Origin: Anatilimnocola floriformis
GTDB taxonomy: Bacteria > Planctomycetota > Planctomycetia > Pirellulales > Pirellulaceae
Direction of reading: 5' to 3'
Length of the DNA stretch: 64,000 nt
Assembly: GCF_024256385.1 (NCBI RefSeq)
Contig: NZ_JAMLFW010000001.1
Location: forward strand, 3,038,001-3,102,000
Numbering within the stretch: the stretch's first letter is position 1; each line of letters begins with the position of its first letter. The notes beneath the pieces were generated by a model. That model did no database searches, had not been told where the DNA came from, and was given only the letters and a program-made list of their open reading frames with translations. Shown here in pieces: positions 1-64,000 of the stretch. The position numbers and the translations under genes are program-made.

Positions 1-539
1 CGCCGGGAAGTGCCGAGGCCGGAAGTCAGCCAGATCAACGTGTCGTCGCTCGAAGACGTATTGCCGAGCGGCGTGAACGTGACCGTCGTGTGTTCGGCAC
101 TAGGAGTGCCGCGCAGCACGCCGACGAGTTTCAATTCGCCAGCGCCGAGCGGCAGGGTATCGAACCGCGTGGTTTGGGTCGTTGCGGTATCGGTTTGCAA
201 TTTAAAAGGAGAAGTCGGCAGCGTATTCAGCAGCGTGTTCGTGCCGGTGTGCGTCAGCTGATAGCGATTGGTCGTCGGCGTGAAGGTGATTCGATAGTTC
301 GAACCATTGGCAATCGCTAGGCCGCGGGCATAGTCGACGTCGGCGACCACAATGGTGACGCCGGCTTGCAGTTGATCGACCGAGGTCGTTTCGAAATAAG
401 GAATGACCAGCGCGGCGAGAATGCTGAGGATGGTGAGGACCACCATCATCTCGACGAGTGAGAAACCCCGCGCAACGCGAGAACTCGTCCGCAAATTGCG
501 GAGCGGAGTTTGATCAGCGTTTGGGAGTTCCTGTTGCAT
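1..539 (-). CDS. Type IV pilin-like / GspH-FimT family pseudopilin (3' end outside window)
   Basis: The reading frame starts at the ATG at 539 and runs off the window edge, giving about 179 codons. Residues 22-47 hold a class III prepilin signal: a short basic leader ends in RVARG, followed by FSLVEMMVVLTILSILAALV, so prepilin peptidase would cut after the Gly and the following Glu is at the usual position 5. The mature part continues with ...VADVDYARGLAIANGSNYRI..., the pattern of minor pseudopilins of the GspH/FimT type that sit at the tip of type II secretion or type IV pilus fibres. The start overlaps the end of the upstream gene by 26 bases, so the two are probably translated together. 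The C-terminus cannot be judged. Confidence 0.85.
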   Translation of the reverse strand, partial: MQQELPNADQTPLRNLRTSSRVARGFSLVEMMVVLTILSILAALVIPYFETTSVDQLQAGVTIVVADVDYARGLAIANGSNYRITFTPTTNRYQLTHTGTNTLLNTLPTSPFKLQTDTATTQTTRFDTLPLGAGELKLVGVLRGTPSAEHTTVTFTPLGNTSSSDDTLIWLTSGLGTSR

Positions 540-759
540 CGGTTTTGGTCGTGCCGCGGAGCATGGCGTTTTGCTCCTTCAGCAATTCCTTGATCTCGCG
601 CAGCTCGCGAACCATATCGCCACGCTGCTCGACGGAGTTCTGGAACGGCAACTGGCCACCCTGTGGCGCAGCGCCAGTCGTGCTGTAAAACCCTAGCACG
701 CACAATCCGACGCCATTGAGAAGGACTAAAACAGACCAGGCCGGAAGGTGAATTTTCAT
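514..759 (-). CDS. Small membrane-anchored coiled-coil protein, unknown function
   Basis: 81 codons. An N-terminal hydrophobic segment (about residues 7-27, WSVLVLLNGVGLCVLGFY) is followed by a short linker and a charged helix (about residues 45-68, RGDMVRELREIKELLKEQN) that should form a coiled coil. The last codons overlap the start of the pilin-like gene in another frame, which suggests an operon with it. It could be an accessory protein of the pseudopilin system, but that rests only on position. No family is recognised. Confidence 0.6.
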   Translation of the reverse strand: MKIHLPAWSVLVLLNGVGLCVLGFYSTTGAAPQGGQLPFQNSVEQRGDMVRELREIKELLKEQNAMLRGTTKTDATGTPKR

Positions 760-1006
760 GACAAAACCCCGCTAAACCGTGGGCAACGAAAAGGACGCAG
801 AATCCCTACAAACGACACACACATCGTAAGCCGATGTGGTCTCGCCCGCGCAGCGCGCAATCAGGCAATTCTAGGTCGCGGCGGACTTTCGGCGTTTTGG
901 CAAAATTGTGCAAGGGCAATGTTGGCCGCGGCCGTTTTGGCGAAATCTTGCTGTCGCAGGAAGCAGACCCTTCCGTGCAGGCCGCAGCAGAGAGTAAAAC
1001 CCTCTT

Positions 1007-2605
1007 ATGCCCCTCCGCCTGACCCAAATTGCCCTTCCCATCGAGCAACCCGAAGAAGAACTGGCCGCGGAAATCACCCGCCGGTTGGGAATTGCCGCGG
1101 GCGATCTGCAGCGCTGGCGAATTCTGCGGAAGAGCCTCGATGCCCGCTCGCGCGACTCGCTGAAGTTCGTTTACACCGTGATGGCCGAGCCGCGCGACGA
1201 AGAGGCGCGGCGGGATCGCTGGCAGCGGTTGCCGGGAGTCGAACGCTTCGAGCCGACGACCTTTCAAGACATGCCGGTCGGCAGTGAGCCGTTGCCGAAC
1301 AGGCCCGTAGTGGTTGGATCCGGCCCGGGTGGTTTGCTCGCCGCGTACTATCTGGCTCAGCGCGGTTATCGGCCGCTGGTGATCGAGCGGGGCGACGCCG
1401 TGAAGGAGCGAGTGCCGGCGATTCGTTCGTTCGATGAAGGCGGCGCCTTCGACTCCGAAAACAACTATCTATTCGGCGAAGGTGGCGCCGGCACGTTTAG
1501 CGACGGCAAGCTGACCTGCCGTATGAGCGGGCCCGATGTCGATTGGGTGATGGAGCAACTGATTGTCTGCGGCGGCAAGACCTCGATCCGTTATGAGAAT
1601 CGGCCGCATCTCGGCAGCAACCGCCTGCCGCTGATCGTGCGTAACCTGCGCCGGCAAATCGAAGCCTGGGGCGGCGAGTATCGTTTTCGTTGCTGCCTCG
1701 AAGGGCTGGAGTTCGTCAACGGACAACTCACCGCCGTGCAAACGTCGAGCGGCCGAATTGCCACAAATATCGCCGTGCTCGCCATCGGCCATAGCGCGCG
1801 CGATACATACGCGATGTTGCATGGCCTCGGCGTGCCGATGCAGGCCAAGGCTTTTCAGCTGGGTTTGCGAATCGAGCAGCCGCAGGAACAGGTCAATCGT
1901 CACAAATATGGCCGCGAGAGTTATCTGCAACAGCTGGGCGCAGCTGACTACACACTGGTCGCGCGCGGTCAACGCGACGTCTTTACGTTTTGCATGTGCG
2001 CCGGCGGACATATTATTCCGAGCATTTCGGAGCCGGAAATGTTCTGCACCAACGGCATGAGCAATTCGCGCCGCGACACGCCGTTTGCCAACAGCGGTTT
2101 GATGGTGACGCTCGAGCCGAGCGAGTTCGGCAGCGATCATCCGCTGGCCGGCGTCGAGATCCAGCGGAAGTGGGAAGCGGCTGCGTACCAGCTCGGGCGT
2201 GGCACTTACCATTCGCCCATTCAACGGGCCGACGATTTTGTGCGCGGCAGCTCTCCCAAAGCGGGCGACTCGCTGCGGTGCTCTTACGCCCGCGGCGTGA
2301 TTCCGGCATCACTCGATGCGGTTTTGCCCCCCGTCGTGGCGACCGCGATTCGCAAAGGGTTGCCGCTGATGGATCGCCAATGGCGAGGCGACTTTCTGCG
2401 GAATGCGATTCTGGTTGGCCCCGAAATGCGCGGCAGTTCGCCGCTGCGAATCGCCCGCGATCAGGCCAGCCGGCAAACTCCTGGATTCCAGGGACTTTTC
2501 CCCGTGGGCGAGGGGGCCGGTTATGCTGGAGGGATTATCAGCGCTGCCGTCGACGGTTTGCGCAGCGCGATGGCAATCGTAGGCAGGTTCGCGCCGCTCG
2601 GTTGA
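1007..2605 (+). CDS. Uncharacterised FAD-dependent dehydrogenase (COG2509-like)
   Basis: 532 residues. After an N-terminal domain of about 95 residues comes a Rossmann FAD-binding motif (VVVGSGPGGLLAAYYLAQRG, about residues 104-123) with the acidic ribose-binding position VIERGD. Further conserved blocks include NNYLFGEGGAGTFSDGKLTC (about 155-174), which is characteristic of this family, and a C-terminal FPVGEGAGYAGGI that closes the FAD site. Length and domain order match the COG2509 family, whose substrate is unknown. The ATG at 1007 was chosen because the family begins with a similar short strand (MPLRLTQIAL). The gene is transcribed towards the sensor kinase 31 bases downstream. Confidence 0.85.
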   Translation: MPLRLTQIALPIEQPEEELAAEITRRLGIAAGDLQRWRILRKSLDARSRDSLKFVYTVMAEPRDEEARRDRWQRLPGVERFEPTTFQDMPVGSEPLPNRPVVVGSGPGGLLAAYYLAQRGYRPLVIERGDAVKERVPAIRSFDEGGAFDSENNYLFGEGGAGTFSDGKLTCRMSGPDVDWVMEQLIVCGGKTSIRYENRPHLGSNRLPLIVRNLRRQIEAWGGEYRFRCCLEGLEFVNGQLTAVQTSSGRIATNIAVLAIGHSARDTYAMLHGLGVPMQAKAFQLGLRIEQPQEQVNRHKYGRESYLQQLGAADYTLVARGQRDVFTFCMCAGGHIIPSISEPEMFCTNGMSNSRRDTPFANSGLMVTLEPSEFGSDHPLAGVEIQRKWEAAAYQLGRGTYHSPIQRADDFVRGSSPKAGDSLRCSYARGVIPASLDAVLPPVVATAIRKGLPLMDRQWRGDFLRNAILVGPEMRGSSPLRIARDQASRQTPGFQGLFPVGEGAGYAGGIISAAVDGLRSAMAIVGRFAPLG

Positions 2606-2636
2606 ATAGCGGCAGCAGCCGCGTGAGGAACGATCG

Positions 2637-5600
2637 ATGTATCAGCAAAATCAACCTGATCCTGACGTCCTGCGGCAACGAGCAAAAGAACGCTGGGACC
2701 AAACGACCGAGGGGGCCGACTTTGCCTCACTAAAACTCAATGACGCAGCCGCTGCGTACGTTCGGCAGTTGCTGCAGAAGCAAGTCGAACTCGAATGGCA
2801 AGTCGCCGAAGAGAAACGCGTCACCGAGTTACTCTCGGCAGCGCTCAACGGCGTGCCGGACACGGTGTTCGTCAAGAACCTAGACGGCGTGTATTTGCTG
2901 TTCAACGAAGCCGCCGCCAAAGTGGCCGGCCGGTCTTGCGATGAGATCATTGGGCGCGACGATCGTCATCTCTTTGGCGTCGTAGAGTCGGAACAAATCA
3001 TCGCCGAAGATCGCGCAATCTTAAAAACGTTCGAGCCGTTCATCGCCGAGCAAGAACTGGGTATCGGGGGTGAAGCTCGAACGTTTTCCACCGTGAAGTC
3101 GATCCTGCGCGATAAAGACGGCACGGTACAAGGAATCGTCGGCATTGCTCGCGACATCACCGCGATCAGACAGGCTCAAAATGAACTGAGTGAAAGCGAA
3201 AAACGTTTTCGCACACTGGCCGATAATCTTCCTGACAATCTATATCTGCTCGATCCCGATGATTGCGATATTCCGCTGAAGATTCTCTACGCCAACAAAG
3301 CTGCGGCCGAAAATGATGGCTACGTTGTCGAGCAACTCATCGGTCGCTCGCCACTCACTCAACTCGATACGCCGGAAACAGCGGCTCAAGCGATCGATCG
3401 CGTGCAGCGAGCGCTGCAGGGAGAAGTCGTCGAGTTTCAAGCCGAGCACGTGCATCGCTTGGGCTACCGCATTCCGTACGAGGTGCGGGCAGTGCGCATT
3501 CCCTGGCAAAGTCGCACGCTCGTACTCGGCATTTGTCGCAATATCACCGCGCGGCTCAAAGCCGAAGAGGCTCAGCGTGAACACGAAGCACGCCTGGCCG
3601 AAGCGCAAGAGATTGGTGGCTTGGGATCGTTCGAAATCGATCTCCCGGCGTGGCGTGGACATTGTTCGCCAGCGCTCTGCAAAATCTTCGGCTTCGAAAA
3701 CGATCAAGAATTTCATGACTACAACGCGTTCATCAAAAAATACCGCCATCCCGACGATCACGAGCCCGATCAGTTAATGGCTTGTGCCACAACCGGCGAC
3801 ATCGAGCAACGGTTTTTGCATCCCAGCGGCGAGACTCGCACCCTGCACGTCCGGCGCAAAGTCATTCGCAACGCCATCGGCATTCCCACCAAGCTCATTG
3901 GCACCGTGCAAGACGTCACCGATCGTCGCAAGGCTGAGGACAAACTGCGGGCCAGCGAAGCGCGGTATCGAACGTTTGTCGATCACGTTTCCGACGCCAT
4001 GTTTCTGCACCATGCCGATGCAACGGTGCTCGATGTCAATCAGCAGGCCTGCGATAGCCTGGGGCTCTCGCGCGAGGAATTGATCGGCAAGACTCCGATC
4101 GAATTCGATCCGGCAGTGACCGTGGAGCAGCTGGCCGCATTGCGGGCTACCTTGGATGCCGGTGAGTCGCTAGTGCTCGAGACGCAACACCGCCGCAAGG
4201 ATGGCTCGACGTTTCCCGTCGAGATTCGTGGGCGTCCGTTCTGGGTCGATGGCGAACGTTTTAGCATCTCGTTGGCGCACGACATTACCGCGCGAAAAAA
4301 AGCCGAGCAAGCTTTGCGGGCCAGTGAACAGCGATTTCGCGAGTTGGCCGATGCAATTCCGCAGATCGTCTTCACGGCAGGACCCGATGGCGGTCTCACG
4401 CATACCAATGCTCGCGCCACGCAATATGCGGGAGTCAAGTTCGACGAGCTCACAGGCTGGTCCTGGGCCGACGTCATTCACCCCGACGATTTGCCCTCGA
4501 CACTTGCCGGTTGGAAGGAAATTCTGACCACCGGCGTTGCCCGGCAACTGGAGTTTCGCATTCGCCGCGCCGACGGCGAATATCGCTGGCACATCGCGCG
4601 ACAGATTGCCGGTCGCGATGCCGAGGGAAATATCACGCAGTGGTATGGTACGTGTACGGACATCGAGGACATGAAGCAGGCTGAACATGCGCTGCGGTCG
4701 AGTGAAGAGCGCTATCGCAAATTGTTCGACAGCATTCCGGATCCCATGTTCGTTTACGATCCGCGCACGCTCCGCTGCCTCACCGTCAACGATGCTGCCG
4801 TGGAAAAGTATGGCTACGCGCGCTTCGAGTTTGCGCATCTGACGATCAACGACATTCGGTTAGTGATCGACGAAAAGGCAGATCAGGCGCGGCATCGCAA
4901 GAAAAATGGCGATGCGATGGATGTCGAAATAACGGCGCATGAATTGGAACTGGACGGCCGGCCGGTGATGATCGCGCTGGTGCGCGATGTCACCGATCGC
5001 CTGCAAGCAGAGGCCGATCTGCGACGGACCACCGAACTGCTGCGCGTTGTCGCCGAAGGAACTCCCGACGCCGTGTTCGTCAAAGATCTCGTCGGCAGGT
5101 ATCTGCTGTTCAATCCGGCCGCGGCGCGGTTCGTCGGCAAGCCGGCGGCAGAAGTGCTGGGAAACGACGATTTTGCTCTCTTCGATCGCGAGGGCGCAAC
5201 AATTGTGCGGGAGGGGGACCTCCAGGTGATCGAATCACAGCGAGTGGTGACCACCGAAGAAACACTCACGGCCGCTGGCGTGACGCGCACCTATCTGGCC
5301 ATGAAGGCGCCTTATCGTGACGGCAACGGCCAAGTTGTGGGAACGATTGGAATTTCGCGCGACATCACCGAGCGAAAACGAGCGGAAGAAGCGTATCGCA
5401 AGATCAGCGCACTCCATCAAACGATCATTCACACGGCGACAGAAGGGATCTGCCTCTGCACGCCGCGGATCGATGAGCAGGAATTGGAGTTTTCGGTTTG
5501 GAACGAGCAGATGACGGCCATCACGGGCTATACGCGCGATGACATCAATCGCGCCGGCTGGTTCCAAGTGATGTTTCACAATGCCGAACAGCGCCAGGCG

Positions 5601-6542
5601 GCGCAGGATCGCACGGCCAAACTGCTGCTCGGCCAGACACTGCGGAACGAAGAGTGGGAAATCGTGCGCAAGGATGGCGATCGGCGGGTCATTTCGTTTT
5701 CCACGTCGGTGGTCGGCAACGATGAAAACGGACAACCGCTGATCGTCGCGCTCGCGCAGGATATTACCGATCGGCGTCGCGATGCCGAAGAACTGGCGCG
5801 GCGGCAAGCGGAACTCCGGCATGCATCGCGACTCAACACCGTGGGGCAGATGGTCGCGGCGCTGACACACGAAGTGGCACAGCCCTTGGCGGCGATTTCG
5901 AACTTCGCGGCTTCGAGCAGCGCGCTCTTGAGGCCGGAACCAAGCAAAAAATCTGAGAATCTTGAACAGGTGCGCCGGCACATCGAGCATATTGATCAAC
6001 AGAGTCGTCGCGCGGCTGACATTATCCATCGGCTCCGCGATTACAGTCGCAAATCCGCCACGCGGCGCGTGCCGTGCGACCTCAATGCGCTGCTGCGGAC
6101 CTCTGTAGAAATGGTGTCGCTGGAACTTAGAGGGGCTGAAGTCAACCTTAGCTGGGATCTGGCGGCAGATTTACCCTTCATCGCGGGCGACCCGATTCAA
6201 CTGCAGCAGGTCATCATCAATCTCCTTCTGAATGCCCGTGATTCCCTACTCGAAAGTGGTGCGATTTCGCGCAAAATAGCCCTGCGCTCGCGAGCAGACC
6301 TGGGCGCGGTGATCATTGAAGTCGAAGATAACGGCTCAGGCATGTCAGACGAAATTGCCGGACGCCTGTACGAGCCGTTTGTTACGACGAAGCCGCAGGG
6401 TATGGGAATAGGTCTGAATATTTGCCGTTCGATTTTGCAGGACCACCGGGGAGTAATCGATTACCATCAAGTAGCCACTGGTGGAGTACTGTTCCGGATC
6501 AGCCTGCCTCTGACCGAAACGATTCCTGCCGAAGCCAAGTGA
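2637..6542 (+). CDS. Multi-PAS soluble sensor histidine kinase, FixL-like
   Basis: 1301 residues without an evident membrane segment, so the sensor is probably cytoplasmic. Eight PAS/PAC units can be read in order before the kinase core. Unit 1 (starting near residue 65, GVPDTVFVKNLDGVYLLFN) and unit 7 (GTPDAVFVKDLVGRYLLFN) are similar enough to be an internal duplication. The kinase follows: H-box LTHEVAQPLAAISNFA with phospho-acceptor His near residue 1078, N-box NLLLNARDSL, G1 EDNGSGM and G2 GMGIGLNICRSIL. The HEVAQPLAAI box is that of the FixL/DctB class. A GAGGA-type ribosome site precedes the ATG. The response regulator starts 5 bases after the stop, so the two form one operon. No haem or flavin ligand was identified, so the signal is unknown. 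Confidence 0.9.
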   Translation: MYQQNQPDPDVLRQRAKERWDQTTEGADFASLKLNDAAAAYVRQLLQKQVELEWQVAEEKRVTELLSAALNGVPDTVFVKNLDGVYLLFNEAAAKVAGRSCDEIIGRDDRHLFGVVESEQIIAEDRAILKTFEPFIAEQELGIGGEARTFSTVKSILRDKDGTVQGIVGIARDITAIRQAQNELSESEKRFRTLADNLPDNLYLLDPDDCDIPLKILYANKAAAENDGYVVEQLIGRSPLTQLDTPETAAQAIDRVQRALQGEVVEFQAEHVHRLGYRIPYEVRAVRIPWQSRTLVLGICRNITARLKAEEAQREHEARLAEAQEIGGLGSFEIDLPAWRGHCSPALCKIFGFENDQEFHDYNAFIKKYRHPDDHEPDQLMACATTGDIEQRFLHPSGETRTLHVRRKVIRNAIGIPTKLIGTVQDVTDRRKAEDKLRASEARYRTFVDHVSDAMFLHHADATVLDVNQQACDSLGLSREELIGKTPIEFDPAVTVEQLAALRATLDAGESLVLETQHRRKDGSTFPVEIRGRPFWVDGERFSISLAHDITARKKAEQALRASEQRFRELADAIPQIVFTAGPDGGLTHTNARATQYAGVKFDELTGWSWADVIHPDDLPSTLAGWKEILTTGVARQLEFRIRRADGEYRWHIARQIAGRDAEGNITQWYGTCTDIEDMKQAEHALRSSEERYRKLFDSIPDPMFVYDPRTLRCLTVNDAAVEKYGYARFEFAHLTINDIRLVIDEKADQARHRKKNGDAMDVEITAHELELDGRPVMIALVRDVTDRLQAEADLRRTTELLRVVAEGTPDAVFVKDLVGRYLLFNPAAARFVGKPAAEVLGNDDFALFDREGATIVREGDLQVIESQRVVTTEETLTAAGVTRTYLAMKAPYRDGNGQVVGTIGISRDITERKRAEEAYRKISALHQTIIHTATEGICLCTPRIDEQELEFSVWNEQMTAITGYTRDDINRAGWFQVMFHNAEQRQAAQDRTAKLLLGQTLRNEEWEIVRKDGDRRVISFSTSVVGNDENGQPLIVALAQDITDRRRDAEELARRQAELRHASRLNTVGQMVAALTHEVAQPLAAISNFAASSSALLRPEPSKKSENLEQVRRHIEHIDQQSRRAADIIHRLRDYSRKSATRRVPCDLNALLRTSVEMVSLELRGAEVNLSWDLAADLPFIAGDPIQLQQVIINLLLNARDSLLESGAISRKIALRSRADLGAVIIEVEDNGSGMSDEIAGRLYEPFVTTKPQGMGIGLNICRSILQDHRGVIDYHQVATGGVLFRISLPLTETIPAEAK

Positions 6543-6546
6543 AGCC

Positions 6547-7173
6547 ATGATTTACGTTGTCGATGATGATGCTGCAGTGCTCAGCTCACTGCAGGCCCTG
6601 TTCAGTGCTCACAACTATCAGGTGCAGTGCTATCCTTCCGCAGAACAGTTCTTGCGGGAGATCTCGATCAATCGCCGCGGCTGCGTCGTTACCGACGTCG
6701 CCATGCCTGGCATGAGCGGCGTGGAACTGGTGCGCCGCCTGTACGAAGGTAAGAGCCCGCTCTCGATTGTCGTGGTTACCGGCGTGGCGACCGTGCCGAT
6801 GGCGGTGGGCCTGATGGAGTACGGCGCGTTCACATTGCTCGAGAAGCCTTACGACTCGCAGAAGTTGCTGCAGGCCGTCGATCGTGGTTTGAAGATCAGC
6901 GACGAGCAGTGCGAACAGTCGCAGCGCGAACAAGACATTCAACGGCGACTGAGCCAGTTGACCGAAGAAGAACGCAACGTGATGGATCGCTTGTTGGCCG
7001 ATAAGCCGAACAAATCCATTTCATCTGAGTTGCACTTGAGCTTGCGCACCGTCGACCGCCGCCGGCAGTCGGTTTTGGAAAAGCTCGGCGTGGGTTCGGT
7101 GCCGGAAATGGCGCTGCTGCTCGGACCGCTGCGAAGCGTTGAAGTGAGCCGGCAGCGAACGCCCGCGCAGTAG
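6547..7173 (+). CDS. FixJ/NarL-type response regulator
   Basis: 208 residues. The receiver domain has the acidic pair DDD (residues 6-8), phospho-acceptor Asp50 in VVTDVAMPGMSG, the switch Thr in VVVTG (near 78) and the conserved Lys in LLEKPYD (near 100). The C-terminal LuxR-type helix-turn-helix runs from about 140 (LTEEERNVMDRLL) through SLRTVDRRRQSVLEKLGV. Together with the FixL-like kinase directly upstream, this is the FixLJ arrangement. Target genes are not visible in the window. The convergent gene on the other strand ends 17 bases away. Confidence 0.92.
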   Translation: MIYVVDDDAAVLSSLQALFSAHNYQVQCYPSAEQFLREISINRRGCVVTDVAMPGMSGVELVRRLYEGKSPLSIVVVTGVATVPMAVGLMEYGAFTLLEKPYDSQKLLQAVDRGLKISDEQCEQSQREQDIQRRLSQLTEEERNVMDRLLADKPNKSISSELHLSLRTVDRRRQSVLEKLGVGSVPEMALLLGPLRSVEVSRQRTPAQ

Positions 7174-7189
7174 TACCAGCGCAGGAACG

Positions 7190-10189
7190 CTATTCGGCCT
7201 TGGCCTTTTCGCGCGGCTGATAGGCGCTGCTGTCGACCAGCATGTAGCCGCCCCAGAAAAACGGATGCTCGGGCTTGAATTCATCGAGCGTCGCTGGAGC
7301 GCGCAGACGAACTTCTTCCCGCGGATCGAGCGAAGTTCCGCGGAGCAGCGTAATGCTGCGGCGCTGCGCAGCCGAAGGCTGCAGGTGCGGCAACTCCTGG
7401 GCATATTCGCGCACAAAGTCGCCGGTCGTTCGGCCACCTACGCGCCAACGCGACAGTAATATCGAGCGCCCGCCCGAAGCCATCAGGCCGCAAATCGACA
7501 TGAACATTTCCTCGCCAGTGCCGCCCTTCTTCAGGCCATACTCCGTCGCCGTGTGAAACGTCGGCAGCACGAGCTGCTCGGGGCAACCCCACGGCAGCAT
7601 CATCCAATCGCTGAGCGAGCCACCGGGCTTTCCCTTGTCGAGCTGCAACGGCGACCAGCCGAAGGGAAGCTTATCGCCGTCTTCCATGTCGGTCAGCATC
7701 ACCAGCCGATCGAATTGCGTGCCGAGCAATCCGCCCGGCGCGGGCATCGTTTCCTGCAGTACTGTGGAGCCGGGGAGCGCGCCGGCTAGCTGATCGGCAA
7801 CTCCCTTGGCGAGGCCTTCGTCATCGCGGGGTAGCATTTTTCCGGCGATGATCGCCGTCCGTGACAGTGGCTTGGCGGGGCGTTTGTCGCCACCGACCAG
7901 CGACATCGTCGGCGCATAGCGAATGTTCAATTGCGTGATGAGCGGGGCACCATCGGCACTGCCTGGCATCGGCAACGCTTCGAAGGGGACATACCACAAG
8001 AAGCTGTCGGGAACGATGATCAGCTCTTTGTACTTGGCCCAGTCTTCGGGCCGCGCATTGTTGCTGAGCTTCTTCAGAATCGACGCAGCGGGCGTTTTCC
8101 AAGCTTCCGACTGCAGGTCTTCGATCGACACCGGCTGGTTACGGTCATGCAAGCCGAGCTTTTTGAGCATGTCGACCAGTTCCACTCGCAGCTTGGGTGC
8201 ATCGAGCGTGAAGTACACATACTGCGAACTTGTGAAAGCAAAGGCGTGCAGATTGCGCGACGTTTGAAAAAACGCCAGCACCAGACTCCCTTCTTTGATG
8301 CCGCTTTGCATTTCCTTCACCGTCCGCAGCGGCGGAAAGGGCTGATCGGCGGCGACTCGCGCGAGCGCAATTTGGTTCAGCAACGCTTCTTGCCCACTGC
8401 TAGTGGTCCCCAGCTTTTGATAGAGCTCGGCGACTTGTTTTTTTCCCGCATCATCCGGAGGCACCAACGGCAGTTGTTCCAATGCCGCCCGCGCCGCTGC
8501 CGCCTGCGTGTTCAAGTCGGCGTAAGGGCCGAAGCGGTTCAGCAAGTCCTGCTTTTGCAGCACGGCTGCGTCATCGAGTAGTTCTTTGGGCGCTTGCAAC
8601 ACCCACCGCAGCGCGAGTAACCGGCCACCGAGGGGCAACGTGGCGTGAAACCGATGCCGACGAATACGATCGGCAATTTCCAACGCTTTTTCGGGCTCTT
8701 TGCGGGCGAGCGCCAATTCGAACCAATGCTCCATCGGCAGTGGATGGGGCACCGATTGGATCGCCATGACTTCGAGCGGATCGAGCTTCCAATCGCGCGG
8801 TCGCGGTTCGCGCAGCACCGTGGCATACAACGCATCGGCTAGGCGCTCGGTCACGTTGCCATTGAGAAACATGTTGTCGGCCAGAGCGATTTGAAACAAA
8901 CCGTGCGAGGCCTTCTTCTGATAATTGAGGGCTGCGATCAACGATTCGCCGCCGCCCCGCCCGTTCCCTTGAGCAAGAGCAATCCGAGCGGCTTGGTAGT
9001 TCACCCGGCTGCCGAGCGTGCCGTTCGCCGCTTCAGCCCGGCCGAGCGCGCTTTTGGCCAAGCCCAGCGTGTTCGCAGCGCCGCTGAGATCGCCCGTGGC
9101 GGCCAGATTTTCGGCGAGCCCGGTGAAGAGCGTGACCTGCATCGTGCGCAGGCGTTTTTGTTTTGCCCACGCTGCGGCAGGAACGGCTGGCGCGAAAACT
9201 CCTTGTTGACCAGAGATCAAAAACGTCTGCTGGGCGCCGCGGAAAGCTTCCTCCATGAAGTCGAAGCGATCGAACCAGGCCGCGGAATATGTCGCCTCGA
9301 GGAACGAGGCATACGCGACGTCGTACTTCTCCGCATCAAAGGCAATCTTGCCGAGCTCAATCAGGGCCAGGGCAGAGAGGGGATGATCGTACACACCGCC
9401 GGCCAGCAATCCGCGCTGCAGTGCCGGAATCGCTTGCATCGGCTTATTGGCCGCGTTGAGCGCGAGTCCATATTGAATTTCAACAAAGCACTGCGACCAG
9501 TGATTCGGCGCAGCGGGCAAGCGCGAGAGTTCTGTGACCAGTTGCGAAGTGAGCGGATCGAGCTCGCAAGTCGGTCCCATGATTTCGCCACGACGGCGAA
9601 TGCTAAGCGCGATGCAACGGCAGATCTCAATCACATTCACCGGCCGCAACGACGGCGGCGCAACCACGCCGCCCTGCGAAGCCACGGCGGCGTTGTCGAG
9701 CCGGCCTTGCAGCACTTGATATCGTTCCTGGAACTTGCCGATCTTCATGCCGCGCGTCGAAGCAGCGCCCCAGGTGATGGTGACGCGCGGATTGTTTTCG
9801 GGATCGACACCCGGCGGAAACTCGGCTCGTAGCATCCAATCGCGATTGGCGAGAAACAACTTGCAAGCAATGTTATGTTGCTCGAGAGCGCCGGCGAGAT
9901 CACCCATTTGATACAGCGACTCGCCGACCATGGTGTGATAACAGCAGGAGTCGACCCACCGCCCGTCGACGCTGGCGAGTGCGCCACGACCCGATTCCCG
10001 AAAGGCTCGCACGCTCGACTGATAGTCGCCGTCGTAGTAGCCGCCGAACATCATGAAGAACGAATCGTTCGGAATCGTGCGCGTGCCCATCCCTTGGGCC
10101 AGCGTGGTCCGGCCGGCCAGCAGCGCCGCAGTGAACACGAGCGCGCAGGCCAGAATGCAACTCAACCGCCGATAGCTGCAGCATTTCAT
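7190..10189 (-). CDS. Exported TPR protein with a degenerate C-terminal CHAT-like domain
   Basis: About 999 residues from the ATG at 10189, chosen because it opens a clear signal peptide (MKCCSYRRLSCILACALVFT). The middle is all-helical and TPR-like, with phrases such as ALIELGKIAFDAEKYDVAYA. The last 350 residues resemble a CHAT (caspase-HetF-associated) fold: strand VLAFFQTSRNLHAFAFTS, the block KELIIVPDSFLWYVPFEALP and the end block ICGLMASGGRSILLSRWRV. At the positions where CHAT peptidases carry the catalytic His (normally an ATHG-like motif) and Cys (normally an SAC-like motif), this protein has VMLTDMEDGD and LVLPTFHT. It is therefore probably not a protease. It is transcribed alone, opposite to the two-component system. 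Confidence 0.75.
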   Translation of the reverse strand: MKCCSYRRLSCILACALVFTAALLAGRTTLAQGMGTRTIPNDSFFMMFGGYYDGDYQSSVRAFRESGRGALASVDGRWVDSCCYHTMVGESLYQMGDLAGALEQHNIACKLFLANRDWMLRAEFPPGVDPENNPRVTITWGAASTRGMKIGKFQERYQVLQGRLDNAAVASQGGVVAPPSLRPVNVIEICRCIALSIRRRGEIMGPTCELDPLTSQLVTELSRLPAAPNHWSQCFVEIQYGLALNAANKPMQAIPALQRGLLAGGVYDHPLSALALIELGKIAFDAEKYDVAYASFLEATYSAAWFDRFDFMEEAFRGAQQTFLISGQQGVFAPAVPAAAWAKQKRLRTMQVTLFTGLAENLAATGDLSGAANTLGLAKSALGRAEAANGTLGSRVNYQAARIALAQGNGRGGGESLIAALNYQKKASHGLFQIALADNMFLNGNVTERLADALYATVLREPRPRDWKLDPLEVMAIQSVPHPLPMEHWFELALARKEPEKALEIADRIRRHRFHATLPLGGRLLALRWVLQAPKELLDDAAVLQKQDLLNRFGPYADLNTQAAAARAALEQLPLVPPDDAGKKQVAELYQKLGTTSSGQEALLNQIALARVAADQPFPPLRTVKEMQSGIKEGSLVLAFFQTSRNLHAFAFTSSQYVYFTLDAPKLRVELVDMLKKLGLHDRNQPVSIEDLQSEAWKTPAASILKKLSNNARPEDWAKYKELIIVPDSFLWYVPFEALPMPGSADGAPLITQLNIRYAPTMSLVGGDKRPAKPLSRTAIIAGKMLPRDDEGLAKGVADQLAGALPGSTVLQETMPAPGGLLGTQFDRLVMLTDMEDGDKLPFGWSPLQLDKGKPGGSLSDWMMLPWGCPEQLVLPTFHTATEYGLKKGGTGEEMFMSICGLMASGGRSILLSRWRVGGRTTGDFVREYAQELPHLQPSAAQRRSITLLRGTSLDPREEVRLRAPATLDEFKPEHPFFWGGYMLVDSSAYQPREKAKAE

Positions 10190-10409
10190 CGCAAGATTCT
10201 CTGTTCGGACAGGGCCTATGGGAGGAGGCCAGTCGAAATGTTCCGTCTTTGATTGTACGTCAGCGGGCAAGCCCGCGACCATTACCAAACGGAATGTGCG
10301 AAAAATGCGGGTTGCAAGGATGACACAACCGTGGCGCAGCGACGATTTGTCCGGTCTCCACTTACAACCCCTACGAAACTACGTTTCGGCAACGCTTAGT
10401 GCCCGTGTC

Positions 10410-10910
10410 CTAGTGATCATGGCCATGCGCCCCGAGTGCGACCTTGCCGCTGTAGCGTTGGCCGGCGATGTTCACATTGAGATTGCCGGTGGTTTTCGGG
10501 TTTTCCAGGGCTTCCAAGATCTTTTCATCGACGAGCGTGAAGCGCGAAGACTCTCCTTCTTTCTCTCCATCCTGCGGCGCGGCCGTGAGCTTGGCTTGCG
10601 TCGGCGTGCCGTCGATCACCAGATTGAGATCGATCTCTTTGTCGGCGCTCATCACTGGCGTCTTGGCGTCTTTGCCGAGCAAATAAACGGTGACGGTCTT
10701 CGAGGCATCGTCGTGCGTCAGTTCGCCGTGGTATTCCTCATTGACGCCTAACTCGATCAAGTGCCCCTTGTGCGGCCCTTCGCTGGCATGCTCATGCGCA
10801 TGCTCTTCGACCTTGGCCGGAGCCTTCGCGGGCTCCGAGCCACAGCCGACGGTGAGCAGTGCAAATGCAACCAGAGACAACAGACCAATCCAATTGCGAA
10901 CCATTTTCAT
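10410..10910 (-). CDS. His-rich lipoprotein of the metal efflux operon
   Basis: 166 residues. A lipoprotein signal (MKMVRNWIGLLSLVAFALLT then VGCGS) puts the lipidated Cys near residue 23. The mature start is rich in His and acidic residues (VEEHAHEHASEGPHKGHLIE) and the protein ends in GAHGHDH, both likely metal-binding. Between them lies a beta-rich domain with ELTHDDASKTVTVYLLGKDA. It is the last gene of the leftward efflux operon, 38 bases after the RND pump, so a role in periplasmic metal capture is likely by context. The precise metal is not shown by the sequence. Confidence 0.75.
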   Translation of the reverse strand: MKMVRNWIGLLSLVAFALLTVGCGSEPAKAPAKVEEHAHEHASEGPHKGHLIELGVNEEYHGELTHDDASKTVTVYLLGKDAKTPVMSADKEIDLNLVIDGTPTQAKLTAAPQDGEKEGESSRFTLVDEKILEALENPKTTGNLNVNIAGQRYSGKVALGAHGHDH

Positions 10911-10948
10911 TTCCTTCTAAAAACAAAACTTTCAACGCGTAAAGCGAA

Positions 10949-13900
10949 CTAGACATGTTCGAGTTCGTCGACATGCTCGTCGCGCAAGTGCTGTTCCGCC
11001 TCCGTCCGGCCGAAGCACCAGAAGAGCGCGGGGTGCACGAAAAAGTCGAGCAATGTCGAACTAATCAACCCGCCGAAGATCACAGTCGCGACGGGATACA
11101 AAATTTCTTTACCGGGTTCACCGGCGGCCAGCACGAGCGGAATGAGCGCGATGCCCGCCGTCAGCGCGGTCATCAGCATCGGCGCTAGTCGCTCCTTGCC
11201 GGCGCGCTCGATCATCTCGGGCGTGAATTGCTCCCCTTCGTGCTTCACCAAGTGCAAGTAATGCGCAATGAGCAAAATGCCGTTGCGCGAGGCAATGCCC
11301 GAGAGCGAAATGAAACCGACCATGCTGGCCACGGTGAGCGATTGACGCGTGAGCACCAGCGCCGCGACCGCGCCGATGGCTGCCATCGGCAAGGCCGAGA
11401 GAACCTGCAACGCGAGATTCGTCGAGCCGAACAGCGTGTAGAGCGCGAGGAACATCGCGGCGAGCGAAATGAGCCCCAGCAGGCCGATGATTCGAGTCGC
11501 GTTTTGTTGGCTCTCGAACTGTCCGCCGTATTCGACGACATAGCCGAGCGGCAATCGGGCTTGAATTGGTGCGAGCCGTTTTTGAATGTCGGTCACCACG
11601 CTGTTCAAGTCGCGGCCAGCCGTGTTGCATTGAATGATGATCCGCCGCCGGACGTTTTCGCGATTGATCGTGTTCGGGCCGCTGCTCTTGCGAATGAACG
11701 CAACCTGGTCCAACTGAATCCGACCTCCCGCCGGCAGATTGAGCGACAGTCGCTCGATTTGATTGATGTCTTGCCGATGTTTTTCATCCAGCCGGACGAC
11801 GAGGTCAAACTTCCGCTCGCCTAAAAGAATCTCCGAAACCGTCCGGCCATTCAGCGCGGTCTCGATAAACTCGTTGACATAGCCCGAGGTCAGGCCGTAG
11901 TGCGCAAGTCGATCGCGGCGCAGTTGGATTTGCAGCTGAGGAATCTCCACCTGCTGCTCGACCATCAGATCTTTTACGCCCTCGATGCCGTTCATGGCGG
12001 CTTCCATTTCCTTGGCAGTGCGGCGGAGAACTTCGAGGTCTTCGCCATACAGCTTGATGCCGACTTGCGCCTTCACGCCCGAGAGCATGTGCGAAATCAA
12101 GTGCTGCAGCGGTTGCTCGACGGCGACAACCACGCCGGGAACCTGTGTAAGCTCCTCGCGCAGTTCGGCGAGGACTTCTTCGCGATCGCGATGAATATTC
12201 GGATCGAAACTGACAATGATTTCCGATTGATTCACCCCTTCGGCATGTTCGTCGAGTTCCGCGCGGCCCGTGCGCCGACCCCAACTTTTTACCCCTTTCA
12301 CCGCACCGATCCGTTGATCGACCATGTGGGCGATGCGGTTCGATTCGGTGAGCGACGTGCCGGGCGGCAGGATCACATTGACCTGCACGCTCCCCTCGTT
12401 GAACGGCGGCAAAAAGTCGCGGCCGAGTTGCGTGACCGTGACCAGGCTGATGCCCACTGCAATCGCCACGACGGTGAGAATCGGCCAGGGGTGCCGCACG
12501 CTGACACGAATCGCCGCGCCGGCGATCTCCTTCAAAAACTTCAGCAGGAAGCCGTCCTCCTCGTGCTCCATAAACTTCGCTTGCGGCAGCAACCAGTACG
12601 ACAGCACCGGCGTGACCGTCAGCGAAACAAACAGCGAAGCGATGATCGACACGATGTAAGCCACGCCGAGCGGCGTGAAGAGGCGGCCTTCCATGCCGCC
12701 GAGCGCAAACAGCGGCACGAAGACGAGCACGACCAGGATCGTGCTGAAAACGATCGAGTTGCGCACTTCGCTGCTCGCTTCGTAAACAACCACGAGCGCC
12801 GATTTCGGGTTCGCCGCGTGTTTGTTTTCGCGCAGGCGGCGGAAGATGTTTTCGACGTCGACGATTGCGTCATCGACCAATTCTCCAATCGCCACGGCCA
12901 GGCCGCCGAGAGTCATGGTGTTGATCGACAGACCAAACCACTTGAAGATCAGTGCAGTGACGACAATCGAGAGGGGAATTGCTGTGAGGGTGATGAACGT
13001 GGTGCGGAAATTAAGCAGAAAAAGAAAGAGAACGATCACCACCAAGCCACCGCCGAGCACGAGGGCTTCGACGACGTTGTAAATGCTCAGATCGATGAAT
13101 TTTTTCTGCGAATAGACATCGGCGTTGATGCGAAAGTCCTGCGGCAGCGACGGCTTTAAATCGGCAATCGCTTTGAGCACGTTGTCGGTGAGTTTGCGAG
13201 TGTCTGCGCCGGGCTGTTTGGCCACGATGATCATCACGGCCGGCTTGGCATCGACGGCGGCTTCACCCCGCTTGGCTTGGGCTGCTTCTCGAATCGTCGC
13301 CACCTGACCGAGCAGCACCGAGCGATCGTTCGAGGTTTTCACCACGACCTGTTCCAGCTCGCGCGTGTCGCGCAAACGGCCCATCGAGCGGACGAGGAGT
13401 TCGGAACCACTTTGCTCCAGATAGCCGCCCGTCGCGTTGTCGTTGCTACCGGAAACTGCTTGCTCGATGTCGTGCAACGATATGTCGTACTTCAGCATCG
13501 CATCGGGATCGGCGAGCACTTGAAATTGCTTGCGGCCGCCACCCATCGTCACGACTTGGGCCACGCCCGGCACCGTCAACAGTCGTTGGCGAATGACCCA
13601 ATCGGTGATCGTGCGAACTTCGATTGGATTCGTCGCGTTCCCCTCGCTCGTGACGCCGATCACCAGCACTTGCCCCATGATCGATGAAATGGGAGTGAGC
13701 TGCGGCGACACGCCTCCCGGCAAGCGATCGCTAGCGACCGCAATTTTCTCGGCGACAATTTGCCGATCGATAAAAATATCGGTGCCCCAGGCAAACTCGA
13801 CGTGAATGATCGACAAGCCGACGCCTGACGAGCTGCGCACCGCCTGCACGCCGGTCGCGCCGTTGAGCGACGATTCGAGCGGCACGGTCACTAGCGACTC

Positions 13901-14083
13901 GACCTCCTCCGGCGCGAGACCGGGGCATTCGGTCATCACCGTCACGCGCGGACGATTGAGATCGGGAAAGACATCGATCGGCAACAGAAACAGTTCGTAC
14001 CCGCCGTAAACCGTCACCACCAGCGCGAGCGCGATGGTGATGGTTCGATAGCGGAGAGCGAGTTTGATGATGGAGTTAAGCAT
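10949..14083 (-). CDS. CusA/CzcA-family heavy-metal RND efflux pump
   Basis: 1044 residues, the normal size for an inner-membrane HME-RND transporter. Two repeats of one plus five membrane helices are visible with large periplasmic loops between them; the N-terminus IIKLALRYRTITIALALVVT is the first helix. The helix-4 segment AIGELVDDAIVDVENIFRRL carries the acidic residues of the proton relay region seen in HME-RND pumps. The segment FNEGSVQVNVILPPGTSLTE is also typical. Substrate class (monovalent Cu/Ag or divalent Zn/Co/Ni) cannot be settled by eye. It starts 6 bases after the small coiled-coil gene and is followed by the His-rich lipoprotein. Confidence 0.93.
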   Translation of the reverse strand: MLNSIIKLALRYRTITIALALVVTVYGGYELFLLPIDVFPDLNRPRVTVMTECPGLAPEEVESLVTVPLESSLNGATGVQAVRSSSGVGLSIIHVEFAWGTDIFIDRQIVAEKIAVASDRLPGGVSPQLTPISSIMGQVLVIGVTSEGNATNPIEVRTITDWVIRQRLLTVPGVAQVVTMGGGRKQFQVLADPDAMLKYDISLHDIEQAVSGSNDNATGGYLEQSGSELLVRSMGRLRDTRELEQVVVKTSNDRSVLLGQVATIREAAQAKRGEAAVDAKPAVMIIVAKQPGADTRKLTDNVLKAIADLKPSLPQDFRINADVYSQKKFIDLSIYNVVEALVLGGGLVVIVLFLFLLNFRTTFITLTAIPLSIVVTALIFKWFGLSINTMTLGGLAVAIGELVDDAIVDVENIFRRLRENKHAANPKSALVVVYEASSEVRNSIVFSTILVVLVFVPLFALGGMEGRLFTPLGVAYIVSIIASLFVSLTVTPVLSYWLLPQAKFMEHEEDGFLLKFLKEIAGAAIRVSVRHPWPILTVVAIAVGISLVTVTQLGRDFLPPFNEGSVQVNVILPPGTSLTESNRIAHMVDQRIGAVKGVKSWGRRTGRAELDEHAEGVNQSEIIVSFDPNIHRDREEVLAELREELTQVPGVVVAVEQPLQHLISHMLSGVKAQVGIKLYGEDLEVLRRTAKEMEAAMNGIEGVKDLMVEQQVEIPQLQIQLRRDRLAHYGLTSGYVNEFIETALNGRTVSEILLGERKFDLVVRLDEKHRQDINQIERLSLNLPAGGRIQLDQVAFIRKSSGPNTINRENVRRRIIIQCNTAGRDLNSVVTDIQKRLAPIQARLPLGYVVEYGGQFESQQNATRIIGLLGLISLAAMFLALYTLFGSTNLALQVLSALPMAAIGAVAALVLTRQSLTVASMVGFISLSGIASRNGILLIAHYLHLVKHEGEQFTPEMIERAGKERLAPMLMTALTAGIALIPLVLAAGEPGKEILYPVATVIFGGLISSTLLDFFVHPALFWCFGRTEAEQHLRDEHVDELEHV

Positions 14084-14089
14084 GGAGGG

Positions 14090-14518
14090 CTATTTCGCCG
14101 CGGCCTTCTTTTCGAGGAGCAGATCGGCCTGGGCTCGCAGTTTCATGGCTTGGGCACTACGTAAATCGGCAGTCGAAATCAGACCGGCGTCGTGGCGAGT
14201 TTTCGCGCTGAGCTCCAGTGTTTCGGCATGCTTCAGCAAGGTTTCGCGGGCTTGGATTCGCTCTGCGGGAGTGCTGGCCAGTTCCAACTCGGCTTCGACC
14301 ACTTGGCGATTGGCATGAATCAATCGCTCCAGGGTTCCACGGCCGGTGTCGTAGAGCTCTTTCTCGGCATTCGCGCAGTAGCGCAAATGCTCGAGTCGTT
14401 CGCGGAGAAGTTTTGCCACGTCGGCAGGCAAACTCGACGCGGGAGCGGCGGGGGACTGCAGCGCGCCGAAGGAAAAAACAGCGGCGAGCAGAAAAACAAT
14501 CAGACAGGCACGGAACAT
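14090..14518 (-). CDS. Short exported coiled-coil protein between RND adaptor and pump (TolC-like fragment)
   Basis: 142 residues with a signal peptide (MFRACLIVFLLAAVFSFGAL). The mature protein is one long charged helix (LLRERLEHLRYCANAEKELYDTG ... LELSAKTRHDAGLISTADLR). The phrase pattern RHDAGLISTADL-xxAQA-xxLxAQADLL is like one helical hairpin of a TolC-type outer-membrane factor, which normally has more than 400 residues. It cannot form a beta-barrel on its own. It sits where an outer-membrane channel gene usually stands in a CusCBA-type operon. It could be a periplasmic helper or a reduced TolC relative. Confidence 0.7.
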   Translation of the reverse strand: MFRACLIVFLLAAVFSFGALQSPAAPASSLPADVAKLLRERLEHLRYCANAEKELYDTGRGTLERLIHANRQVVEAELELASTPAERIQARETLLKHAETLELSAKTRHDAGLISTADLRSAQAMKLRAQADLLLEKKAAAK

Positions 14519-14562
14519 GTCGAACTCCTACGGAGAGAGGGACGAACCGAACACGTTGTTGG

Positions 14563-15978
14563 CTAATGGCTGTGCCCGGCGTGCGGATCGGGCGCACCGC
14601 CGGATTTGTTTTTAATCGCCACTTGCAACTGCTGAGCTGCCGTCAGAGCAACACGATCGCCAGGAAAGAGCGCGCCATCGTTGGCAATCACGGCGTGCCG
14701 TTGGTCACGATATTCCACGTGTACGCTGCGGCGTTCCCATTGCTTGCCGTTGGGTGTGAAGACATAGGTCTCGGTGGCATCTTGCGCGACGGCATCGATG
14801 GGAAGCACAATGCGATTCGGCAGCGTTTCGACGGGAATTTCCAGTTGCACACGCTGACCCGGGCGATACTTCCAGGCGAAGAAGCGTTTGCCGTTTTCCA
14901 AGTGCTGATCCCGCTGCGCAACGTTCGGCAGCGTGACATAAAAATCGAGCGTCCGCTTCGCTGGATCGACCTTTGTCGCGAGATACAAAATGTGCAGATC
15001 CTTCACGACTTCGCTGCGGGCGCTTTCGTTCTCGAGAATTGCGGTCACGGGTTCTCGTTTATCAACGACGCGGCTGATATCGGCGACATCGCGCTCAAAG
15101 GCTTCCCCTTCGATGTAGAGCTCGGCGTGATCGGCGAGAATCGCCAGCGTAGCGCCGGCTTCGACCTGCTGCCCTTGCGCGATCTTGATGCTCTGCACCT
15201 GAAAGACGGCGTCGTCGGGAGTCTTGCTGCCGTCCTCGGTGACGTCGGGAACGGTCACGGTGAGATCCTTGAAGAGCTCCCGTTTGGTGAGGATGGCGAG
15301 GACTTGCTCTTCGTTCAAACCGTGCAACAGCAACGCTTGCCGTTTGGAACGGACGACTCCTTCCTTCTTTTCACGCTCATATTTTTGTTCGAGCAATCGC
15401 TTGCCCGCGATCGCCCCTTCGGAAGCCAGTTTTTCCAGCCGGGCAATTTCCTTGTCGATGATTTCGAGTTCGCCGGCCGCCGAGAGAAGATCGGCCTGCG
15501 ATTGCACGAGCTCTTCGTGGGTCAGGCGGAGATCGAACAATCGTTTGCCCGCGGCGAGCGCTTCGCCTTCGATGGGATAGATTCGCGTGATAATGCCCGT
15601 CAGCGGCGACGTCACTTCGACAATCGACCGGCCAGGCCGTTCGACCACCATGCCGGGAATGGTGATGGTGCGCGTGAACGACTGCAACTTGATCGGCTGA
15701 ATCAGGTCGTCGGTCAGGCCGATGTTTCTGCGCGCCTGCGGACTCAGCTCGATGGAGTTGGGATTGCCGTGCGCTGCATGGCTGGCCTCGTCGTGGCCGG
15801 CTGCTCCCTTGGGCTCGGCGGCAGCCGTGCCGCGGACGCGCGCAAGCCATTGCTGCGCTGTCGGCAGCCAAGCCGATTGAAAGACGAAGGCGCCGATGCC
15901 GACGGCGACAACGAGAATGATCGCGGCCCAACGAAACGGGGAATTTGTGGACGGATTGAGAGCGGGTGGCTGCGCCAT
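14563..15978 (-). CDS. RND efflux periplasmic adaptor subunit (CusB/CzcB-type)
   Basis: 471 residues from the ATG at 15978, which begins just before the membrane anchor FRWAAIILVVAVGIGAFVF and has a purine-rich ribosome site. Downstream are a barrel-sandwich/lipoyl half-motif (IVEVTSPLTGIITRIYPIEG), a helical hairpin (about 150-230, LVQSQADLLSAAGELEIIDK), the second lipoyl half (IAQGQQVEAGATLAILAD) and beta-barrel and membrane-proximal domains. The C-terminus PDPHAGHSH is His-rich, as is a stretch near residue 60 (GHDEASHAAHG). It would link the inner-membrane pump to an outer-membrane exit. Confidence 0.9.
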   Translation of the reverse strand: MAQPPALNPSTNSPFRWAAIILVVAVGIGAFVFQSAWLPTAQQWLARVRGTAAAEPKGAAGHDEASHAAHGNPNSIELSPQARRNIGLTDDLIQPIKLQSFTRTITIPGMVVERPGRSIVEVTSPLTGIITRIYPIEGEALAAGKRLFDLRLTHEELVQSQADLLSAAGELEIIDKEIARLEKLASEGAIAGKRLLEQKYEREKKEGVVRSKRQALLLHGLNEEQVLAILTKRELFKDLTVTVPDVTEDGSKTPDDAVFQVQSIKIAQGQQVEAGATLAILADHAELYIEGEAFERDVADISRVVDKREPVTAILENESARSEVVKDLHILYLATKVDPAKRTLDFYVTLPNVAQRDQHLENGKRFFAWKYRPGQRVQLEIPVETLPNRIVLPIDAVAQDATETYVFTPNGKQWERRSVHVEYRDQRHAVIANDGALFPGDRVALTAAQQLQVAIKNKSGGAPDPHAGHSH

Positions 15979-16091
15979 GACGACGCCTTTGCAGCGTGAA
16001 GTACGGATCAAGAATGAACGAAGCAAGCGCGCAGTGCGTTGCGTTCGAGAAGAAAAAATCGCAGCCAGAAGGGCTGCTTAGAGACTGAAAA

Positions 16092-16517
16092 TCAGTTCAA
16101 AAGTCGGCTCAGCGCAAGATGCCGCCGCAGATGCGGGGAAATCCTCTCTTGCTCGGCCAGATCATGCACAAAAGCGATCACCAGAGTTTCGGCTGGCTGC
16201 TGATCGACAATCGCCAACGGCAGCGCGATGTCATGCGCGGCAGGAACCTGAGCCTGGCCGCTCACCACATAAACACACTGCGGATCGGAGCAGGGAATGC
16301 TCGGCGCCGAATCCGAATCAGCCGGGGCTTCGTCGTCGTGATCGGCAGCCTGCGAGTGGCTGTGACCACAACAACCAGGCAGATGCACATGATGCCCGGC
16401 GCTCTCGTGCTGATGCGAGGTCAATTCTTCCGCGCCATGCGCATGATGCCAGCAACATCCCAGCAACAAGTGCAGGGCGAGGGCAAAAATCGCGATGAGG
16501 GTGGTGAAGATGCGCAT
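16092..16517 (-). CDS. Exported His/Cys-rich putative metal-binding protein
   Basis: 141 residues. A hydrophobic N-terminus (IFTTLIAIFALALHLLLGCC) is followed by a segment crowded with His and Cys (WHHAHGAEELTSHQHESAGH, then HVHLPGCCGHSHSQAADHDD) and a Cys pair (IPCSDPQC). Composition points to metal binding in the membrane or periplasm. It lies upstream of the adaptor gene on the same strand with a gap of about 110 bases and is probably the first gene of the efflux operon. No named family is recognised. Confidence 0.65.
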   Translation of the reverse strand: MRIFTTLIAIFALALHLLLGCCWHHAHGAEELTSHQHESAGHHVHLPGCCGHSHSQAADHDDEAPADSDSAPSIPCSDPQCVYVVSGQAQVPAAHDIALPLAIVDQQPAETLVIAFVHDLAEQERISPHLRRHLALSRLLN

Positions 16518-16617
16518 CTCGGAGTTATTCCTACGCTCGATTGTTGGTCAGAAGCGGCTCTTCGTCAATGTCAGTCGCGGGAGGTATACGCGTTTAAACG
16601 GATGAGAAACCAGTATC

Positions 16618-17004
16618 TCAACCTCCAACCTGCACCGGGCGGATATTAGCCGTCACGGTGTCGCCTTTGCGAAATTTGCTGCGCTGCGACCCGTTGGCGA
16701 TTTGTCCAACGGCTCGATCCGGGCTCGTGGTGCGAACGATGATTTCTCCGAGCAGCTGATTGCCTCTCGACACCTCCATTCGCTGCGATGCTTTTAAGCC
16801 ATCGTCTGAGCCGATCGTTATTTCAACCAGATCACCATCGTTCATGGCGATAATCAGGCCCGAGACGCGCACTGCAAGAACGGTTGACTGCGCCGACTCG
16901 TACGCCAACAGTCGGTCCGCCAGTTTCGAGCGGTCGATCCACCACCGCGTGGCCACCGCGGCAACGAAGATGAGCCAGAAAAGATCTCGCAGGTTGAATC
17001 TCAT
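16618..17004 (-). CDS. Small membrane-anchored protein with a C-terminal beta domain, unknown function
   Basis: 128 residues from the ATG at 17004 (a GTG codon lies just before it). One N-terminal membrane helix (LRDLFWLIFVAAVATRWWI) precedes a short coiled coil (RSKLADRLLAYESAQ) and a domain with strands and glycine turns (GLIIAMNDGDLVEITIGSDD ... RGNQLLGEIIVRTTSPDRAV). The domain resembles beta-barrel segments in MreC-like or secretion-associated proteins, but I cannot assign it. The N-terminal pattern MRFNLRDLFWL is common among planctomycete small membrane proteins. Confidence 0.65.
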   Translation of the reverse strand: MRFNLRDLFWLIFVAAVATRWWIDRSKLADRLLAYESAQSTVLAVRVSGLIIAMNDGDLVEITIGSDDGLKASQRMEVSRGNQLLGEIIVRTTSPDRAVGQIANGSQRSKFRKGDTVTANIRPVQVGG

Positions 17005-17502
17005 CACCGCACGATCTCCTAGCGTGCTTCACTGAAAAAAGCCGCAATAGGGTTCGCATCATCAAGTTGGCTTTATAGCATTGGGCTGGAGTAAAACGCT
17101 TGACAGCCGGCAGTAGAATGTGTACAAATGAACATTATTTAATCCAGTTAGCCACCAGCTTTAGCCAGTTAATACCCGGTACAAATTTCCAAACCCAGGC
17201 AGCGTGTGATCGCCTTGGATTGTTTCCTGCTGCGCACTCAGAAAGGACGACCAATGAGCACCGAAGTCATGGTTCGTCCGTTGCGATTTTCTGCCAGATT
17301 GCCGAGGAGATCACAAGCAAGTTGTAGTGATCGCTCTAAGAAACAGTTGTGGAACTGTTGTAAAAGGGCAGAAAGTGTTGTGAGAAAACGAGGGTGCTTT
17401 TTCGTAAAGCACGGCCCAGGCAGTGGTTGCGAGGTTCAAGAAATTCGCACCACTGTTGTGAACGTCTGGTTGCGAAATGGAGATTCGCAGCCACGGGGAC
17501 GA
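17005..17502. other. Intergenic stretch without supported features
   Basis: About 500 bases between the end of lepA and the start of the small membrane gene, both leftward. Short possible frames here have neither ribosome sites nor protein-like composition. The promoter of the small membrane gene would lie near its right-hand end. Nothing else is seen. Confidence 0.5.
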
Positions 17503-19311
17503 CTACTGCTCGCCGGTGTCGAGCACCGCGAGGAAGGCTTTTTGCGGGATGTCGACCTGACCGATCGACTTCATCCGCTTCTTGCCTTCCTTTTGCTTGG
17601 CCCACAGTTTCTTCTTGCGGGTGATGTCGCCGCCGTAGCACTTGGCCGTGACGTTTTTGCGCATGGCTGGCTTCGTTTCGCGGGCGACGATCCGGCCGCC
17701 GATGGCGGCTTGGATGGCGACCTCGAACATGTGGCGTTCGATTTCTTCCTTCAGTCGCACGCACACGCCGCGGCCGCGGCGCTCGGCGTCGTAGCGATGG
17801 CAGATGACCGAGAGGGCATCGACGCGGACGTTGTTGACCAGAATGTCGAGCTTCACGAGATCGGCGGCCTGATAGCCGATCACTTCGTAATCCATCGTGC
17901 CGTAGCCGCGGGTGGCGCTCTTCAGCTTGTCGTGCAGATCGTAAATGACTTCGGCCAGCGGAATGTCGTAAACGATCATCGTCCGCTGCGGCGAGAGATA
18001 CTCCTGCCGCACGAGAATGCCGCGGCGCTCCTGGCAGAGCTTCATCACGTTGCCGATGAACTCGGCTGGTTGGATCAAATTGACGCGCACGATCGGCTGA
18101 CGGAATTCCTCGATCTGGCCGCTGTCGGGCACATCTTGCGGCTTGTGAATCTGGAAGACCTCGCCGTTCTTATTGAGAATTTCGTAGGTGACGTTCGGCG
18201 CCGTTTGCACCAGGTCGATATTCGATTCGAGTTCGAGGCGCTGTTGCACGATTTCCATGTGCAGCAGCCCGAGAAAACCGCAGCGAAAGCCGAAGCCGAG
18301 CGCATCGCTCGTTTCGGGCTCGAACTCAAAGCTCGGATCATTCATCGAGAGCTTTTCGAGGGCGTCGCGCAGCTCGGTGAACTCCTGGCCATCGGACGGA
18401 TACAGCCCGCAATAAACCATCCGCTTCGGCGGTTTGTAGCCTTCGAGCGCCGGGGCCGCGTTGTCGCCAGCGATCGTCACCGTATCTCCGATGTGGACGA
18501 GCTTCAGCGATTTGATATTGCAGATGATGTAGCCAACTTCGCCGGCCTGCAGCACATCGCAGGCGGTGCGGTTGGGTGTGAATTGGCCGATTTCGAGCAC
18601 TTCGTGCGTGCTGTTGGTGCGGAGAAAGCGGATCTTCATGCCGCGCGTGATGCGGCCTTGAATCAAGCGGAGATAAGTGATCGCGCCGCGATAATCGTCG
18701 TAGTGCGAGTCGAAAACCATCGCCTGCAGCACAGCTTCGGGATCGCCACTCGGCGGCGGAATGCGTTGGATCAAGGCCGCGCACAAATCGCCGATGCCGA
18801 CGCCCGTCTTGGCACTGACTTTCAGCGCATCTTTCGAATCGAGCGCCAGCGTTTGTTCCATTTCCATCAGCACTTCATCGATCCGCGCATTGACGAGGTC
18901 GATCTTGTTGACGGTGGGGACAATCGTCAGGCCGGAGTTCATCGCCGCAAAGGCATTGGCGAGCGTTTGGGCTTCCACACCCTGGGCTGCGTCGACGACG
19001 AGAATCGCCCCTTCGCAGCAAGCCAGCGAGCGCGAAACTTCGTAGTGAAAATCGACGTGCCCGGGCGTATCGATGAGGTTGAGCTCGTACTCCTCCCCTT
19101 CGAACTTATACATCATGCGCACAGCGCGGGCTTTGATCGTGATGCCGCGGTCGCGCTCGAGCTGCATGTCGTCGAGAATCTGATCCTTCATCTCGCGCTT
19201 GGTGATCGTGCCGGTGAATTCCAGCAGGCGGTCGGCGAGCGTGCTCTTGCCGTGGTCGATGTGAGCCACGATGCAGAAGTTGCGAATGTACTTGCAGGGA
19301 ATGGCGGGCAT
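17503..19311 (-). CDS. lepA: Elongation factor 4 (LepA), ribosomal back-translocase GTPase
   Basis: 602 residues, the standard LepA length. G1 is AHIDHGKSTLADRLLE (residues 16-31), G3 is DTPGHVDFHYEVSRSL and G4 is NKIDLVNARIDEV. Domain II follows, then the LepA-specific C-terminal domain with GYGTMDYEVIGYQAADLVKL and the basic end KCYGGDITRKKKLWAKQKEG. The start MPAIPCKYIRNFCIVAHIDH fits homologues. LepA acts on stalled ribosomes in the cytoplasm. The gene follows a ROK kinase gene on the same strand, with an inverted-repeat element in the gap. Confidence 0.97.
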   Translation of the reverse strand: MPAIPCKYIRNFCIVAHIDHGKSTLADRLLEFTGTITKREMKDQILDDMQLERDRGITIKARAVRMMYKFEGEEYELNLIDTPGHVDFHYEVSRSLACCEGAILVVDAAQGVEAQTLANAFAAMNSGLTIVPTVNKIDLVNARIDEVLMEMEQTLALDSKDALKVSAKTGVGIGDLCAALIQRIPPPSGDPEAVLQAMVFDSHYDDYRGAITYLRLIQGRITRGMKIRFLRTNSTHEVLEIGQFTPNRTACDVLQAGEVGYIICNIKSLKLVHIGDTVTIAGDNAAPALEGYKPPKRMVYCGLYPSDGQEFTELRDALEKLSMNDPSFEFEPETSDALGFGFRCGFLGLLHMEIVQQRLELESNIDLVQTAPNVTYEILNKNGEVFQIHKPQDVPDSGQIEEFRQPIVRVNLIQPAEFIGNVMKLCQERRGILVRQEYLSPQRTMIVYDIPLAEVIYDLHDKLKSATRGYGTMDYEVIGYQAADLVKLDILVNNVRVDALSVICHRYDAERRGRGVCVRLKEEIERHMFEVAIQAAIGGRIVARETKPAMRKNVTAKCYGGDITRKKKLWAKQKEGKKRMKSIGQVDIPQKAFLAVLDTGEQ

Positions 19312-19332
19312 AGGTGTTTCAAGTCGTCAGAA

Positions 19333-19437
19333 GTAGCTGAATTCGCCAGAATTCAGTGCAGTCTGTTGCTGCTGTTGCTGCGGGTACGCAGACGTTTACT
19401 GCGAATACGCAGTCTGAATTCTGGCGAATTCAGCTAC
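19333..19437. repeat. 105-bp palindromic element with perfect 24-bp terminal inverted repeats
   Basis: The left arm is 19333-19356 and the right arm 19414-19437; they are exact reverse complements (the left arm begins GTAGCTGAATTCGCCAGAAT). Inside is a smaller perfect hairpin (ACTGCG, AATA, CGCAGT; 19398-19413). The element nearly fills the gap between the ROK kinase and lepA. Such compact palindromes are typical of MITE- or REP-like mobile repeats. It could also act as a transcription or mRNA-stability signal in this operon. No second copy was noticed in the window. Confidence 0.8.
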
Positions 19438-19446
19438 AGAACGTCG

Positions 19447-20484
19447 TCAGGCCTTTTTTCGGTGCCAGGCCAAACGGGCGATGCCGGCAGCGCCGATGTA
19501 GCCGGCTTCCCCCTCCAACAGCGCAAAATCGATGGTAGTACGCTGGGCGGGAATGGGAAAGGCGTGTTGGCGGACGATCGAGCGAACCTGGCCGATAAAT
19601 CGCTCCCCCAGCGGATCGCCGGGCCCGCCAAAATTCATCGCCCCGCCCAGCAAAACGGCCCCCGGATCGATGGTGTGCATCAAACTAATCACGCCAAAGC
19701 CCAGATAAGTAGCCAATTCGTCGATCAGGTCGAGACAAAACTTGTCCCCCTTCTCGGCCTCCTCGGCGATCATTTTGGGCGTGAGAGGCTGGGCGTCGGA
19801 AAGTCGGTTGAGGAGCGAAGTTTTCGGATTTTCGGCCAGCAGGGCTTCGGTGTGTTTGAGCAGGCCCGTCGCACTGCAATAGGCTTCGAGATGGCCCCGT
19901 TTGCCGCAGCCGCACATGCGGGCCGTGGGATTGCAATCGATGACAATGTGGCCGCATTCGCTGCCGTGGCTGTTTTCGCCATCGATCGAGAGATCGCCGA
20001 TGATGATGCCGCCGCCGACGCCCGTGCCCAGCGTGAGGAAGACGATGCTGTGATATTGGGCACCGCGACCGACCCAAAATTCGCCGTACGCGGCCGCATT
20101 GGCATCGTTGGCGTACGAGGTCGGCAGGCCCCACACCTGGCTAACGCGGTCGCGGATCGGAAAGTGGTACCAGTGCGGCAGATTGTGCGGTTCCAGCAGC
20201 ATGCCGCGGGGAATGTCCATCGTCCCCGGCGTGGCTAGGCCGATCGCCGAAAGATCGTTCCGTCCGAGCTCGATGCCCCGCAACATCGCATCGGTCGCGG
20301 CCCGGGCGCGCAAAATGGCCGCTTCGGGCCCTTCTTCCTCGAGCGTGGCGACCTTCGTGAGAGCCAGCGTACGGCCGAGATCATCGACGACACCCAGCTT
20401 GATATTCGTCCCCCCCACGTCGATGCCGAGGAACAACGGCCATTTGGCCTCCGCTGCCGAAACCGTTTTTACATGCGCCGTCAT
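19447..20484 (-). CDS. ROK-family sugar kinase (glucokinase-like)
   Basis: 345 residues from the ATG at 20484. The phosphate-1 ATP motif is FLGIDVGGTNIKLGVV, the catalytic region is ANDANAAAYGEFW (Asp as catalytic base) and the phosphate-2 motif is LTLGTGVGGGIIIG. The ROK zinc site CGCGKRGHLEAYCS is intact. These features identify a ROK kinase such as glucokinase rather than a ROK repressor, since no N-terminal helix-turn-helix is present. It would phosphorylate glucose or a related sugar in the cytoplasm. It is upstream of lepA on the same strand. Confidence 0.9.
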   Translation of the reverse strand: MTAHVKTVSAAEAKWPLFLGIDVGGTNIKLGVVDDLGRTLALTKVATLEEEGPEAAILRARAATDAMLRGIELGRNDLSAIGLATPGTMDIPRGMLLEPHNLPHWYHFPIRDRVSQVWGLPTSYANDANAAAYGEFWVGRGAQYHSIVFLTLGTGVGGGIIIGDLSIDGENSHGSECGHIVIDCNPTARMCGCGKRGHLEAYCSATGLLKHTEALLAENPKTSLLNRLSDAQPLTPKMIAEEAEKGDKFCLDLIDELATYLGFGVISLMHTIDPGAVLLGGAMNFGGPGDPLGERFIGQVRSIVRQHAFPIPAQRTTIDFALLEGEAGYIGAAGIARLAWHRKKA

Positions 20485-20634
20485 TGCCAACCGTCCGTGT
20501 GGGGGAACAGGAACCGTGCGTCAAAGTATAGAAAGCGAGGGCCAAAGCTGCCACGGGCGGATATGCAGTTCCTGTGCCAAGGAGCGTGGTTAAAGGCTGC
20601 TGGCAACTGCGGTTGGAATAGCGATTCAACTCAA

Positions 20635-21579
20635 ATGACTGGGAAGCTTACGACTGTGGTTGCCGCCGACATTTCTGAGAGGCCGATTTCAGCCAAGGCT
20701 GCTGCGGGCATGTCGATGCACTGGCTGCCGCTGATTGTCCTGCCAGCCGGCGTGCTGTTGCTGTTTCCAGCGAGCCAACCGCGGTGGGCGATTATGTGGA
20801 CGCTGTCGGTCGCCGTTTTTGCGGGTTGCAAATGGCTGACCTGGGCGACGGCTTCGCCGACGGACGCCCCTGGGTGGCGGCAGGTCGCATATCTGCTTGC
20901 CTGGCCCGGCCTGGATCCCAACGGCTTTCTGCGGAAGCCGGATCTCGCCCGAGTCGCAGCGCCGACGAGCGGCGAATGGTGGTTCGCAGCGAGCAAGGCG
21001 GTGGCTGGGTTCGCCCTGGTGTTTTTGGTTGCGCGGCGAGTCCCGACTGCGTCGCCTTATCTAGCTGGCTGGCTCGGCATGGCGGGGATCGTTTTCTGCC
21101 TGCACTTTGGCCTGCTGCATTTGCTCTCGTGCGCATGGCGGAGCATCGGCATCGAAGCTAGGCCCCTCATGCATTGGCCGATTGCTGCGATCAGCCTTGC
21201 CGACTTTTGGGCGAATCGCTGGAACACTGCCTTTCGCGATCTGACGCATCGCAGTTTGTTCCGCCCTTTGACATTGTTGATTGGAGCACGTGGCGCGCTG
21301 CTAATCGGATTCCTCTTCAGCGGAGTCATTCACGACGTCGTCATCTCGGGTTCGGCGGGAGCTGGCTGGGGACTGCCGACGCTGTTTTTTGTGATTCAAG
21401 CGACGGGAATATTCTTTGAGCGATCAAAATTGGGAAAGCATTTCGGACTCGCTCGCGGTTGGCGCGGCTGGTTGTTCGCCGCATTGCTGCTGATCGTGCC
21501 GGCGCCTCTGCTCTTCACACCCGTGTTCGTCGAGCGCATTGTGCTTCCCTTCCTGCAAGCGATTGGAGCGATATCGTGA
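20635..21579 (+). CDS. Wax-synthase-like membrane-bound O-acyltransferase (MBOAT_2 type)
   Basis: 314 residues from the ATG at 20635; a second possible start is 20710, just before the first helix. About eight hydrophobic segments are visible. The segment ISLADFWANRWNTAFRDLTH matches the conserved block of the plant wax-synthase-like MBOAT family, and the presumed catalytic His is in LFSGVIHDVVISG. The protein may acylate a lipid or alcohol in the membrane; the substrate is not evident. The stop codon overlaps the GTG start of the next gene, so the two are coupled. Confidence 0.7.
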   Translation: MTGKLTTVVAADISERPISAKAAAGMSMHWLPLIVLPAGVLLLFPASQPRWAIMWTLSVAVFAGCKWLTWATASPTDAPGWRQVAYLLAWPGLDPNGFLRKPDLARVAAPTSGEWWFAASKAVAGFALVFLVARRVPTASPYLAGWLGMAGIVFCLHFGLLHLLSCAWRSIGIEARPLMHWPIAAISLADFWANRWNTAFRDLTHRSLFRPLTLLIGARGALLIGFLFSGVIHDVVISGSAGAGWGLPTLFFVIQATGIFFERSKLGKHFGLARGWRGWLFAALLLIVPAPLLFTPVFVERIVLPFLQAIGAIS

Positions 21580-21992
21580 CTACCGAAACTCTGACCAACC
21601 TGATCTTCACCGCCGGCTGGGCTCAGCTGAGCGTACTGGTCGCGTCTGCCCTCGTGCCGATCCGGTTGAACTGGAAAGAGGAGTTCAAGTCGCTGTCGCC
21701 GCTCCACCGGCAGATGTATTGGGTTTACGGCGGATATGTCGTGCTCTCGATCATAGCGCTCGGAGTGATCGCGGTCGTCAACTCGCGGGAATTGGCAGGC
21801 GGCGGTTTGCTGGCGCGGTCGGTGTGTGCTTACATTGCGACGTTTTGGGGAATTCGCGTCAGTCTGCAGCCGATCCTGCGAGTGAAGGAGCATTTAAAAA
21901 CCTGGTGGCTGTTCGCCGGTTATCATCTGCTGACTGGCTTCTTCCTGTTTTTCGTCGGCGTCTTTAGCTGGGCCGCTTTTCGGCTCACGTAA
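21576..21992 (+). CDS. Four-helix membrane protein coupled to the MBOAT gene, unknown function
   Basis: 138 residues from a GTG at 21576 that overlaps the preceding stop as GTGA, with GGAG eight bases upstream, so this start is preferred to the longer frame. Four hydrophobic segments are visible: near residues 8-26, 46-70, 78-95 and 107-130 (WWLFAGYHLLTGFFLFFVGV). The middle has CAYIATFWGIRVSLQPILRV. It is probably an accessory to the wax-synthase-like protein. No family is recognised. Confidence 0.7.
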   Translation: MTTETLTNLIFTAGWAQLSVLVASALVPIRLNWKEEFKSLSPLHRQMYWVYGGYVVLSIIALGVIAVVNSRELAGGGLLARSVCAYIATFWGIRVSLQPILRVKEHLKTWWLFAGYHLLTGFFLFFVGVFSWAAFRLT

Positions 21993-22039
21993 GATTCGCC
22001 GCCGCTTACATCCGAACGAAGGGACTCAATGGAGGTCTC

Positions 22040-22423
22040 GTGGACGAGTACACGTACGAAATGGATGAGCTGTGCTTTGAAGAAGTGGGTTTCGTCTCGT
22101 TGTGGGTTGGTCAGTCGCTGGTTGAAGACGGTTCGGATTTTCTGCGGGACCAATACCGAGTTGATTTCGCCGATGCGGACTTTCAGGAATGCACAATTCG
22201 CGAGCAGGCGCTGCCGCTCGCCGAATTGCTGGTCGCCATCTCGTGGTCGGAGTCATTTCGCGAGGCCGCACTTGCCGGTGCTCAGCAGGCGGGCTTAACG
22301 GCAGGCCGCTGGCTCATGGCGCAGTTTGATTTTAAGTACGATCCAGCCGTAGCCGAGTTGCGCGAAATGCCACGCGACCCCGTGTTTATCGGAGCCTTCG
22401 AATTCAGCAAAAAGCCTGCGTAA
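22040..22423 (+). CDS. Small acidic protein resembling immunity protein 22 (Imm22)
   Basis: 127 residues starting at a GTG (22040) with a strong GGAGG site five bases before it. The block VGFVSLWVGQSLVEDGSDFL followed by YRVDFADADFQE matches the pattern of the Imm22 family (WVG near the start, then a Tyr and the acidic DFxDxDFxE string). Imm22 proteins usually neutralise polymorphic toxins, but no toxin gene is adjacent here, so it may be an orphan immunity gene or have another task. It stands between the membrane pair and a deacetylase gene on the same strand. Confidence 0.65.
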   Translation: MDEYTYEMDELCFEEVGFVSLWVGQSLVEDGSDFLRDQYRVDFADADFQECTIREQALPLAELLVAISWSESFREAALAGAQQAGLTAGRWLMAQFDFKYDPAVAELREMPRDPVFIGAFEFSKKPA

Positions 22424-22481
22424 GATTCGCCGCTGTCGCTGGTATACTCCTGAAACCGCCCGCGAACCGCAGGAAGAACGT

Positions 22482-23174
22482 ATGCAACTCGACTATCTCG
22501 TCATCGCCCCACATCCCGACGACGCCGAACTCGGCATGGCAGGCGCGATTCTCAAATTCAAAGCCGAAGGCAAAAAGGTCGGCGTGCTCGACCTGACCAG
22601 CGGTGAGCCGACGCCGCATGGCTCGCTAGAAATACGTGCGAAAGAAACGGCGGCGGCGACGGAAATTCTCGGTCTCGATTGGCGGGGAAATCTCGGCCTG
22701 CCGAATCGAAGTTTGGAGCCCACGCTGGAAGCGCGCGCAAAGCTAGCCGGAGTCATTCGTCAGTTGCGGCCGAAGTGGCTGTTCGCGCCCTACTGGGTCG
22801 ATGCCCATCCCGATCACGTTGCGGCGACGCAGCTGATCGAGGCGGCCCGCTTCTGGGCCAAGCTGAGCAAGACCGACATGCCAGGCGAGCCGTTTCATCC
22901 GCAGCGGATTTTCAACTACTACTGCGTCCATCTGAAGCAAGCCGCTCAACCTGCGTTCATTCTCGACATCAGCGAATTCTGGGAAAAGAAACTGGCCTCG
23001 ATCCGCTGCTACGAAAGCCAGTTCATCACCGGCCGCTCGACCGAACCGCCGACATTCATCGACGCGTTGCGCGATGAAGCAGCCTACTGGGGCAAAACCA
23101 TCGGCACGAAATACGGCGAACCATTTGCGGCCCGCGAACCTCTGGGTGTGAAAGGCATGGCGGAATTTATTTAG
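22482..23174 (+). CDS. BshB1-like LmbE/PIG-L N-acetylglucosaminyl deacetylase
   Basis: 230 residues. The zinc site is visible as APHPDDAELGMAG (residues 9-21, with the HPDDxE motif) and WVDAHPDHVAA (HxxH). The block GLDWRGNLGLPNRSLEPTLE and the C-terminal region RCYESQFITGRSTEPPTFID are typical of BshB1 (bacillithiol pathway) rather than general LmbE proteins. The expected reaction is removal of acetate from GlcNAc-malate. No bshA or bshC gene lies nearby, so the pathway assignment rests on similarity alone. The ribosome site GGAAG precedes the ATG. Confidence 0.82.
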   Translation: MQLDYLVIAPHPDDAELGMAGAILKFKAEGKKVGVLDLTSGEPTPHGSLEIRAKETAAATEILGLDWRGNLGLPNRSLEPTLEARAKLAGVIRQLRPKWLFAPYWVDAHPDHVAATQLIEAARFWAKLSKTDMPGEPFHPQRIFNYYCVHLKQAAQPAFILDISEFWEKKLASIRCYESQFITGRSTEPPTFIDALRDEAAYWGKTIGTKYGEPFAAREPLGVKGMAEFI

Positions 23175-23211
23175 TTGGAGTTCTGCTTTTGGCTGGCTGC
23201 ACTGCGACGAA

Positions 23212-23967
23212 CTATTCCATCAGTTCCTTGAGCATGATGTCCCGTCGCAACAGAAACGCCCGTGTCACTTTGTAGTGCTCCGTGTCTTCGTAGGCGATCG
23301 ATTCGATGCCGCGTTCACCGAAGTGGTAGATGTGCGCGTCGGGATAGGCGAGCACGATCGGCGAATGGGTGGCGATGATGAATTGCGAGCCGCGCTGAAC
23401 CAGTTCGTGTAAGGCAGCGAGAAATGCGAGTTGCCGTTGCGGCGAGAGGGCTGCCTCGGGTTCGTCGAGCAGGTACAGACCGTTGCCGCCGAACCGGCTG
23501 GTCATCAAGTTCATAAAGGCTTCGCCGTGCGACTGCTGATGATACGACAGGGCCTGGCTGAACGGGCCCGCGGCGTTTGAGCCGACGTCGTCCAGGTAGC
23601 TGGCGAGGTTATAGAAACTCTCGGCGCGCACGAAGTAACTATCGCTGCGTGCGAGACGCTTGCCGCCGCCGCGGTTCAGCTCGATGTTCTTCCACAGCTC
23701 GTCGTCGTGCGAATCGCGGGTTTTGAACTGAGCATGCCGCCGTGAACCTCCCTCGGCATTGAACCCCTCGGCAAGCGCGATGGCTTCGAGGAGTGTCGAC
23801 TTGCCGGCGCCGTTCTCGCCGACGAAAAAAGTGACGCGCGGATGAAACTGCAACGACTGCAGTTGGCGGATCGTGGGGATCGCGTAGGGAAAGACGTCGA
23901 ACGACGAGACTGAACCCCGCCGCAATGCGATGCCGTGCAGAAATCGGGGCTCGTTTTCCCAGGCCAT
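23212..23967 (-). CDS. RecF/SMC-like AAA family ATPase
   Basis: 251 residues. Walker A is FVGENGAGKSTLLEAIALAE (about residues 48-67), the Q-loop region lies downstream, and Walker B with D-loop is YLLDEPEAALSPQRQLAFLA, followed by the switch His in IIATHSPIVLAYPDA. This is an ABC-type ATPase head without a long coiled coil, like the predicted ATPases related to RecF and OLD. It lies 14 bases after YceH on the same strand, probably in one operon. The partner and substrate are unknown. Confidence 0.85.
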   Translation of the reverse strand: MAWENEPRFLHGIALRRGSVSSFDVFPYAIPTIRQLQSLQFHPRVTFFVGENGAGKSTLLEAIALAEGFNAEGGSRRHAQFKTRDSHDDELWKNIELNRGGGKRLARSDSYFVRAESFYNLASYLDDVGSNAAGPFSQALSYHQQSHGEAFMNLMTSRFGGNGLYLLDEPEAALSPQRQLAFLAALHELVQRGSQFIIATHSPIVLAYPDAHIYHFGERGIESIAYEDTEHYKVTRAFLLRRDIMLKELME

Positions 23968-23981
23968 TCCGATTCCCGCGG

Positions 23982-24752
23982 TTAGGACTTGAGGAATGCT
24001 TCGAGTTGCCGCACTTGCTCGCGCAACCGAGCGACGTCGGCTTGCAGTTCGGTGACTTCCACGCGGAGTTCGGCGAAGTCATCGGCAGTCACGCCGCGAA
24101 CTTGCGGAACGGTAGGTGCGGCCGGAGCGGCGGCAACTGGCGAGGAAGTGACGGGACGGGGAGCGGCCGGCGCCGGACGATCGTCTTCGTACGAACGTTC
24201 AGGGGCCACGTGGTTCTTGTACTGAGCGCGGAGTTCAACGATCTCGCGCTCTTTGTACAAATTGTGCGACACAATCTGGCCACGACCCGGCGGCGATAGT
24301 TCGACCATCAGGTTCTTCTTCAGCAGGCCGTCGACGATGTTCTTCAGCGCACCCTGATCGGCGATCGGCTCCATGCGGGCAGCGCGGGCTCGCAAGTCGC
24401 CGAGCGTTTGTTCGCCACGCAGGAGAAGCTCGGTCATGACCGAGATCTCATACTTGTCGACGCTCAGCCATTCATAAGCGTGGTGCCGGTACTTGGCGAC
24501 GCGGCCACTCCCTTGCACTTCGGTCACCGCGTTGATGGCTCGCAGTTCATCGAGAATCTGCTCGACATCTTCGGGCGAGAGGGTCATCAGCGGTTCGCGA
24601 TTACTTTTCTGGTTGCAACCGGTGACGATGCCGTTGAGCGTCATCGGATAGGCATCGGGCGTGGTCTTCGCTTTTTCAACCAGCACGCCAAAGACCCGCC
24701 GCTGACGCGAGTTCATCGGCTGCCATTGAGGTTTGTTCTCGGTATCGGACAT
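23982..24752 (-). CDS. yceH: YceH-family protein (DUF480)
   Basis: 256 residues. The N-terminal two winged-helix domains match YceH, beginning at NSRQRRVFGVLVEKAKTTPD, then GCNQKSNREPLMTLSPEDVE and LRGEQTLGDLRARAARMEPI. The C-terminus adds a Pro/Ala-rich linker (near 190-225) and a leucine-zipper-like coiled coil (VEVTELQADVARLREQVRQL). YceH proteins are thought to be DNA-binding, but their role is unsettled. It is the first gene of a two-gene unit with the ATPase. Confidence 0.85.
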   Translation of the reverse strand: MSDTENKPQWQPMNSRQRRVFGVLVEKAKTTPDAYPMTLNGIVTGCNQKSNREPLMTLSPEDVEQILDELRAINAVTEVQGSGRVAKYRHHAYEWLSVDKYEISVMTELLLRGEQTLGDLRARAARMEPIADQGALKNIVDGLLKKNLMVELSPPGRGQIVSHNLYKEREIVELRAQYKNHVAPERSYEDDRPAPAAPRPVTSSPVAAAPAAPTVPQVRGVTADDFAELRVEVTELQADVARLREQVRQLEAFLKS

Positions 24753-24776
24753 GGGGAGGCTTTCTATCTCGTTTTG

Positions 24777-25169
24777 TTACTTGGCTTTTTCAAATCCGTC
24801 AGCAATCAGCCGTTGATATCCCGACTTGAGCGGCCGCACATCAAAGCCTTCGGCCTTCAGAAGTTCTGCGCAGCTGAGCGCGCGGTAGCCGGCTTTGCAG
24901 TGCGTATAGATGATTTTGTTCTTGTCGAGCTTCTTGATCAGCTCAGCCCGCTTCGTGGCGTTTTCGAGTTGGGTAGTCGGCAGATGGATGGCGCCATCGA
25001 GATGCCCGAGGTCCCATTCGTCGGGTTCGCGAACGTCCACCATCACGGCTTTGCCCGCCTTGAGGTTTTCTTTGATTGTGTCGATTGAGTCTTGGGAATG
25101 AGTGAGCTTTTGAGCAAAAAGTGGAAGTGAGAATGTCAGAGCGAGTACTAAGGCGATGAAGTATTTCAT
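24777..25169 (-). CDS. Exported single-domain rhodanese-like protein
   Basis: 130 residues from the ATG at 25169, preferred because it has an AGGGA site and starts a signal peptide (MKYFIALVLALTFSLPLFAQ). The rhodanese domain shows VMVDVREPDEWDLGHLDGAI and the active-site loop IIYTHCKAGYRA with its catalytic Cys. It could transfer sulfane sulfur in the periplasm. It ends 24 bases from the start of yceH, which is on the same strand. Confidence 0.85.
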   Translation of the reverse strand: MKYFIALVLALTFSLPLFAQKLTHSQDSIDTIKENLKAGKAVMVDVREPDEWDLGHLDGAIHLPTTQLENATKRAELIKKLDKNKIIYTHCKAGYRALSCAELLKAEGFDVRPLKSGYQRLIADGFEKAK

Positions 25170-25278
25170 GGGATTTTCCCTGGGTTTGTATTTGTTCCCT
25201 CGCCACGTCACGGGGAGAGGATAGTGTGCGGGGCAGAAGTGCAAATAGAGTCGATACCGCTTCGGCCCCTCACCCCGG

Positions 25279-25306
25279 CCCTCTCCCCTGAGTACAGGGG
25301 CGAGGG
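25279..25306. repeat. C/G-rich hairpin of a likely dispersed intergenic repeat
   Basis: CCCTCTCCCCTG, AGTA, CAGGGGCGAGGG forms a stem of eleven pairs with one mismatch and a four-base loop. It lies between the leftward asnS (ends 25338) and the leftward rhodanese gene. Similar CCCCTC...GAGGG sequences occur as dispersed intergenic repeats in many bacterial genomes; whether this genome has more copies cannot be seen here. It could also act as a terminator, but lacks a T-run. Confidence 0.5.
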
Positions 25307-25337
25307 AGTAATTCAATTCAAATGCTATTCGCTGCGA

Positions 25338-26726
25338 CTAAAACTCTGCACTCCCCGGCGTGCGCGGGAAGGGAATCACATCACGAATATTCTGCATGCC
25401 GGTGATGAATTGCACGGCGCGTTCGAGACCCAAGCCGAAGCCAGCGTGAGGGACCGTGCCGAAGCGGCGGAGGTCGCAATACCACCAGTAATCTTCGGGC
25501 CGCAGGTGCTGTTCGCCCATCCGCTGCGTAAGAACATCGAGCCGTTCTTCGCGCTGGCTGCCGCCGATGATTTCGCCGACCTTGGGGACCAGCACGTCCA
25601 TCGCCCGCACCGTTTTGCCATCGTCGTTCACACGCATGTAGAACGGCTTGAGCGTACGCGGATAGTCGAAGAGGATCACCGGCGATTTGAAATGCTTCTC
25701 GGTAAGATAGCGTTCGTGTTCGCTTTGCAGATCGATGCCCCATTTCACTGGAAAGTCGAATTTCTCGCCGCTCTTCTCGAGGATCGAGACGGCTTCGGTG
25801 TAAGGGCAGTGAATGAACTCTTTCGCGATGATCTGTTCGAGCGTGCTGATCGTTTCTTTGTCATAGTGCTCGGCAAAAAACTTCATGTCCTCGTCGCACT
25901 GGCTCAAGGCATCGCTGAAAAGTCGTTTGAGGAACCGCTCGGCGAGAGCCATGTTGTCGTTCAGGTCGTTGAAAGCTACTTCGGGCTCGACCATCCAGAA
26001 CTCGGCGAGGTGCCGCGACGTGTTGCTGTTCTCGGCGCGAAACGTCGGACCGAAGGTATAAACCTTGCCGAGCGAGCAGGCAAAAATCTCGGCGTTCAAT
26101 TGGCCGCTGACCGTGAGATACGCCGGCCGGCCGAAGAAGTCTTGCGACGAATCGACCTTACCCTCTTTCAGCGGCAGCTTATCGGGGTCGAGTGTTGAGA
26201 CGCGGAACATCGCGCCGGCCCCTTCGCAATCGCTGGCCGTGATGATCGGCGTATGAATGTAGAGGAAGCCTTCTTCCTGATAAAAGTTGTGAATGCTGCG
26301 ACTCACACAATTCCGTACGCGAGTCACCGCGCCAAAAGTGTTCGTGCGTGGCCGTAGGTGGGCCCATTCGCGCAACTTCTCGAGCGAGTGGGCCTTCTTC
26401 TGTAGCGGATAGGCCTCGGGATCGGCCAGGCCGTGGACGATGATCTTTTTCGCGAGAACTTCAGTCGCTTGCTTGCCGCCGGAAGCTTTCACTTCGCCTT
26501 CGATCGTTACGCTGCTCGCAGCGCCGAGGTGCTTCACTTCGGATTCATAATTCTCAAGCGCGGCTTCGGCGATGATTTGCAGATTGCCCAACGACGAGCC
26601 GTCATTGAGTTCGAGAAAGGAGAAGCCACCCTTGGAATCTCGCCGCGTGCGGATCCAGCCCTGCACAATGACCTGACGGCCGATGGCTCCCTTTTGCCGC
26701 GCCTGCTTCACGCTGATTCGATCCAT
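25338..26726 (-). CDS. asnS: Asparaginyl-tRNA synthetase
   Basis: 462 residues from the ATG at 26726. The OB-fold anticodon domain comes first ([36 protein letters not shown]). Class II motif 2 is [20 protein letters not shown] and motif 3 is [20 protein letters not shown]. The segment [20 protein letters not shown] is typical of AsnRS; the aspartyl enzyme has a different core. It charges tRNA-Asn in the cytoplasm. It is a single gene with no partner in the window. Confidence 0.96.
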
Positions 26727-26840
26727 GCTGCGTCCTTTGCGTCCGTTGTCGATAAGCCCGTTGAGCCCGCATTTTGACGCATTCGCGAGTGCCACGGGAG
26801 TACCCGGCGGCGGTAACGCAATCTGGTGTGCGCTCGTGCC

Positions 26841-26990
26841 TCACCAGAAAAGAACATTCTCGCGCACCCATTTCCAAACTTCACCACGGCCAGTGAAATC
26901 GTGGTAGAACGCGTAGCAGATAAATAATGCGACCGGAAGCCACAGCGGCGACCATGTTACCAGCCATTGCCATTGTCCTAGTCGTTTCAT
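26841..26990 (-). CDS. 49-residue single-pass membrane protein
   Basis: The ATG at 26990 has a GAGAGG ribosome site six bases upstream, which supports this short frame over a longer upstream start. The sequence holds one membrane helix (LVTWSPLWLPVALFICYAFY) followed by a charged tail (GRGEVWKWVRENVLFW). The composition is typical of small planctomycete membrane proteins. Function is unknown. Confidence 0.5.
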   Translation of the reverse strand: MKRLGQWQWLVTWSPLWLPVALFICYAFYHDFTGRGEVWKWVRENVLFW

Positions 26991-27174
26991 GGGATACCTC
27001 TCGCTGCATCGTACCAATGCCGAAATGGGCTGCGCAGTTGGATCGCTGTTTCGCAACTTGCGGCCCGTCAGTTTCCAGAGATAATGAACCCGGCGCAACG
27101 GCCGGCTTTTTTATTCAGCACAAATGGTTCTCGAACCCCGGTGTGCGTTCCCACCTTCCAGGAGAGTATCGCTG

Positions 27175-28476
27175 ATGTCTGTTCCCGCCTCCAATCCTGA
27201 ATCGTCTCTGCCCACGCGTCGCAACTTTTTGAAGACCTCTGCCGCCTTGGCCGTGGCCGGCTCGGTCGCCACTGCCATGACCACCGCCCGTTCGGTGCAT
27301 GCGGCCGGCAGCGAAACCTTGAAGGTGGCCCTCATCGGTTGCGGTGGCCGTGGCTCCGGCGCTGCCGTCGATGCGATGGCTGCCGATAAGAATGCCAAGA
27401 TCACCGTCCTGGCCGATGCCTTCGGCGATCGCGTCGAAGCGGCTCGCAACGCTCTGAAAGCTCCGCTGGGCGCTCAACTCGAAGTGAACGATGACCACTG
27501 CTTCGTTGGCATCGACGCTTATAAGCAAGTGATGGCCAGCGATGTCGATGTGGTGCTCCTTTGCTCGCCACCTGGTTTTCGTCCGGCTCATTTGCGGGCT
27601 GCAATCGAAGCCGGCAAGCACGTCTTCTGCGAAAAGCCCGTGGCGGTCGATGCTCCCGGCGTACGGCACGTCATGGAATCGTCAGAGATGGCCCGGCAGA
27701 AGAGCCTCAATCTCGTCTCGGGTCTGTGCTGGCGGTATGACCTGGGTGTGCGCGACACGATCAAGCAAATTCAAGACGGCATGATCGGCGACATCGTGGC
27801 CATTCAAGAAAACTATCTCGCTGGGCCCCTCTGGCATCGTGGCCGCAAGGCCGAATGGAGCGAGATGGAATACCAGATGAGGAACTGGCTCTATTTCACC
27901 TGGCTGAGCGGCGATCACAATGTCGAGCAGCACATCCACAGCCTCGATAAGGCGATGTGGTTGATGGGCGACAAGCCACCGAAGCAAGCTTTTGGTCTCG
28001 GTGGTCGCCAGGTTCGCACCGGCGAACAGTGGGGCAACATCTACGACCATCACGCCGTGTGTTACGAATGGGAAAACGGCGTGAAGTGCTTCGCCTTCAC
28101 CCGCCAACAGCCTGGCTGCTTCAGTGAGACCGAGGATTACGTCCTCGGCACGAAGGGTCGAGCCAAGATCCTGCGGCACGAGATCACGGCTGGCGATACC
28201 ACTTGGAAATACAAAGGCGCGAAGCCGAGCATGTATCGCCAGGAACACGTCGAGCTATTTGCCGCCATTCGCAATGGCACGCCGATCAACAACGGCGGAT
28301 ATATGTGCTCCAGCACGCTGCTGGCCATCATGGGCCGCATGGCGACCTACACCGGTCAGAACATCTCTTGGGAAATGGCCCTCAATTCCAAGGAAGATCT
28401 CTCGCCGCCGAAGCTTGAGTTCGGCGACACGCCAGTGCCGACCGTGCCAATGCCGGGCAGCACGAAGTTCTCTTAA
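27175..28476 (+). CDS. TAT-exported Gfo/Idh/MocA-family oxidoreductase
   Basis: 433 residues from the ATG at 27175, which has GGAG 11 bases upstream. A twin-arginine signal (PTRRNFLKTSAALAVAGSVA) marks export in folded form. The NAD(P)-binding motif is VALIGCGGRGSGAAVDAM and the family signature is HVFCEKPVAVDAPGVRHVM. The catalytic region includes SGDHNVEQHIHSLDKAMWLM, with a His pair typical of planctomycete members. These enzymes act on sugars or inositols; the exact substrate is unknown. It appears to be a single gene. Confidence 0.9.
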   Translation: MSVPASNPESSLPTRRNFLKTSAALAVAGSVATAMTTARSVHAAGSETLKVALIGCGGRGSGAAVDAMAADKNAKITVLADAFGDRVEAARNALKAPLGAQLEVNDDHCFVGIDAYKQVMASDVDVVLLCSPPGFRPAHLRAAIEAGKHVFCEKPVAVDAPGVRHVMESSEMARQKSLNLVSGLCWRYDLGVRDTIKQIQDGMIGDIVAIQENYLAGPLWHRGRKAEWSEMEYQMRNWLYFTWLSGDHNVEQHIHSLDKAMWLMGDKPPKQAFGLGGRQVRTGEQWGNIYDHHAVCYEWENGVKCFAFTRQQPGCFSETEDYVLGTKGRAKILRHEITAGDTTWKYKGAKPSMYRQEHVELFAAIRNGTPINNGGYMCSSTLLAIMGRMATYTGQNISWEMALNSKEDLSPPKLEFGDTPVPTVPMPGSTKFS

Positions 28477-28650
28477 TCGCGAATCGATTATTCTGACTGC
28501 TGCGCCGGTGACCTCGCCAATGCGAGAATTTGCCGGCGACAGCAGCTAGCACAGACGAACTGAAATTGTTTCGCCACGTAGGGAGTGATACAGTCCCCGT
28601 GGCGAATTGCGCTTTTAGCGCTGCAGGAGTCTTGCTGGAAGGAGTCGGTT

Positions 28651-29706
28651 ATGTGGCGAATCGTATTTTCAACGGTTTTGCTCGTTGGTGTTCTGCTGGT
28701 GAGCAAACCGGTCCGCGCGAACGATGAGCAGCGGATTGTGGAGCAGGCCAACAGTGCGCTGCACGAAATCATGGCCGTGCCGGTGAAGAAGATTCCGGAA
28801 ACGTTGCTCGAAGATGCGCACGCCGTAGCGATCATTCCCGGCGTGATCAAAGTGGGTCTCGTGGCCGGTGTGCAGCGCGGTCGCGGCGTAGTGCTGATTC
28901 GCGATAAGGGGCAATTTGGTTTGCCACGATTCGTTTCGATCACTGGCGGCAGCGTCGGTTGGCAGATCGGTGCGCAGGCGACCGATTTTGTGCTCGTCTT
29001 CAAATCGAAGAAGAGCGTCGAAGGTTTGCTCGAAGGCAAATTCAAAATCGGCGCCGACATCGCGGCTGCGGCGGGCCCGGTTGGCCGTCGCGCTGAAGCG
29101 TCGACAGATTTAGAACTGCGGGCCGAGATTTATTCGTACTCGCGCAGCCGCGGTTTATTCGCCGGCGTGTCGCTCGACGGCAGTGTGCTGCAACTCGAGC
29201 AGCAAATGGAAATGAATTACTACCGACCTGGCGCGAATGGCCTGCCGACTCCCGCGCCGGAATCAGCAGTGAAGCTGCTCGATACCCTGACGAAGTACAC
29301 TGCGGCTGCTGATGGCAAAGTGGTTGTCGTCGATCCACTCGGGCCACCAATGCCCGGCGCCGTCGACGATCGTGCAGCTCGCCTGGCTGCAGTTCAGCAA
29401 GAGCTCGCTCGCTCGGCGACGCAGCTCAGCGGTGTGCTGGATGAGAATTGGCGACGCTATCTGGCCCTGCCCGCCGAAGTTTTTGCGGCCGGCAAAGTGC
29501 CTCCTCCGGAAACGCTCAATGCCACACTGCAGCGCTTTGAATCGGTGGCACGCGACCCGCAATTTCGTCAATTAAACGAAAGACTTGATTTCCGCGCTAC
29601 GCTCGAATTGTTGCGGGAATATTCAGCAACTCTGGCAGAAGGCGGCCAGGGAAAACTATCGTTGCCGCCCCCTCCGGGAGCGTTTCCAGCCCCGGTGGTG
29701 CGCTAA
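28651..29706 (+). CDS. Exported SYLF (Ysc84-like) lipid-binding domain protein
   Basis: 351 residues from the ATG at 28651 (GGAAGGAG site). A signal peptide (MWRIVFSTVLLVGVLLVSKP) is followed by the SYLF domain: IPETLLEDAHAVAIIPGVIK, GRGVVLIRDKGQFGLPRFVS, FKIGADIAAAAGPVGRRAEA and AEIYSYSRSRGLFAGVSLDG. SYLF domains bind phosphoinositides or other lipids in eukaryotes and are common exported proteins in bacteria. The C-terminal 130 residues are helical and unassigned, ending in a Pro-rich tail. Confidence 0.88.
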   Translation: MWRIVFSTVLLVGVLLVSKPVRANDEQRIVEQANSALHEIMAVPVKKIPETLLEDAHAVAIIPGVIKVGLVAGVQRGRGVVLIRDKGQFGLPRFVSITGGSVGWQIGAQATDFVLVFKSKKSVEGLLEGKFKIGADIAAAAGPVGRRAEASTDLELRAEIYSYSRSRGLFAGVSLDGSVLQLEQQMEMNYYRPGANGLPTPAPESAVKLLDTLTKYTAAADGKVVVVDPLGPPMPGAVDDRAARLAAVQQELARSATQLSGVLDENWRRYLALPAEVFAAGKVPPPETLNATLQRFESVARDPQFRQLNERLDFRATLELLREYSATLAEGGQGKLSLPPPPGAFPAPVVR

Positions 29707-30165
29707 CCTCGGCAGCGAATTCTGACAATTCGCGTCAAGCGTTTGGCAGGGGATTTTCCACATTTAACGCGCGAGAAAATCCCATAAAACACATGCACAA
29801 AGTGCGGCAATGTCGGCCGTAACTTTCTTGCGGATAGAAACTTGCGAATTTCTGGCAGCGATTGCATTTCTGAGCTAAAGTTCGAATGTCAGTTAACCGA
29901 ACGGCTCGCAGGCCTGAGCCAGGAAGGCGATTCAGGCCGGTCCTTAAAGCAGCGTCCTGCACACGCAGCTTTGCTCCCAGCGGTGGGGCCCGCGACGAAC
30001 GGAAACTGGCGACGGCGGCAGCGGAGTCTGCCGACCGCCGGCCCTGCGTTTCCCCAAACGCAGCGTTTTCGAAATACAGCGTTTTTCGAAATGCTCGGGC
30101 CAGCGCGTTCTCCCCAGGCAATGAGAACAGCAACGATTTTCACCGCTTGATGAACAGGCTGAGAT
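29707..30165. other. Intergenic stretch with one small hairpin
   Basis: About 460 bases. A perfect seven-pair hairpin (GCGAATT, CTGAC, AATTCGC) lies at 29715-29733 shortly after the SYLF stop, but there is no T-run. Near 30062-30097 a short direct repeat of AGCGTTTTCGAAATA is seen. Possible frames on both strands lack protein-like composition, so no gene is called. Confidence 0.5.
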
Positions 30166-30504
30166 ATGAACTGCCAGGAACTTGCTCAAAAAATTGAATC
30201 CATGCAACCCGGCGCCGAGGCGAAGGATGTGGCCCGGCTCTGCCTCTTGCTCGCCAACTCCACGAACGACGTGGAAGTGTTGCGCGACGAGCGGCGGCTG
30301 ACGGCCACTTGGCGTGAAATGGGTCTGCGGTTGCAAGCCGCCACCGACCAACACGCCGCCATGACCGAAGAACTCGAGTCGCTGGCCCGTAGCGATCCAC
30401 GGAAATTCACGCCCGAGCAAATCTGGGTGCTGATCCGCGCGATCAAAGTGCAGAGTCAGATTCTGCAACTGTATGTAGGCGATGCTGTCGTCGAAGCTCA
30501 GTAA
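30166..30504 (+). CDS. Small helical protein of unknown function
   Basis: 112 residues, predicted all-helical and soluble, with charged amphipathic segments (LLANSTNDVEVLRDERRLTA, LQAATDQHAAMTEELESLAR). A strong terminator follows 35 bases after the stop, supporting an expressed monocistronic unit. No domain is recognised. Confidence 0.6.
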   Translation: MNCQELAQKIESMQPGAEAKDVARLCLLLANSTNDVEVLRDERRLTATWREMGLRLQAATDQHAAMTEELESLARSDPRKFTPEQIWVLIRAIKVQSQILQLYVGDAVVEAQ

Positions 30505-30530
30505 GTTCGAGCTGATCTTCGCCTTATTCT

Positions 30531-30581
30531 CCGCTCGCGCTTTGCAACTTCTGGTTGCAAAGCCTTCTTTTTTGCGAGCGG
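30531..30581 (+). terminator. Rho-independent terminator
   Basis: A perfect ten-pair stem (GCTTTGCAAC, loop TTCTG, GTTGCAAAGC; 30539-30563) is followed by CTTCTTTTTT. The whole unit is enclosed by a perfect outer pair CCGCTCGC/GCGAGCGG (30531-30538 and 30574-30581), giving two alternative nested hairpins. It terminates the small helical gene upstream. Confidence 0.85.
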
Positions 30582-30795
30582 TGCGCTATCAGCGTGATCG
30601 CTGAGCGCTCATTGCCGTCCACCCAAATCTGCCAGCAATCGGCTCTTTACGGCATTTCTTGGTCAAAGATTCAACTCTAACGCCCGTTTGGCGTACTTCG
30701 CTGCAGCGAGGCATCGCACTTGCATTCCGGCACTGCCCACAGCTTTTGGCGAACCAGAGGCGAAGAGCATTGTCTTGATACAAGGGTACGAAAAG

Positions 30796-31641
30796 ATGAG
30801 TTGGACGACACGAGTTTTGGTAGCTGCCATTGCAGCTCTGTTGGGGAGTTCGGGGCTGGATTCGGCAAGCGCCCAAGTGCGCGTCGAAAATCAACCTGGC
30901 GGCGTGCGGGTGCAAGCGCCGGGTGTGAACGTTCGCGCCGGCAATCGCAACAATTTTCGCCTGTACGGCCAGCGTCCCTGGTTCGGCAACGCCAACGTGC
31001 GGCGGCAATTGAAGATTGACGACACCCAATACAACACGCTGAACAGCGCCTACACGCAGTACTGGACGCCGTACAACAAAGTGGTTGTCGATGTCCCCGC
31101 GAATCCCAACGATCAGTACCACCAAAACGTCGCCACCGCTTACGGCACGTTTAACATGGGCGTGAACGGCGCGGCTGCCAAGGTCTTTACCGATGCCGAT
31201 TTGCGGAATCGGTACAACCAACTAAATCTGCAATACCAGGGCTACGGCGCGTTCCGCGACCCAGCCGTGCAGGCTCGGCTGAAGCTGACCGACGCCCAGC
31301 GGCAGAATTTCGATCGCTACTACCGCGATTGGAATGATGAAATGAATACCTACGCCAACGAATATGGCACCGACCGCGAAGGGGTCAACAAGCGCTTCAC
31401 GGCCAGCTGGAAGACCAACCGCGACCGCATCAACGAGACACTGACGCCAGAACAGCGAAAGGGCTGGTCGGAAATGACCGGTGAATCGTACGACTTCCCC
31501 GCCGACGTCTACTTCGACAATGACCGTGACGACCGCCGCGAAGAACGGCGCGAAGATCGTCAGGATCGCCGCGAAGACCGTCGCGAAAACGCCCCTCGCA
31601 ATCCAGCACCGGCGAACCCGGCCCCTGCCAATCCTCGCTAG
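30796..31641 (+). CDS. Exported protein with Arg/Asp-rich C-terminal repeat tail, unknown function
   Basis: 281 residues from the ATG at 30796. A signal peptide (MSWTTRVLVAAIAALLGSSG) ends near SASAQ. The body is rich in Asn, Tyr and Gln, with helices such as LKIDDTQYNTLNSAYTQYWT and LKLTDAQRQNFDRYYRDWND that look like repeated copies of one helical unit. The tail switches to RREERREDRQDRREDRREN and then a Pro/Ala/Asn repeat. A perfect terminator follows. The helical units recall periplasmic metal-sensing or chaperone-like proteins, but no assignment is made. Confidence 0.7.
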   Translation: MSWTTRVLVAAIAALLGSSGLDSASAQVRVENQPGGVRVQAPGVNVRAGNRNNFRLYGQRPWFGNANVRRQLKIDDTQYNTLNSAYTQYWTPYNKVVVDVPANPNDQYHQNVATAYGTFNMGVNGAAAKVFTDADLRNRYNQLNLQYQGYGAFRDPAVQARLKLTDAQRQNFDRYYRDWNDEMNTYANEYGTDREGVNKRFTASWKTNRDRINETLTPEQRKGWSEMTGESYDFPADVYFDNDRDDRREERREDRQDRREDRRENAPRNPAPANPAPANPR

Positions 31642-31668
31642 GCTCGATTCGTCGAATTTGCTAAACAC

Positions 31669-31701
31669 GCCGGGGCGCAATTTCGCGCCCCGGCTCATTT
31701 T
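31669..31701 (+). terminator. Rho-independent terminator
   Basis: A perfect ten-pair stem (GCCGGGGCGC, loop AATTTC, GCGCCCCGGC) with TCATTTTG after it, 28 bases beyond the stop of the exported Arg/Asp-tail protein. Confidence 0.85.
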
Positions 31702-31829
31702 GTAGAAATGAGCACCAATTGATCGCCTTGGGGATGTTGCCTGACTGCCCGTGGATTGATAAACTGGCTCGCTTACTCAACGGCTCAACGGCGGACTCAT
31801 CCGCCAGCAAGATTCCGGTTGAGCACCAC

Positions 31830-31903
<74 letters not shown>

Positions 31904-32021
31904 CTAGTTCTAAGTCTTGCCGAACGCTCAAGTTAGCGTACCTGCCTATGTGACGGCAGCGCGGTCTCACGACTCGGATTCCTCCGTATTTTACGGACGA
32001 ATCCCCGAGAAGGAGATTCTT

Positions 32022-33287
32022 ATGCCGCGCAAACCCCACCAGGCCCCTCCCGCTTATTGCCTGCACAAAGCCTCAGGCAAGGCCGTCGTCCGGATCAACA
32101 AGCAGGACCATTACATCGGCCTCTACGGCACTCCGGAGAGCCACGCCGAGTACGAACGACTGATCGCCGAATTCCGTGTGGCTCAGGAGGAGCATCTGCA
32201 GCAGCGAGATGCGGAAGTTGCTGCCGCCGGCTTTACCCTGACGCTCTCCCAGGTCCTGAAAAGGTATCGGACGTTCGCGCAAGGCTATTACGTCAAAAAC
32301 GGCAAACCCACGAAGGAACTTGTGGAAATGCGGTACGCTTTGCGGCCGCTTCGCAAACTGTACGGCAACACGTTGGCTCGCGAGTTTGGGCCGTTGAAGT
32401 TGAAGGCAGTCCGCCAGCATCTGGTCGACGGAAAGGAACTCTGTCGTCGCGTGATCAACCACCGGATCATGCGGATTAAGCGGTTCTTCAAATGGGCGGT
32501 CAGCGAAGAATTGGTTCCCGCGTCCGTATCGCATGGTCTGGCGACCGTCTCCGGGCTCCGGCGTGGCAAAACGACGGCTCACGAGGCACCGCCCGTGAAG
32601 CCCGTTGCGGATGTGTGGGTCGATGCAATTCTGCCGTACCTGTCCCCACAGGTCGCTGCCATGGTTCAGCTTCAGCGGCTTACCGGTACTCGGCCCGGCG
32701 AAGTCGTGATCATTCGGGCCTGCGACATCGACATGTCCGGGGATGTTTGGATCTATCAACCTCAAGATCACAAAACAGAGTGGCGTGACCATTCACGCAC
32801 GATCCCGCTCGGCCCTAAGGCACAGCAGGTCATTCGCCCCTTCTTGTCGTTGTCCACTGAACAGTGTTTGTTCTCGCCGCGGGCGGCCGAGGAGTATCGG
32901 AATTCCGCGAAAGCGGAAAACCGCAACCCCAACCGCAAAACACCGATCTACCCGTGTGAACTCCGCGCACGCGAGCGGCGGCGCGCCGCTGCGAAACGCA
33001 GAAAATCAAAGCGGCCGAAACGTGATCACTACGACGTGGATTCCTACGGTCGGGCGATCAAATATGCGATCAAACGGGCCAATGTCGATCGAGCCAAGGC
33101 CAAACTTCCGCTCGTCCCCAATTGGTGTCCGCTGCAGCTGCGGCACTCGCGAGCCACAGAGGTCCGCAAGCAGTTCGGCATCGAAGGCGCCCAAGTAACC
33201 CTCGGGCATGTGCATGCCAACGTGACAGAGGTTTATGCCGAGCGTAACCTGGAGTTGGCGATTACGATCGCTCGAAAGACAGGCTAG
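32022..33287 (+). CDS. Tyrosine recombinase / integrase of the tRNA-Arg island
   Basis: 421 residues from the ATG at 32022, which has AAGGAG seven bases upstream; a longer frame starts only from TTG. The catalytic domain shows Arg I in LTGTRPGEVVIIRACDI, the block LQLRHSRATEVRKQFG (Arg II with a neighbouring His; the usual first His of HxxR is replaced by Leu), the GH motif in VTLGHVHANV and the nucleophile Tyr in TEVYAERN. A strongly basic insert (RRRAAAKRRKSKRPKRD) lies inside the catalytic domain. The gene starts 119 bases after tRNA-Arg, typical for an integrase that uses the tRNA as attB. Confidence 0.93.
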   Translation: MPRKPHQAPPAYCLHKASGKAVVRINKQDHYIGLYGTPESHAEYERLIAEFRVAQEEHLQQRDAEVAAAGFTLTLSQVLKRYRTFAQGYYVKNGKPTKELVEMRYALRPLRKLYGNTLAREFGPLKLKAVRQHLVDGKELCRRVINHRIMRIKRFFKWAVSEELVPASVSHGLATVSGLRRGKTTAHEAPPVKPVADVWVDAILPYLSPQVAAMVQLQRLTGTRPGEVVIIRACDIDMSGDVWIYQPQDHKTEWRDHSRTIPLGPKAQQVIRPFLSLSTEQCLFSPRAAEEYRNSAKAENRNPNRKTPIYPCELRARERRRAAAKRRKSKRPKRDHYDVDSYGRAIKYAIKRANVDRAKAKLPLVPNWCPLQLRHSRATEVRKQFGIEGAQVTLGHVHANVTEVYAERNLELAITIARKTG

Positions 33288-33403
33288 TCATACGGGCGAG
33301 AAGTCTCGCGATTTGCCTTCCAATTTCTTAATGCGATACGAGGTCCGAAACTCCCATCCGTTCTCGCATTTCAAGTGCGGTTACTTTTTGACGAAGGTGC
33401 AAT

Positions 33404-34624
33404 ATGTCGTCGTTCAATGATGTCGCCAGTCGCAACACTGAGTTTGACTTGAACGTCCCGCAACATGCGGCCTGGGTTTTTGGTCGCCTGATTCACAAGC
33501 TCGAACATTTCATGCAGGTTACTTGGCTGACTTGCAACCCGATCGCCAGTGAAACAGTGAGCCACGTCTTTTCCGATCTTCGGCTCGCGAGTCGCGGACT
33601 CTATCCAGACGAAGTTTCGCGAATGCGACTCGTAAATCTGATTCGGGAAGTCGAAGAACTCTGGATTACAGAGATTGCTTCGGAGTGGCACGCCGACTTC
33701 TTGTTTGACGCTGAAACACGCTTGCGTAATGAGAATCAGAACTGCGGTGGATTTTCACGCCACTTTTTCGAAACTCTCTGCCAACAACTTCTTGCTGGTG
33801 TGTCCGATCTGCTGGCGATGCTGCGGAACACCGTCCTTGACTCCGTTTCTAACGAACTGATTGGATGCCTCAATTTCGCAGAGAGCGTCGACCAAGCCAT
33901 TCATCCGCTACCGGCGTATCGGTATTTGTCCTGCGCCGAACAGGTTGAAGTTGCTCAGCTAGGCTGGGAAGCACAACAGTCGGGTCGTGACACTATCCCG
34001 CGACAATTGCCACAGCTGCCAGTTAGGATCGAAGCGATCCCGCAACAATTTTGGAAAGAAGTCTCGCTGCGTTGGCGTCAGTTGGGCTTGCCAGCCGACT
34101 CTCTACCATCTGCCTGCCAGACCCTCGCGCCCGCCGCGACGGCTGAACTGATTGCCATGCGTTTCAGTGCGGTATATGCAGATGGCGATTCGCAACCCGC
34201 GGAGACACAAACTAGGGCGATTGAACCAAGCGATCGTCCAGAATCGGTTGACTTATCACTAGTAAGAACATCAACCAGCCAGACTGGCGCAGATTCTGAA
34301 ACTCGCCACCACCTAGGCCTGCGCCTGGAAGGTCGCTTACTTTACCGCCAAGGTTACATTGAGCCCGTAGTATTGCGAAGCCGACTCGGCCGTAAACTCA
34401 TGCAAGCATTCATCGACCGCGGGAAAAACTGCCTGGACTACTCAGAACTTTCAAGCCTTTGGGGTGGCTTCGGCGGAAACGCAGACATGCCGGAAGAAAG
34501 CTCGATTCGTTCCCAATTGTGTCGTCTGCGTAAACAAATCCGCCCGCTAGAGGTAATGATCGACGGCGCCCACGGTGGAAGCTGGGCTCTTGAGGACGAT
34601 ACCACTGTGGCACAGGCGTTGTAG
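33404..34624 (+). CDS. Island protein with a C-terminal winged-helix-like segment, unknown function
   Basis: 406 residues. The first 170 are helical and rich in Leu and Glu (LVNLIREVEELWITEIASEW). The last 90 (QAFIDRGKNCLDYSELSSLW, EESSIRSQLCRLRKQIRPLE, ending GGSWALEDD) look like an OmpR-type winged helix, whose usual end is a Gly-containing beta-hairpin. It may regulate the island. The start has AAGG 10 bases upstream. It lies directly behind the integrase and no family is recognised. Confidence 0.6.
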   Translation: MSSFNDVASRNTEFDLNVPQHAAWVFGRLIHKLEHFMQVTWLTCNPIASETVSHVFSDLRLASRGLYPDEVSRMRLVNLIREVEELWITEIASEWHADFLFDAETRLRNENQNCGGFSRHFFETLCQQLLAGVSDLLAMLRNTVLDSVSNELIGCLNFAESVDQAIHPLPAYRYLSCAEQVEVAQLGWEAQQSGRDTIPRQLPQLPVRIEAIPQQFWKEVSLRWRQLGLPADSLPSACQTLAPAATAELIAMRFSAVYADGDSQPAETQTRAIEPSDRPESVDLSLVRTSTSQTGADSETRHHLGLRLEGRLLYRQGYIEPVVLRSRLGRKLMQAFIDRGKNCLDYSELSSLWGGFGGNADMPEESSIRSQLCRLRKQIRPLEVMIDGAHGGSWALEDDTTVAQAL

Positions 34625-34729
34625 ATTGCAGCGCAATTGCAACGAAAAGTGCAACCGCCCGGCAACAACGCCTCGGTATAAATCTTCGCGTAACGATGTG
34701 AATCTTAGCCATCGAACGCGAGGATCTCT

Positions 34730-35032
34730 ATGCCCAGCGACTTGCTCAATGAAACTCTTGTCACGTTCGCCGAAGTTGCGAAGCGGATTCCGTCCCGCCG
34801 CAGGGGACGGCCAGTGCACATCTCGTCAATCCACCGCTATCGAAGCCCCGGAATTGATGACGTGAAACTTGAAGCCGTTCGCGTCGGGGGAACATGGATG
34901 ACGAGCTTGGAGGCCTTCTCGCGATTCTGCGCGGCGCTTACGGCTGCAAAGGGTGGCTCCGGCATTGGCGCGACTGGTGGATCGCGAGGCGACGATGGCG
35001 CTGATCGTGAGCTGGAGAGCAGCGGCTGGTAA
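34730..35032 (+). CDS. Small DUF1580-like protein (excisionase-like)
   Basis: 100 residues. The core LLNETLVTFAEVAKRIPSRR ... HISSIHRYRSPGI ... VGGTWMTSLEAFSRFCAAL reads like the planctomycete DUF1580 family. It resembles a winged-helix excisionase or MerR-like DNA-binding unit in which a strand (EAVRVGGTWMTS) precedes a second helix. The C-terminus is Gly/Asp-rich and disordered. Such small proteins often accompany integrases, so a recombination-direction factor is the best guess. GAGGATCT precedes the ATG. Confidence 0.65.
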   Translation: MPSDLLNETLVTFAEVAKRIPSRRRGRPVHISSIHRYRSPGIDDVKLEAVRVGGTWMTSLEAFSRFCAALTAAKGGSGIGATGGSRGDDGADRELESSGW

Positions 35033-35124
35033 GCATGGCTTGCATATGAACGGTAATTAAGAACCAAAATGTCACATGAAAACCACAGAATTTAAGTACC
35101 CGATTTACTCACAGAAGTCTGAAG

Positions 35125-36609
35125 ATGCGTCATCAATTGAATCACACGGTAGTTGAACTCAGCCGGCGCGGAAATGTCTTGAGCATCGACGCTGCCCGAC
35201 AGTTAGTGGAAGCGTGTTTAGAAACGGATCGTTTGCTCTACGATCCAGTCGAGCAGCGGGTCGTTTCCCAAACGGAATCACTCATCCCCAACACCGGCCT
35301 GAGGGCCAATGCTGGCCTGGAGATGATGATCCGCTATATCGGCTTGCAGCGCGGTTTTGAGATAAACTTTGAGAACCACGGTTGCTGTCGCGCATCGCTG
35401 CCTGTCTTATCCGCCAACTCATCGTCGTCATGTGCCGTCACCGATCCGGCAGTGCTCCAGTTCGTCTACCAAAATGAGCTTGGTCTCGTGCGTGCCGGTG
35501 CCCCCGTGGACCTCGTCCGACTTGCCGCGGAAATTCTACTCGCATACAGCCAAAAGAGCTTCGTCATTGTGGTCGCGACGCGAGCAGAAAGGCGTGAGTG
35601 GCGACGACGCCTGCGATCATTTGGAGTTTCCCTCCAAGAGCATGCGCTGGATTGCTTTGGGGAGTCGGTAAAGCGGGTCGTAGTAACCACACCGATTGGC
35701 GCCGCCGAAGATGACGTTTTCTTTCACTCTCGCCACCTCGCGATCCTGCCCGATGCGATCGCTTCCCTCGGCGAGCGATTCCAGACCATGCTCCTTTGCG
35801 CCGATCCCAAAGCCCGGCTGCTTGGGTTTCTGCGTGCGGACACGAAACCATCGCCTCGTGAGCAAGATCTGCTCCGGGCTCAATTCGGGTTTGCAGAACT
35901 TACCATCCCTGCGCACGGGCAAGTTTTAGTCGATCGTCGAATTGCTCGACTACCATTCGTAGTGCAACCGTTGCCTGATCGCTTGAAAGGCCATGAGCTT
36001 CAATGCTCGGGAGTTTGGCAGCATCCAGTTCGCAATCGCTGGATCGCGAAACTGGCGAAGGTGCTCTTCTACCAGGATTGGTGTGCGCTGGCGAATTGGC
36101 AGCCAGAGCTTGCCGAACAACTACACGATGAATCGCGGCGTGGTGTCATCGTCTTAGCGGAGTGCGTGCCGCAGGCTATCGCGATCGCGAAGCGGCTGAA
36201 GCGCGTGCCAATCGTGCTCGATCACGGGCTCGATCTCGGCTTCCTATCGCCGTCTGATCGCGCGAAGGTCGAACTTCGCCATATCGGATGGGATTGTGAC
36301 TGCATTGTGATCGCGACGCCGGGCGGCCTCGACCGGGTGTCGCTGCAGCACATTCCGACGATCATCTGGGCCGGTTCAGGGCCACATGTGCCACCTTTGC
36401 CGGCGGAGTACCTAATGATGCCGTACAACTCTCAACGGCGACTGACGATCGTTGATGTTGATGATCAGCATCATCCAGTCCTGCGGCTACGAAGCCAGCT
36501 TCGCCGGGCCGCCTACGCTAACGCAGGGTGGATCGCACCAGGTGTGGATTCCGAGTGCGCCAGAATTCGTCAGTTCCTCGCGAGGCGACCGATTGGAGGT
36601 TGTCGATGA
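35125..36609 (+). CDS. Degenerate superfamily-2 helicase-like protein without Walker A, partner of the reverse transcriptase
   Basis: 494 residues. The order of segments follows an SF2 helicase: a motif-Ia-like strand and helix (SFVIVVATRAERREWRRRL, 145-163), a motif-II-like strand LAILPDA (205-211, where DEAD/DExH is expected), a strand GVIVLAECVPQAIAIAKRL (340-358) and a motif-V-like segment CIVIATPGGLDRVSLQHIPT followed by IIWAG (393-417). No GKT/GKS loop is present near the expected place (GAPVDLVRLAAEILLAYSQ), so ATP hydrolysis is doubtful. Its stop overlaps the reverse transcriptase start as ATGA, so both are made together. The assignment is inference from motif order. Confidence 0.55.
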   Translation: MRHQLNHTVVELSRRGNVLSIDAARQLVEACLETDRLLYDPVEQRVVSQTESLIPNTGLRANAGLEMMIRYIGLQRGFEINFENHGCCRASLPVLSANSSSSCAVTDPAVLQFVYQNELGLVRAGAPVDLVRLAAEILLAYSQKSFVIVVATRAERREWRRRLRSFGVSLQEHALDCFGESVKRVVVTTPIGAAEDDVFFHSRHLAILPDAIASLGERFQTMLLCADPKARLLGFLRADTKPSPREQDLLRAQFGFAELTIPAHGQVLVDRRIARLPFVVQPLPDRLKGHELQCSGVWQHPVRNRWIAKLAKVLFYQDWCALANWQPELAEQLHDESRRGVIVLAECVPQAIAIAKRLKRVPIVLDHGLDLGFLSPSDRAKVELRHIGWDCDCIVIATPGGLDRVSLQHIPTIIWAGSGPHVPPLPAEYLMMPYNSQRRLTIVDVDDQHHPVLRLRSQLRRAAYANAGWIAPGVDSECARIRQFLARRPIGGCR

Positions 36610-37922
36610 GCGGATACGGTAGGTGGCCACATCGCCAATTTGCTGAGGGACGTCGGGAGCAAAGAACGCTACGCCCTTCGTCGATACCCACTGCGAGTCC
36701 CATAGGGCGGACTACCACAGAGCGGACCACGACCTTCGAGCAGGTAGTCGATCCTGAACACCTGCTGAAGATCCACTTCGACCTGAAGCGTTTTGGGGGC
36801 CCCGCTCCGGGCATCGACGGATTCAGTTACGAAGATTACTCGGTAACTGAAATTGCCGCCGTACTTCGGCTTGTTTGCAGCCGCATTCGCGTAGGCGACT
36901 ATCTTCCCTCGCCCAGCTTGATCGTCCCCTTTAAGAAAGATGGTGGAAAGACACGCGACCTGCGACTTCGCACAATCGTAGACCGCATCGTCTCGACTGC
37001 GGTGAACAAAATCGTAATGCAGGCGGCGGAGCGCATCCTCCGCCCGTGCTGCTTCGCATACAGGCCAGGATTGAGCACTTGGGATATGCTGGTTGCGATC
37101 GAGATCGCCGTTTTACACCGCCAGTGCTACTTCTTCCAGCAGGATGATATTCGCAAAGCGTTCGATAACGTACCGCTCGCGCTCGCCGTTAACTCGTGCC
37201 AAGAGCATGTACCAGACGCTCGACTGCGGCATCTCATCGAGGTAATCCTGCGCGGCCACGATACCAGCCGGACCGTCGGCATTGACCAGGGCGATCCTTT
37301 GAGCCCGGTCACACTCAATCTATCCATGCACTCTGTTCTGGACTTGCCGCTAATCACAGCCGTCCAGGACGGTTCTCCGCTGTACGTCCGTTACTCCGAC
37401 AACCTCGGCATAGCTGGACGCAGCGCGCTCGACGTGACCCGATGCTTTGAACTAGCCCGCCAGCGGTTGGGAGCGCACGGCATGACCTTAAAGGGAGAGG
37501 ACGGAGGCCTAACGTACCTACGGCGACCTGGATCGCAGGTCAGGGTATTGGGCACCGAGATCTCCCTGGAAGGAACCAGCCTGCGATACCGACCAGCAGA
37601 CCCGAAGGGCCTGCGGAAGGGACTAGACGAGGCCTGGCAGACTCCAAACCCAAGAACAACCGCACGTGAGGTTATGCGGGGCTGGGTAACGAGCCAAGGA
37701 ATGTGCGTCGAGAGTGTCGGAGCTGAGGGGATGGTACGGATGGTGAGGAGAGCAGCCTGCGAAGCGGGATTGCTAGAACTACCCTCCCTACCGGAGATGT
37801 CCGGATGGGCTATTAACGCCCAAGCCCGATGGAATGGCTTCCGTAGCCGCAAGTTGAGTAATCAGCTGCAGTTAGAGGCTGCGTCAGCACCATCGAGCGA
37901 TCTTGATCATCTCTCTAGGTAA
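36606..37922 (+). CDS. Stand-alone reverse transcriptase with a YSDN catalytic motif
   Basis: 438 residues from the ATG at 36606, which overlaps the preceding stop as ATGA. Reverse transcriptase motifs in order: PAPGIDGFSYED (67-78), VPFKKDGGKTRDLRLRTIVD (107-126), FAYRPGLSTWDMLVAIEIA (150-168), motif A QQDDIRKAFDN (178-188, catalytic Asp181), motif B DQGDPLSP (227-234) and motif C VRYSDN (261-266). Motif C has Asn in place of the second Asp of YxDD. A helical C-terminus of about 110 residues follows, with no maturase X or HNH domain, so it is not a typical group II intron protein. Motif B has SP, not SQ, which argues against a diversity-generating element. It is closest in layout to retron, Abi or DRT-type enzymes. 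Confidence 0.87.
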   Translation: MSGYGRWPHRQFAEGRREQRTLRPSSIPTASPIGRTTTERTTTFEQVVDPEHLLKIHFDLKRFGGPAPGIDGFSYEDYSVTEIAAVLRLVCSRIRVGDYLPSPSLIVPFKKDGGKTRDLRLRTIVDRIVSTAVNKIVMQAAERILRPCCFAYRPGLSTWDMLVAIEIAVLHRQCYFFQQDDIRKAFDNVPLALAVNSCQEHVPDARLRHLIEVILRGHDTSRTVGIDQGDPLSPVTLNLSMHSVLDLPLITAVQDGSPLYVRYSDNLGIAGRSALDVTRCFELARQRLGAHGMTLKGEDGGLTYLRRPGSQVRVLGTEISLEGTSLRYRPADPKGLRKGLDEAWQTPNPRTTAREVMRGWVTSQGMCVESVGAEGMVRMVRRAACEAGLLELPSLPEMSGWAINAQARWNGFRSRKLSNQLQLEAASAPSSDLDHLSR

Positions 37923-38548
37923 TTGGGGGTGTAGTTGTGGGGCCTTCAGCTTACCCCGTGCTCCGCACGCGGCCGTTTGTCGCCGGCATCGCGCGTAAGT
38001 GCTGCTGGTGAACAGGGTGGCGGTGCCGGTGAATCGCCGGTACCGCCAACCTTCTTCTTTTGGGCTACTGCCAACTCTCACAGCGACTTCGCCGGCTCGA
38101 CCTTTTCGTGAGCACCGACGGATGTCGTGCTTGCCGAATTTCCGTAGCGTCTTGATTCTGGGCCAGTTGCTGCGGAGCACCTTCGCGCACTCCGGGTCCG
38201 TACCTTCGGTCCACTTTGTAGCCCGACCGAGTCAATCTACGGCGGGCTCGCCGAGATGTATCGTCGAAGTCGAGCCGGACTTGGTTGTTTGGAAGCGAGC
38301 GTTCCTGGAATACAAAGTCAGTCAGTCGATGACACACCAGGCGGCGGGGCACAGATCCGCGAAATCCATGCAGCCGCGCACATCCTACACCGCAGTTGCA
38401 TTCGCACAACCACACAGCTATCGTGCGGATGGTGGCTTGATCGCACCTTTTTTCGCATTTGGAGAGACCTGTTCCGCCGCATCCGCGGCATGACTACTGA
38501 ATTGGCGCGCGAGCGTCAAGTTATTGCTTCCCACGAAACGACCAACCT
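37923..38548. other. Non-coding stretch behind the reverse transcriptase
   Basis: About 630 bases with no convincing gene on either strand. A strong hairpin lies at 38019-38047 (GGCGGTGCCGG, seven-base loop, CCGGTACCGCC; eleven pairs including one G-T) and a small one at 38476-38489 (GCCGC, ATCC, GCGGC). It leads into the structured locus at 38549 and may be its 5' part or the 3' untranslated region of the reverse transcriptase mRNA. Confidence 0.45.
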
Positions 38549-38642
38549 GGGCCGAGAGGCCCTTGCAGAAGAAGCAGTGCTTGGACCGCGCCCCCGCAAG
38601 GGGGCGTCGGCCATGCGCTGTTCTTCTGCCCCTTGGTCGGGG
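38549..38642 (+). ncRNA. Candidate structured RNA: two GNRA-capped hairpins, one with about 28 base pairs
   Basis: Hairpin 1 (38549-38562) is GGGCC, GAGA, GGCCC. Two bases later, hairpin 2 (38565-38629) pairs 38565-38580 with 38615-38629 over fifteen base pairs and one bulged G. It then continues as UGG/CCA, CCG/CGG and a perfect seven-pair top (CGCCCCC, GCAA, GGGGGCG). About 28 of 65 positions on each side are matched, with three single bulges and one mismatch. A small CCCC/GGGG hairpin ends at 38642 and a terminator follows six bases later. The long, almost unbroken stem resembles a retron msd hairpin. The 5' end of the transcript is not defined. Confidence 0.6.
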
Positions 38643-38647
38643 TCGTG

Positions 38648-38680
38648 GGAGCGGCCGTGGTTCGGCGCTCCTGTTTTTTT
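38648..38680 (+). terminator. Rho-independent terminator closing the structured RNA locus
   Basis: GGAGCGGCCG (38648-38657), loop TGGTT, CGGCGCTCC (38663-38671), then TG and seven Ts (38674-38680). The stem has nine pairs with one bulged G. It separates the reverse transcriptase/RNA unit from the transporter operon starting at 38750. Confidence 0.85.
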
Positions 38681-38749
38681 GCGCTGACACCAGGGCGTTC
38701 CCGCTCCATTGCCGCATACCGCGCGGCATCGTTCACAAGGGATCCTGCC

Positions 38750-39892
38750 ATGGAAAATGAAGCAAAGCGTCTTGCGGAATCTGCCTCCTTGCGAAATCCG
38801 ATACTTGTCGGCGCGCTCTTTCTGGTGAGCTTCTTGTTGCTGGTGCTCATCGCGCTTGTTGTTGCGAATGGCCTAGGCAGCAACACCAAAGGTTCGGGGG
38901 CCGTCGTAACTGCGCAGCCTCCACCCCCGATTCAGAACCCTGATCGAATCAAGGGCGTGTTACGCGAAGGAAAGACCTACGAACTGGTGCTCAAGGCAGG
39001 CATCTCTGCTCGGGTGGAGGACAAGGCGTACACGATTAAAACCGTGACGAACATGGTCTACCGTGGCGAGTGCGTGATGCAGCGGCGAATCGAGAAGAAC
39101 GACGGTGCGGAGCTCATTGAGCTGCGCAAATTCATCGTTTGTCGCACAGTGAAACTGGAGTCGCACGTCGAGGATCTACGTTTCGATTGGGGCACTCCAG
39201 GAGATCTAGCACTAGCGAGCCTCGACTTCTATGAGCCTGGGCTCACTGCAGCCGTGAGCGAAGGGAAGGCGTTTGTACAAGCTCTATTCAAAAACTTGGT
39301 GGCCCAGCCAGCGGCCAGCGATCGTATTCAAGCCTGGCGCAAGCTCGATAGCTTGGAAGGCAAGACAATACGAATCACGTATCGAGACGGCGTCGGGGTT
39401 ACTCGCTTGGAGCCGGTCGGATGCACACTGACTACGGATGAAGAGAGTTTTCTAAATCACACCTCCGCATTCGCGGACTATTGGCTTCTCCCCGACTTAA
39501 GTATGGGGAACGGAAAGGAGTGGGACGTCGATGCTGCCCATCTCGCCTCGCTAATCGACCCTTCCTTGCGAGGCGTCCCAAGCGGCCAAATTGTCCTAAA
39601 GCGCGTTGAGGCAGCCAATCAGTTTCGTTCGGATCCGGCGCACGCAGTGCTGCAGATCACCGGCGAGAAAATGATCACCTTGGATCAATCAGACGATAAA
39701 ACGCAGCGAATCGGCACGTTCGTCCCACAAGGTAGCTTCTGGTTCAACACGCGAGATGAGTTTCTCGAACAAGCCCAGCTGACCGGGCACTTGGCTTTGG
39801 AACAGGTTTCCAAAAATCATCTTCTCTTTGAAACTTCGATGCGGACGAAGCCCGCGCTCGATGTGCAATACTCCTGCAAGACAATCAAGTGA
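38750..39892 (+). CDS. Single-pass membrane protein coupled to an FHA-ABC transporter, unknown function
   Basis: 380 residues from the ATG at 38750, which has AAGGGAT upstream. One membrane helix near residues 22-42 (LVGALFLVSFLLLVLIALVV) is followed by a long extracytoplasmic part with a beta-rich start (VLREGKTYELVLKAGISARV) and no recognised domain. The stop overlaps the GTG of the ABC transporter (GTGA). It is probably an accessory or substrate-binding component of that transporter. Confidence 0.7.
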   Translation: MENEAKRLAESASLRNPILVGALFLVSFLLLVLIALVVANGLGSNTKGSGAVVTAQPPPPIQNPDRIKGVLREGKTYELVLKAGISARVEDKAYTIKTVTNMVYRGECVMQRRIEKNDGAELIELRKFIVCRTVKLESHVEDLRFDWGTPGDLALASLDFYEPGLTAAVSEGKAFVQALFKNLVAQPAASDRIQAWRKLDSLEGKTIRITYRDGVGVTRLEPVGCTLTTDEESFLNHTSAFADYWLLPDLSMGNGKEWDVDAAHLASLIDPSLRGVPSGQIVLKRVEAANQFRSDPAHAVLQITGEKMITLDQSDDKTQRIGTFVPQGSFWFNTRDEFLEQAQLTGHLALEQVSKNHLLFETSMRTKPALDVQYSCKTIK

Positions 39893-42087
39893 CGGATGCC
39901 GAACCTGTGGCAAATTACCGAGAAGAGCAAATCATCCGCATCGGCGTACGTCCGACCAGCGTCGGCCGCGCCCCGAATTGCGACATCCGCCTGCCGAACG
40001 CAGACATCTCGCCGCATCACGTGACCCTTTCCCGCTGTGGCGAGGGCCAGCCCGACTTGCTGTTGCAGGACAACGGCAGTCAGTTCGGGTGCTTTCGCAA
40101 TGGCGAGCGGCTGAAGTTCGGCACGCTCCATCTCCACGATCAGTTGCGGTTAGGTAATTCGGTTGTTTACACCGTAGTGGAGCTCGGTCTGCTTCCAGCA
40201 ACCGCTGGCTCGACGCCTTCTGGCGACCCATTGTCAAGCAGCGGTATGGCGCTACTGTCGCATGGCATGGAGATCGCAAAGGGTGGACAACTTCTGCTTC
40301 GAGATGTCACCTTCTCAATTCCAGCGAACAGCTTTGTCGGTATTTTGGGGCCCAGCGGTGCCGGAAAAAGCACGCTGCTGCAAACATTGGGCGGTTATCT
40401 GCCACCATTAGCCGGTTGGTTAGAAGTCGACGATGTTGCCGATGCTTACGCCGATCAAGAAATCCACCAGCGAGCCGTTGGCTATGTCGCACAGGACGAT
40501 GTGGTGTTTCCCAATCTAACCATCCTCGAAAACGTGCGATATGCGGCGCGTCTACGGTACGACGCGATGCCTGCCGCTACAGAATACGATGACAATGTCG
40601 ATCGGGTTCTTCGCCAACTTGATCTGGAACGTGTGGCGAACAATCTGAATTACAGCGGAGGACAACGCAAGCGACTGAGCGTTGCAATCGAGTTGTTGAA
40701 ACGACCTCGCCTCCTGTTGATGGATGAGCCGACCTCCGGCCTCGATCCGGCAGCAGAAGCTGAGCTAATGTCGCTCCTGAGGAGCGTTTCGCAGGAAGGT
40801 ACGACAGTCATTTGCACAACGCATCAGCTGGCGAGCATCGACCGTTTTGACTTGCTGATTCTGCTCGGTGTTCAAAAAATTGGTGAGGCGGCGGCGAGAA
40901 GTGAAGAACCATCTGATTTGAGGCAGTTGTGGGACCTGATTGGATTTCACATTGCACCCGCCGAGGCCACGTCGTGTCACGTCGGTACCGTAGCACGAGT
41001 TATTCGGCCCGCTGAATTGAAAGAGCTAATCGACTTTACATCGGAGGCTGAGATTTTTTCCGTACTTAGGGACGGCTTGTTTGACCCAGCGACCGATGAA
41101 GTTCCAAAGCAAAAACCAGTACCAGCGCCTGCACTACCTGGCGAATCAGGTGGTCTCAGCACGATCGACTTACAGGAGGGGTTCGAGCGTCTGGTAGCGA
41201 GCGCGCACACGTCGAGCAATCAACTCTACTTTCTTGCAAGTGACGCAACGGTGTGGAAACAGGTCCGCATCTTATTGGAGAGATTCTTCATCGGAGTTAG
41301 CCGAGATCGGGGATTCCTCACCTCACTCGTGGTTCAACCGGTCGCGTTATCGGCCTTGATGGTGCTCTCCCAGTTCAGATCGAGCGCTGATGCGTCAGTC
41401 GCCTTCTTCCTAGTTGTCATCTCGATTTGGCTGGGGATGAACAACTCTGTCCGCGACTTGATCCGCGAGCGCAAGACCTATGTCCGGGAGAAATTGGCCG
41501 GATTGTCGCCGCCAACGTATTACCTATCGCGGGCCGTCTCTCACGCGTTCCTAGGAGCGGTCCAGGTCACACTGCTACTGTTAGTCACTGGCATTCTGGG
41601 CAAGTTGCTTTTCTCAGTCGATACCTGGGAGCGGTTAGGGCTGGTGGGGCGGTTCCCCTGGTTGTGGTTCGTGCTGTTTTGCTGCCACTTCGGGGGCGTG
41701 GGACTCGGACTCATGGTCTCGGCATTGTCGAGGTCGGAGGAGACGGCAGTAGGCTGGTTGCCGGTCCTCATCATGCCTCAGCTTCTGCTGAGCGCAGTGG
41801 CAACTGGCCAGGCAGACGCCCCATACTCACAGCCACGGCCATTCCGGCCGTTCGTCAAACTGATGGAGTCGGGGGCTTATGAGTCAACTGCGGCCCGGGT
41901 CGCAGACGGTCTGTCACTCCTGTGTTTGTCGCGCCCGGGAGCGCTGCTTGCGGAGAGCCCAAAACGGTGGGTTTGGGTAGGCGATTTGACTCACCTGACC
42001 TTGCTTTTGATAGCCATTTGGGCAGCCGGAATCGGCGTCTTTCTGCGCCGGCAAAGGGAGTGGCACCGGGAGCTAGGTCTTGGCTGA
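39889..42087 (+). CDS. ABC transporter with N-terminal FHA domain (ABCG-like half transporter)
   Basis: 732 residues from the GTG at 39889, which overlaps the preceding stop. An FHA domain occupies about 10-110 (IRIGVRPTSVGRAPNCDIRL, SPHHVTLS, DNGSQFGCF), implying binding to a phosphothreonine partner. The ATPase follows: Walker A GPSGAGKSTLLQTLGG (about 151-166), Q-loop VGYVAQDDVVFPNLTILENV, signature NYSGGQRKRLS, Walker B RLLLMDEPTSGLDP and switch His in CTTHQLASID. The last 250 residues hold about six membrane helices of ABC-2 type. The order ATPase then membrane part is that of ABCG/White proteins and of Rv1747-type FHA transporters. The substrate is unknown. Confidence 0.9.
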   Translation: MTDAEPVANYREEQIIRIGVRPTSVGRAPNCDIRLPNADISPHHVTLSRCGEGQPDLLLQDNGSQFGCFRNGERLKFGTLHLHDQLRLGNSVVYTVVELGLLPATAGSTPSGDPLSSSGMALLSHGMEIAKGGQLLLRDVTFSIPANSFVGILGPSGAGKSTLLQTLGGYLPPLAGWLEVDDVADAYADQEIHQRAVGYVAQDDVVFPNLTILENVRYAARLRYDAMPAATEYDDNVDRVLRQLDLERVANNLNYSGGQRKRLSVAIELLKRPRLLLMDEPTSGLDPAAEAELMSLLRSVSQEGTTVICTTHQLASIDRFDLLILLGVQKIGEAAARSEEPSDLRQLWDLIGFHIAPAEATSCHVGTVARVIRPAELKELIDFTSEAEIFSVLRDGLFDPATDEVPKQKPVPAPALPGESGGLSTIDLQEGFERLVASAHTSSNQLYFLASDATVWKQVRILLERFFIGVSRDRGFLTSLVVQPVALSALMVLSQFRSSADASVAFFLVVISIWLGMNNSVRDLIRERKTYVREKLAGLSPPTYYLSRAVSHAFLGAVQVTLLLLVTGILGKLLFSVDTWERLGLVGRFPWLWFVLFCCHFGGVGLGLMVSALSRSEETAVGWLPVLIMPQLLLSAVATGQADAPYSQPRPFRPFVKLMESGAYESTAARVADGLSLLCLSRPGALLAESPKRWVWVGDLTHLTLLLIAIWAAGIGVFLRRQREWHRELGLG

Positions 42088-42888
42088 CGGGCGGTCAGAT
42101 CGGCACTGGATTCTTGACATCCCGGTCCGTCGCGGCCAGCCGCCTTTGGTCGACGAAGAGGTAGTTCGGTTGCCTCCCGCCAAGCCAAGTGACCTGGTTG
42201 CGCATCGCCGCGCACACATGCTTACAGGACGGTGGCATGTGGTCGCGCACTGATTGCTTCGGTGTCGATTAGAGGAGTGATTTTGCCCAAAACTGGGTCT
42301 TACGAATGTTTATGGAACTGCTGGCAGATATGTCCAGCTCCCGTTTAAGCCCGTTTAGAAGGGGCGAAGTATTTGCGTTCCGTGCAGAGCTGGAAGGGCG
42401 ACTACAACCCCATTCTCATCTTGAGACAGGCCTCCGAGGGGAATGCGGTACGCCAAAACGGGCCTCCGCAGGGAACGGTGTACACCGCCGTGACGGTTGA
42501 AGGTGCCCCTAGCAAAAGTGATAGGAATCGACGCAAGGCACTGACCAATAATCGTTTGCACCGAGTGCGGTGGGTGCTGTGGCCTCCGTTGGTTTGTCGC
42601 AGGTTCGGATGAACGAAGCAGGGAACAGTAGGAACGGGGGAGGGCAAGGCGCGGTGGACGATACCGTGTCGCTAGCTTCGGCGATTTTCAACTACCAAAT
42701 GGCTTCCTCGCGTGACCCCTTGGCAAAAGTGGAGCCCCCGCGGCCATGCCTTGGGGTCCATTGGCAATCCGGTGTCTGCCGCGGCAGTGTGTCAGCGTCT
42801 CGGAGCAGAGATGGTTCACGATGGACGGACTAATCCCTTGGCAGAGGAGGATCTGGTTTCTACTGTATGCACCGGCACTCGTACATGG
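42088..42888. other. Gene-free stretch within the island
   Basis: About 800 bases behind the ABC transporter. Frames on both strands are short and have no protein-like composition. A perfect 12-base palindrome CTGCCGCGGCAG lies near 42776, and several CTTGGCA-containing phrases foreshadow the tandem repeat that follows. No gene or promoter is supported. Confidence 0.5.
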
Positions 42889-43097
42889 ACCCTTGCGCAG
42901 ACCTTGGCAGACGCGCTGCACAGCTACTGGCAGACGCGCCGCGCAAACCCTAGCAAACGCAATGCGTAGACGGTGGCAGATACAGTGCGCAACACTGGCG
43001 GACGCGCTGCGCCGACCGTGGCGAACGCCCCTGCGCAGCCACCCTGGCAACCACCCTGGCAGAAACCATGCGCAGGGTGTTGAACGCCACTCCGCAG
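42889..43097. repeat. Degenerate tandem repeat with a 23-bp period
   Basis: About eight to nine units. Those at 42901, 42924, 42947 and 42970 are each exactly 23 bases; the next two are 22 and 24, and later ones are more eroded. A rough consensus is ACCCTGGCAGACGCGCTGCG plus CAG. Each full unit contains the internal dyad GCAG-ACGCG-CTGC. Because 23 is not a multiple of three and the frames hold stops, it is not coding. It could be an iteron-like binding array or a folded RNA. Confidence 0.75.
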
Positions 43098-43321
43098 GCG
43101 CGACAACCGGGGCCGGGTGAGTCGGTTGGCATAGCCGAAGTCTGTCGGATTCGCGCTCACTTCGTCGCTCGGCCAGCTCGCCTCACCAACCAGCCCGCGT
43201 ACCTCGACCTCAACTGCCGCGTCGGTGCGTACGAGTCCGGGCCGGGAGCGTTGGACGAACTGCGCGGTCCTGAAGTCACTGAGCGGCCGCGATCCAATGC
43301 CTCCGTCTCATGTGTGATAGG

Positions 43322-43367
43322 TAAAAAAATCGGGCTGTCGCACCGCTCGGTGCGAGCGGTGCGACAG
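43322..43367 (-). terminator. Perfect 15-bp hairpin with T-run on the minus strand
   Basis: CTGTCGCACCGCTCG (43335-43349), loop GTG, CGAGCGGTGCGACAG (43353-43367) is an exact inverted repeat. On the minus strand it is followed by CCCGATTTTTTTAC, so it reads as a strong terminator for leftward transcription, that is, for the small frame ending at 43403. Confidence 0.8.
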
Positions 43368-43402
43368 GGGGTTTGATCTGGATGCACGGTCGGTTACCAG
43401 GA

Positions 43403-43706
43403 CTAGCGGCGGCCGCGGGCTGTCCCACCGAAATCACGTAGATCTCCCTCCTCAAAGGCGCCGCGTACCAATGTTTGCGCCCCGACGTACAGCACTCGCG
43501 CAGCAGTCCCGAGCGGCTTGATCTGCATACCGGCCCCCACCGGTACAGCACCCTCTCGCAGAGACTCATTTTCTTCGACGTCGACGGTGGATTGCACCCC
43601 TTCCGCCATGATCGTACCAACCTCAATGCCGCCCTCCGCGTCACCCGCCGTGCCATCCTCCACGACAGCCTGCCACGACTCGCTGCCAAGGCGAAACGGC
43701 TTGGCG
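43403..43706 (-). pseudogene. Leftward coding-like remnant of unknown identity
   Basis: On the minus strand an open frame of about 100 codons ends at 43403 and is bounded upstream by a stop at 43707. It reads AKPFRLGSESWQAVVEDGTA ... LREGAVPVGAGMQIKPLG ... LRDFGGTARGRR, a protein-like mix of Gly, Val and acidic residues. The best start is a GTG at 43663, which would discard the first part, so the gene is probably 5'-truncated. A perfect terminator lies 36 bases beyond the stop, which supports a once-real gene. Family is unknown. Its upstream edge overlaps the truncated MORC-like gene on the other strand, pointing to a recombination junction. Confidence 0.35.
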
Positions 43707-43755
43707 AATTAAGCGAATCGAATCTCCCAAAACCACACTTGATGAGACTTATGAT

Positions 43756-45297
43756 TTGACACCAGTTTCCACATCTGAGCCATGGAAGGAACTGGAGAGC
43801 AATACATTCAAAGACCCTGATGAACGGACCGTTGCGTTGTCGGCCATACTCAACAAAGCGTTCTTTGACGCGCATTTTCAAAAGGGCACTTTGATCATCG
43901 TTGAGGAGTTTGACGTCCAGGACTATGAAAAGTATTTCTCTGTTGACAGCCTAGAGAAGTCGTATCTCTATAACTACATACGGCTCAACACAGCACACGG
44001 GGACGTGCGACGGATTGGCTTTAATCTCTCGGGTTTCAGCAGTGTCGACATCAATACCGTAACTTCACACATCAGGACGCAATCGGCGAATCTTGCCTTA
44101 TTTATGAACTCGGCGGCAGGATGGACACTTACTACGATTCCCGCGGGTTATCCGTACATAGCCGTTACCAAGGAAGATGAGAGCCTAGCCTCTCCATATG
44201 AAGTAAGCCGACTCCGCGATGGAAGATTCTGTTCTCGTCATGCAACTGTCATCGACCATGCTGGTCTAAAATACTCCCTGATTCTGGTAGTTGATGGTAA
44301 GCGCCGTACCATGGATCACTACAAACAGCTTGGCCGTCAGCGCAATTCTGGCTGCGGAATTACACTTTCGAGTCAACGAGGAACATTTATTTCCGCTCAC
44401 GGGGTTAAAATCTGCCACTACAATGAGTTGTTCGATGCTGACGCGTTGGCTGATTTTGACGTGCTCGAAGATAATACAGAACATCACTTATTCTTCCTTG
44501 ATGGTCCGTTCGAATTAGTCACAAATCGAAATGCGCCCGCGCCTAGCGCGCATAAGACGCTCACCGATCCGTCCTTTTTGGACAAGATCAAGGCTTTCTT
44601 GAACGACGTTGTCCGAAAGCGAAGTCGCGGTGAGGTCGTCAAAGGGCTCGTGGCTCGGCTAGGTGAGGAAAGAACGCACCAGCGCGAGGACCAGTACCAC
44701 AAAATGATGGAGCAAGTGAAGTCAAGCCTGCCCGATCGCACAACATTCATTGTTGAGGATCTACCGGTACTTGCAGAAAGAAGGTTTTTCGAGCCTGCCC
44801 TCGGAGAAGAAAACACTGTCGGCGCCCTCTTCACGTTGTTTTCTCACTTGGTGCCAAAAGACCATGCGCTAATTCAGCACTGGCGTCGGCCGCTGACGTT
44901 CAAGTCATTCGGAATCGACGCTGTCGCGTGCAGAGATGAGAGTAAAATCATTGAATCGCTGGAGTATGTCGAATACAAGCATACATTTGCAACCGACGTT
45001 GAGTTTAACCATCCGTTTTCCATCACGTCCATGATTGTGTGTTGGGAGTTTAAAGACTGTGCACTCAATACACAAATCACCGACAACTACGATTACGTTG
45101 GATTCGTTAAGTCCTTCATTGAAAGTGATGGTATTCGTCTTGGCTTCACTATTGGCGATATTCGCCTTCGGAGTGGCTTGAATGAAATTGGCAATGTGAT
45201 CACCGTGCTCAGTCTGAAACGCTTGCTCGCGAAAACCTTCAAGGTGAAGGAGAGGGCGCCGCCACCGAAACCTGCGAAGGCTAAGGCCGCGAAATAG
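43756..45297 (+). CDS. 5'-truncated MORC-type GHKL/S5 protein with a C-terminal PD-(D/E)xK-like nuclease domain
   Basis: 513 codons from a TTG at 43756; no ATG fits, and the same frame stays protein-like upstream to about 43690 (ETAWRIKRIESPKTTLDETY), so the N-terminus is missing. The first 200 residues fit the S5 domain that follows the GHKL ATPase in paraMORC proteins (KGTLIIVEEFDVQDYEKYF, then CGITLSSQRGTFISAHGVKI). The GHKL motifs themselves are absent. Near 390-440 the segments FKSFGIDAVACRDES and LEYVEYKHTFATDVEFNHPF give an Asp...ExK pattern followed by IVCWEFKD, like the nuclease-like domain of such proteins. The C-terminus is Lys/Pro-rich. A/T content is visibly higher than in its neighbours. 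Confidence 0.6.
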   Translation: MTPVSTSEPWKELESNTFKDPDERTVALSAILNKAFFDAHFQKGTLIIVEEFDVQDYEKYFSVDSLEKSYLYNYIRLNTAHGDVRRIGFNLSGFSSVDINTVTSHIRTQSANLALFMNSAAGWTLTTIPAGYPYIAVTKEDESLASPYEVSRLRDGRFCSRHATVIDHAGLKYSLILVVDGKRRTMDHYKQLGRQRNSGCGITLSSQRGTFISAHGVKICHYNELFDADALADFDVLEDNTEHHLFFLDGPFELVTNRNAPAPSAHKTLTDPSFLDKIKAFLNDVVRKRSRGEVVKGLVARLGEERTHQREDQYHKMMEQVKSSLPDRTTFIVEDLPVLAERRFFEPALGEENTVGALFTLFSHLVPKDHALIQHWRRPLTFKSFGIDAVACRDESKIIESLEYVEYKHTFATDVEFNHPFSITSMIVCWEFKDCALNTQITDNYDYVGFVKSFIESDGIRLGFTIGDIRLRSGLNEIGNVITVLSLKRLLAKTFKVKERAPPPKPAKAKAAK

Positions 45298-45544
45298 CCG
45301 CGACTAACTTTCGCATGCGAATAACGGTAAGCGACATCATTGGGCAAATAGATGAGATAGCTGTACGGTTTTTGATCCTTTCCGGGGAGACCTGCGGCAG
45401 TTCAAGAAACCGCTTGTTTTACGCTGTCGATTAGGCTTCCGCAGGTCTCGCAGCAGATATAAACAACCGTTATACATAACCTCCTGAATCCTGCCGTCAT
45501 TCGCCACTGAGGGCGAGTTTACGCATTCGGTGATAAGCAAGGGC

Positions 45545-45892
45545 ATGACAATGGCCGACCCGCGACACGTGAAGTTTCCTGTTTTCGTCATCGTCAGCGA
45601 AAACATTCTTCCTCGGATGGTTCTGCAAAATCCCAATCGAAAATGCTTTCCGATCTTCTCGTCGAAGACCACGCTCGACATGTATGCGAATGAGAGACCG
45701 GAATTGCCTTCTCCTCCACCGTGGAATGAAATTGACAAGCCGGCGCTGGTGAAGCTGCTAACTTTCATCAAGGCCGCAAATGCGGCGGAGGCGGTAGCAC
45801 TCGATCCAGTTTTCAGGTCTGATCCTCCAATGCCGGCTGAACCAATGGACATCGACGACTTCTTGCGGCATATCGCTGTCGGAACCGGATAG
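45545..45892 (+). CDS. Small soluble protein of unknown function
   Basis: 115 residues from the ATG at 45545 (AAGGG just upstream). The sequence is protein-like: VKFPVFVIVSENILPRMVLQ, then IFSSKTTLDMYANERPELPS and LLTFIKAANAAEAVALDPVF. The beginning recalls SseB-like proteins, but this is weak. After its TAG the same frame continues open (see the next entry). Confidence 0.5.
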   Translation: MTMADPRHVKFPVFVIVSENILPRMVLQNPNRKCFPIFSSKTTLDMYANERPELPSPPPWNEIDKPALVKLLTFIKAANAAEAVALDPVFRSDPPMPAEPMDIDDFLRHIAVGTG

Positions 45893-46261
45893 AATTGCCA
45901 AACACTCCGAACTACGTCACCTCCAAACGCCTCAGGCCCCTTCGGGAAAGCCCTCTCCAAAGCGCACGCACTGCATTTCGCTGAAGAGTTTGCGCAGCGA
46001 CGGGATCGCCATGCTTGCTATGTGTCCGGGACCGACAACGACGGAAATCTGGCTGACCGGGCAACTCCCACTTTGCTGATGGGACGAGAGGCCGTGGCAG
46101 AAATCGCCCTGAGAAGACTCGGCGAGAGAACAGCAGTGGTGGCGGGATTTCTGAACCGTTTGTTTACCTTTCACCCGGTTCACCCCTTGGTAGATGAATT
46201 CTCTCATCCTCGACTTCGTGGTCGGGGGATCGCCAGCCATGACCCTGGGTGCAAATTCTGA
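45893..46261 (+). other. Coding-like frame without a clear start, possible gene remnant
   Basis: Directly after the TAG of the preceding small gene the same frame stays open to 46261. It has a protein-like stretch from about 45920: FGKALSKAHALHFAEEFAQR, YVSGTDNDGNLADRATPTLL, REAVAEIALRRLGERTAVVA. The only usable start inside is a GTG at 46022. It may be a remnant or a read-through extension. The reverse strand also has an open frame here with Cys/Ser-rich, unlikely composition. Confidence 0.25.
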
Positions 46262-46504
46262 TGAAAAACAGTCCGCAGTATGTCCATAGTGGATCACGAG
46301 CCCTCATCGGGAGAATCGGGGGCGCTAATATCAATGGCCCTTACTCGCGGGAGTGGGAATCCCGCCTAGGCCATGTCGCACGTGGCCCGTAATGTCTCGC
46401 GACTCGGGTTGGAGGCAAGCAACCTCCACTATCCTGAGCATTTGATCGGAAAGGCGATCGTCCCGCACATTGCGTAGCACCCAGCAAACAGTAGGAATAT
46501 TCTC

Positions 46505-46663
46505 ATGGCAGATCCTGTTGGCCTTTCCGGGCAGGGTGTGGCGTCACCGTTCCCGCGCTCTCCGTCAGAAATCGTATCCCATGACAATCAACTTCGCCTC
46601 TTGGCCGACGCGCTCGTTGCGACGAATCCTACTGAAAAAATGGCACTCCGTCATTCGGGCTGA
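46505..46663 (+). CDS. Possible 52-residue protein
   Basis: ATG at 46505 with TAGGA nine bases upstream. The product begins MADPVGLSGQGVASPFPRSP and continues with SEIVSHDNQLRLLADALVAT, a hydrophilic part followed by an amphipathic helix. Composition is protein-like, but the length makes chance possible. It lies just before the exported esterase gene. Confidence 0.35.
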   Translation: MADPVGLSGQGVASPFPRSPSEIVSHDNQLRLLADALVATNPTEKMALRHSG

Positions 46664-46738
46664 TACTTTGATCAGAAGCGCTGGCGACTGGACTTAGGCG
46701 CTTAACCAGTTCGTGACTAATGTCGGATTGCCCCCACT

Positions 46739-47671
46739 ATGAAAATGCCCCTCGTCCTCTTGCTCGCACTAGCAACGGCACTCTCGGCCGCAGACAAGCC
46801 TCAACCGGACCAAAAAGGGTTGAACTTCGAGCGCCTCAAGGCCGCCGATGCGAACAAGGACGGCCTGCTGACTGCGGAAGAATTGGGAGAAACGCTCTGG
46901 AAGCGCATCTCGCCCTACGACGCTGACGCCAATGGCAAGCTGGATGCCGCAGAATTAGCGGCGCTTGCCGCACCTAAAGGTAACGACAAGAAAAACGAAC
47001 GTCCCGGCGGCGCCAACTCCTCGTTCACCGTTGACGAACAGCGGGCGAACAATGGCCAAACGCTGCGCTATAGCCTGTTCGTACCGCCGAACGCCACGGA
47101 GCCGTTGCCGCTGGTGCTTTGCCTGCATGGCGCGGGGGGCAACACCGCCGCGGCGAATCTGTTGGCGAGCCCGGCGTCGCAGAAGAAGTATCCTTGCGTC
47201 GTTCTCGCACCGGCCTGTGACGGGCGCAGCACGCGTTGGGTGGAAAGCTCATTTCGCGGTAAAGAAAAACAGCGCTCGGTCACACCAGAGTTGATGGAAA
47301 TCCTGGACAAAGTCGTTCAAGAAACGAAGGCCGATCCGAAACGGGTTTACGTAACCGGCCAATCCATGGGAGGCGTCGGCACCTGGGGCCTGATTGCATC
47401 CTACCCCGACCGCTTCGCTGCCGCCGTACCGATCTGCGGCATTTGGGAACCTGCGGACGCGCCGAAGATGGCGAAGGTGCCGATCTGGGCTTTCCACGGA
47501 GCCAAGGATCCGACGGTGCCTGTCGAAGGTAGCCGCCGCATGATCGCCGCGGTGATGGCTGCCGGCGGGGAACCGAAATACACCGAGTTTCCCGACGTGG
47601 GACATGGCAGTTGGGATTCCGCGTATTCCACGGACGGCTTGTGGGAATGGGTGTTTAAGCAGCACCGCTAG
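46739..47671 (+). CDS. Exported EF-hand plus PHB-depolymerase-like alpha/beta hydrolase
   Basis: 310 residues. A signal peptide (MKMPLVLLLALATALSAADK) precedes two EF-hand loops (DANKDGLLTAEEL and DADANGKLDAAEL, residues 37-75), so calcium binding is likely. The hydrolase domain has the oxyanion segment VLCLHGAGGNTAA, nucleophile Ser in YVTGQSMGGVGTWGL, acid DPTVPVEG and His in DVGHGSWD. This is the exported esterase or PHB-depolymerase type common in planctomycetes. The substrate is unknown. Confidence 0.88.
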   Translation: MKMPLVLLLALATALSAADKPQPDQKGLNFERLKAADANKDGLLTAEELGETLWKRISPYDADANGKLDAAELAALAAPKGNDKKNERPGGANSSFTVDEQRANNGQTLRYSLFVPPNATEPLPLVLCLHGAGGNTAAANLLASPASQKKYPCVVLAPACDGRSTRWVESSFRGKEKQRSVTPELMEILDKVVQETKADPKRVYVTGQSMGGVGTWGLIASYPDRFAAAVPICGIWEPADAPKMAKVPIWAFHGAKDPTVPVEGSRRMIAAVMAAGGEPKYTEFPDVGHGSWDSAYSTDGLWEWVFKQHR

Positions 47672-47730
47672 CTCCGCAGCCTTCTTCAGTTCAGCATGAG
47701 TAACCATCCACATACCGCGAGTACCTGCCC

Positions 47731-48600
47731 ATGCGTTCGGTCGTACTGATTGGCCTGATCTGGCTGAGTGTTCCCGGCCCGTCCGCAGCCCAAAAGCCCG
47801 TGGGACAAGAGCACGTCTATCGAAAAACCGAATCGCGTGAGCTGAAGCTCTACGTTGTCTCGCCCGTTGACTGGAAGGCCGAGGACCGACGACCGGCGAT
47901 TCTATTTTTTCATCACGGCAGTTGGATTGTCGGCGGACCAACGCAATTCAACGAGCAAGGCAAATATCTGGCCACCCGCGGCATGGTAGCTATCCAGGTC
48001 GATTATCGCCTCCTCGATCGCAATACCAATGATCCGCCCATTCCTTGCATTGAAGACGCGCGTTCTTCGCTGCGCTGGGTCAGAGCGAACTCAGAGAAAC
48101 TAGGAATCGACCCCAACCGCATCGCCTCGGGCGGCGGTTCAGCCGGGGGGCACCTGGCGGCGTTTCTCGGAATGATGGATGGCTTTGATGCCCCGGGCGA
48201 CGACACGACGATCTCCGCCCGCTCAAACGTAATGATTCTTTACGATCCGGCGTTCGACAACGGGCCGGGCAAATGGGGGCACCAGCGGGTCAAGGAGCGT
48301 TACAAGGAAATGTCTCCTTTTTACAACGTCGGTCCGAAGCAGCCGCCGAGCCTGATCATCGTCGGAGAGAAAGACGGAATCATTCCGCCGAAAACCGTGC
48401 TGGCCTTTGCGGAAGCAATGAAACAAGCTGGCAATCGCTGCGATGCGATCGTCTATCCCGGCAAGCCTCACGATTTCCACAATTGGAATGCCGCCAAGCC
48501 CAATCCCGATTATTACGAGACGCTCGAACGGGTCGATCGTTTCCTGATTTCACTCGGTTGGTTGACTGGCGAACCGACGATCAAAATGCCGTCGAAGTGA
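47731..48600 (+). CDS. Exported HSL-like alpha/beta hydrolase
   Basis: 289 residues with a signal peptide (MRSVVLIGLIWLSVPGPSAA). Motifs: HHGSWIVGG in place of the usual HGGG oxyanion box, nucleophile Ser in ASGGGSAGGHLAAFLG, acid EKDGIIPPKT and His in PGKPHDFHNW. The first Gly of HGGG is changed to Ser-Trp, yet the block still fits the hormone-sensitive-lipase (GDxG-like) group. It lies 59 bases after the EF-hand esterase and may be in one operon with it. Confidence 0.85.
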   Translation: MRSVVLIGLIWLSVPGPSAAQKPVGQEHVYRKTESRELKLYVVSPVDWKAEDRRPAILFFHHGSWIVGGPTQFNEQGKYLATRGMVAIQVDYRLLDRNTNDPPIPCIEDARSSLRWVRANSEKLGIDPNRIASGGGSAGGHLAAFLGMMDGFDAPGDDTTISARSNVMILYDPAFDNGPGKWGHQRVKERYKEMSPFYNVGPKQPPSLIIVGEKDGIIPPKTVLAFAEAMKQAGNRCDAIVYPGKPHDFHNWNAAKPNPDYYETLERVDRFLISLGWLTGEPTIKMPSK

Positions 48601-48649
48601 AGGCCCTAAGCGCTGTGTACATTGCCTCCCTTTCGATGCAGTGCGCCGG

Positions 48650-48976
48650 TCAAGGAATGACTTCCAGCGAGGCAATTTTGCCCCCCGCGAGCTCGAAGAA
48701 GTACCGCAGGTTCACCGGGCTCCCCGGGAAATTACCCTCCAGCCGACACGTGACCACAGTCTTTTCAGCCTGCCGTTCAAGCGTGAGCAGCTCGGTCGTG
48801 TACTGGAACTTGGCGGCTGTGTCCGCTTTCCAGTTTTTGATGGCAGCCCGGCCGTTGTAGGTGTGCCCCTCGTCTTTGACGACGGCGTTGTTGGTGAAGC
48901 ACTGAGCAACGGCGTTTCCGTCTGCCAAATCGGCTTCGAAGTAGGCAGCGATCGGCGCGGGTAGATCCAGAGTCAT
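48650..48976 (-). CDS. SnoaL / NTF2-like small protein
   Basis: 108 residues from the ATG at 48976, which has GGAGGGAT upstream. The NTF2-like fold is indicated by IAAYFEADLADGNAVAQCFT at the start, the strand NNAVVKDEGHTYNGRAAIKN and the end block LRYFFELAGGKIASLEVIP. Polar residues (Asp, His) in the pocket would suit a small-molecule isomerase or binding role. It lies next to the sigma factor gene on the same strand. Confidence 0.8.
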   Translation of the reverse strand: MTLDLPAPIAAYFEADLADGNAVAQCFTNNAVVKDEGHTYNGRAAIKNWKADTAAKFQYTTELLTLERQAEKTVVTCRLEGNFPGSPVNLRYFFELAGGKIASLEVIP

Positions 48977-49087
48977 ACGACATCCCTCCAAGTCAAAGTG
49001 AACACGGGAAAAATGGGTCAACAATTGACGCCTCTATCCCAGAGACACCTGCGGGATGGAACTGTGACAACTCTCGGGCGAGATTTG

Positions 49088-49972
49088 TCAATTCAAGCGC
49101 AGCGCGGCGCGAACCTGCCCGTCGTCCAGAATCCGCCGCAGCCAGGCGATCTGATCGGGGGGCTGAAGAAACGGATGCTCGCGGAAAATCTCCACGTGTT
49201 GTCGTTCCACGAGATCGTCAATATCGCGGACTGCCTCAGCCGCCAATTCCCGCACACGCTGCACCTGGCGAGGAACGAACATCAGATTGTGCGGATCAAC
49301 GTGCCCGTTCTGAATGAAGCCCCGGGTCTTTTTCGGACAGCGGCAAGGATTGCTGGTGTTCACTAGCCCGCACTGGTTATTCATAAAGCTGTGGAGATCG
49401 CGCCGGGCGCGAGCCAGAATCTGACGGAAGTTATCCGGGGTCATCTCCAAGACTTCGGCGCCGACGGTGTCGCTGGCGCCGAGAATAGCGCCCAACGTGA
49501 AGATCAAGCGTTGCTTACGGTCCAGGCAGAGCAACATGCCCATTGTGCAGGCATTCTTTGTTTCCTCGACGAGGATCGGAATCTCAACCGGCACGACATT
49601 CGGATCGGGTAGGTCTAAGTCAGGAGTGCCGTTAATCGCGTCGCCATAAGCGGCAAACGCCAGCGTTTTCTCTTCGCACCTACGTCGCCGCATGTTCAAG
49701 ACGTGATTGACAGCGATTCGGTACAGCCAGGTGCGGAACTTGCATTCGCCTTGGAAGGTGCTGAGCCGAGTGACAATCTTGATCAGCACTTCCTGCGTTA
49801 CCTCTTCGGCGTCCTGCGGCTGAAAGACCATGCGGACCGCAATGTTGAAAACCCACGCCTGATGCCGGAGCAGGAGCTGCTCCAGCGCGGCACGATCTCC
49901 CTCCTTGGCTCGCTCGACCAAATCCAGTTCGTCGACTTCATTCTCAATGGCCTCGGCGAATGGATTGACCAT
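49088..49972 (-). CDS. ECF-type RNA polymerase sigma factor
   Basis: 294 residues from the ATG at 49972, which has AAAGGGAG upstream. Region 2 is visible as LLRHQAWVFNIAVRMVFQPQ, DAEEVTQEVLIKI and FRTWLYRIAVNHVLNMRRRR; region 4 as KQRLIFTLGAILGASDTVGA through MTPDNFRQILARARRDLHSF. The C-terminus adds a Cys-containing segment (CGLVNTSNPCRCPKKTRGFI) and a helical extension of about 70 residues, longer than a plain ECF factor. No anti-sigma gene is adjacent; the extension may do that job. Its target is unknown. Confidence 0.88.
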   Translation of the reverse strand: MVNPFAEAIENEVDELDLVERAKEGDRAALEQLLLRHQAWVFNIAVRMVFQPQDAEEVTQEVLIKIVTRLSTFQGECKFRTWLYRIAVNHVLNMRRRRCEEKTLAFAAYGDAINGTPDLDLPDPNVVPVEIPILVEETKNACTMGMLLCLDRKQRLIFTLGAILGASDTVGAEVLEMTPDNFRQILARARRDLHSFMNNQCGLVNTSNPCRCPKKTRGFIQNGHVDPHNLMFVPRQVQRVRELAAEAVRDIDDLVERQHVEIFREHPFLQPPDQIAWLRRILDDGQVRAALRLN

Positions 49973-50138
49973 GTAACGGCTCCCTTTAACCTCAGCCAAT
50001 AAACGCGCCACCGTGAAAGGACACTGGCGTCTTAGACACGCGGCAATGCCAAGTGTGACAACCCAGATAGCAAATCGTCCAACGACTGGGGAAGGTGGCT
50101 GGACCAGGAACCGCCGCCTTCAAAACAGCAGCGGCTGT

Positions 50139-50943
50139 TCACAACTGAATGAACGCGAGCAAATCGGCATTGATTTGATCCGCATGCGTGGTCGGCATGC
50201 CGTGGGGAAAACCTGGGTAAGTCTTCAGGACCGCTCCTTTCACCAATTGTGCGCTCAACGGGCCTGAGTTCGCATACGGGACAATCTGGTCATCGTCGCC
50301 GTGCATGACGAGCGTGGGGACTGTGATCTTCTTCAGGTCCTCCGTGAAGTCTGTTTGGGAGAAGGCAACTATCCCGTCATAGTGCGCCTTCGCGCCACCA
50401 GTTCCGAATCACACCCTCGGAGGCCTTCGCGCCGGGACGGTTGAAACCGTAAAACGGCCCGGTCGGCACATCCAGGTAGAACTGCGCCCGGTTGTTGGCT
50501 ACCTGAGCTTGAAAATCGTCGAACACGTGTTTGGGCAAACCGCCGGGATTCGCCGGAGTCTGGACCATCAGTGGCGGCACCGCGCTGATGAGGACTGCTT
50601 TGGCGACGCGACTGGCGCCGTGACGCGCGAGATAGCGAGTGACCTCCCCGCCGCCCGTCGAATGCCCGACGTGGACGGCATTTTGCAAGTCGAGATGCGC
50701 TGTAAGCGCCGCCAGATCGTCGGCATAGTGGTCCATGTCGTGCCCGTCGGCAACCTGGCTGGAGCGCCCGTGCCCCCTCCGGTCATGCGCGATGACGCGG
50801 TAGCCTCGACTGAGGAAATACATCAGTTGCGAGTCCCAGTCTTCGCTGGACAGGGGCCAGCCATGCGAGAACACGATCGGCTGCCCGCTACCCCAATCCT
50901 TGTAATAGATCTCGGTGCCGTCTTTCACGGTGATCGTGCTCAT
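50139..50943 (-). pseudogene. Haloperoxidase-like alpha/beta hydrolase with a frameshift
   Basis: From the ATG at 50943 (AGGAGA site) the frame reads [20 protein letters not shown], with oxyanion region [12 protein letters not shown] and nucleophile Ser in [14 protein letters not shown]. It stops near 50377 after NWWREGAL. The next frame continues the same protein as [20 protein letters not shown], with acid [10 protein letters not shown] and His in [10 protein letters not shown], and ends at 50139. About six codons normally found between the two parts seem to be lost, as if a non-triplet deletion had occurred. All triad residues exist but in two frames, so the gene is probably inactive unless this is a sequencing error. 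Confidence 0.85.
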
Positions 50944-50978
50944 GCTTCGTTCTCCTGGACATACTATAAGCGTGCGTC

Positions 50979-51197
50979 CTAGGTCCTGGCGATGCTGTAA
51001 TGCACCGCTTTCACACTCGGGACGCACTCCGTAATCTTGTAGCCGAGCGTCCGTAAGTCGAGGCCCGCCAGTAGGTGTTCCCCGGAGCCGAGCAGGATCG
51101 GCGACACGGCCAAGTGGCTCTTCAGCTAAGCGAGCCTGCAGATATTTGCGAATGGTGGCGACGCCGCCAAGGAAGCGAATGTGCTGGCCATGGGCTC
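50979..51197 (-). pseudogene. C-terminal remnant of a RibD/DHFR-like reductase
   Basis: On the minus strand one frame gives [20 protein letters not shown] and another continues with [20 protein letters not shown] then [20 protein letters not shown]. This is the end of the dihydrofolate-reductase/RibD C-terminal family, whose usual string is a Gly-Gly-rich loop, a Pro...LLGxG motif and a final strand. The N-terminal two thirds are missing and a frameshift separates the halves. The fragment is squeezed between the frameshifted hydrolase and the glycosidase gene. Confidence 0.75.
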
Positions 51198-51198
51198 A

Positions 51199-54006
51199 TT
51201 ACTCAATTGGTTTGCCGAATAACAACCAGGTTCGGCCTCTCGCGGGGATCTTAACTCTGACTGTCGCAGTGTCGGTCTTGTCGAGCTGTTGAATGGAAGG
51301 CGAAACTCCTTCCACCGACACTTGCACGCGATTCGTCAGTCCCGCGTAATGCAGCGGCACGCGAATTTCTCGTTCGATCGCTGCTGCGAGCGGGTTATAG
51401 AAAAAGGCAAGGGCTTTCTCGGTTCCTTGTGGATTGACATGCACAAACCCGTCCCAATCGCGACCATCGGGACGACGCAAGTGGATCAGGTCCGCATCGA
51501 GCACTTCGCGATGCTGCTTGTAGAACGTGATCCATTTCTTCACGAGGGCCTTGGTCGTGTCGGTGTCATAGATCCGCGGGCCGCGATAGCAGGCCTGGAC
51601 GCCGGCCCCGAATAGATTGCTCAAGCGGGCTTCGTAATGGTCCAGATGCTCGTGCAGCGGTTCAATCGAAGCGGCCGCTCCGCCGCCGTGGTATTGCGTC
51701 AGCGGCACGAACATCCAGCCCATCGACGACGTCTTTTCCCACGTGCCATCAAAAATGTTCTGTCGCTCAATAATCTCCTGCTCGGCTCGTGGCAGGGACC
51801 AGTTGTTCTCCTTGTAGTTCATCGCGCACTTGTTCGAGCCGTTCAGATAGTACCAGTCGGGAATGTTGAGATAGATTCCCTCCGCGCGACACCATTGATA
51901 GAACTCGCTGATGGCCTGGTGCTGCACCCACTGCGAATCCTCCAGCCCGCGATGGAAGGGATGATCCAGGCAAGCGCAGGTATCGCCCGGATAAGAGCCA
52001 TCGTGCTCCAAAATCGCGAAACCGGTGTTTTTCATAAACGATTTGAGTTGCGCGAGATAATCGTGCCCCCATCGGGCGCCGAGGCAAGGCATCACGCCGT
52101 AGCGAACCCGTCCGCCGCGACAATTGTCCGCTGCGGTCCCCGCGCCGCGACTGGCGAGCAGCGAGTAGGCGCCGAGTACAATTCCTTTGGACCTGGCATA
52201 GTCGGCGACCTCTTTATAAACCGCTTGATATTTTGGATCGCGGCTCTCCATGTTCATCCCGCTGCCGAACGAGAGAATAATCATCTCCACGCCCACTTCG
52301 GCTCCTTGGTCAATGATCTTGCGAATGGCAGCGGGGTCGTTCGAGATCAGATGCACCATCACCGGGTTTTCCTGCGTCCAGGGCGCAATGGTGCGATACA
52401 TCCGCCGCTGAGCCAGGCCACGGCGTTCACGATCGGTGCCGTCGCGCAACAGTTCAAAACTGCGAATCGACGTCAACTCGTCACCGGGAGCGACATCGAC
52501 ATCGGGCCCAAACTCCGGCGCCACTTCGAGCAGGCACGGCGTCTCCAACGGATAGCTCACCTGCGTGCCGTAGCTGCGATCCGGCAGCCACTTCACTGCT
52601 TGCTTGTTCGCACTCTTGCCGTTCATCGCCAGGAAGGCGTAGTCGGTCTCGACGTACAAGCTGGGAAACTCCCAATTGATGTTGGGTTCCGTCGCGCTTT
52701 CGTTCTCCTGCACCTTCAGCGTTTCGACAATCGTCTTGTTCACACGGACGGGCTTGGCAGAGGTGTTTTTCACTACTAGCCATTTTTCAAGCAGGGGAAT
52801 GCCGTCGTAAATTGCGTAGCGAATTTGAATCTCCGGCAGATCCTGCCTTGGCTGCGCGGCGACATCGGCCGGCTCCGCGGCACGGAACGTCACTTGCAAA
52901 ATATGACTGCGGACGAGTTTGTCTCCCTTGGCATCGGGATAGTCTTTCCCATCACCGTTACGCCCAACCTTACCGACGCGAAACGTGGTTGGCTGCTTCG
53001 GGCAATCGACGACAGCGATCCGTTGAAACGGCTGCTCGCCCTGTCGCCCCTCGCAAATGGCCTGGCCTTTGTCGAGACGGATCCGCAGCGTCGCGGGCTT
53101 CGCTCGATCGAATTTGTGTTCCAGCACACTGCCGTTCACTTCGTAGCATTGTTGATTGGGGCGAACGAGAAACGTGACAGCTCGATCGGACGCGAGCAGC
53201 GCCATCCCCGGCCCCCAAGCATTCGAGAGCGTGTCGTCGCCGGCGTCGAGCGTCACTTCCACACTCGTTGCCTCAGCTGGCCAAGGTCGTTCCGCATAGA
53301 CGGAGGTATCGGGAAGTGCATAAATCTCGCCCGGCTTCCCTTCATTCTCGAACGAGCTCCGCTCGTGCCTGGCACTCGCCTTGGTCTTCCAGCCATCCTT
53401 GAGCTTCGTGACGAAAGGCTCGGAGAAGACGACTCTCCCTTTCAGTTCTGCCGCACCATCCGCGGGCGGCGCAAACGACAGCACGACTTGTTTCCCTGGT
53501 GCCGGCCAAGGGAGATCGCGCGACAACCACTCGGGTCGTTTCTTCCAAGCGAAACGGGCCGCGAGGGGTTCTTCGCGCCAATCGACGAATTGATACGCGT
53601 TGGGAATCGGCCGCAGCTTGTCGATCCATTCCGCCTTGAGATAGTTCTGCAAGGGTTGGCCTTCCAGCCCGCCAATCGGAAACTCGGCGCCATTGAGCGT
53701 GACCAGGGCCTCCGGTCCCACGGCGCGGAGTAATTGCTCGCCAGTTACAAGGCTCTGGAAATCAATGGTGGTCGCGTTGGGCGTCAATCGCAGCGTCCGG
53801 CGAATCAGGCCATTCTCCAGGACCAGTTCCCGGCGTGGTATGTCTTCGCGAATGGTCGCCTTAAAGGGAGCCGGATTCACGAGCCAATCGGTCGGCGCCT
53901 GCGGGGCTACTTCCTGACCAGAAAGTTGGCAGGTCAATGGCAAGAACGCGGCGACGAACAGTGGCAGACAGTGGCAAGGGAGAAACGGCCGGAGAGAGTT
54001 GGTCAT
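51199..54006 (-). CDS. Exported alpha-galactosidase-like glycoside hydrolase (GH36-like)
   Basis: 935 residues from the ATG at 54006, chosen because it starts a signal-like N-terminus (MTNSLRPFLPCHCLPLFVAA). A large beta-sandwich region with an interrupted jelly-roll-like insert comes first. A TIM-barrel follows: MIILSFGSGMNMESRDPKYQ, YARSKGIVLGAYSLLASRGA, GFAILEHDGSYPGDTCACLD (candidate acidic residues), GIYLNIPDWYYLNGSNKCAM. A beta C-domain ends the protein. The arrangement is like GH36-type alpha-galactosidases found in planctomycetes. Substrate and clan are inferred. Confidence 0.7.
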   Translation of the reverse strand: MTNSLRPFLPCHCLPLFVAAFLPLTCQLSGQEVAPQAPTDWLVNPAPFKATIREDIPRRELVLENGLIRRTLRLTPNATTIDFQSLVTGEQLLRAVGPEALVTLNGAEFPIGGLEGQPLQNYLKAEWIDKLRPIPNAYQFVDWREEPLAARFAWKKRPEWLSRDLPWPAPGKQVVLSFAPPADGAAELKGRVVFSEPFVTKLKDGWKTKASARHERSSFENEGKPGEIYALPDTSVYAERPWPAEATSVEVTLDAGDDTLSNAWGPGMALLASDRAVTFLVRPNQQCYEVNGSVLEHKFDRAKPATLRIRLDKGQAICEGRQGEQPFQRIAVVDCPKQPTTFRVGKVGRNGDGKDYPDAKGDKLVRSHILQVTFRAAEPADVAAQPRQDLPEIQIRYAIYDGIPLLEKWLVVKNTSAKPVRVNKTIVETLKVQENESATEPNINWEFPSLYVETDYAFLAMNGKSANKQAVKWLPDRSYGTQVSYPLETPCLLEVAPEFGPDVDVAPGDELTSIRSFELLRDGTDRERRGLAQRRMYRTIAPWTQENPVMVHLISNDPAAIRKIIDQGAEVGVEMIILSFGSGMNMESRDPKYQAVYKEVADYARSKGIVLGAYSLLASRGAGTAADNCRGGRVRYGVMPCLGARWGHDYLAQLKSFMKNTGFAILEHDGSYPGDTCACLDHPFHRGLEDSQWVQHQAISEFYQWCRAEGIYLNIPDWYYLNGSNKCAMNYKENNWSLPRAEQEIIERQNIFDGTWEKTSSMGWMFVPLTQYHGGGAAASIEPLHEHLDHYEARLSNLFGAGVQACYRGPRIYDTDTTKALVKKWITFYKQHREVLDADLIHLRRPDGRDWDGFVHVNPQGTEKALAFFYNPLAAAIEREIRVPLHYAGLTNRVQVSVEGVSPSIQQLDKTDTATVRVKIPARGRTWLLFGKPIE

Positions 54007-54149
54007 GTCTTGGTGTTCTGGAATGAGGGACGAGGTTAGTCGCGCACGCATGCGGCGCCCGTATTCTAGCCACGCGTCATGCAGCAAGATCCGCCCATCG
54101 TTAGAATGCGTCCGCTGCGAATGAATAACCCTCTCTGTTAGGATTTTCA

Positions 54150-55031
54150 ATGACGCTCAAAACAGTCTTGGCGAAGTCGCTTGGATTTTGCTTGCTGGCG
54201 ACCAGCGGGGTGCTCGCCGCCGATCCCGTCGTACCCGATTCCGTGCAGTGGGAAACTGGAATCGAGTATGCCAATCCTGACGGTACGCATTTGCAATTGA
54301 ATCTTGCTCGGCCCAAGGCAGGTGCTGGGCCATTTCCCGCTGTACTCTGCATCCACGGGGGTGGTTTCCGGGCTGGCAAACGCGAATCCTATGACGCGCA
54401 GTGCCTCAAATTAGCCGAGCGCGGTTACGTGGCAGCGACCATCACCTACCGACTGGCGCCGCAGCAGAAGTTCCCAGCCGCAGTCCACGACACCAAGGCC
54501 GCCGTTCGCTGGCTGCGCGCGAATGCGAAGGCCCACAAAATCAATCCGGACAAGATCGGAGTCACGGGCGGTTCCGCCGGCGGCCATCTGGCCCAGTTCC
54601 TGGCCGTCACCGCAAACGTGCCACAGTTTGAGGGGACCGGCGGAAATGCAGATCAATCGAGCCGTGTGAGCTGTGTGGTTAACGTCTATGGTCCTAGCGA
54701 CTTCACTCAATCCTATGGAAAGAGCGTTGATGCACACGAAGTGCTTCCCCTCTGGTTCGGCGGCAATCTGGAGACGGCGCGGGCGTTGCACATTCAAGGC
54801 AGCCCACTCTATTGGGTCACTCCGAATGCCGCGCCGACGCTCTGCATTCACGGCACGGAAGATAAGTACGTCGCGCACGAGCAAGCCGTTTGGCTCGTTG
54901 ATAAGCTCAAGGCGGCGACCGTTGAAGCTGAACTGCTAACGCTTCCCGGCGCGGGCCACGGCTTCAAGGGAGCGGATGCCGAGAAGGCCGAAGCCGCCTT
55001 ACTGGAGTTTTTTGCGAAGCATTTGAAATGA
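54150..55031 (+). CDS. Exported carboxylesterase-like alpha/beta hydrolase
   Basis: 293 residues with a signal peptide (MTLKTVLAKSLGFCLLATSG). The HGGG oxyanion box is LCIHGGGFRAGKRES, the nucleophile is in GVTGGSAGGHLAQFLAV, the acid in HGTEDKYVAHEQAVW and the His in LPGAGHGFKGADAEK. This is a full esterase of the BD-FAE/HSL-like kind. It is divergent from the glycosidase gene with a 143-base gap, and an ester-cleaving partner for that enzyme is plausible. Confidence 0.88.
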   Translation: MTLKTVLAKSLGFCLLATSGVLAADPVVPDSVQWETGIEYANPDGTHLQLNLARPKAGAGPFPAVLCIHGGGFRAGKRESYDAQCLKLAERGYVAATITYRLAPQQKFPAAVHDTKAAVRWLRANAKAHKINPDKIGVTGGSAGGHLAQFLAVTANVPQFEGTGGNADQSSRVSCVVNVYGPSDFTQSYGKSVDAHEVLPLWFGGNLETARALHIQGSPLYWVTPNAAPTLCIHGTEDKYVAHEQAVWLVDKLKAATVEAELLTLPGAGHGFKGADAEKAEAALLEFFAKHLK

Positions 55032-55088
55032 CCGCAGCCGACCCACAAGCGATACAAACTCGAAACGGCCTCAGCAGGAAACCCAACA

Positions 55089-55235
55089 ATGTGTCGCGAA
55101 CTGCCGACAATTTTGATCCTGGTTGGATCCTTGTTCTGTTGGTTAATGCCCGGCGAGAGTTCCATTGCGGGTGAGCGATCACAATTGCCGGATGACCGGC
55201 CGAACGTGGTAATTATTTTCGCGGACGACAAGTAG
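55089..55235 (+). pseudogene. Sulfatase gene truncated at its first conserved motif
   Basis: 49 codons: a signal peptide (MCRELPTILILVGSLFCWLM) and the start of the sulfatase N-terminus DRPNVVIIFADDK, where a full gene continues with LGYGDL and the active-site Cys/Ser about 40 residues later. Here a stop follows the DDK. No downstream sulfatase sequence is present, so the rest was deleted or replaced, with the breakpoint about 150 bases before a tRNA fragment. It follows the esterase on the same strand. Confidence 0.8.
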
Positions 55236-55386
55236 CAACCGATCGATTCGTCAGACGCTAATTGCACCAAAACGTGGCTTAAACTGCGGTTATGCTGACC
55301 GTTCCCAGGACTACCGAATTGGTGGCAATTACCGTCGATTCAGGCGTAATCCGTTGAATTAACTACACATTGCTACAGTGCGAAGA

Positions 55387-55416
55387 GTTCGCAGGTTCAA
55401 ATCCTGTCACCCCGAC
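55387..55416 (+). other. 3' fragment of a tRNA-Pro-like gene (possible attachment-site scar)
   Basis: The 30 bases give a T-arm (GCAGG TTCAAAT CCTGT) followed by an acceptor strand CACCCCGA and C. This matches the 3' end typical of bacterial tRNA-Pro(TGG), but no 5' half, D-arm or anticodon arm lies upstream. Such isolated tRNA 3' ends are the usual attR or attL of an element that used the tRNA as attB. The intact tRNA is not in the window. Confidence 0.65.
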
Positions 55417-55425
55417 TGACATTTC

Positions 55426-55650
55426 CTAACAAGCCATTCTTCTCGTCGCAAACAAACGAACGATCCACGCCGTAACACGATTCCGGCGGTGTGTTTTCTT
55501 TGGTTTTAGGAATTCTCTGCCCGTAGGTCCGTCGTAGATTTCGATGGGGAGCGGCCAACTGCCCATCGTCAGTTCCCCGGCTATCGCGCGATTAACGAAC
55601 TTCGGCCCCCACTTGGTCGCATTGCCGGTGAACTCTCGCTCGAATCGCAA
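55426..55650 (-). CDS. Doubtful 74-residue frame
   Basis: A TTG-started frame on the minus strand reads RFEREFTGNATKWGPKFVNR, then IAGELTMGSWPLPIEIYDGP and a basic end. The opposite strand is also open in a protein-like frame from 55509 to about 55712 and continues past one stop (EFSALRQKEILLRKRLTQQE ... ATDEVEACMESLAEIESLAQ) to about 55890. Only one strand can be the original gene, and both look like remnants. Confidence 0.25.
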   Translation of the reverse strand: MRFEREFTGNATKWGPKFVNRAIAGELTMGSWPLPIEIYDGPTGREFLKPKKTHRRNRVTAWIVRLFATRRMAC

Positions 55651-55893
55651 ACAGATTTAAGTTCACTGATTCTAGCTCGCGTGGAATCGCACGACATCTA
55701 TCCGGCAATTTCGTAAGAGTTCAGTGCTCTTCGGCAAAAGGAAATTTTGCTTCGCAAACGATTGACGCAGCAAGAGACTTCGAGGCCATCGATTTTCGAA
55801 GCGACCGACGAAGTCGAAGCATGTATGGAAAGCCTTGCCGAGATTGAATCACTCGCTCAATCGGCGAACAGCTACGCAGAAACTTGCTGAGTG

Positions 55894-56178
55894 CGGAAGT
55901 CCCATTCATACTCGGTGACGTACCCATTGCTGAGCGCCGTGCGGGTGAGCCGGTTCCCTTCGTCATCGTAGGTGTAGTTGTAGATTCCGTCGGTATCGAG
56001 CTGATTGTTCGGATTGACGTGGTAGCCCGACATGATCCGGTTGCCGTTTTCGTCGTACTCGTACGACTCATCCGTCGCCGTGCTGTGGTCGGCGCCCGTG
56101 AGCTGGTTCGTGTCGTCGTGCGTGTAGTTGCTGAGGCCGTCGAGATACGAATCGATCGACAGAATCTGGCTGGCTGCT
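55894..56178 (-). pseudogene. Orphan Rhs core fragment
   Basis: 285 bases that align without gaps to 57952-58236 inside the Rhs gene (constant offset 2058) and differ at only a few positions. On the minus strand it codes for the YD-repeat string ILSIDSYLDGLSNYTHDDTN ... YNYTYDDEGNRLTRT ... VTEYEWDFR and stops soon after. It is in frame with, and directly behind, the stop of the membrane protein gene. It is the displaced core left after a C-terminal tip exchange; the tip that belonged to it is gone. Confidence 0.85.
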
Positions 56179-56189
56179 TCCTTGCGAGA

Positions 56190-56609
56190 TTAGTCAAAAA
56201 CTGCAATAGATCTAGCTATATCATCGCCTTTTCCTTTCTCATCAATCCCGTTCGGCCCACAGCTATAGATTTCTATATGCTCAGGATTTGTCTTCATTAT
56301 GACGATGCGGCTGCCCCAGGCATCTTTGTCCCAGTCTGGCCGAACGGCCTCATTCTGATTGGCAGCAAGCTTGGCTTGAAGCAGTCGGTAGATTCCATCT
56401 GGATCCGCTCGAAAGGCATCATTACCCATGGATCGCAAGCTATTGCTATAGCGATTTAGCTTTAGCGTCGTCGAATACACCTCTTGTTGATATCGCGACA
56501 GCTGGATCTGCACAAAGCCAATCACTGCTGCTATTGCCGCGACTACGGCCAGCAATAGGGCACATACAACGAGCACACCAGCAGGATTATATTTGCGTGT
56601 AAAAGCCAT
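56190..56609 (-). CDS. Single-pass membrane protein with GspG-like tail, candidate immunity protein of the Rhs tip
   Basis: 139 residues. One membrane helix (AGVLVVCALLLAVVAAIAAV, residues 10-29) is followed by an amphipathic helix and a small domain ending DAWGSRIVIMKTNPEHIEIY then SCGPNGIDEKGKGDDIA. The DxWG ... YSxGPNG ... DDI pattern is like the calcium-binding C-terminus of GspG pseudopilins, but the usual prepilin leader is not seen. It starts three bases after the Rhs stop and precedes the orphan core, the place of an immunity gene in Rhs loci. Whether it neutralises the tip is inference. Confidence 0.65.
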   Translation of the reverse strand: MAFTRKYNPAGVLVVCALLLAVVAAIAAVIGFVQIQLSRYQQEVYSTTLKLNRYSNSLRSMGNDAFRADPDGIYRLLQAKLAANQNEAVRPDWDKDAWGSRIVIMKTNPEHIEIYSCGPNGIDEKGKGDDIARSIAVFD

Positions 56610-56612
56610 GGC

Positions 56613-59600
56613 TTACTGAAAGATCCTTTTTAGTCCTGCTGGAGCTTTGAGTGTAACATCAATTCCAACGATTTGCTTAATGAGCTTCTCATAGAGGCAT
56701 TTAAGCTTGTCGTGTGAGAACTTGATCTTCAACTTTTCACCAACGTCTGTTATGTCTGCATCGGTAATCGCGCCCCGATTAAACCCCATGACATACACGT
56801 CGGTTGACGAATAGCGATCCAGGTTCTTCCACGCGGAATCCCATCTTGTTTGAATGTCAAGTGGATCAGTAGCTAGCCCGTTCCGAATCCTGTCTTCAAA
56901 GTCGCGAAGCAGATTTGACTCCTCCAAAAGATGAACTCCCGCGTACGCTAAGCCCTCGATGAGCCTAAGCCTACGGTAGCCCAGCTGTGTGATGTTTAAG
57001 TACCAATTATTCTTGTCGTCCAACGCATGAATTAGCTCATGGATGACAAGACCTGGTTCGGCATCTTCAGCCATCCCATTGATTTGCAGCGTGTCATCAT
57101 AGGAGGAATAGAATGCGGCAGCGCCTTGCACAAGACTGGTGCCAATTCGAGAATCTTGAACTGTAATCCGCCCGAGAACGCTTGTTGCGTTCTTGAAAAA
57201 GCCTTCGATACCTGCTGGCTGGTAGTAAAGGTATGCAGAATGCTTCCGGTCTTCGGCTACGACCTTTGCGGTGATAATTCGCTTTGCGGCAGCACGCGCT
57301 CTGCGATAGAACGCCGCGGAGGCACCAGGACGGAGTCCGTTCGGGTCTGCCATTAGCGTTGGTTGATTGCCCACATACCTCGCGATATTAGCATCGCCGG
57401 CGCTGAAACCGATCGGGTCTTCGCTGATCCATCTGCCGATAGCCGGATCGTACCAGCGGTTGAGGTTGTTTTGTAAACCAGTCGTTTCATCCAGAGGTCG
57501 GCTGGTATAACCGAAGAGAAGATCGATGGCCGAGTTTGATTCGTTGGTCAGGTTTCCGAAGGAGTCGTACTCGCGGTGGTTCGCAACTGTGGCATCGTCG
57601 GTGCCGCTGTTGTAGCTGACTAGGTCGCGCTGGGTACCGAGGTGGTCGCCGACAGGCCAGATGACATCGCCTGCGCTGCCGAGGCTGGTGACGGCTTCGT
57701 CGGCGAAGAGCTGGTCGACCTGATCACCCCACAGGTAGCGGTGGGAGAGGTCGGCGGTTGCGTTGCCGTCGAACTGCAAGGCGATCTGGCCGTTCTCGTA
57801 GGCGAAGAACGTGTCGACCGGGGCCGCAATGCCGGGGCCATCCGCGTCGAAGTTACGGCGGATCCACTGGTTGAGGGCATCGTAGCTGTTGGTGGTGACT
57901 TGCAGGATGTTATTCGAGTTGTCCTTCTCGGTCACCTTCGTCAGGCGGTTACGGAAGTCCCATTCATACTCGGTGACGTACCCGTTGCTGATCTTCGTCC
58001 GGGTGAGCCGATTACCTTCATCGTCGTAGGTATAGTTGTAGGTGCCGTCGGTATCGACCTGATTGTTCGGATTGATGTGGTAGCCCGACATGATCCGGTT
58101 GCCGTTTTCGTCGTACTCGTACGACTCATCCGTCGCCGTGCTGTGGTCGGCGCCCGTGAGCTGGTTCGTGTCGTCGTGCGTGTAGTTGCTGAGGCCATCG
58201 AGATACGAATCGATCGACAGAATCCGGCTGGCTGCATCGTAGGCATACTGATAACCAGCCAGCGGATCGGTCCCCCAGCCGGTCGGCGTGGTGGTCGTTT
58301 CCGCATGCACCAACTTGAGCAGCCGGTTTAGGTTGTCGTAGCTGTAATGCGAGCTGGCCACGAACTCCGACTGGTCGGCCGACGCGTAACGATCAAGACG
58401 CGTGTATTGCCCCAGCGAGTTGTAGTTGATTTCGATCCGCTTGTTTGCCACCGCGTTGTCGGCGCCGCTCTGCTGAATTAGCGTCGAGAGCCGTTGCAGG
58501 TCGTCGTAGGCATACGTGTTCTGGAAGTCTTCATCCCCATCGAGAATCGCTTGCAAGAGTTCACGCCGACTGGCCGAGTTGTACTGACTGACGAACTCGA
58601 TCTCTGGCGTCAGTCCGGCCAGGTTCTGCACGTAGCCGGTCACGCGTCCCAGGGTGTCGTACGTGTACTCGTAGGTCGCATCAGGATCGCTGATCTCCTC
58701 CAGATCGCCATCATCGTTGAAGGTCGAAGCAATCGTCCGCACCAGGTTACTGTTGGTCAGATTGCCAGCCTGGGACTGCAGCGGCGCGAGGTTGGCACCC
58801 GAGTAAGCGCCGGTGAACGTGATCGTCCAAGGTCCGCCGGTCGAACCAGACACCGAAACGGTGCCCGCGCCCGACAACGCCTCGAGCGCTGCATCGACTT
58901 CGCCGGTGGTGGCATCCCAATCGAGCGCCGCCGTGCTCGCTCCGCCGAAGCCGAGCGTGAACGTACCGCCGGTTGTATTGCTGAGCGTGACCACCTGAAC
59001 CTCGTCTACCTTCGCGCCGGTCGTATCGGTGGCTTCCACCTCTGTCCCCGGAGCACCGATTCCATTATAGACCGAGGCAGCGTCAATGCTAATTTGAGAG
59101 ACGTTGGTTCCGGCCAGGGCGCCGGTAAAGGTGATCTGCCACTCTTGGTGCGTGATGCTGTTGGCGACCTTCATTACCGACACGTCACCGCTGTCGATGT
59201 TGCTGAGAGCCACCAGCGCCGCCTGCACCGTGGCTGCATTCGCGCTGTAAGGAATGGCGGAAGTCGTCTGGCCGCCGAACGTCAGCGTGAACGTCCCCGA
59301 CTGGAAGGGCGTCGAATCCGAGAAGCCCACCCGCTGCACCTCGTTAGTCGTCGAGCCATCGGAGGTCGAGATGCCGACACTGGGACGTGCTCCGCCCCAC
59401 CATTCTTCCGCTGTCTGCCGGTTGAGATGGTCGTACTCGTAGATCATGACTCGTTCGTTGCGGTCCGTACGCTGCCGCAGATTTCCAGCCGCGTCGTACA
59501 CGAAGGAGCGGCTGTCGCCGAGTTGGTTCTTCTCTTCGACCATCCGGTTCAGTTTGTCGTAAACCCACTCGGTGGTATTGTTCACCGGATCGGTCAGGAA

Positions 59601-62600
59601 CTTCAGGTTCCCGGCGCTGTCGTACTGGTAGGTCGTCGCTCCCTGCAACGCATCCTGGCTGGAAGTACGCCGATTCAGCGCATCGTACTCGTAGTTCGTC
59701 GCATGCAAGAGCGGATCGAGGACCTGCAGCAGGCTCCCCGTCAGCGAGTACTGATATTGGGTAACGGGAGAGGCCTGACCACCAACACCGTCTGGATCGG
59801 GTTGCGTGATCATGAGCGTACGACCGAAATTGTCGTACTCATAGGTCGTGATATTGCCGAGAGCATCCGTGGAGTTGAGCAACTGGCCTGCCGCATCATA
59901 TTCCCGTTCACTGACCGGCGCCGCTAAACCGCCCACGCCATCCGGATCGGGTTGCGTGACCTTGATCAGGTTGTCGAGATCATCGTAGTCATACGTCGTG
60001 ATGTTGCCGAGCGCGTCCTTATCCGTCTCTTTCCGGCTGGCCACATCGTAGGTCGCTTCCAACTGCGGCCGAGCCAAGCCACCAGCGCCATCCGGATCAG
60101 GGAGTTTCGTGACGGTTAGTCGACCCAGGTCGTCATAGATGTACTCCGTCACCCGGCTTCCTGGCGCCGTCACCTTAGTCAACTGGCCCGCAACATCGAA
60201 CTCATATTCGGTCACAAGCGCAGTCAAGCCGCCAGCACCATCCGGATCGGCCGTGGTGACTTTCACCTGGCGATCGCGGTTGTCGTATTCGTAGCTGGTG
60301 ACGTTGCCCAGCGGATCGGTGACCGCCAGCAGGTGCCCGGCCAGATCATACGCATACTCGGTCACCGGCGCCGTGAGCGAACCACCACCATCGGGATCGG
60401 GCTGCGTGACTCTCACCAACCGGCCAAGCAGATCGTATTCACGTGTAGTGACACCGCCATTGGCGTCCTTCGCACTGATCAGATTCCCCGCCACGTCGAA
60501 CACTTGGTATATGATCGGTGAGGTCTGCAGTCCCACACCATCGGGATCAGGCAACGTGATCTTGAGATTCTGACTGAAGTTCGTGTACTCATAGGTCGTG
60601 ACGTTCCCTAGGGCATCGGTCGTGGAGATCGCACGCCCCAAGCCATCGTAGGAGGTTTGCGTGATGGGATTCACCAGCTCCGCGGCCACGCCGGCCGTGT
60701 CGGTGCTCACCGAAGGAGTAGCGCCAAGAGTGCCCGTGATGTCCGACACGGTCATCTGCACCACATTCGTGCCCGCCAGATTGCCGCGGAACGTGACGGT
60801 TGCTGCCGTGCTGGTGTGGGTCACCTTGGTATTACCAGCGCCCCACAGGCTGTCGAGCGCTGTCTGCAGACCACTCAGATCGGTCAGGTCAATCACGGCG
60901 GAATTGCTGTTGCCGTTGAGCTTGAAGTTGCCAACGGTGCCACTGTCGAAGTCAATAACCTGCACTTCATTGATGGCCGTCGTTGGATCAGCCACCTCGG
61001 GCATCGTGACTTTGGTCTGCCGACCCAGCTTGTCATAGGTGTAGGTCGTCTCCCGACCTAACGGATCGATCGTCGAGGCAACTAGCCCGCGGTCATCGAA
61101 GGTGGTGGTCGTGGTGGTCAGTTCGCTATCACCATCGTGATCGGGGCGTTCCACTTTGGTGACGCGGCTCTGCTTGTCGTACGTGTAGATCGTCTCCCGA
61201 TCAAGCGGATCGATTTCTTTGGTGCGGCGATTGCGCGCGTCGTATTCATACTTCCATTCGGGGCGAGCCAGTGGGTCACCACCATCCGGATCGGGCAGAG
61301 TGGTTTTGGTCAGCCGCCCCAGCAAGTCATAGTCGTAATCCGTCCGCCGCGATAATTCGTCGAGTTCATAATCGACGGTCCCATCCGCGTTGTAGTACGT
61401 GTAGGCCGTCGCTTCGTCGGCCGTACCCTCGGCATAGGTAACCGAGGTAACATCGCCCCGAGCGTTGTAGGTATAGGCCGTCACGCGCCCTAGCGGATCA
61501 GTCATAGTCTCGACCAACCCCGCCGGTGGATCGGCTGGATCGCTGGGCGCTGCAGTATACGTGTAACCCGTGACGATGTCGTCCGTTTCGAGATTGACGA
61601 GATCGTCGACTTCGCCAATCACTTGGCGCACTTCGGTGTTGAGGCCTGTGAGCGGATCAACCGTGTAAAGCGTCGTCAGTCCACGTTCATTGACATAGGA
61701 GGTGGGTACATTCCAGGTCGCATCGTATTCCCAAGTCCGCACGCCCGAGTTGGGCAACGTCATCTTCAGAAGATTCCCCTGCGTATCGTACTGATAGCGG
61801 GTGATCATCGTTTCGGGACCAGCGCCATCTGGATCCGGATCTGTTTGCTTCGTGATCCGCCCGTTAGCATCCCGCTCGTAGAGCGTCACGTTTCCTTCAG
61901 CATCCGTCATCTGCACTGGCAGACCCAGCGCGCCCAACACGTAAGTCGTGAGTTCGCCATTTTCATCCTCGGAAGTAGCCACGACGTCACTGGCCGGCTT
62001 GAGGCTCTCGGGATTTAGGGATGTTCCGTACCCGGCGCGTGGCAGCGTGGACGTCAGTGAATTTACAAATGTTTCTGTGGAACCATCTTGATTTTCGCGT
62101 GCGGTCAAGGCGCCGGCGGAATCATAGGTAAACGTCATCGTGTCGCTGCCATCGGCGACCGTTTTCAAGTAGCCATCTTCGTATGTGAAGCTAGTCACTA
62201 AGGCGCTGAGTGGGCCGCCACCGTCGGGATCAGGATAGGTGATCGTTTTCAGCTGATCATCTTCGTAGCCAAACGCGACACTGCGGCCGTCGAAGTCCGT
62301 GAGGCCAGCTAGTCGTTGATCGACATAGTCGTAGGTGAGCGTGCGGCCATCGTATTCTTCGACCTCCAACAGGTCATCTGCTTTCGAGTCGCCATCCGCA
62401 TTGGTGTAAACGAAGGTCGTTTTTCGTCCCTGCGTATCAGTCTTTTCCGTTACCAGGCCCAATGAGTTAAACAGCAACTCATTTCCCCGGCGATCTGAGA
62501 TCGTGAAGGTGCCATCGGAATTGTCAACCAACTCCGAGAAATCCTGATCACCCTGGGGACGCTTGAAGTTAGCTCCGTCTTTCTTAAACCACAGGAGGCG

Positions 62601-64000
62601 ATCGCCCATATGCTGCCACAGCGCACCTTCAGGGGTGATGGTCAGTCGGTCGATGGCGGCAATCGACCAACCAGCACTGAGCAACGCATTCGAAGGACCC
62701 GAGACCAAGGAATTTCCAGTCACGTCGTAGGACACCGTGTGGCCGCCGGCGTAATTTTCGGTGATCGGGATGCTCCACTCGGCCAGCCCAGTATCGAGCG
62801 CTGTGATGTCGAGCAAATCGCTGACGCGAAATCCCTGGCCTGGTGAGATACCGGCAGTGGAATACACCTGCCCATTCACTTCCACCGTGTCTGGAACTAA
62901 CGCACCTTCCAAGAAAGACATGTCCAAAGACATGACCGCCGGGCGGAACTCATTCGTCGAATAACGCGGCATGTACATCGCGGCCATCGCCGATGGACTT
63001 GGTGGCGTCACCACGTTGTTGCCAGTTTGCAGATTTTCACTGCTCTGTGAGCCGTCTGGCGTTGCCAGGCAGGCACAGACCGGGTTCGATATTTCGACAG
63101 TGACCGTTGTCTTCGTGCCGGTTTGACCGCCCGCCGCATACATCGTCACGTTGTCTAGGAAGGTTCCTAGCGTGTCTCTGTACGTCTCATACTCAGATTC
63201 AGACAGCCCGGTCAGCGCCGTTCCGCTGACATCGGCAAACTTGATTGTTGCGGTGCTGCTTTTCGCCACGAATGAAATCGTATGGGTTTCCCATGCAGTC
63301 GAGCCGGGGGTGAAAACTTCGGTATAGTTCGTGGCACCGTTGTTGACGGTCACCTGCATCGTATTGTCTTTCAAGTCGAGCCCCTCCCGAGCGGCCAGAG
63401 CGAACGACAGAACATAAGTCTGGTCCACAATCGTGGCGATCGATTGTTCAATCGCCGAAGCGCTATTTTCTCCTTCCGCACTTAGACCGCCTCCCCCGGG
63501 GCCATCTTCATCTGCATCCAACTCGATGTAGTTGTCACCGTAAGGAGTAGAAGTCACCGTTTCATGCTGGACTTCAATCCGAGGGCCCGACACCAGATTC
63601 CACCCAGGCAATCCGTAAAAGATGTTCCAGGTCGCGTCTTCCGGAAATTGACCACCACCGAGATCCTCGAAACTCCCGTTGACGACCAGATTCACGCCGT
63701 TCACCTGCGTCACGTGCACCGTGGTGAACGTGAAGGTATAGCTGCTGGTGCCACCAACCGAGATTCCGATCGTGGGAGTCACATCGCCCGGCACTTGAAA
63801 CCCATGATCGATTGCGACCGGATCGCCGCCCTCACCGGGTACCAAGGTCGGGTCATCCGGATTCAGCGGATCGACCGAGTCACCCCAGTCGATCACGTAA
63901 TCGATGAACGGGATGTCCGAGCTCAAAGTGAGGTTATACGAATGCCCTTGGGTCGCTGTGGCCGCTCCCGACACTTGGAACGCAGCCGGAATCGCTACTG
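56613..64000 (-). CDS. Giant Rhs/YD-repeat protein with a HExxH metallopeptidase-like tip (5' end outside window)
   Basis: At least 2460 residues; the frame is open at the window edge. The N-terminal part has a PKD-like segment (FIDYVIDWGDSVDPLNP) and a galactose-binding-like domain (LVVNGSFEDLGGGQFPEDAT). Dozens of YD repeats follow, many with a DPDGxGG spacer. Three inserted modules of about 80 residues with GTFTLTFGG-like cores lie near 58.7-59.35 kb (two in tandem) and 60.7-60.98 kb. The Rhs core ends with RWYDPAIGRWISEDPIGFSA. The tip of about 240 residues contains VIHELIHALDDKN (HExxH) and, 40 residues later, IEGLAYAG, a possible third zinc ligand. The tip is probably a secreted zinc peptidase toxin. 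Confidence 0.9.
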   Translation of the reverse strand, partial: VAIPAAFQVSGAATATQGHSYNLTLSSDIPFIDYVIDWGDSVDPLNPDDPTLVPGEGGDPVAIDHGFQVPGDVTPTIGISVGGTSSYTFTFTTVHVTQVNGVNLVVNGSFEDLGGGQFPEDATWNIFYGLPGWNLVSGPRIEVQHETVTSTPYGDNYIELDADEDGPGGGGLSAEGENSASAIEQSIATIVDQTYVLSFALAAREGLDLKDNTMQVTVNNGATNYTEVFTPGSTAWETHTISFVAKSSTATIKFADVSGTALTGLSESEYETYRDTLGTFLDNVTMYAAGGQTGTKTTVTVEISNPVCACLATPDGSQSSENLQTGNNVVTPPSPSAMAAMYMPRYSTNEFRPAVMSLDMSFLEGALVPDTVEVNGQVYSTAGISPGQGFRVSDLLDITALDTGLAEWSIPITENYAGGHTVSYDVTGNSLVSGPSNALLSAGWSIAAIDRLTITPEGALWQHMGDRLLWFKKDGANFKRPQGDQDFSELVDNSDGTFTISDRRGNELLFNSLGLVTEKTDTQGRKTTFVYTNADGDSKADDLLEVEEYDGRTLTYDYVDQRLAGLTDFDGRSVAFGYEDDQLKTITYPDPDGGGPLSALVTSFTYEDGYLKTVADGSDTMTFTYDSAGALTARENQDGSTETFVNSLTSTLPRAGYGTSLNPESLKPASDVVATSEDENGELTTYVLGALGLPVQMTDAEGNVTLYERDANGRITKQTDPDPDGAGPETMITRYQYDTQGNLLKMTLPNSGVRTWEYDATWNVPTSYVNERGLTTLYTVDPLTGLNTEVRQVIGEVDDLVNLETDDIVTGYTYTAAPSDPADPPAGLVETMTDPLGRVTAYTYNARGDVTSVTYAEGTADEATAYTYYNADGTVDYELDELSRRTDYDYDLLGRLTKTTLPDPDGGDPLARPEWKYEYDARNRRTKEIDPLDRETIYTYDKQSRVTKVERPDHDGDSELTTTTTTFDDRGLVASTIDPLGRETTYTYDKLGRQTKVTMPEVADPTTAINEVQVIDFDSGTVGNFKLNGNSNSAVIDLTDLSGLQTALDSLWGAGNTKVTHTSTAATVTFRGNLAGTNVVQMTVSDITGTLGATPSVSTDTAGVAAELVNPITQTSYDGLGRAISTTDALGNVTTYEYTNFSQNLKITLPDPDGVGLQTSPIIYQVFDVAGNLISAKDANGGVTTREYDLLGRLVRVTQPDPDGGGSLTAPVTEYAYDLAGHLLAVTDPLGNVTSYEYDNRDRQVKVTTADPDGAGGLTALVTEYEFDVAGQLTKVTAPGSRVTEYIYDDLGRLTVTKLPDPDGAGGLARPQLEATYDVASRKETDKDALGNITTYDYDDLDNLIKVTQPDPDGVGGLAAPVSEREYDAAGQLLNSTDALGNITTYEYDNFGRTLMITQPDPDGVGGQASPVTQYQYSLTGSLLQVLDPLLHATNYEYDALNRRTSSQDALQGATTYQYDSAGNLKFLTDPVNNTTEWVYDKLNRMVEEKNQLGDSRSFVYDAAGNLRQRTDRNERVMIYEYDHLNRQTAEEWWGGARPSVGISTSDGSTTNEVQRVGFSDSTPFQSGTFTLTFGGQTTSAIPYSANAATVQAALVALSNIDSGDVSVMKVANSITHQEWQITFTGALAGTNVSQISIDAASVYNGIGAPGTEVEATDTTGAKVDEVQVVTLSNTTGGTFTLGFGGASTAALDWDATTGEVDAALEALSGAGTVSVSGSTGGPWTITFTGAYSGANLAPLQSQAGNLTNSNLVRTIASTFNDDGDLEEISDPDATYEYTYDTLGRVTGYVQNLAGLTPEIEFVSQYNSASRRELLQAILDGDEDFQNTYAYDDLQRLSTLIQQSGADNAVANKRIEINYNSLGQYTRLDRYASADQSEFVASSHYSYDNLNRLLKLVHAETTTTPTGWGTDPLAGYQYAYDAASRILSIDSYLDGLSNYTHDDTNQLTGADHSTATDESYEYDENGNRIMSGYHINPNNQVDTDGTYNYTYDDEGNRLTRTKISNGYVTEYEWDFRNRLTKVTEKDNSNNILQVTTNSYDALNQWIRRNFDADGPGIAAPVDTFFAYENGQIALQFDGNATADLSHRYLWGDQVDQLFADEAVTSLGSAGDVIWPVGDHLGTQRDLVSYNSGTDDATVANHREYDSFGNLTNESNSAIDLLFGYTSRPLDETTGLQNNLNRWYDPAIGRWISEDPIGFSAGDANIARYVGNQPTLMADPNGLRPGASAAFYRRARAAAKRIITAKVVAEDRKHSAYLYYQPAGIEGFFKNATSVLGRITVQDSRIGTSLVQGAAAFYSSYDDTLQINGMAEDAEPGLVIHELIHALDDKNNWYLNITQLGYRRLRLIEGLAYAGVHLLEESNLLRDFEDRIRNGLATDPLDIQTRWDSAWKNLDRYSSTDVYVMGFNRGAITDADITDVGEKLKIKFSHDKLKCLYEKLIKQIVGIDVTLKAPAGLKRIFQ

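Follow-up and report, generated by a model that had tools for sequence, protein, structure and literature searches.

On the genome of the planctomycete Anatilimnocola floriformis, a reverse transcriptase (RT) gene follows a helicase-like gene close to a tRNA-Arg gene, which raises the question of whether these genes form a single system with a structured RNA and what purpose such a system might serve. The stretch of DNA analysed (the window) comprises 64,000 nt of contig NZ_JAMLFW010000001.1, positions 3,038,001-3,102,000. The following features of the window, numbered from its first base, bear on this question:

31830..31904, + strand: tRNA-Arg (acg), probable integration site (ARAGORN; Rfam RF00005)
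31917..33287, + strand: tyrosine recombinase (integrase; Pfam Phage_integrase, E 2.3e-9)
33404..34624, + strand: open frame of 406 aa with no family match and no relatives at the other 67 loci
34730..35032, + strand: small DUF1580 protein (Pfam DUF1580, E 1.5e-6)
35125..36609, + strand: helicase-like partner (HEL), 494 aa, degenerate SF2-like, no Walker A (family profile against UvsW, RadD and Vasa)
36606..37922, + strand: RT, 438 aa, motif C YSDN (RVT_1, E 2.2e-15; alignments; tree)
37926..38051, + strand: candidate RT-linked structured RNA (fold, family-level folding excess, covariation of hairpin HP1)
38490..38690, + strand: separate conserved planctomycete structured RNA with a terminator (compensatory changes; other genomes)

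The helicase-like and RT ORFs were confirmed to overlap by the sequence ATGA, as the first-pass annotation had described. Examination of 68 loci in Planctomycetota showed both genes to be present at 54, on the same strand at 52. Tight pairs (HEL-RT gap of ≤150 bases) were found at 27 loci, with a four-base in-frame ATGA/GTGA overlap at 19 of these, while at six loci (L038, L061, L147, L166, L177 and L185) HEL and RT share one stop-free frame. The pair is a conserved unit in Planctomycetota, and homologues of the RT standing without a helicase-like gene, which had been named as grounds for doubting such a unit, were rare, the RT being nearly always found beside it. Some genomes carry three to four copies (G000, G064, G646), and two longer copies in the window's own genome show 56-57% protein identity. 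No relative of the RT alignment was found in viral contigs, nor any relative of HEL in plasmids, phages or viral contigs. The 15 plasmid RT matches listed were mostly annotated group II RTs, and a scan of genome contigs with the single RT returned one planctomycete record. The RT clade is so far known in Planctomycetota only, which is partly a limit of search reach.

The integrase adjoins the tRNA-Arg gene, and relatives of it or of three other integrase queries were identified at 11 of the 68 loci; a tRNA-Arg gene is also present at locus L037. Relatives of the DUF1580 protein, which we take to be a possible helix-turn-helix regulator, were found at 12 of the 68 loci (window counted), with MerR and ParB in 9 and 13 of the 68 fetched neighbourhoods, respectively. 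Carriage of the genes by a tRNA-Arg island, as proposed on first reading, is plausible on the integrase evidence, but its 3' boundary was not found: a search downstream for a repeat of the tRNA end gave no convincing candidate, so that the far end of the island could not be placed. The defence-system scan of neighbouring genes covered four ORFs of the window.

As a single sequence, the partner had no match in Pfam, PADLOC, NCBIfam or PDB at E values up to 1. A profile of its family weakly matched SF2 helicases, namely UvsW (E 6e-4), RadD (1.9e-3) and Vasa (2.2e-3), its best matches being SF2 chains; two RecA-like domains are possible. The Walker A signature GK[ST] was absent from the aligned motif I region of all 49 homologues covering it (of 56), which sets the family apart from UvsW and RadD and agrees with the earlier description of an SF2-like protein lacking Walker A.

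Alignment of the RTs revealed that motif C of the window RT is YSDN. Thirty-six RTs carry [YF]xDN in place of YxDD and form one group (support 98.4/100); they retain the aspartate of motif A and the first of motif C, and most also retain the motif D lysine. Five YxDD sister RTs bear a Pfam RNase H domain at the C-terminal side. The first-pass annotation had mentioned neither the YSDN motif nor the structured RNA just 3' of the RT.

The clade RTs were found to lie apart from planctomycete group II references (support 100/100), with one bipartition (100/100) separating 59 of the 60 non-reference sequences (58 clade RTs and L193) from 26 references and the outgroup L194; ten of these references were checked as group II, nine of them exceeding the maturase cut-off. 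Locus L202 and five retron-like sequences were too short for inclusion, while a sixth retron-like sequence (L208) and three supposed references were removed, being members of the clade. For these reasons the placement holds for a tree without a labelled DRT or retron reference, and likewise without UG references.

Two structured RNAs follow the RT. The one at approximately 38.49-38.69 kb, which the first-pass annotation had regarded as part of the unit, is real, conserved and has a terminator-like end, with compensatory change at 26 of 57 predicted pairs among 15 sequences. It was found in 12 of 60 relatives searched and in three copies in the window's own genome, yet the gene pair was seen in three of those 12 genomes (G000, G071, G080), with fragments in G001 and G010. 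It lies within 6 kb of the pair at 8 of the 68 loci, more than expected, at distances of 0.6-5.3 kb on either side and either strand, and the copy near the pair is the sole BLAST copy in genomes G408, G233, G166, G577 and G776. None was found in 36 other loci (129 kb). Despite this positional link, it was not accepted as a functional partner of the RT, since it is also present in genomes that lack the pair, and its side, strand and distance vary. It is probably an integration landmark rather than a component of the RT unit, and a role in the integrative element is possible. The idea of a unit of helicase-like protein, RT and structured RNA stands, with the RNA that suits an RT partner being instead the one whose start is a few bases beyond the RT stop codon.

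This second RNA lies in a region (37923-38070) with a folding z of about -3.5 (-3.47), none of 200 shuffles folding as well. Its limits (37926-38051) were taken from the fold, which comprises a 5' hairpin (37926-37957), HP1 with the tip GCTCCGC (37957-37969), HP2 (37978-38012) and a long HP3 (38015-38051), HP2 and HP3 having weaker support than HP1. At 33 YxDN loci, windows of 180 nt on the 3' side of the RT domain had a mean z of -2.59. Two sets of control 3' flanks gave -0.70 (94) and -0.28 (54), a difference with a pooled Mann-Whitney p of 1.8e-10. Both the fold window and the HP1 motif were chosen after these same loci had been inspected. There was no folding excess upstream of HEL (mean z 0.09 at 30 YxDN loci), and the excess at YxDD loci was not significant either downstream (p 0.085) or in the HEL-RT gap (p 0.077).

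The HP1 motif, defined post hoc, was found close to the RT at 38 of 58 loci, while 1000 random placements gave a mean of 8.4 and a maximum of 18; with 13 close relatives dropped, the count was 29 of 45 against 6.8 expected. Base composition accounts for part of this signal, since the antisense motif occurs at 16 of the 58 loci. An earlier, narrower motif was present at 18 of 33 YxDN and 3 of 19 YxDD loci. Across 31 distinct sequences HP1 consists of a covarying stem with the constant tip GCUYCGC and, in most members, a one-base bulge, the window's own HP1 fitting better without it. Double-changed cells numbered 72 (28.7 +/- 4.8 when shuffled), and the covariation score was 0.497 against 0.162 shuffled and ≤0.180 for slid versions. 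The hairpin lies within the RT open frame at at least L148, L151, L157, L161, L169-L172 and L179, and between HEL and RT at ten loci (L041, L062, L063, L144, L158, L162, L180, L182-L184). The final motif is absent at 20 of 58 loci, including the paralogue L034 as well as L036, L040 and L061. A search of 27 held-out loci, all of which lack the seven-base tip at the expected place or are outgroups, with an HP1 covariance model returned 20 weak matches; one of these could be placed beside an RT (L175), and the top match does not lie beside one. In the window, HP1 ranked second of four (E 0.73), below a match inside the RT gene.

Retron RNAs are positioned upstream of the RT, whereas here the RNA either follows the RT gene or separates it from HEL. 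Furthermore, the window RT reached 25.2 bits with the retron model NF038233, which represents one retron subfamily, against a cut-off of 235, and the retron St85 model had matches in 75 of 118 genomes, none over cut-off. With PADLOC, the window RT gave low scores for DRT models (Drt9 55 bits), 37 bits for UG27 and 110 for the general RT model, and different clade members matched different PADLOC RT models. The Drt2 model had no match in the 118 genomes or in controls. Drt9-model matches were obtained in 41 of the 118 genomes; ten such loci were fetched, and the three checked were all group II RTs. Likeness to retrons lies in the joining of an RT, a compact hairpin RNA and an accessory protein in one unit (compare PMC8867640). 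Class 2 DRT systems (DRT2, DRT9, DRT10, DRT3a) likewise place an RT beside a short structured ncRNA, a feature seen here by comparative folding only, and the DRT3 ncRNA gene lies downstream of DRT3b; the excerpted accounts describe neither a pseudo-helicase partner nor a YxDN motif for them (PMC13174585, PMC12632851), and the RNA architecture is unlike that found here. Nearest by sequence to the clade RTs are group II and group II-like (G2L) RTs. The small, unresolved set G2L5 from Planctomyces maris and Blastopirellula marina may include members of the clade, and a partner gene and ncRNA go unmentioned in the excerpts concerned (PMC4244168, PMC8934634).

The locus is, on balance, best explained as a three-part RT system of pseudo-helicase, RT and a multi-hairpin RNA beginning at the RT end, which is probably island-borne and most likely anti-phage, a reading drawn from sequence comparison that we favour over its rivals. 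A degenerate group II intron that kept its RT and lost its ribozyme would account for the nearest known RTs by profile being group II maturases: the window RT scored 108.5 bits with the NCBIfam group II maturase model, and the family profile matched the GsI-IIC RT in PDB at E 7.4e-54. That score is, however, below the cut-off of 300, the clade is separate from planctomycete group II RTs, as the earlier proposal that this is not a group II intron had anticipated, and the partner gene is conserved. Group II RNA was likewise absent from the window at Rfam gathering thresholds and from 37800-38800 at E values up to 1. A group II intron was rejected on the maturase score and the separate clade, and the degenerate form is extremely improbable, a distant common ancestry with group II RTs being likely. 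The hairpins after the RT could also be terminators or spacers of the usual kind, unconnected with the RT protein, given the T runs after some of them (L059, L061, L180, L182), the loci lacking the HP1 motif and the overlap of some hairpins with the RT frame. This is very unlikely in view of the covarying stem and constant tip of HP1, the less folded control flanks and the lack of a T run directly after HP1 in the loci viewed; moreover, where HP1 stands between HEL and RT, a terminator would stop transcription before the RT.

Two further rivals accept the trio and differ as to its role. The three parts could be mobility or maintenance machinery of an integrative element, with the RT making element DNA or helping the integrated copy, the RNA acting as template or primer, and no part in defence. 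The recurring integrase, DUF1580, MerR and ParB neighbours, the multiple copies in some genomes and the other structured RNA, that of 38.49-38.69 kb, often close by would fit this, and the RNase H present in YxDD members is in keeping with complete cDNA synthesis. We nevertheless judge it unlikely, as the longer copies in the window's own genome are too divergent to be recent retro-copies, and integrases and sites vary from locus to locus, as would be expected of cargo more than of a core function. It is similarly unlikely that the YxDN RT is catalytically dead and that two pseudo-enzymes act by RNA binding or regulation, even though 36 sequences carry another residue in place of the second catalytic aspartate and Walker A is missing from every covered partner homologue. 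Against this, the other motif A and C aspartates and mostly the motif D lysine are retained, GDN is the active polymerase form in nonsegmented negative-strand RNA viruses, and sister RTs keep YxDD, some with RNase H.

In the favoured three-part system, HEL and RT would be made together via translational coupling and would form one complex with the RNA, HP1 with its tip and mostly bulged stem serving as the recognition hairpin. The RT may copy part of the RNA by analogy with retrons and class 2 DRT systems, while the pseudo-helicase, rather than working as a motor, may bind nucleic acid as a scaffold or sensor. Integrase-bearing islands would carry the module as cargo, most likely for protection against phages.

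The combination of a YxDN site, RNase H-bearing sisters, a coupled or fused pseudo-helicase and a variably placed RNA was not found among the open-licence papers searched. It is close to an even matter whether these loci represent an undescribed class of RT system on Planctomycetota islands, in which a YxDN or YxDD RT (some with RNase H), an SF2-like partner without an ATP site and a bulged-hairpin RNA would together make DNA dedicated to defence. RT-ncRNA systems have repeatedly held surprises in how DNA synthesis is used, and the present loci raise the questions of whether a YxDN RT can polymerise, what is copied and what role falls to a helicase-like protein that lacks an ATP site. Within a single family the RNA can follow the RT, separate HEL from RT or fall within the RT open frame, and the clade may give an identity to planctomycete RTs that have so far been unclassified.

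Within the window, the helicase-like protein gene (HEL) and the reverse transcriptase (RT) gene were found to be joined by an ATGA overlap, as described in the first-pass annotation. The tRNA-Arg gene is followed, in order, by genes for a tyrosine integrase, a 406-aa ORF for which no family matches were found, and a DUF1580 protein.

31830-31904, tRNA-Arg, ahead of the integrase gene
35125-36609, HEL ORF, ending in the ATGA overlap with the RT ORF
36606-37922, RT ORF, starting in the ATGA overlap with the HEL ORF

No match to the window HEL protein as a single sequence was found in any library searched. A 42-sequence HEL profile compared to PDB chains gave 12 matches at E <=10, these being weak with SF2 helicases on top (UvsW, 6e-4; RadD, 1.9e-3; Vasa, 2.2e-3; DbpA, 0.13), and comparison with Pfam gave weak, scattered matches only. 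The segment expected to hold motif I reads, for example, GLVRAGAPVDLVRLAAEIL, and GK[ST] was absent from it in all 49 homologues covering this segment (of 56). These results agree with the earlier description of an SF2-like partner lacking Walker A, and HEL is here called a putative degenerate SF2-like protein on the basis of its sequence.

With the window protein as query, the partner was identified in 5 of 98 relatives; a 6-row profile run on 392 genomes of the phylum identified it in 9, and a 14-row profile run on 397 genomes of the class in 47. The pair is also present in relative genomes G064, G080 and others, with G021 and G010 possessing the partner, or a fragment of it, without an RT. 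The same genome as the window holds a second copy with a truncated RT (locus L034) and a decayed third copy (L035). Neighbourhoods were fetched for profile-matched partners and high-scoring RTs. Among 68 scored loci, picked for having a HEL or RT match (an RT being counted above 200 bits), both genes are present at 54, on one strand at 52, indicating that the pair is indeed kept together across relatives. RT occurs alone at six loci, including the low-scoring outgroups L193 and L194, and HEL alone at eight, of which L035 retains an RT remnant and some lie at the end of a contig. The gene order is HEL then RT, with the two on opposite strands in L156 and L175. Of the 27 loci at which the gap is <=150 bases, 19 show an in-frame four-base overlap (18 ATGA, one GTGA). 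HEL and RT lie within one stop-free frame at six loci.

The window RT matches RVT_1 (E 2.2e-15) and possesses YSDN as motif C. An IQ-TREE phylogeny of 86 sequences included 26 planctomycete RTs as references, 10 of which were checked, with nine above the group II cut-off. In the tree, 58 clade RTs together with L193 are split from the references plus L194 (100/100), which places the window RT outside the planctomycete group II clade as anticipated; its score with the group II maturase model was 108.5 bits (cut-off 300). [YF]xDN is found in 36 sequences, which make up an exact bipartition (98.4/100), the remaining clade RTs carrying YxDD. The motif A aspartate and first motif C aspartate are retained, as is the motif D lysine in most. 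An RNase H domain was identified with Pfam at the C terminus of L161, L169, L170, L171 and L173 (E 1e-6 to 3e-36). L062, L063 and L144 have tails similar to those of RNase H-bearing RTs, the Pfam match of L062 being sub-threshold and NCBIfam identifying RNase H in 2 of 15 members.

Just 3' of the RT, YxDN loci showed excess folding (mean z -2.59, 33 loci) compared to control flanks (mean z -0.70 for 94 at YxDN loci and -0.28 for 54 at YxDD loci; pooled p 1.8e-10), and window positions 37923-38070 gave z -3.47, with 0 of 200 shuffles as low. The mean z was 0.09 upstream of HEL; for YxDD loci it was -1.20 downstream of the RT (p 0.085), and the gap between HEL and RT gave -1.45 (p 0.077). A palindrome, ATTTCAAAAGTACTTTTGAAAT, just upstream of HEL in L062 (about 9245-9266) and also in L063, is a possible operator.

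The RNA beside the RT includes a hairpin (HP1) with the tip GCUYCGC. This tip or a close variant was found at 38 of 58 loci (19/36 YxDN, 19/22 YxDD), motif and regions having been defined after viewing the same loci; 1000 random placements gave 8.4 loci on average and 18 at most. With 13 close relatives dropped, it was found at 29 of 45 loci versus 6.8 expected. A narrower first motif was present at 18/33 YxDN and 3/19 YxDD loci, and the antisense of the tip motif at 16/58. Alignment of 33 sequences (31 distinct) anchored on the tip gave a stem with a one-base bulge and 78.5% of cells paired. Doubly changed cells numbered 72 versus 28.7 when shuffled, and covariation was 0.497 versus 0.162 (slid versions <=0.180); the constant tip is a product of selecting the sequences, while the covarying stem is not. 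An unbulged version fitted the set worse, though it gave better pairing for the hairpin of the window itself. The HP1 model did not reliably pick out held-out loci, and further hairpins beside the RT had weaker support than HP1. The YxDD hairpin lies between HEL and RT in L041, L062, L063, L144, L158, L162, L180, L182, L183 and L184; at other YxDD loci it follows the RT domain and is often contained in the frame (L161, L169-L171, L179). A frame of ~160 aa in the HEL-RT gap of L062 (7289-7765), L063 (7417-7920) and L144 (2906-3373) overlaps the hairpin region and may not be a real protein.

The first-pass annotation had joined HEL, RT and the structured RNA at 38490-38690 as one unit. This RNA is conserved in sequence and structure, with compensatory change at 26 of 57 pairs (15 sequences). 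Its profile matched 8 of 68 pair loci (the window, L036, L037, L057, L058, L062, L144, L145) and 0 of 36 other loci. At these eight loci it is separated from the pair by 0.6-5.3 kb, being 5' of it at six and 3' at two, and shares its strand at four. BLAST matched it in 11 of 20 pair-bearing genomes, and in five of these genomes the only copy is the one near the pair. It is thus linked in place, not in arrangement. Of 60 relatives, 12 carry it, seven of these with no pair or pair fragment seen, and the window's genome has three copies. Our interpretation is that it is a chromosomal gene for an RNA, next to which islands integrate; it may alternatively have a passenger role. The RNA itself, which measures about 190 nt and combines a long rod-like fold with a terminator, is conserved in planctomycetes, had no Rfam match at the gathering threshold (best below, Transposase-2, E 0.16) and is possibly undescribed.

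Integrase-like, DUF1580, MerR-like and ParB-like genes were found at 11, 12, 9 and 13 of the 68 loci, respectively, which suggests that HEL-RT is cargo of integrative elements. A repeat of the tRNA end was looked for downstream in the window and not found. By eye, conserved sequence similar to a tmRNA 3' end, possibly an attachment site in ssrA, was seen after the RT region in L057 (about 8330) and L058 (about 10810), sites at which ARAGORN found no gene. Near one HEL-RT copy, ORFs at L039 13245-15270 resemble Cas2 and Cas4-Cas1 on visual inspection and are accompanied by a repeat array. L037 (7419-8645) and L039 (9156-10371) share an 89% identical block, two copies in one genome, which takes in the greater part of the RT and the sequence immediately following it but leaves out the partner gene, as though RT and RNA moved jointly. 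A gene pair, a KVNVG-type ORF and a PD-(D/E)XK nuclease, also recurs near some HEL-RT loci, each gene at 6/68 loci, and perhaps marks a shared integration region:

L034 12841-14244, both genes
L036 8780-10248, both genes
L041 3550-4811, both genes
L058 504-1849, both genes
L035, L040, L057 and L173, one gene of the two

In the open-licence literature searched, no YxDN RT was found described with a pseudo-helicase and this bulged-hairpin RNA. Planctomycete G2L5 RTs, unresolved in PMC4244168 and PMC8934634, may overlap with the HEL-paired clade. The arrangement is consistent with an RT-ncRNA ribonucleoprotein in which HEL would be a non-motor helicase-like subunit. The analysis establishes the gene pairing, the clade, the change in motif C, the RNase H domains and a linked structured RNA, from which complex formation, templating and defence are inferred. 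Class 2 DRTs copy an ncRNA (PMC12632851, PMC13174585), and by this analogy the system most likely copies part of its RNA into cDNA and serves defence.
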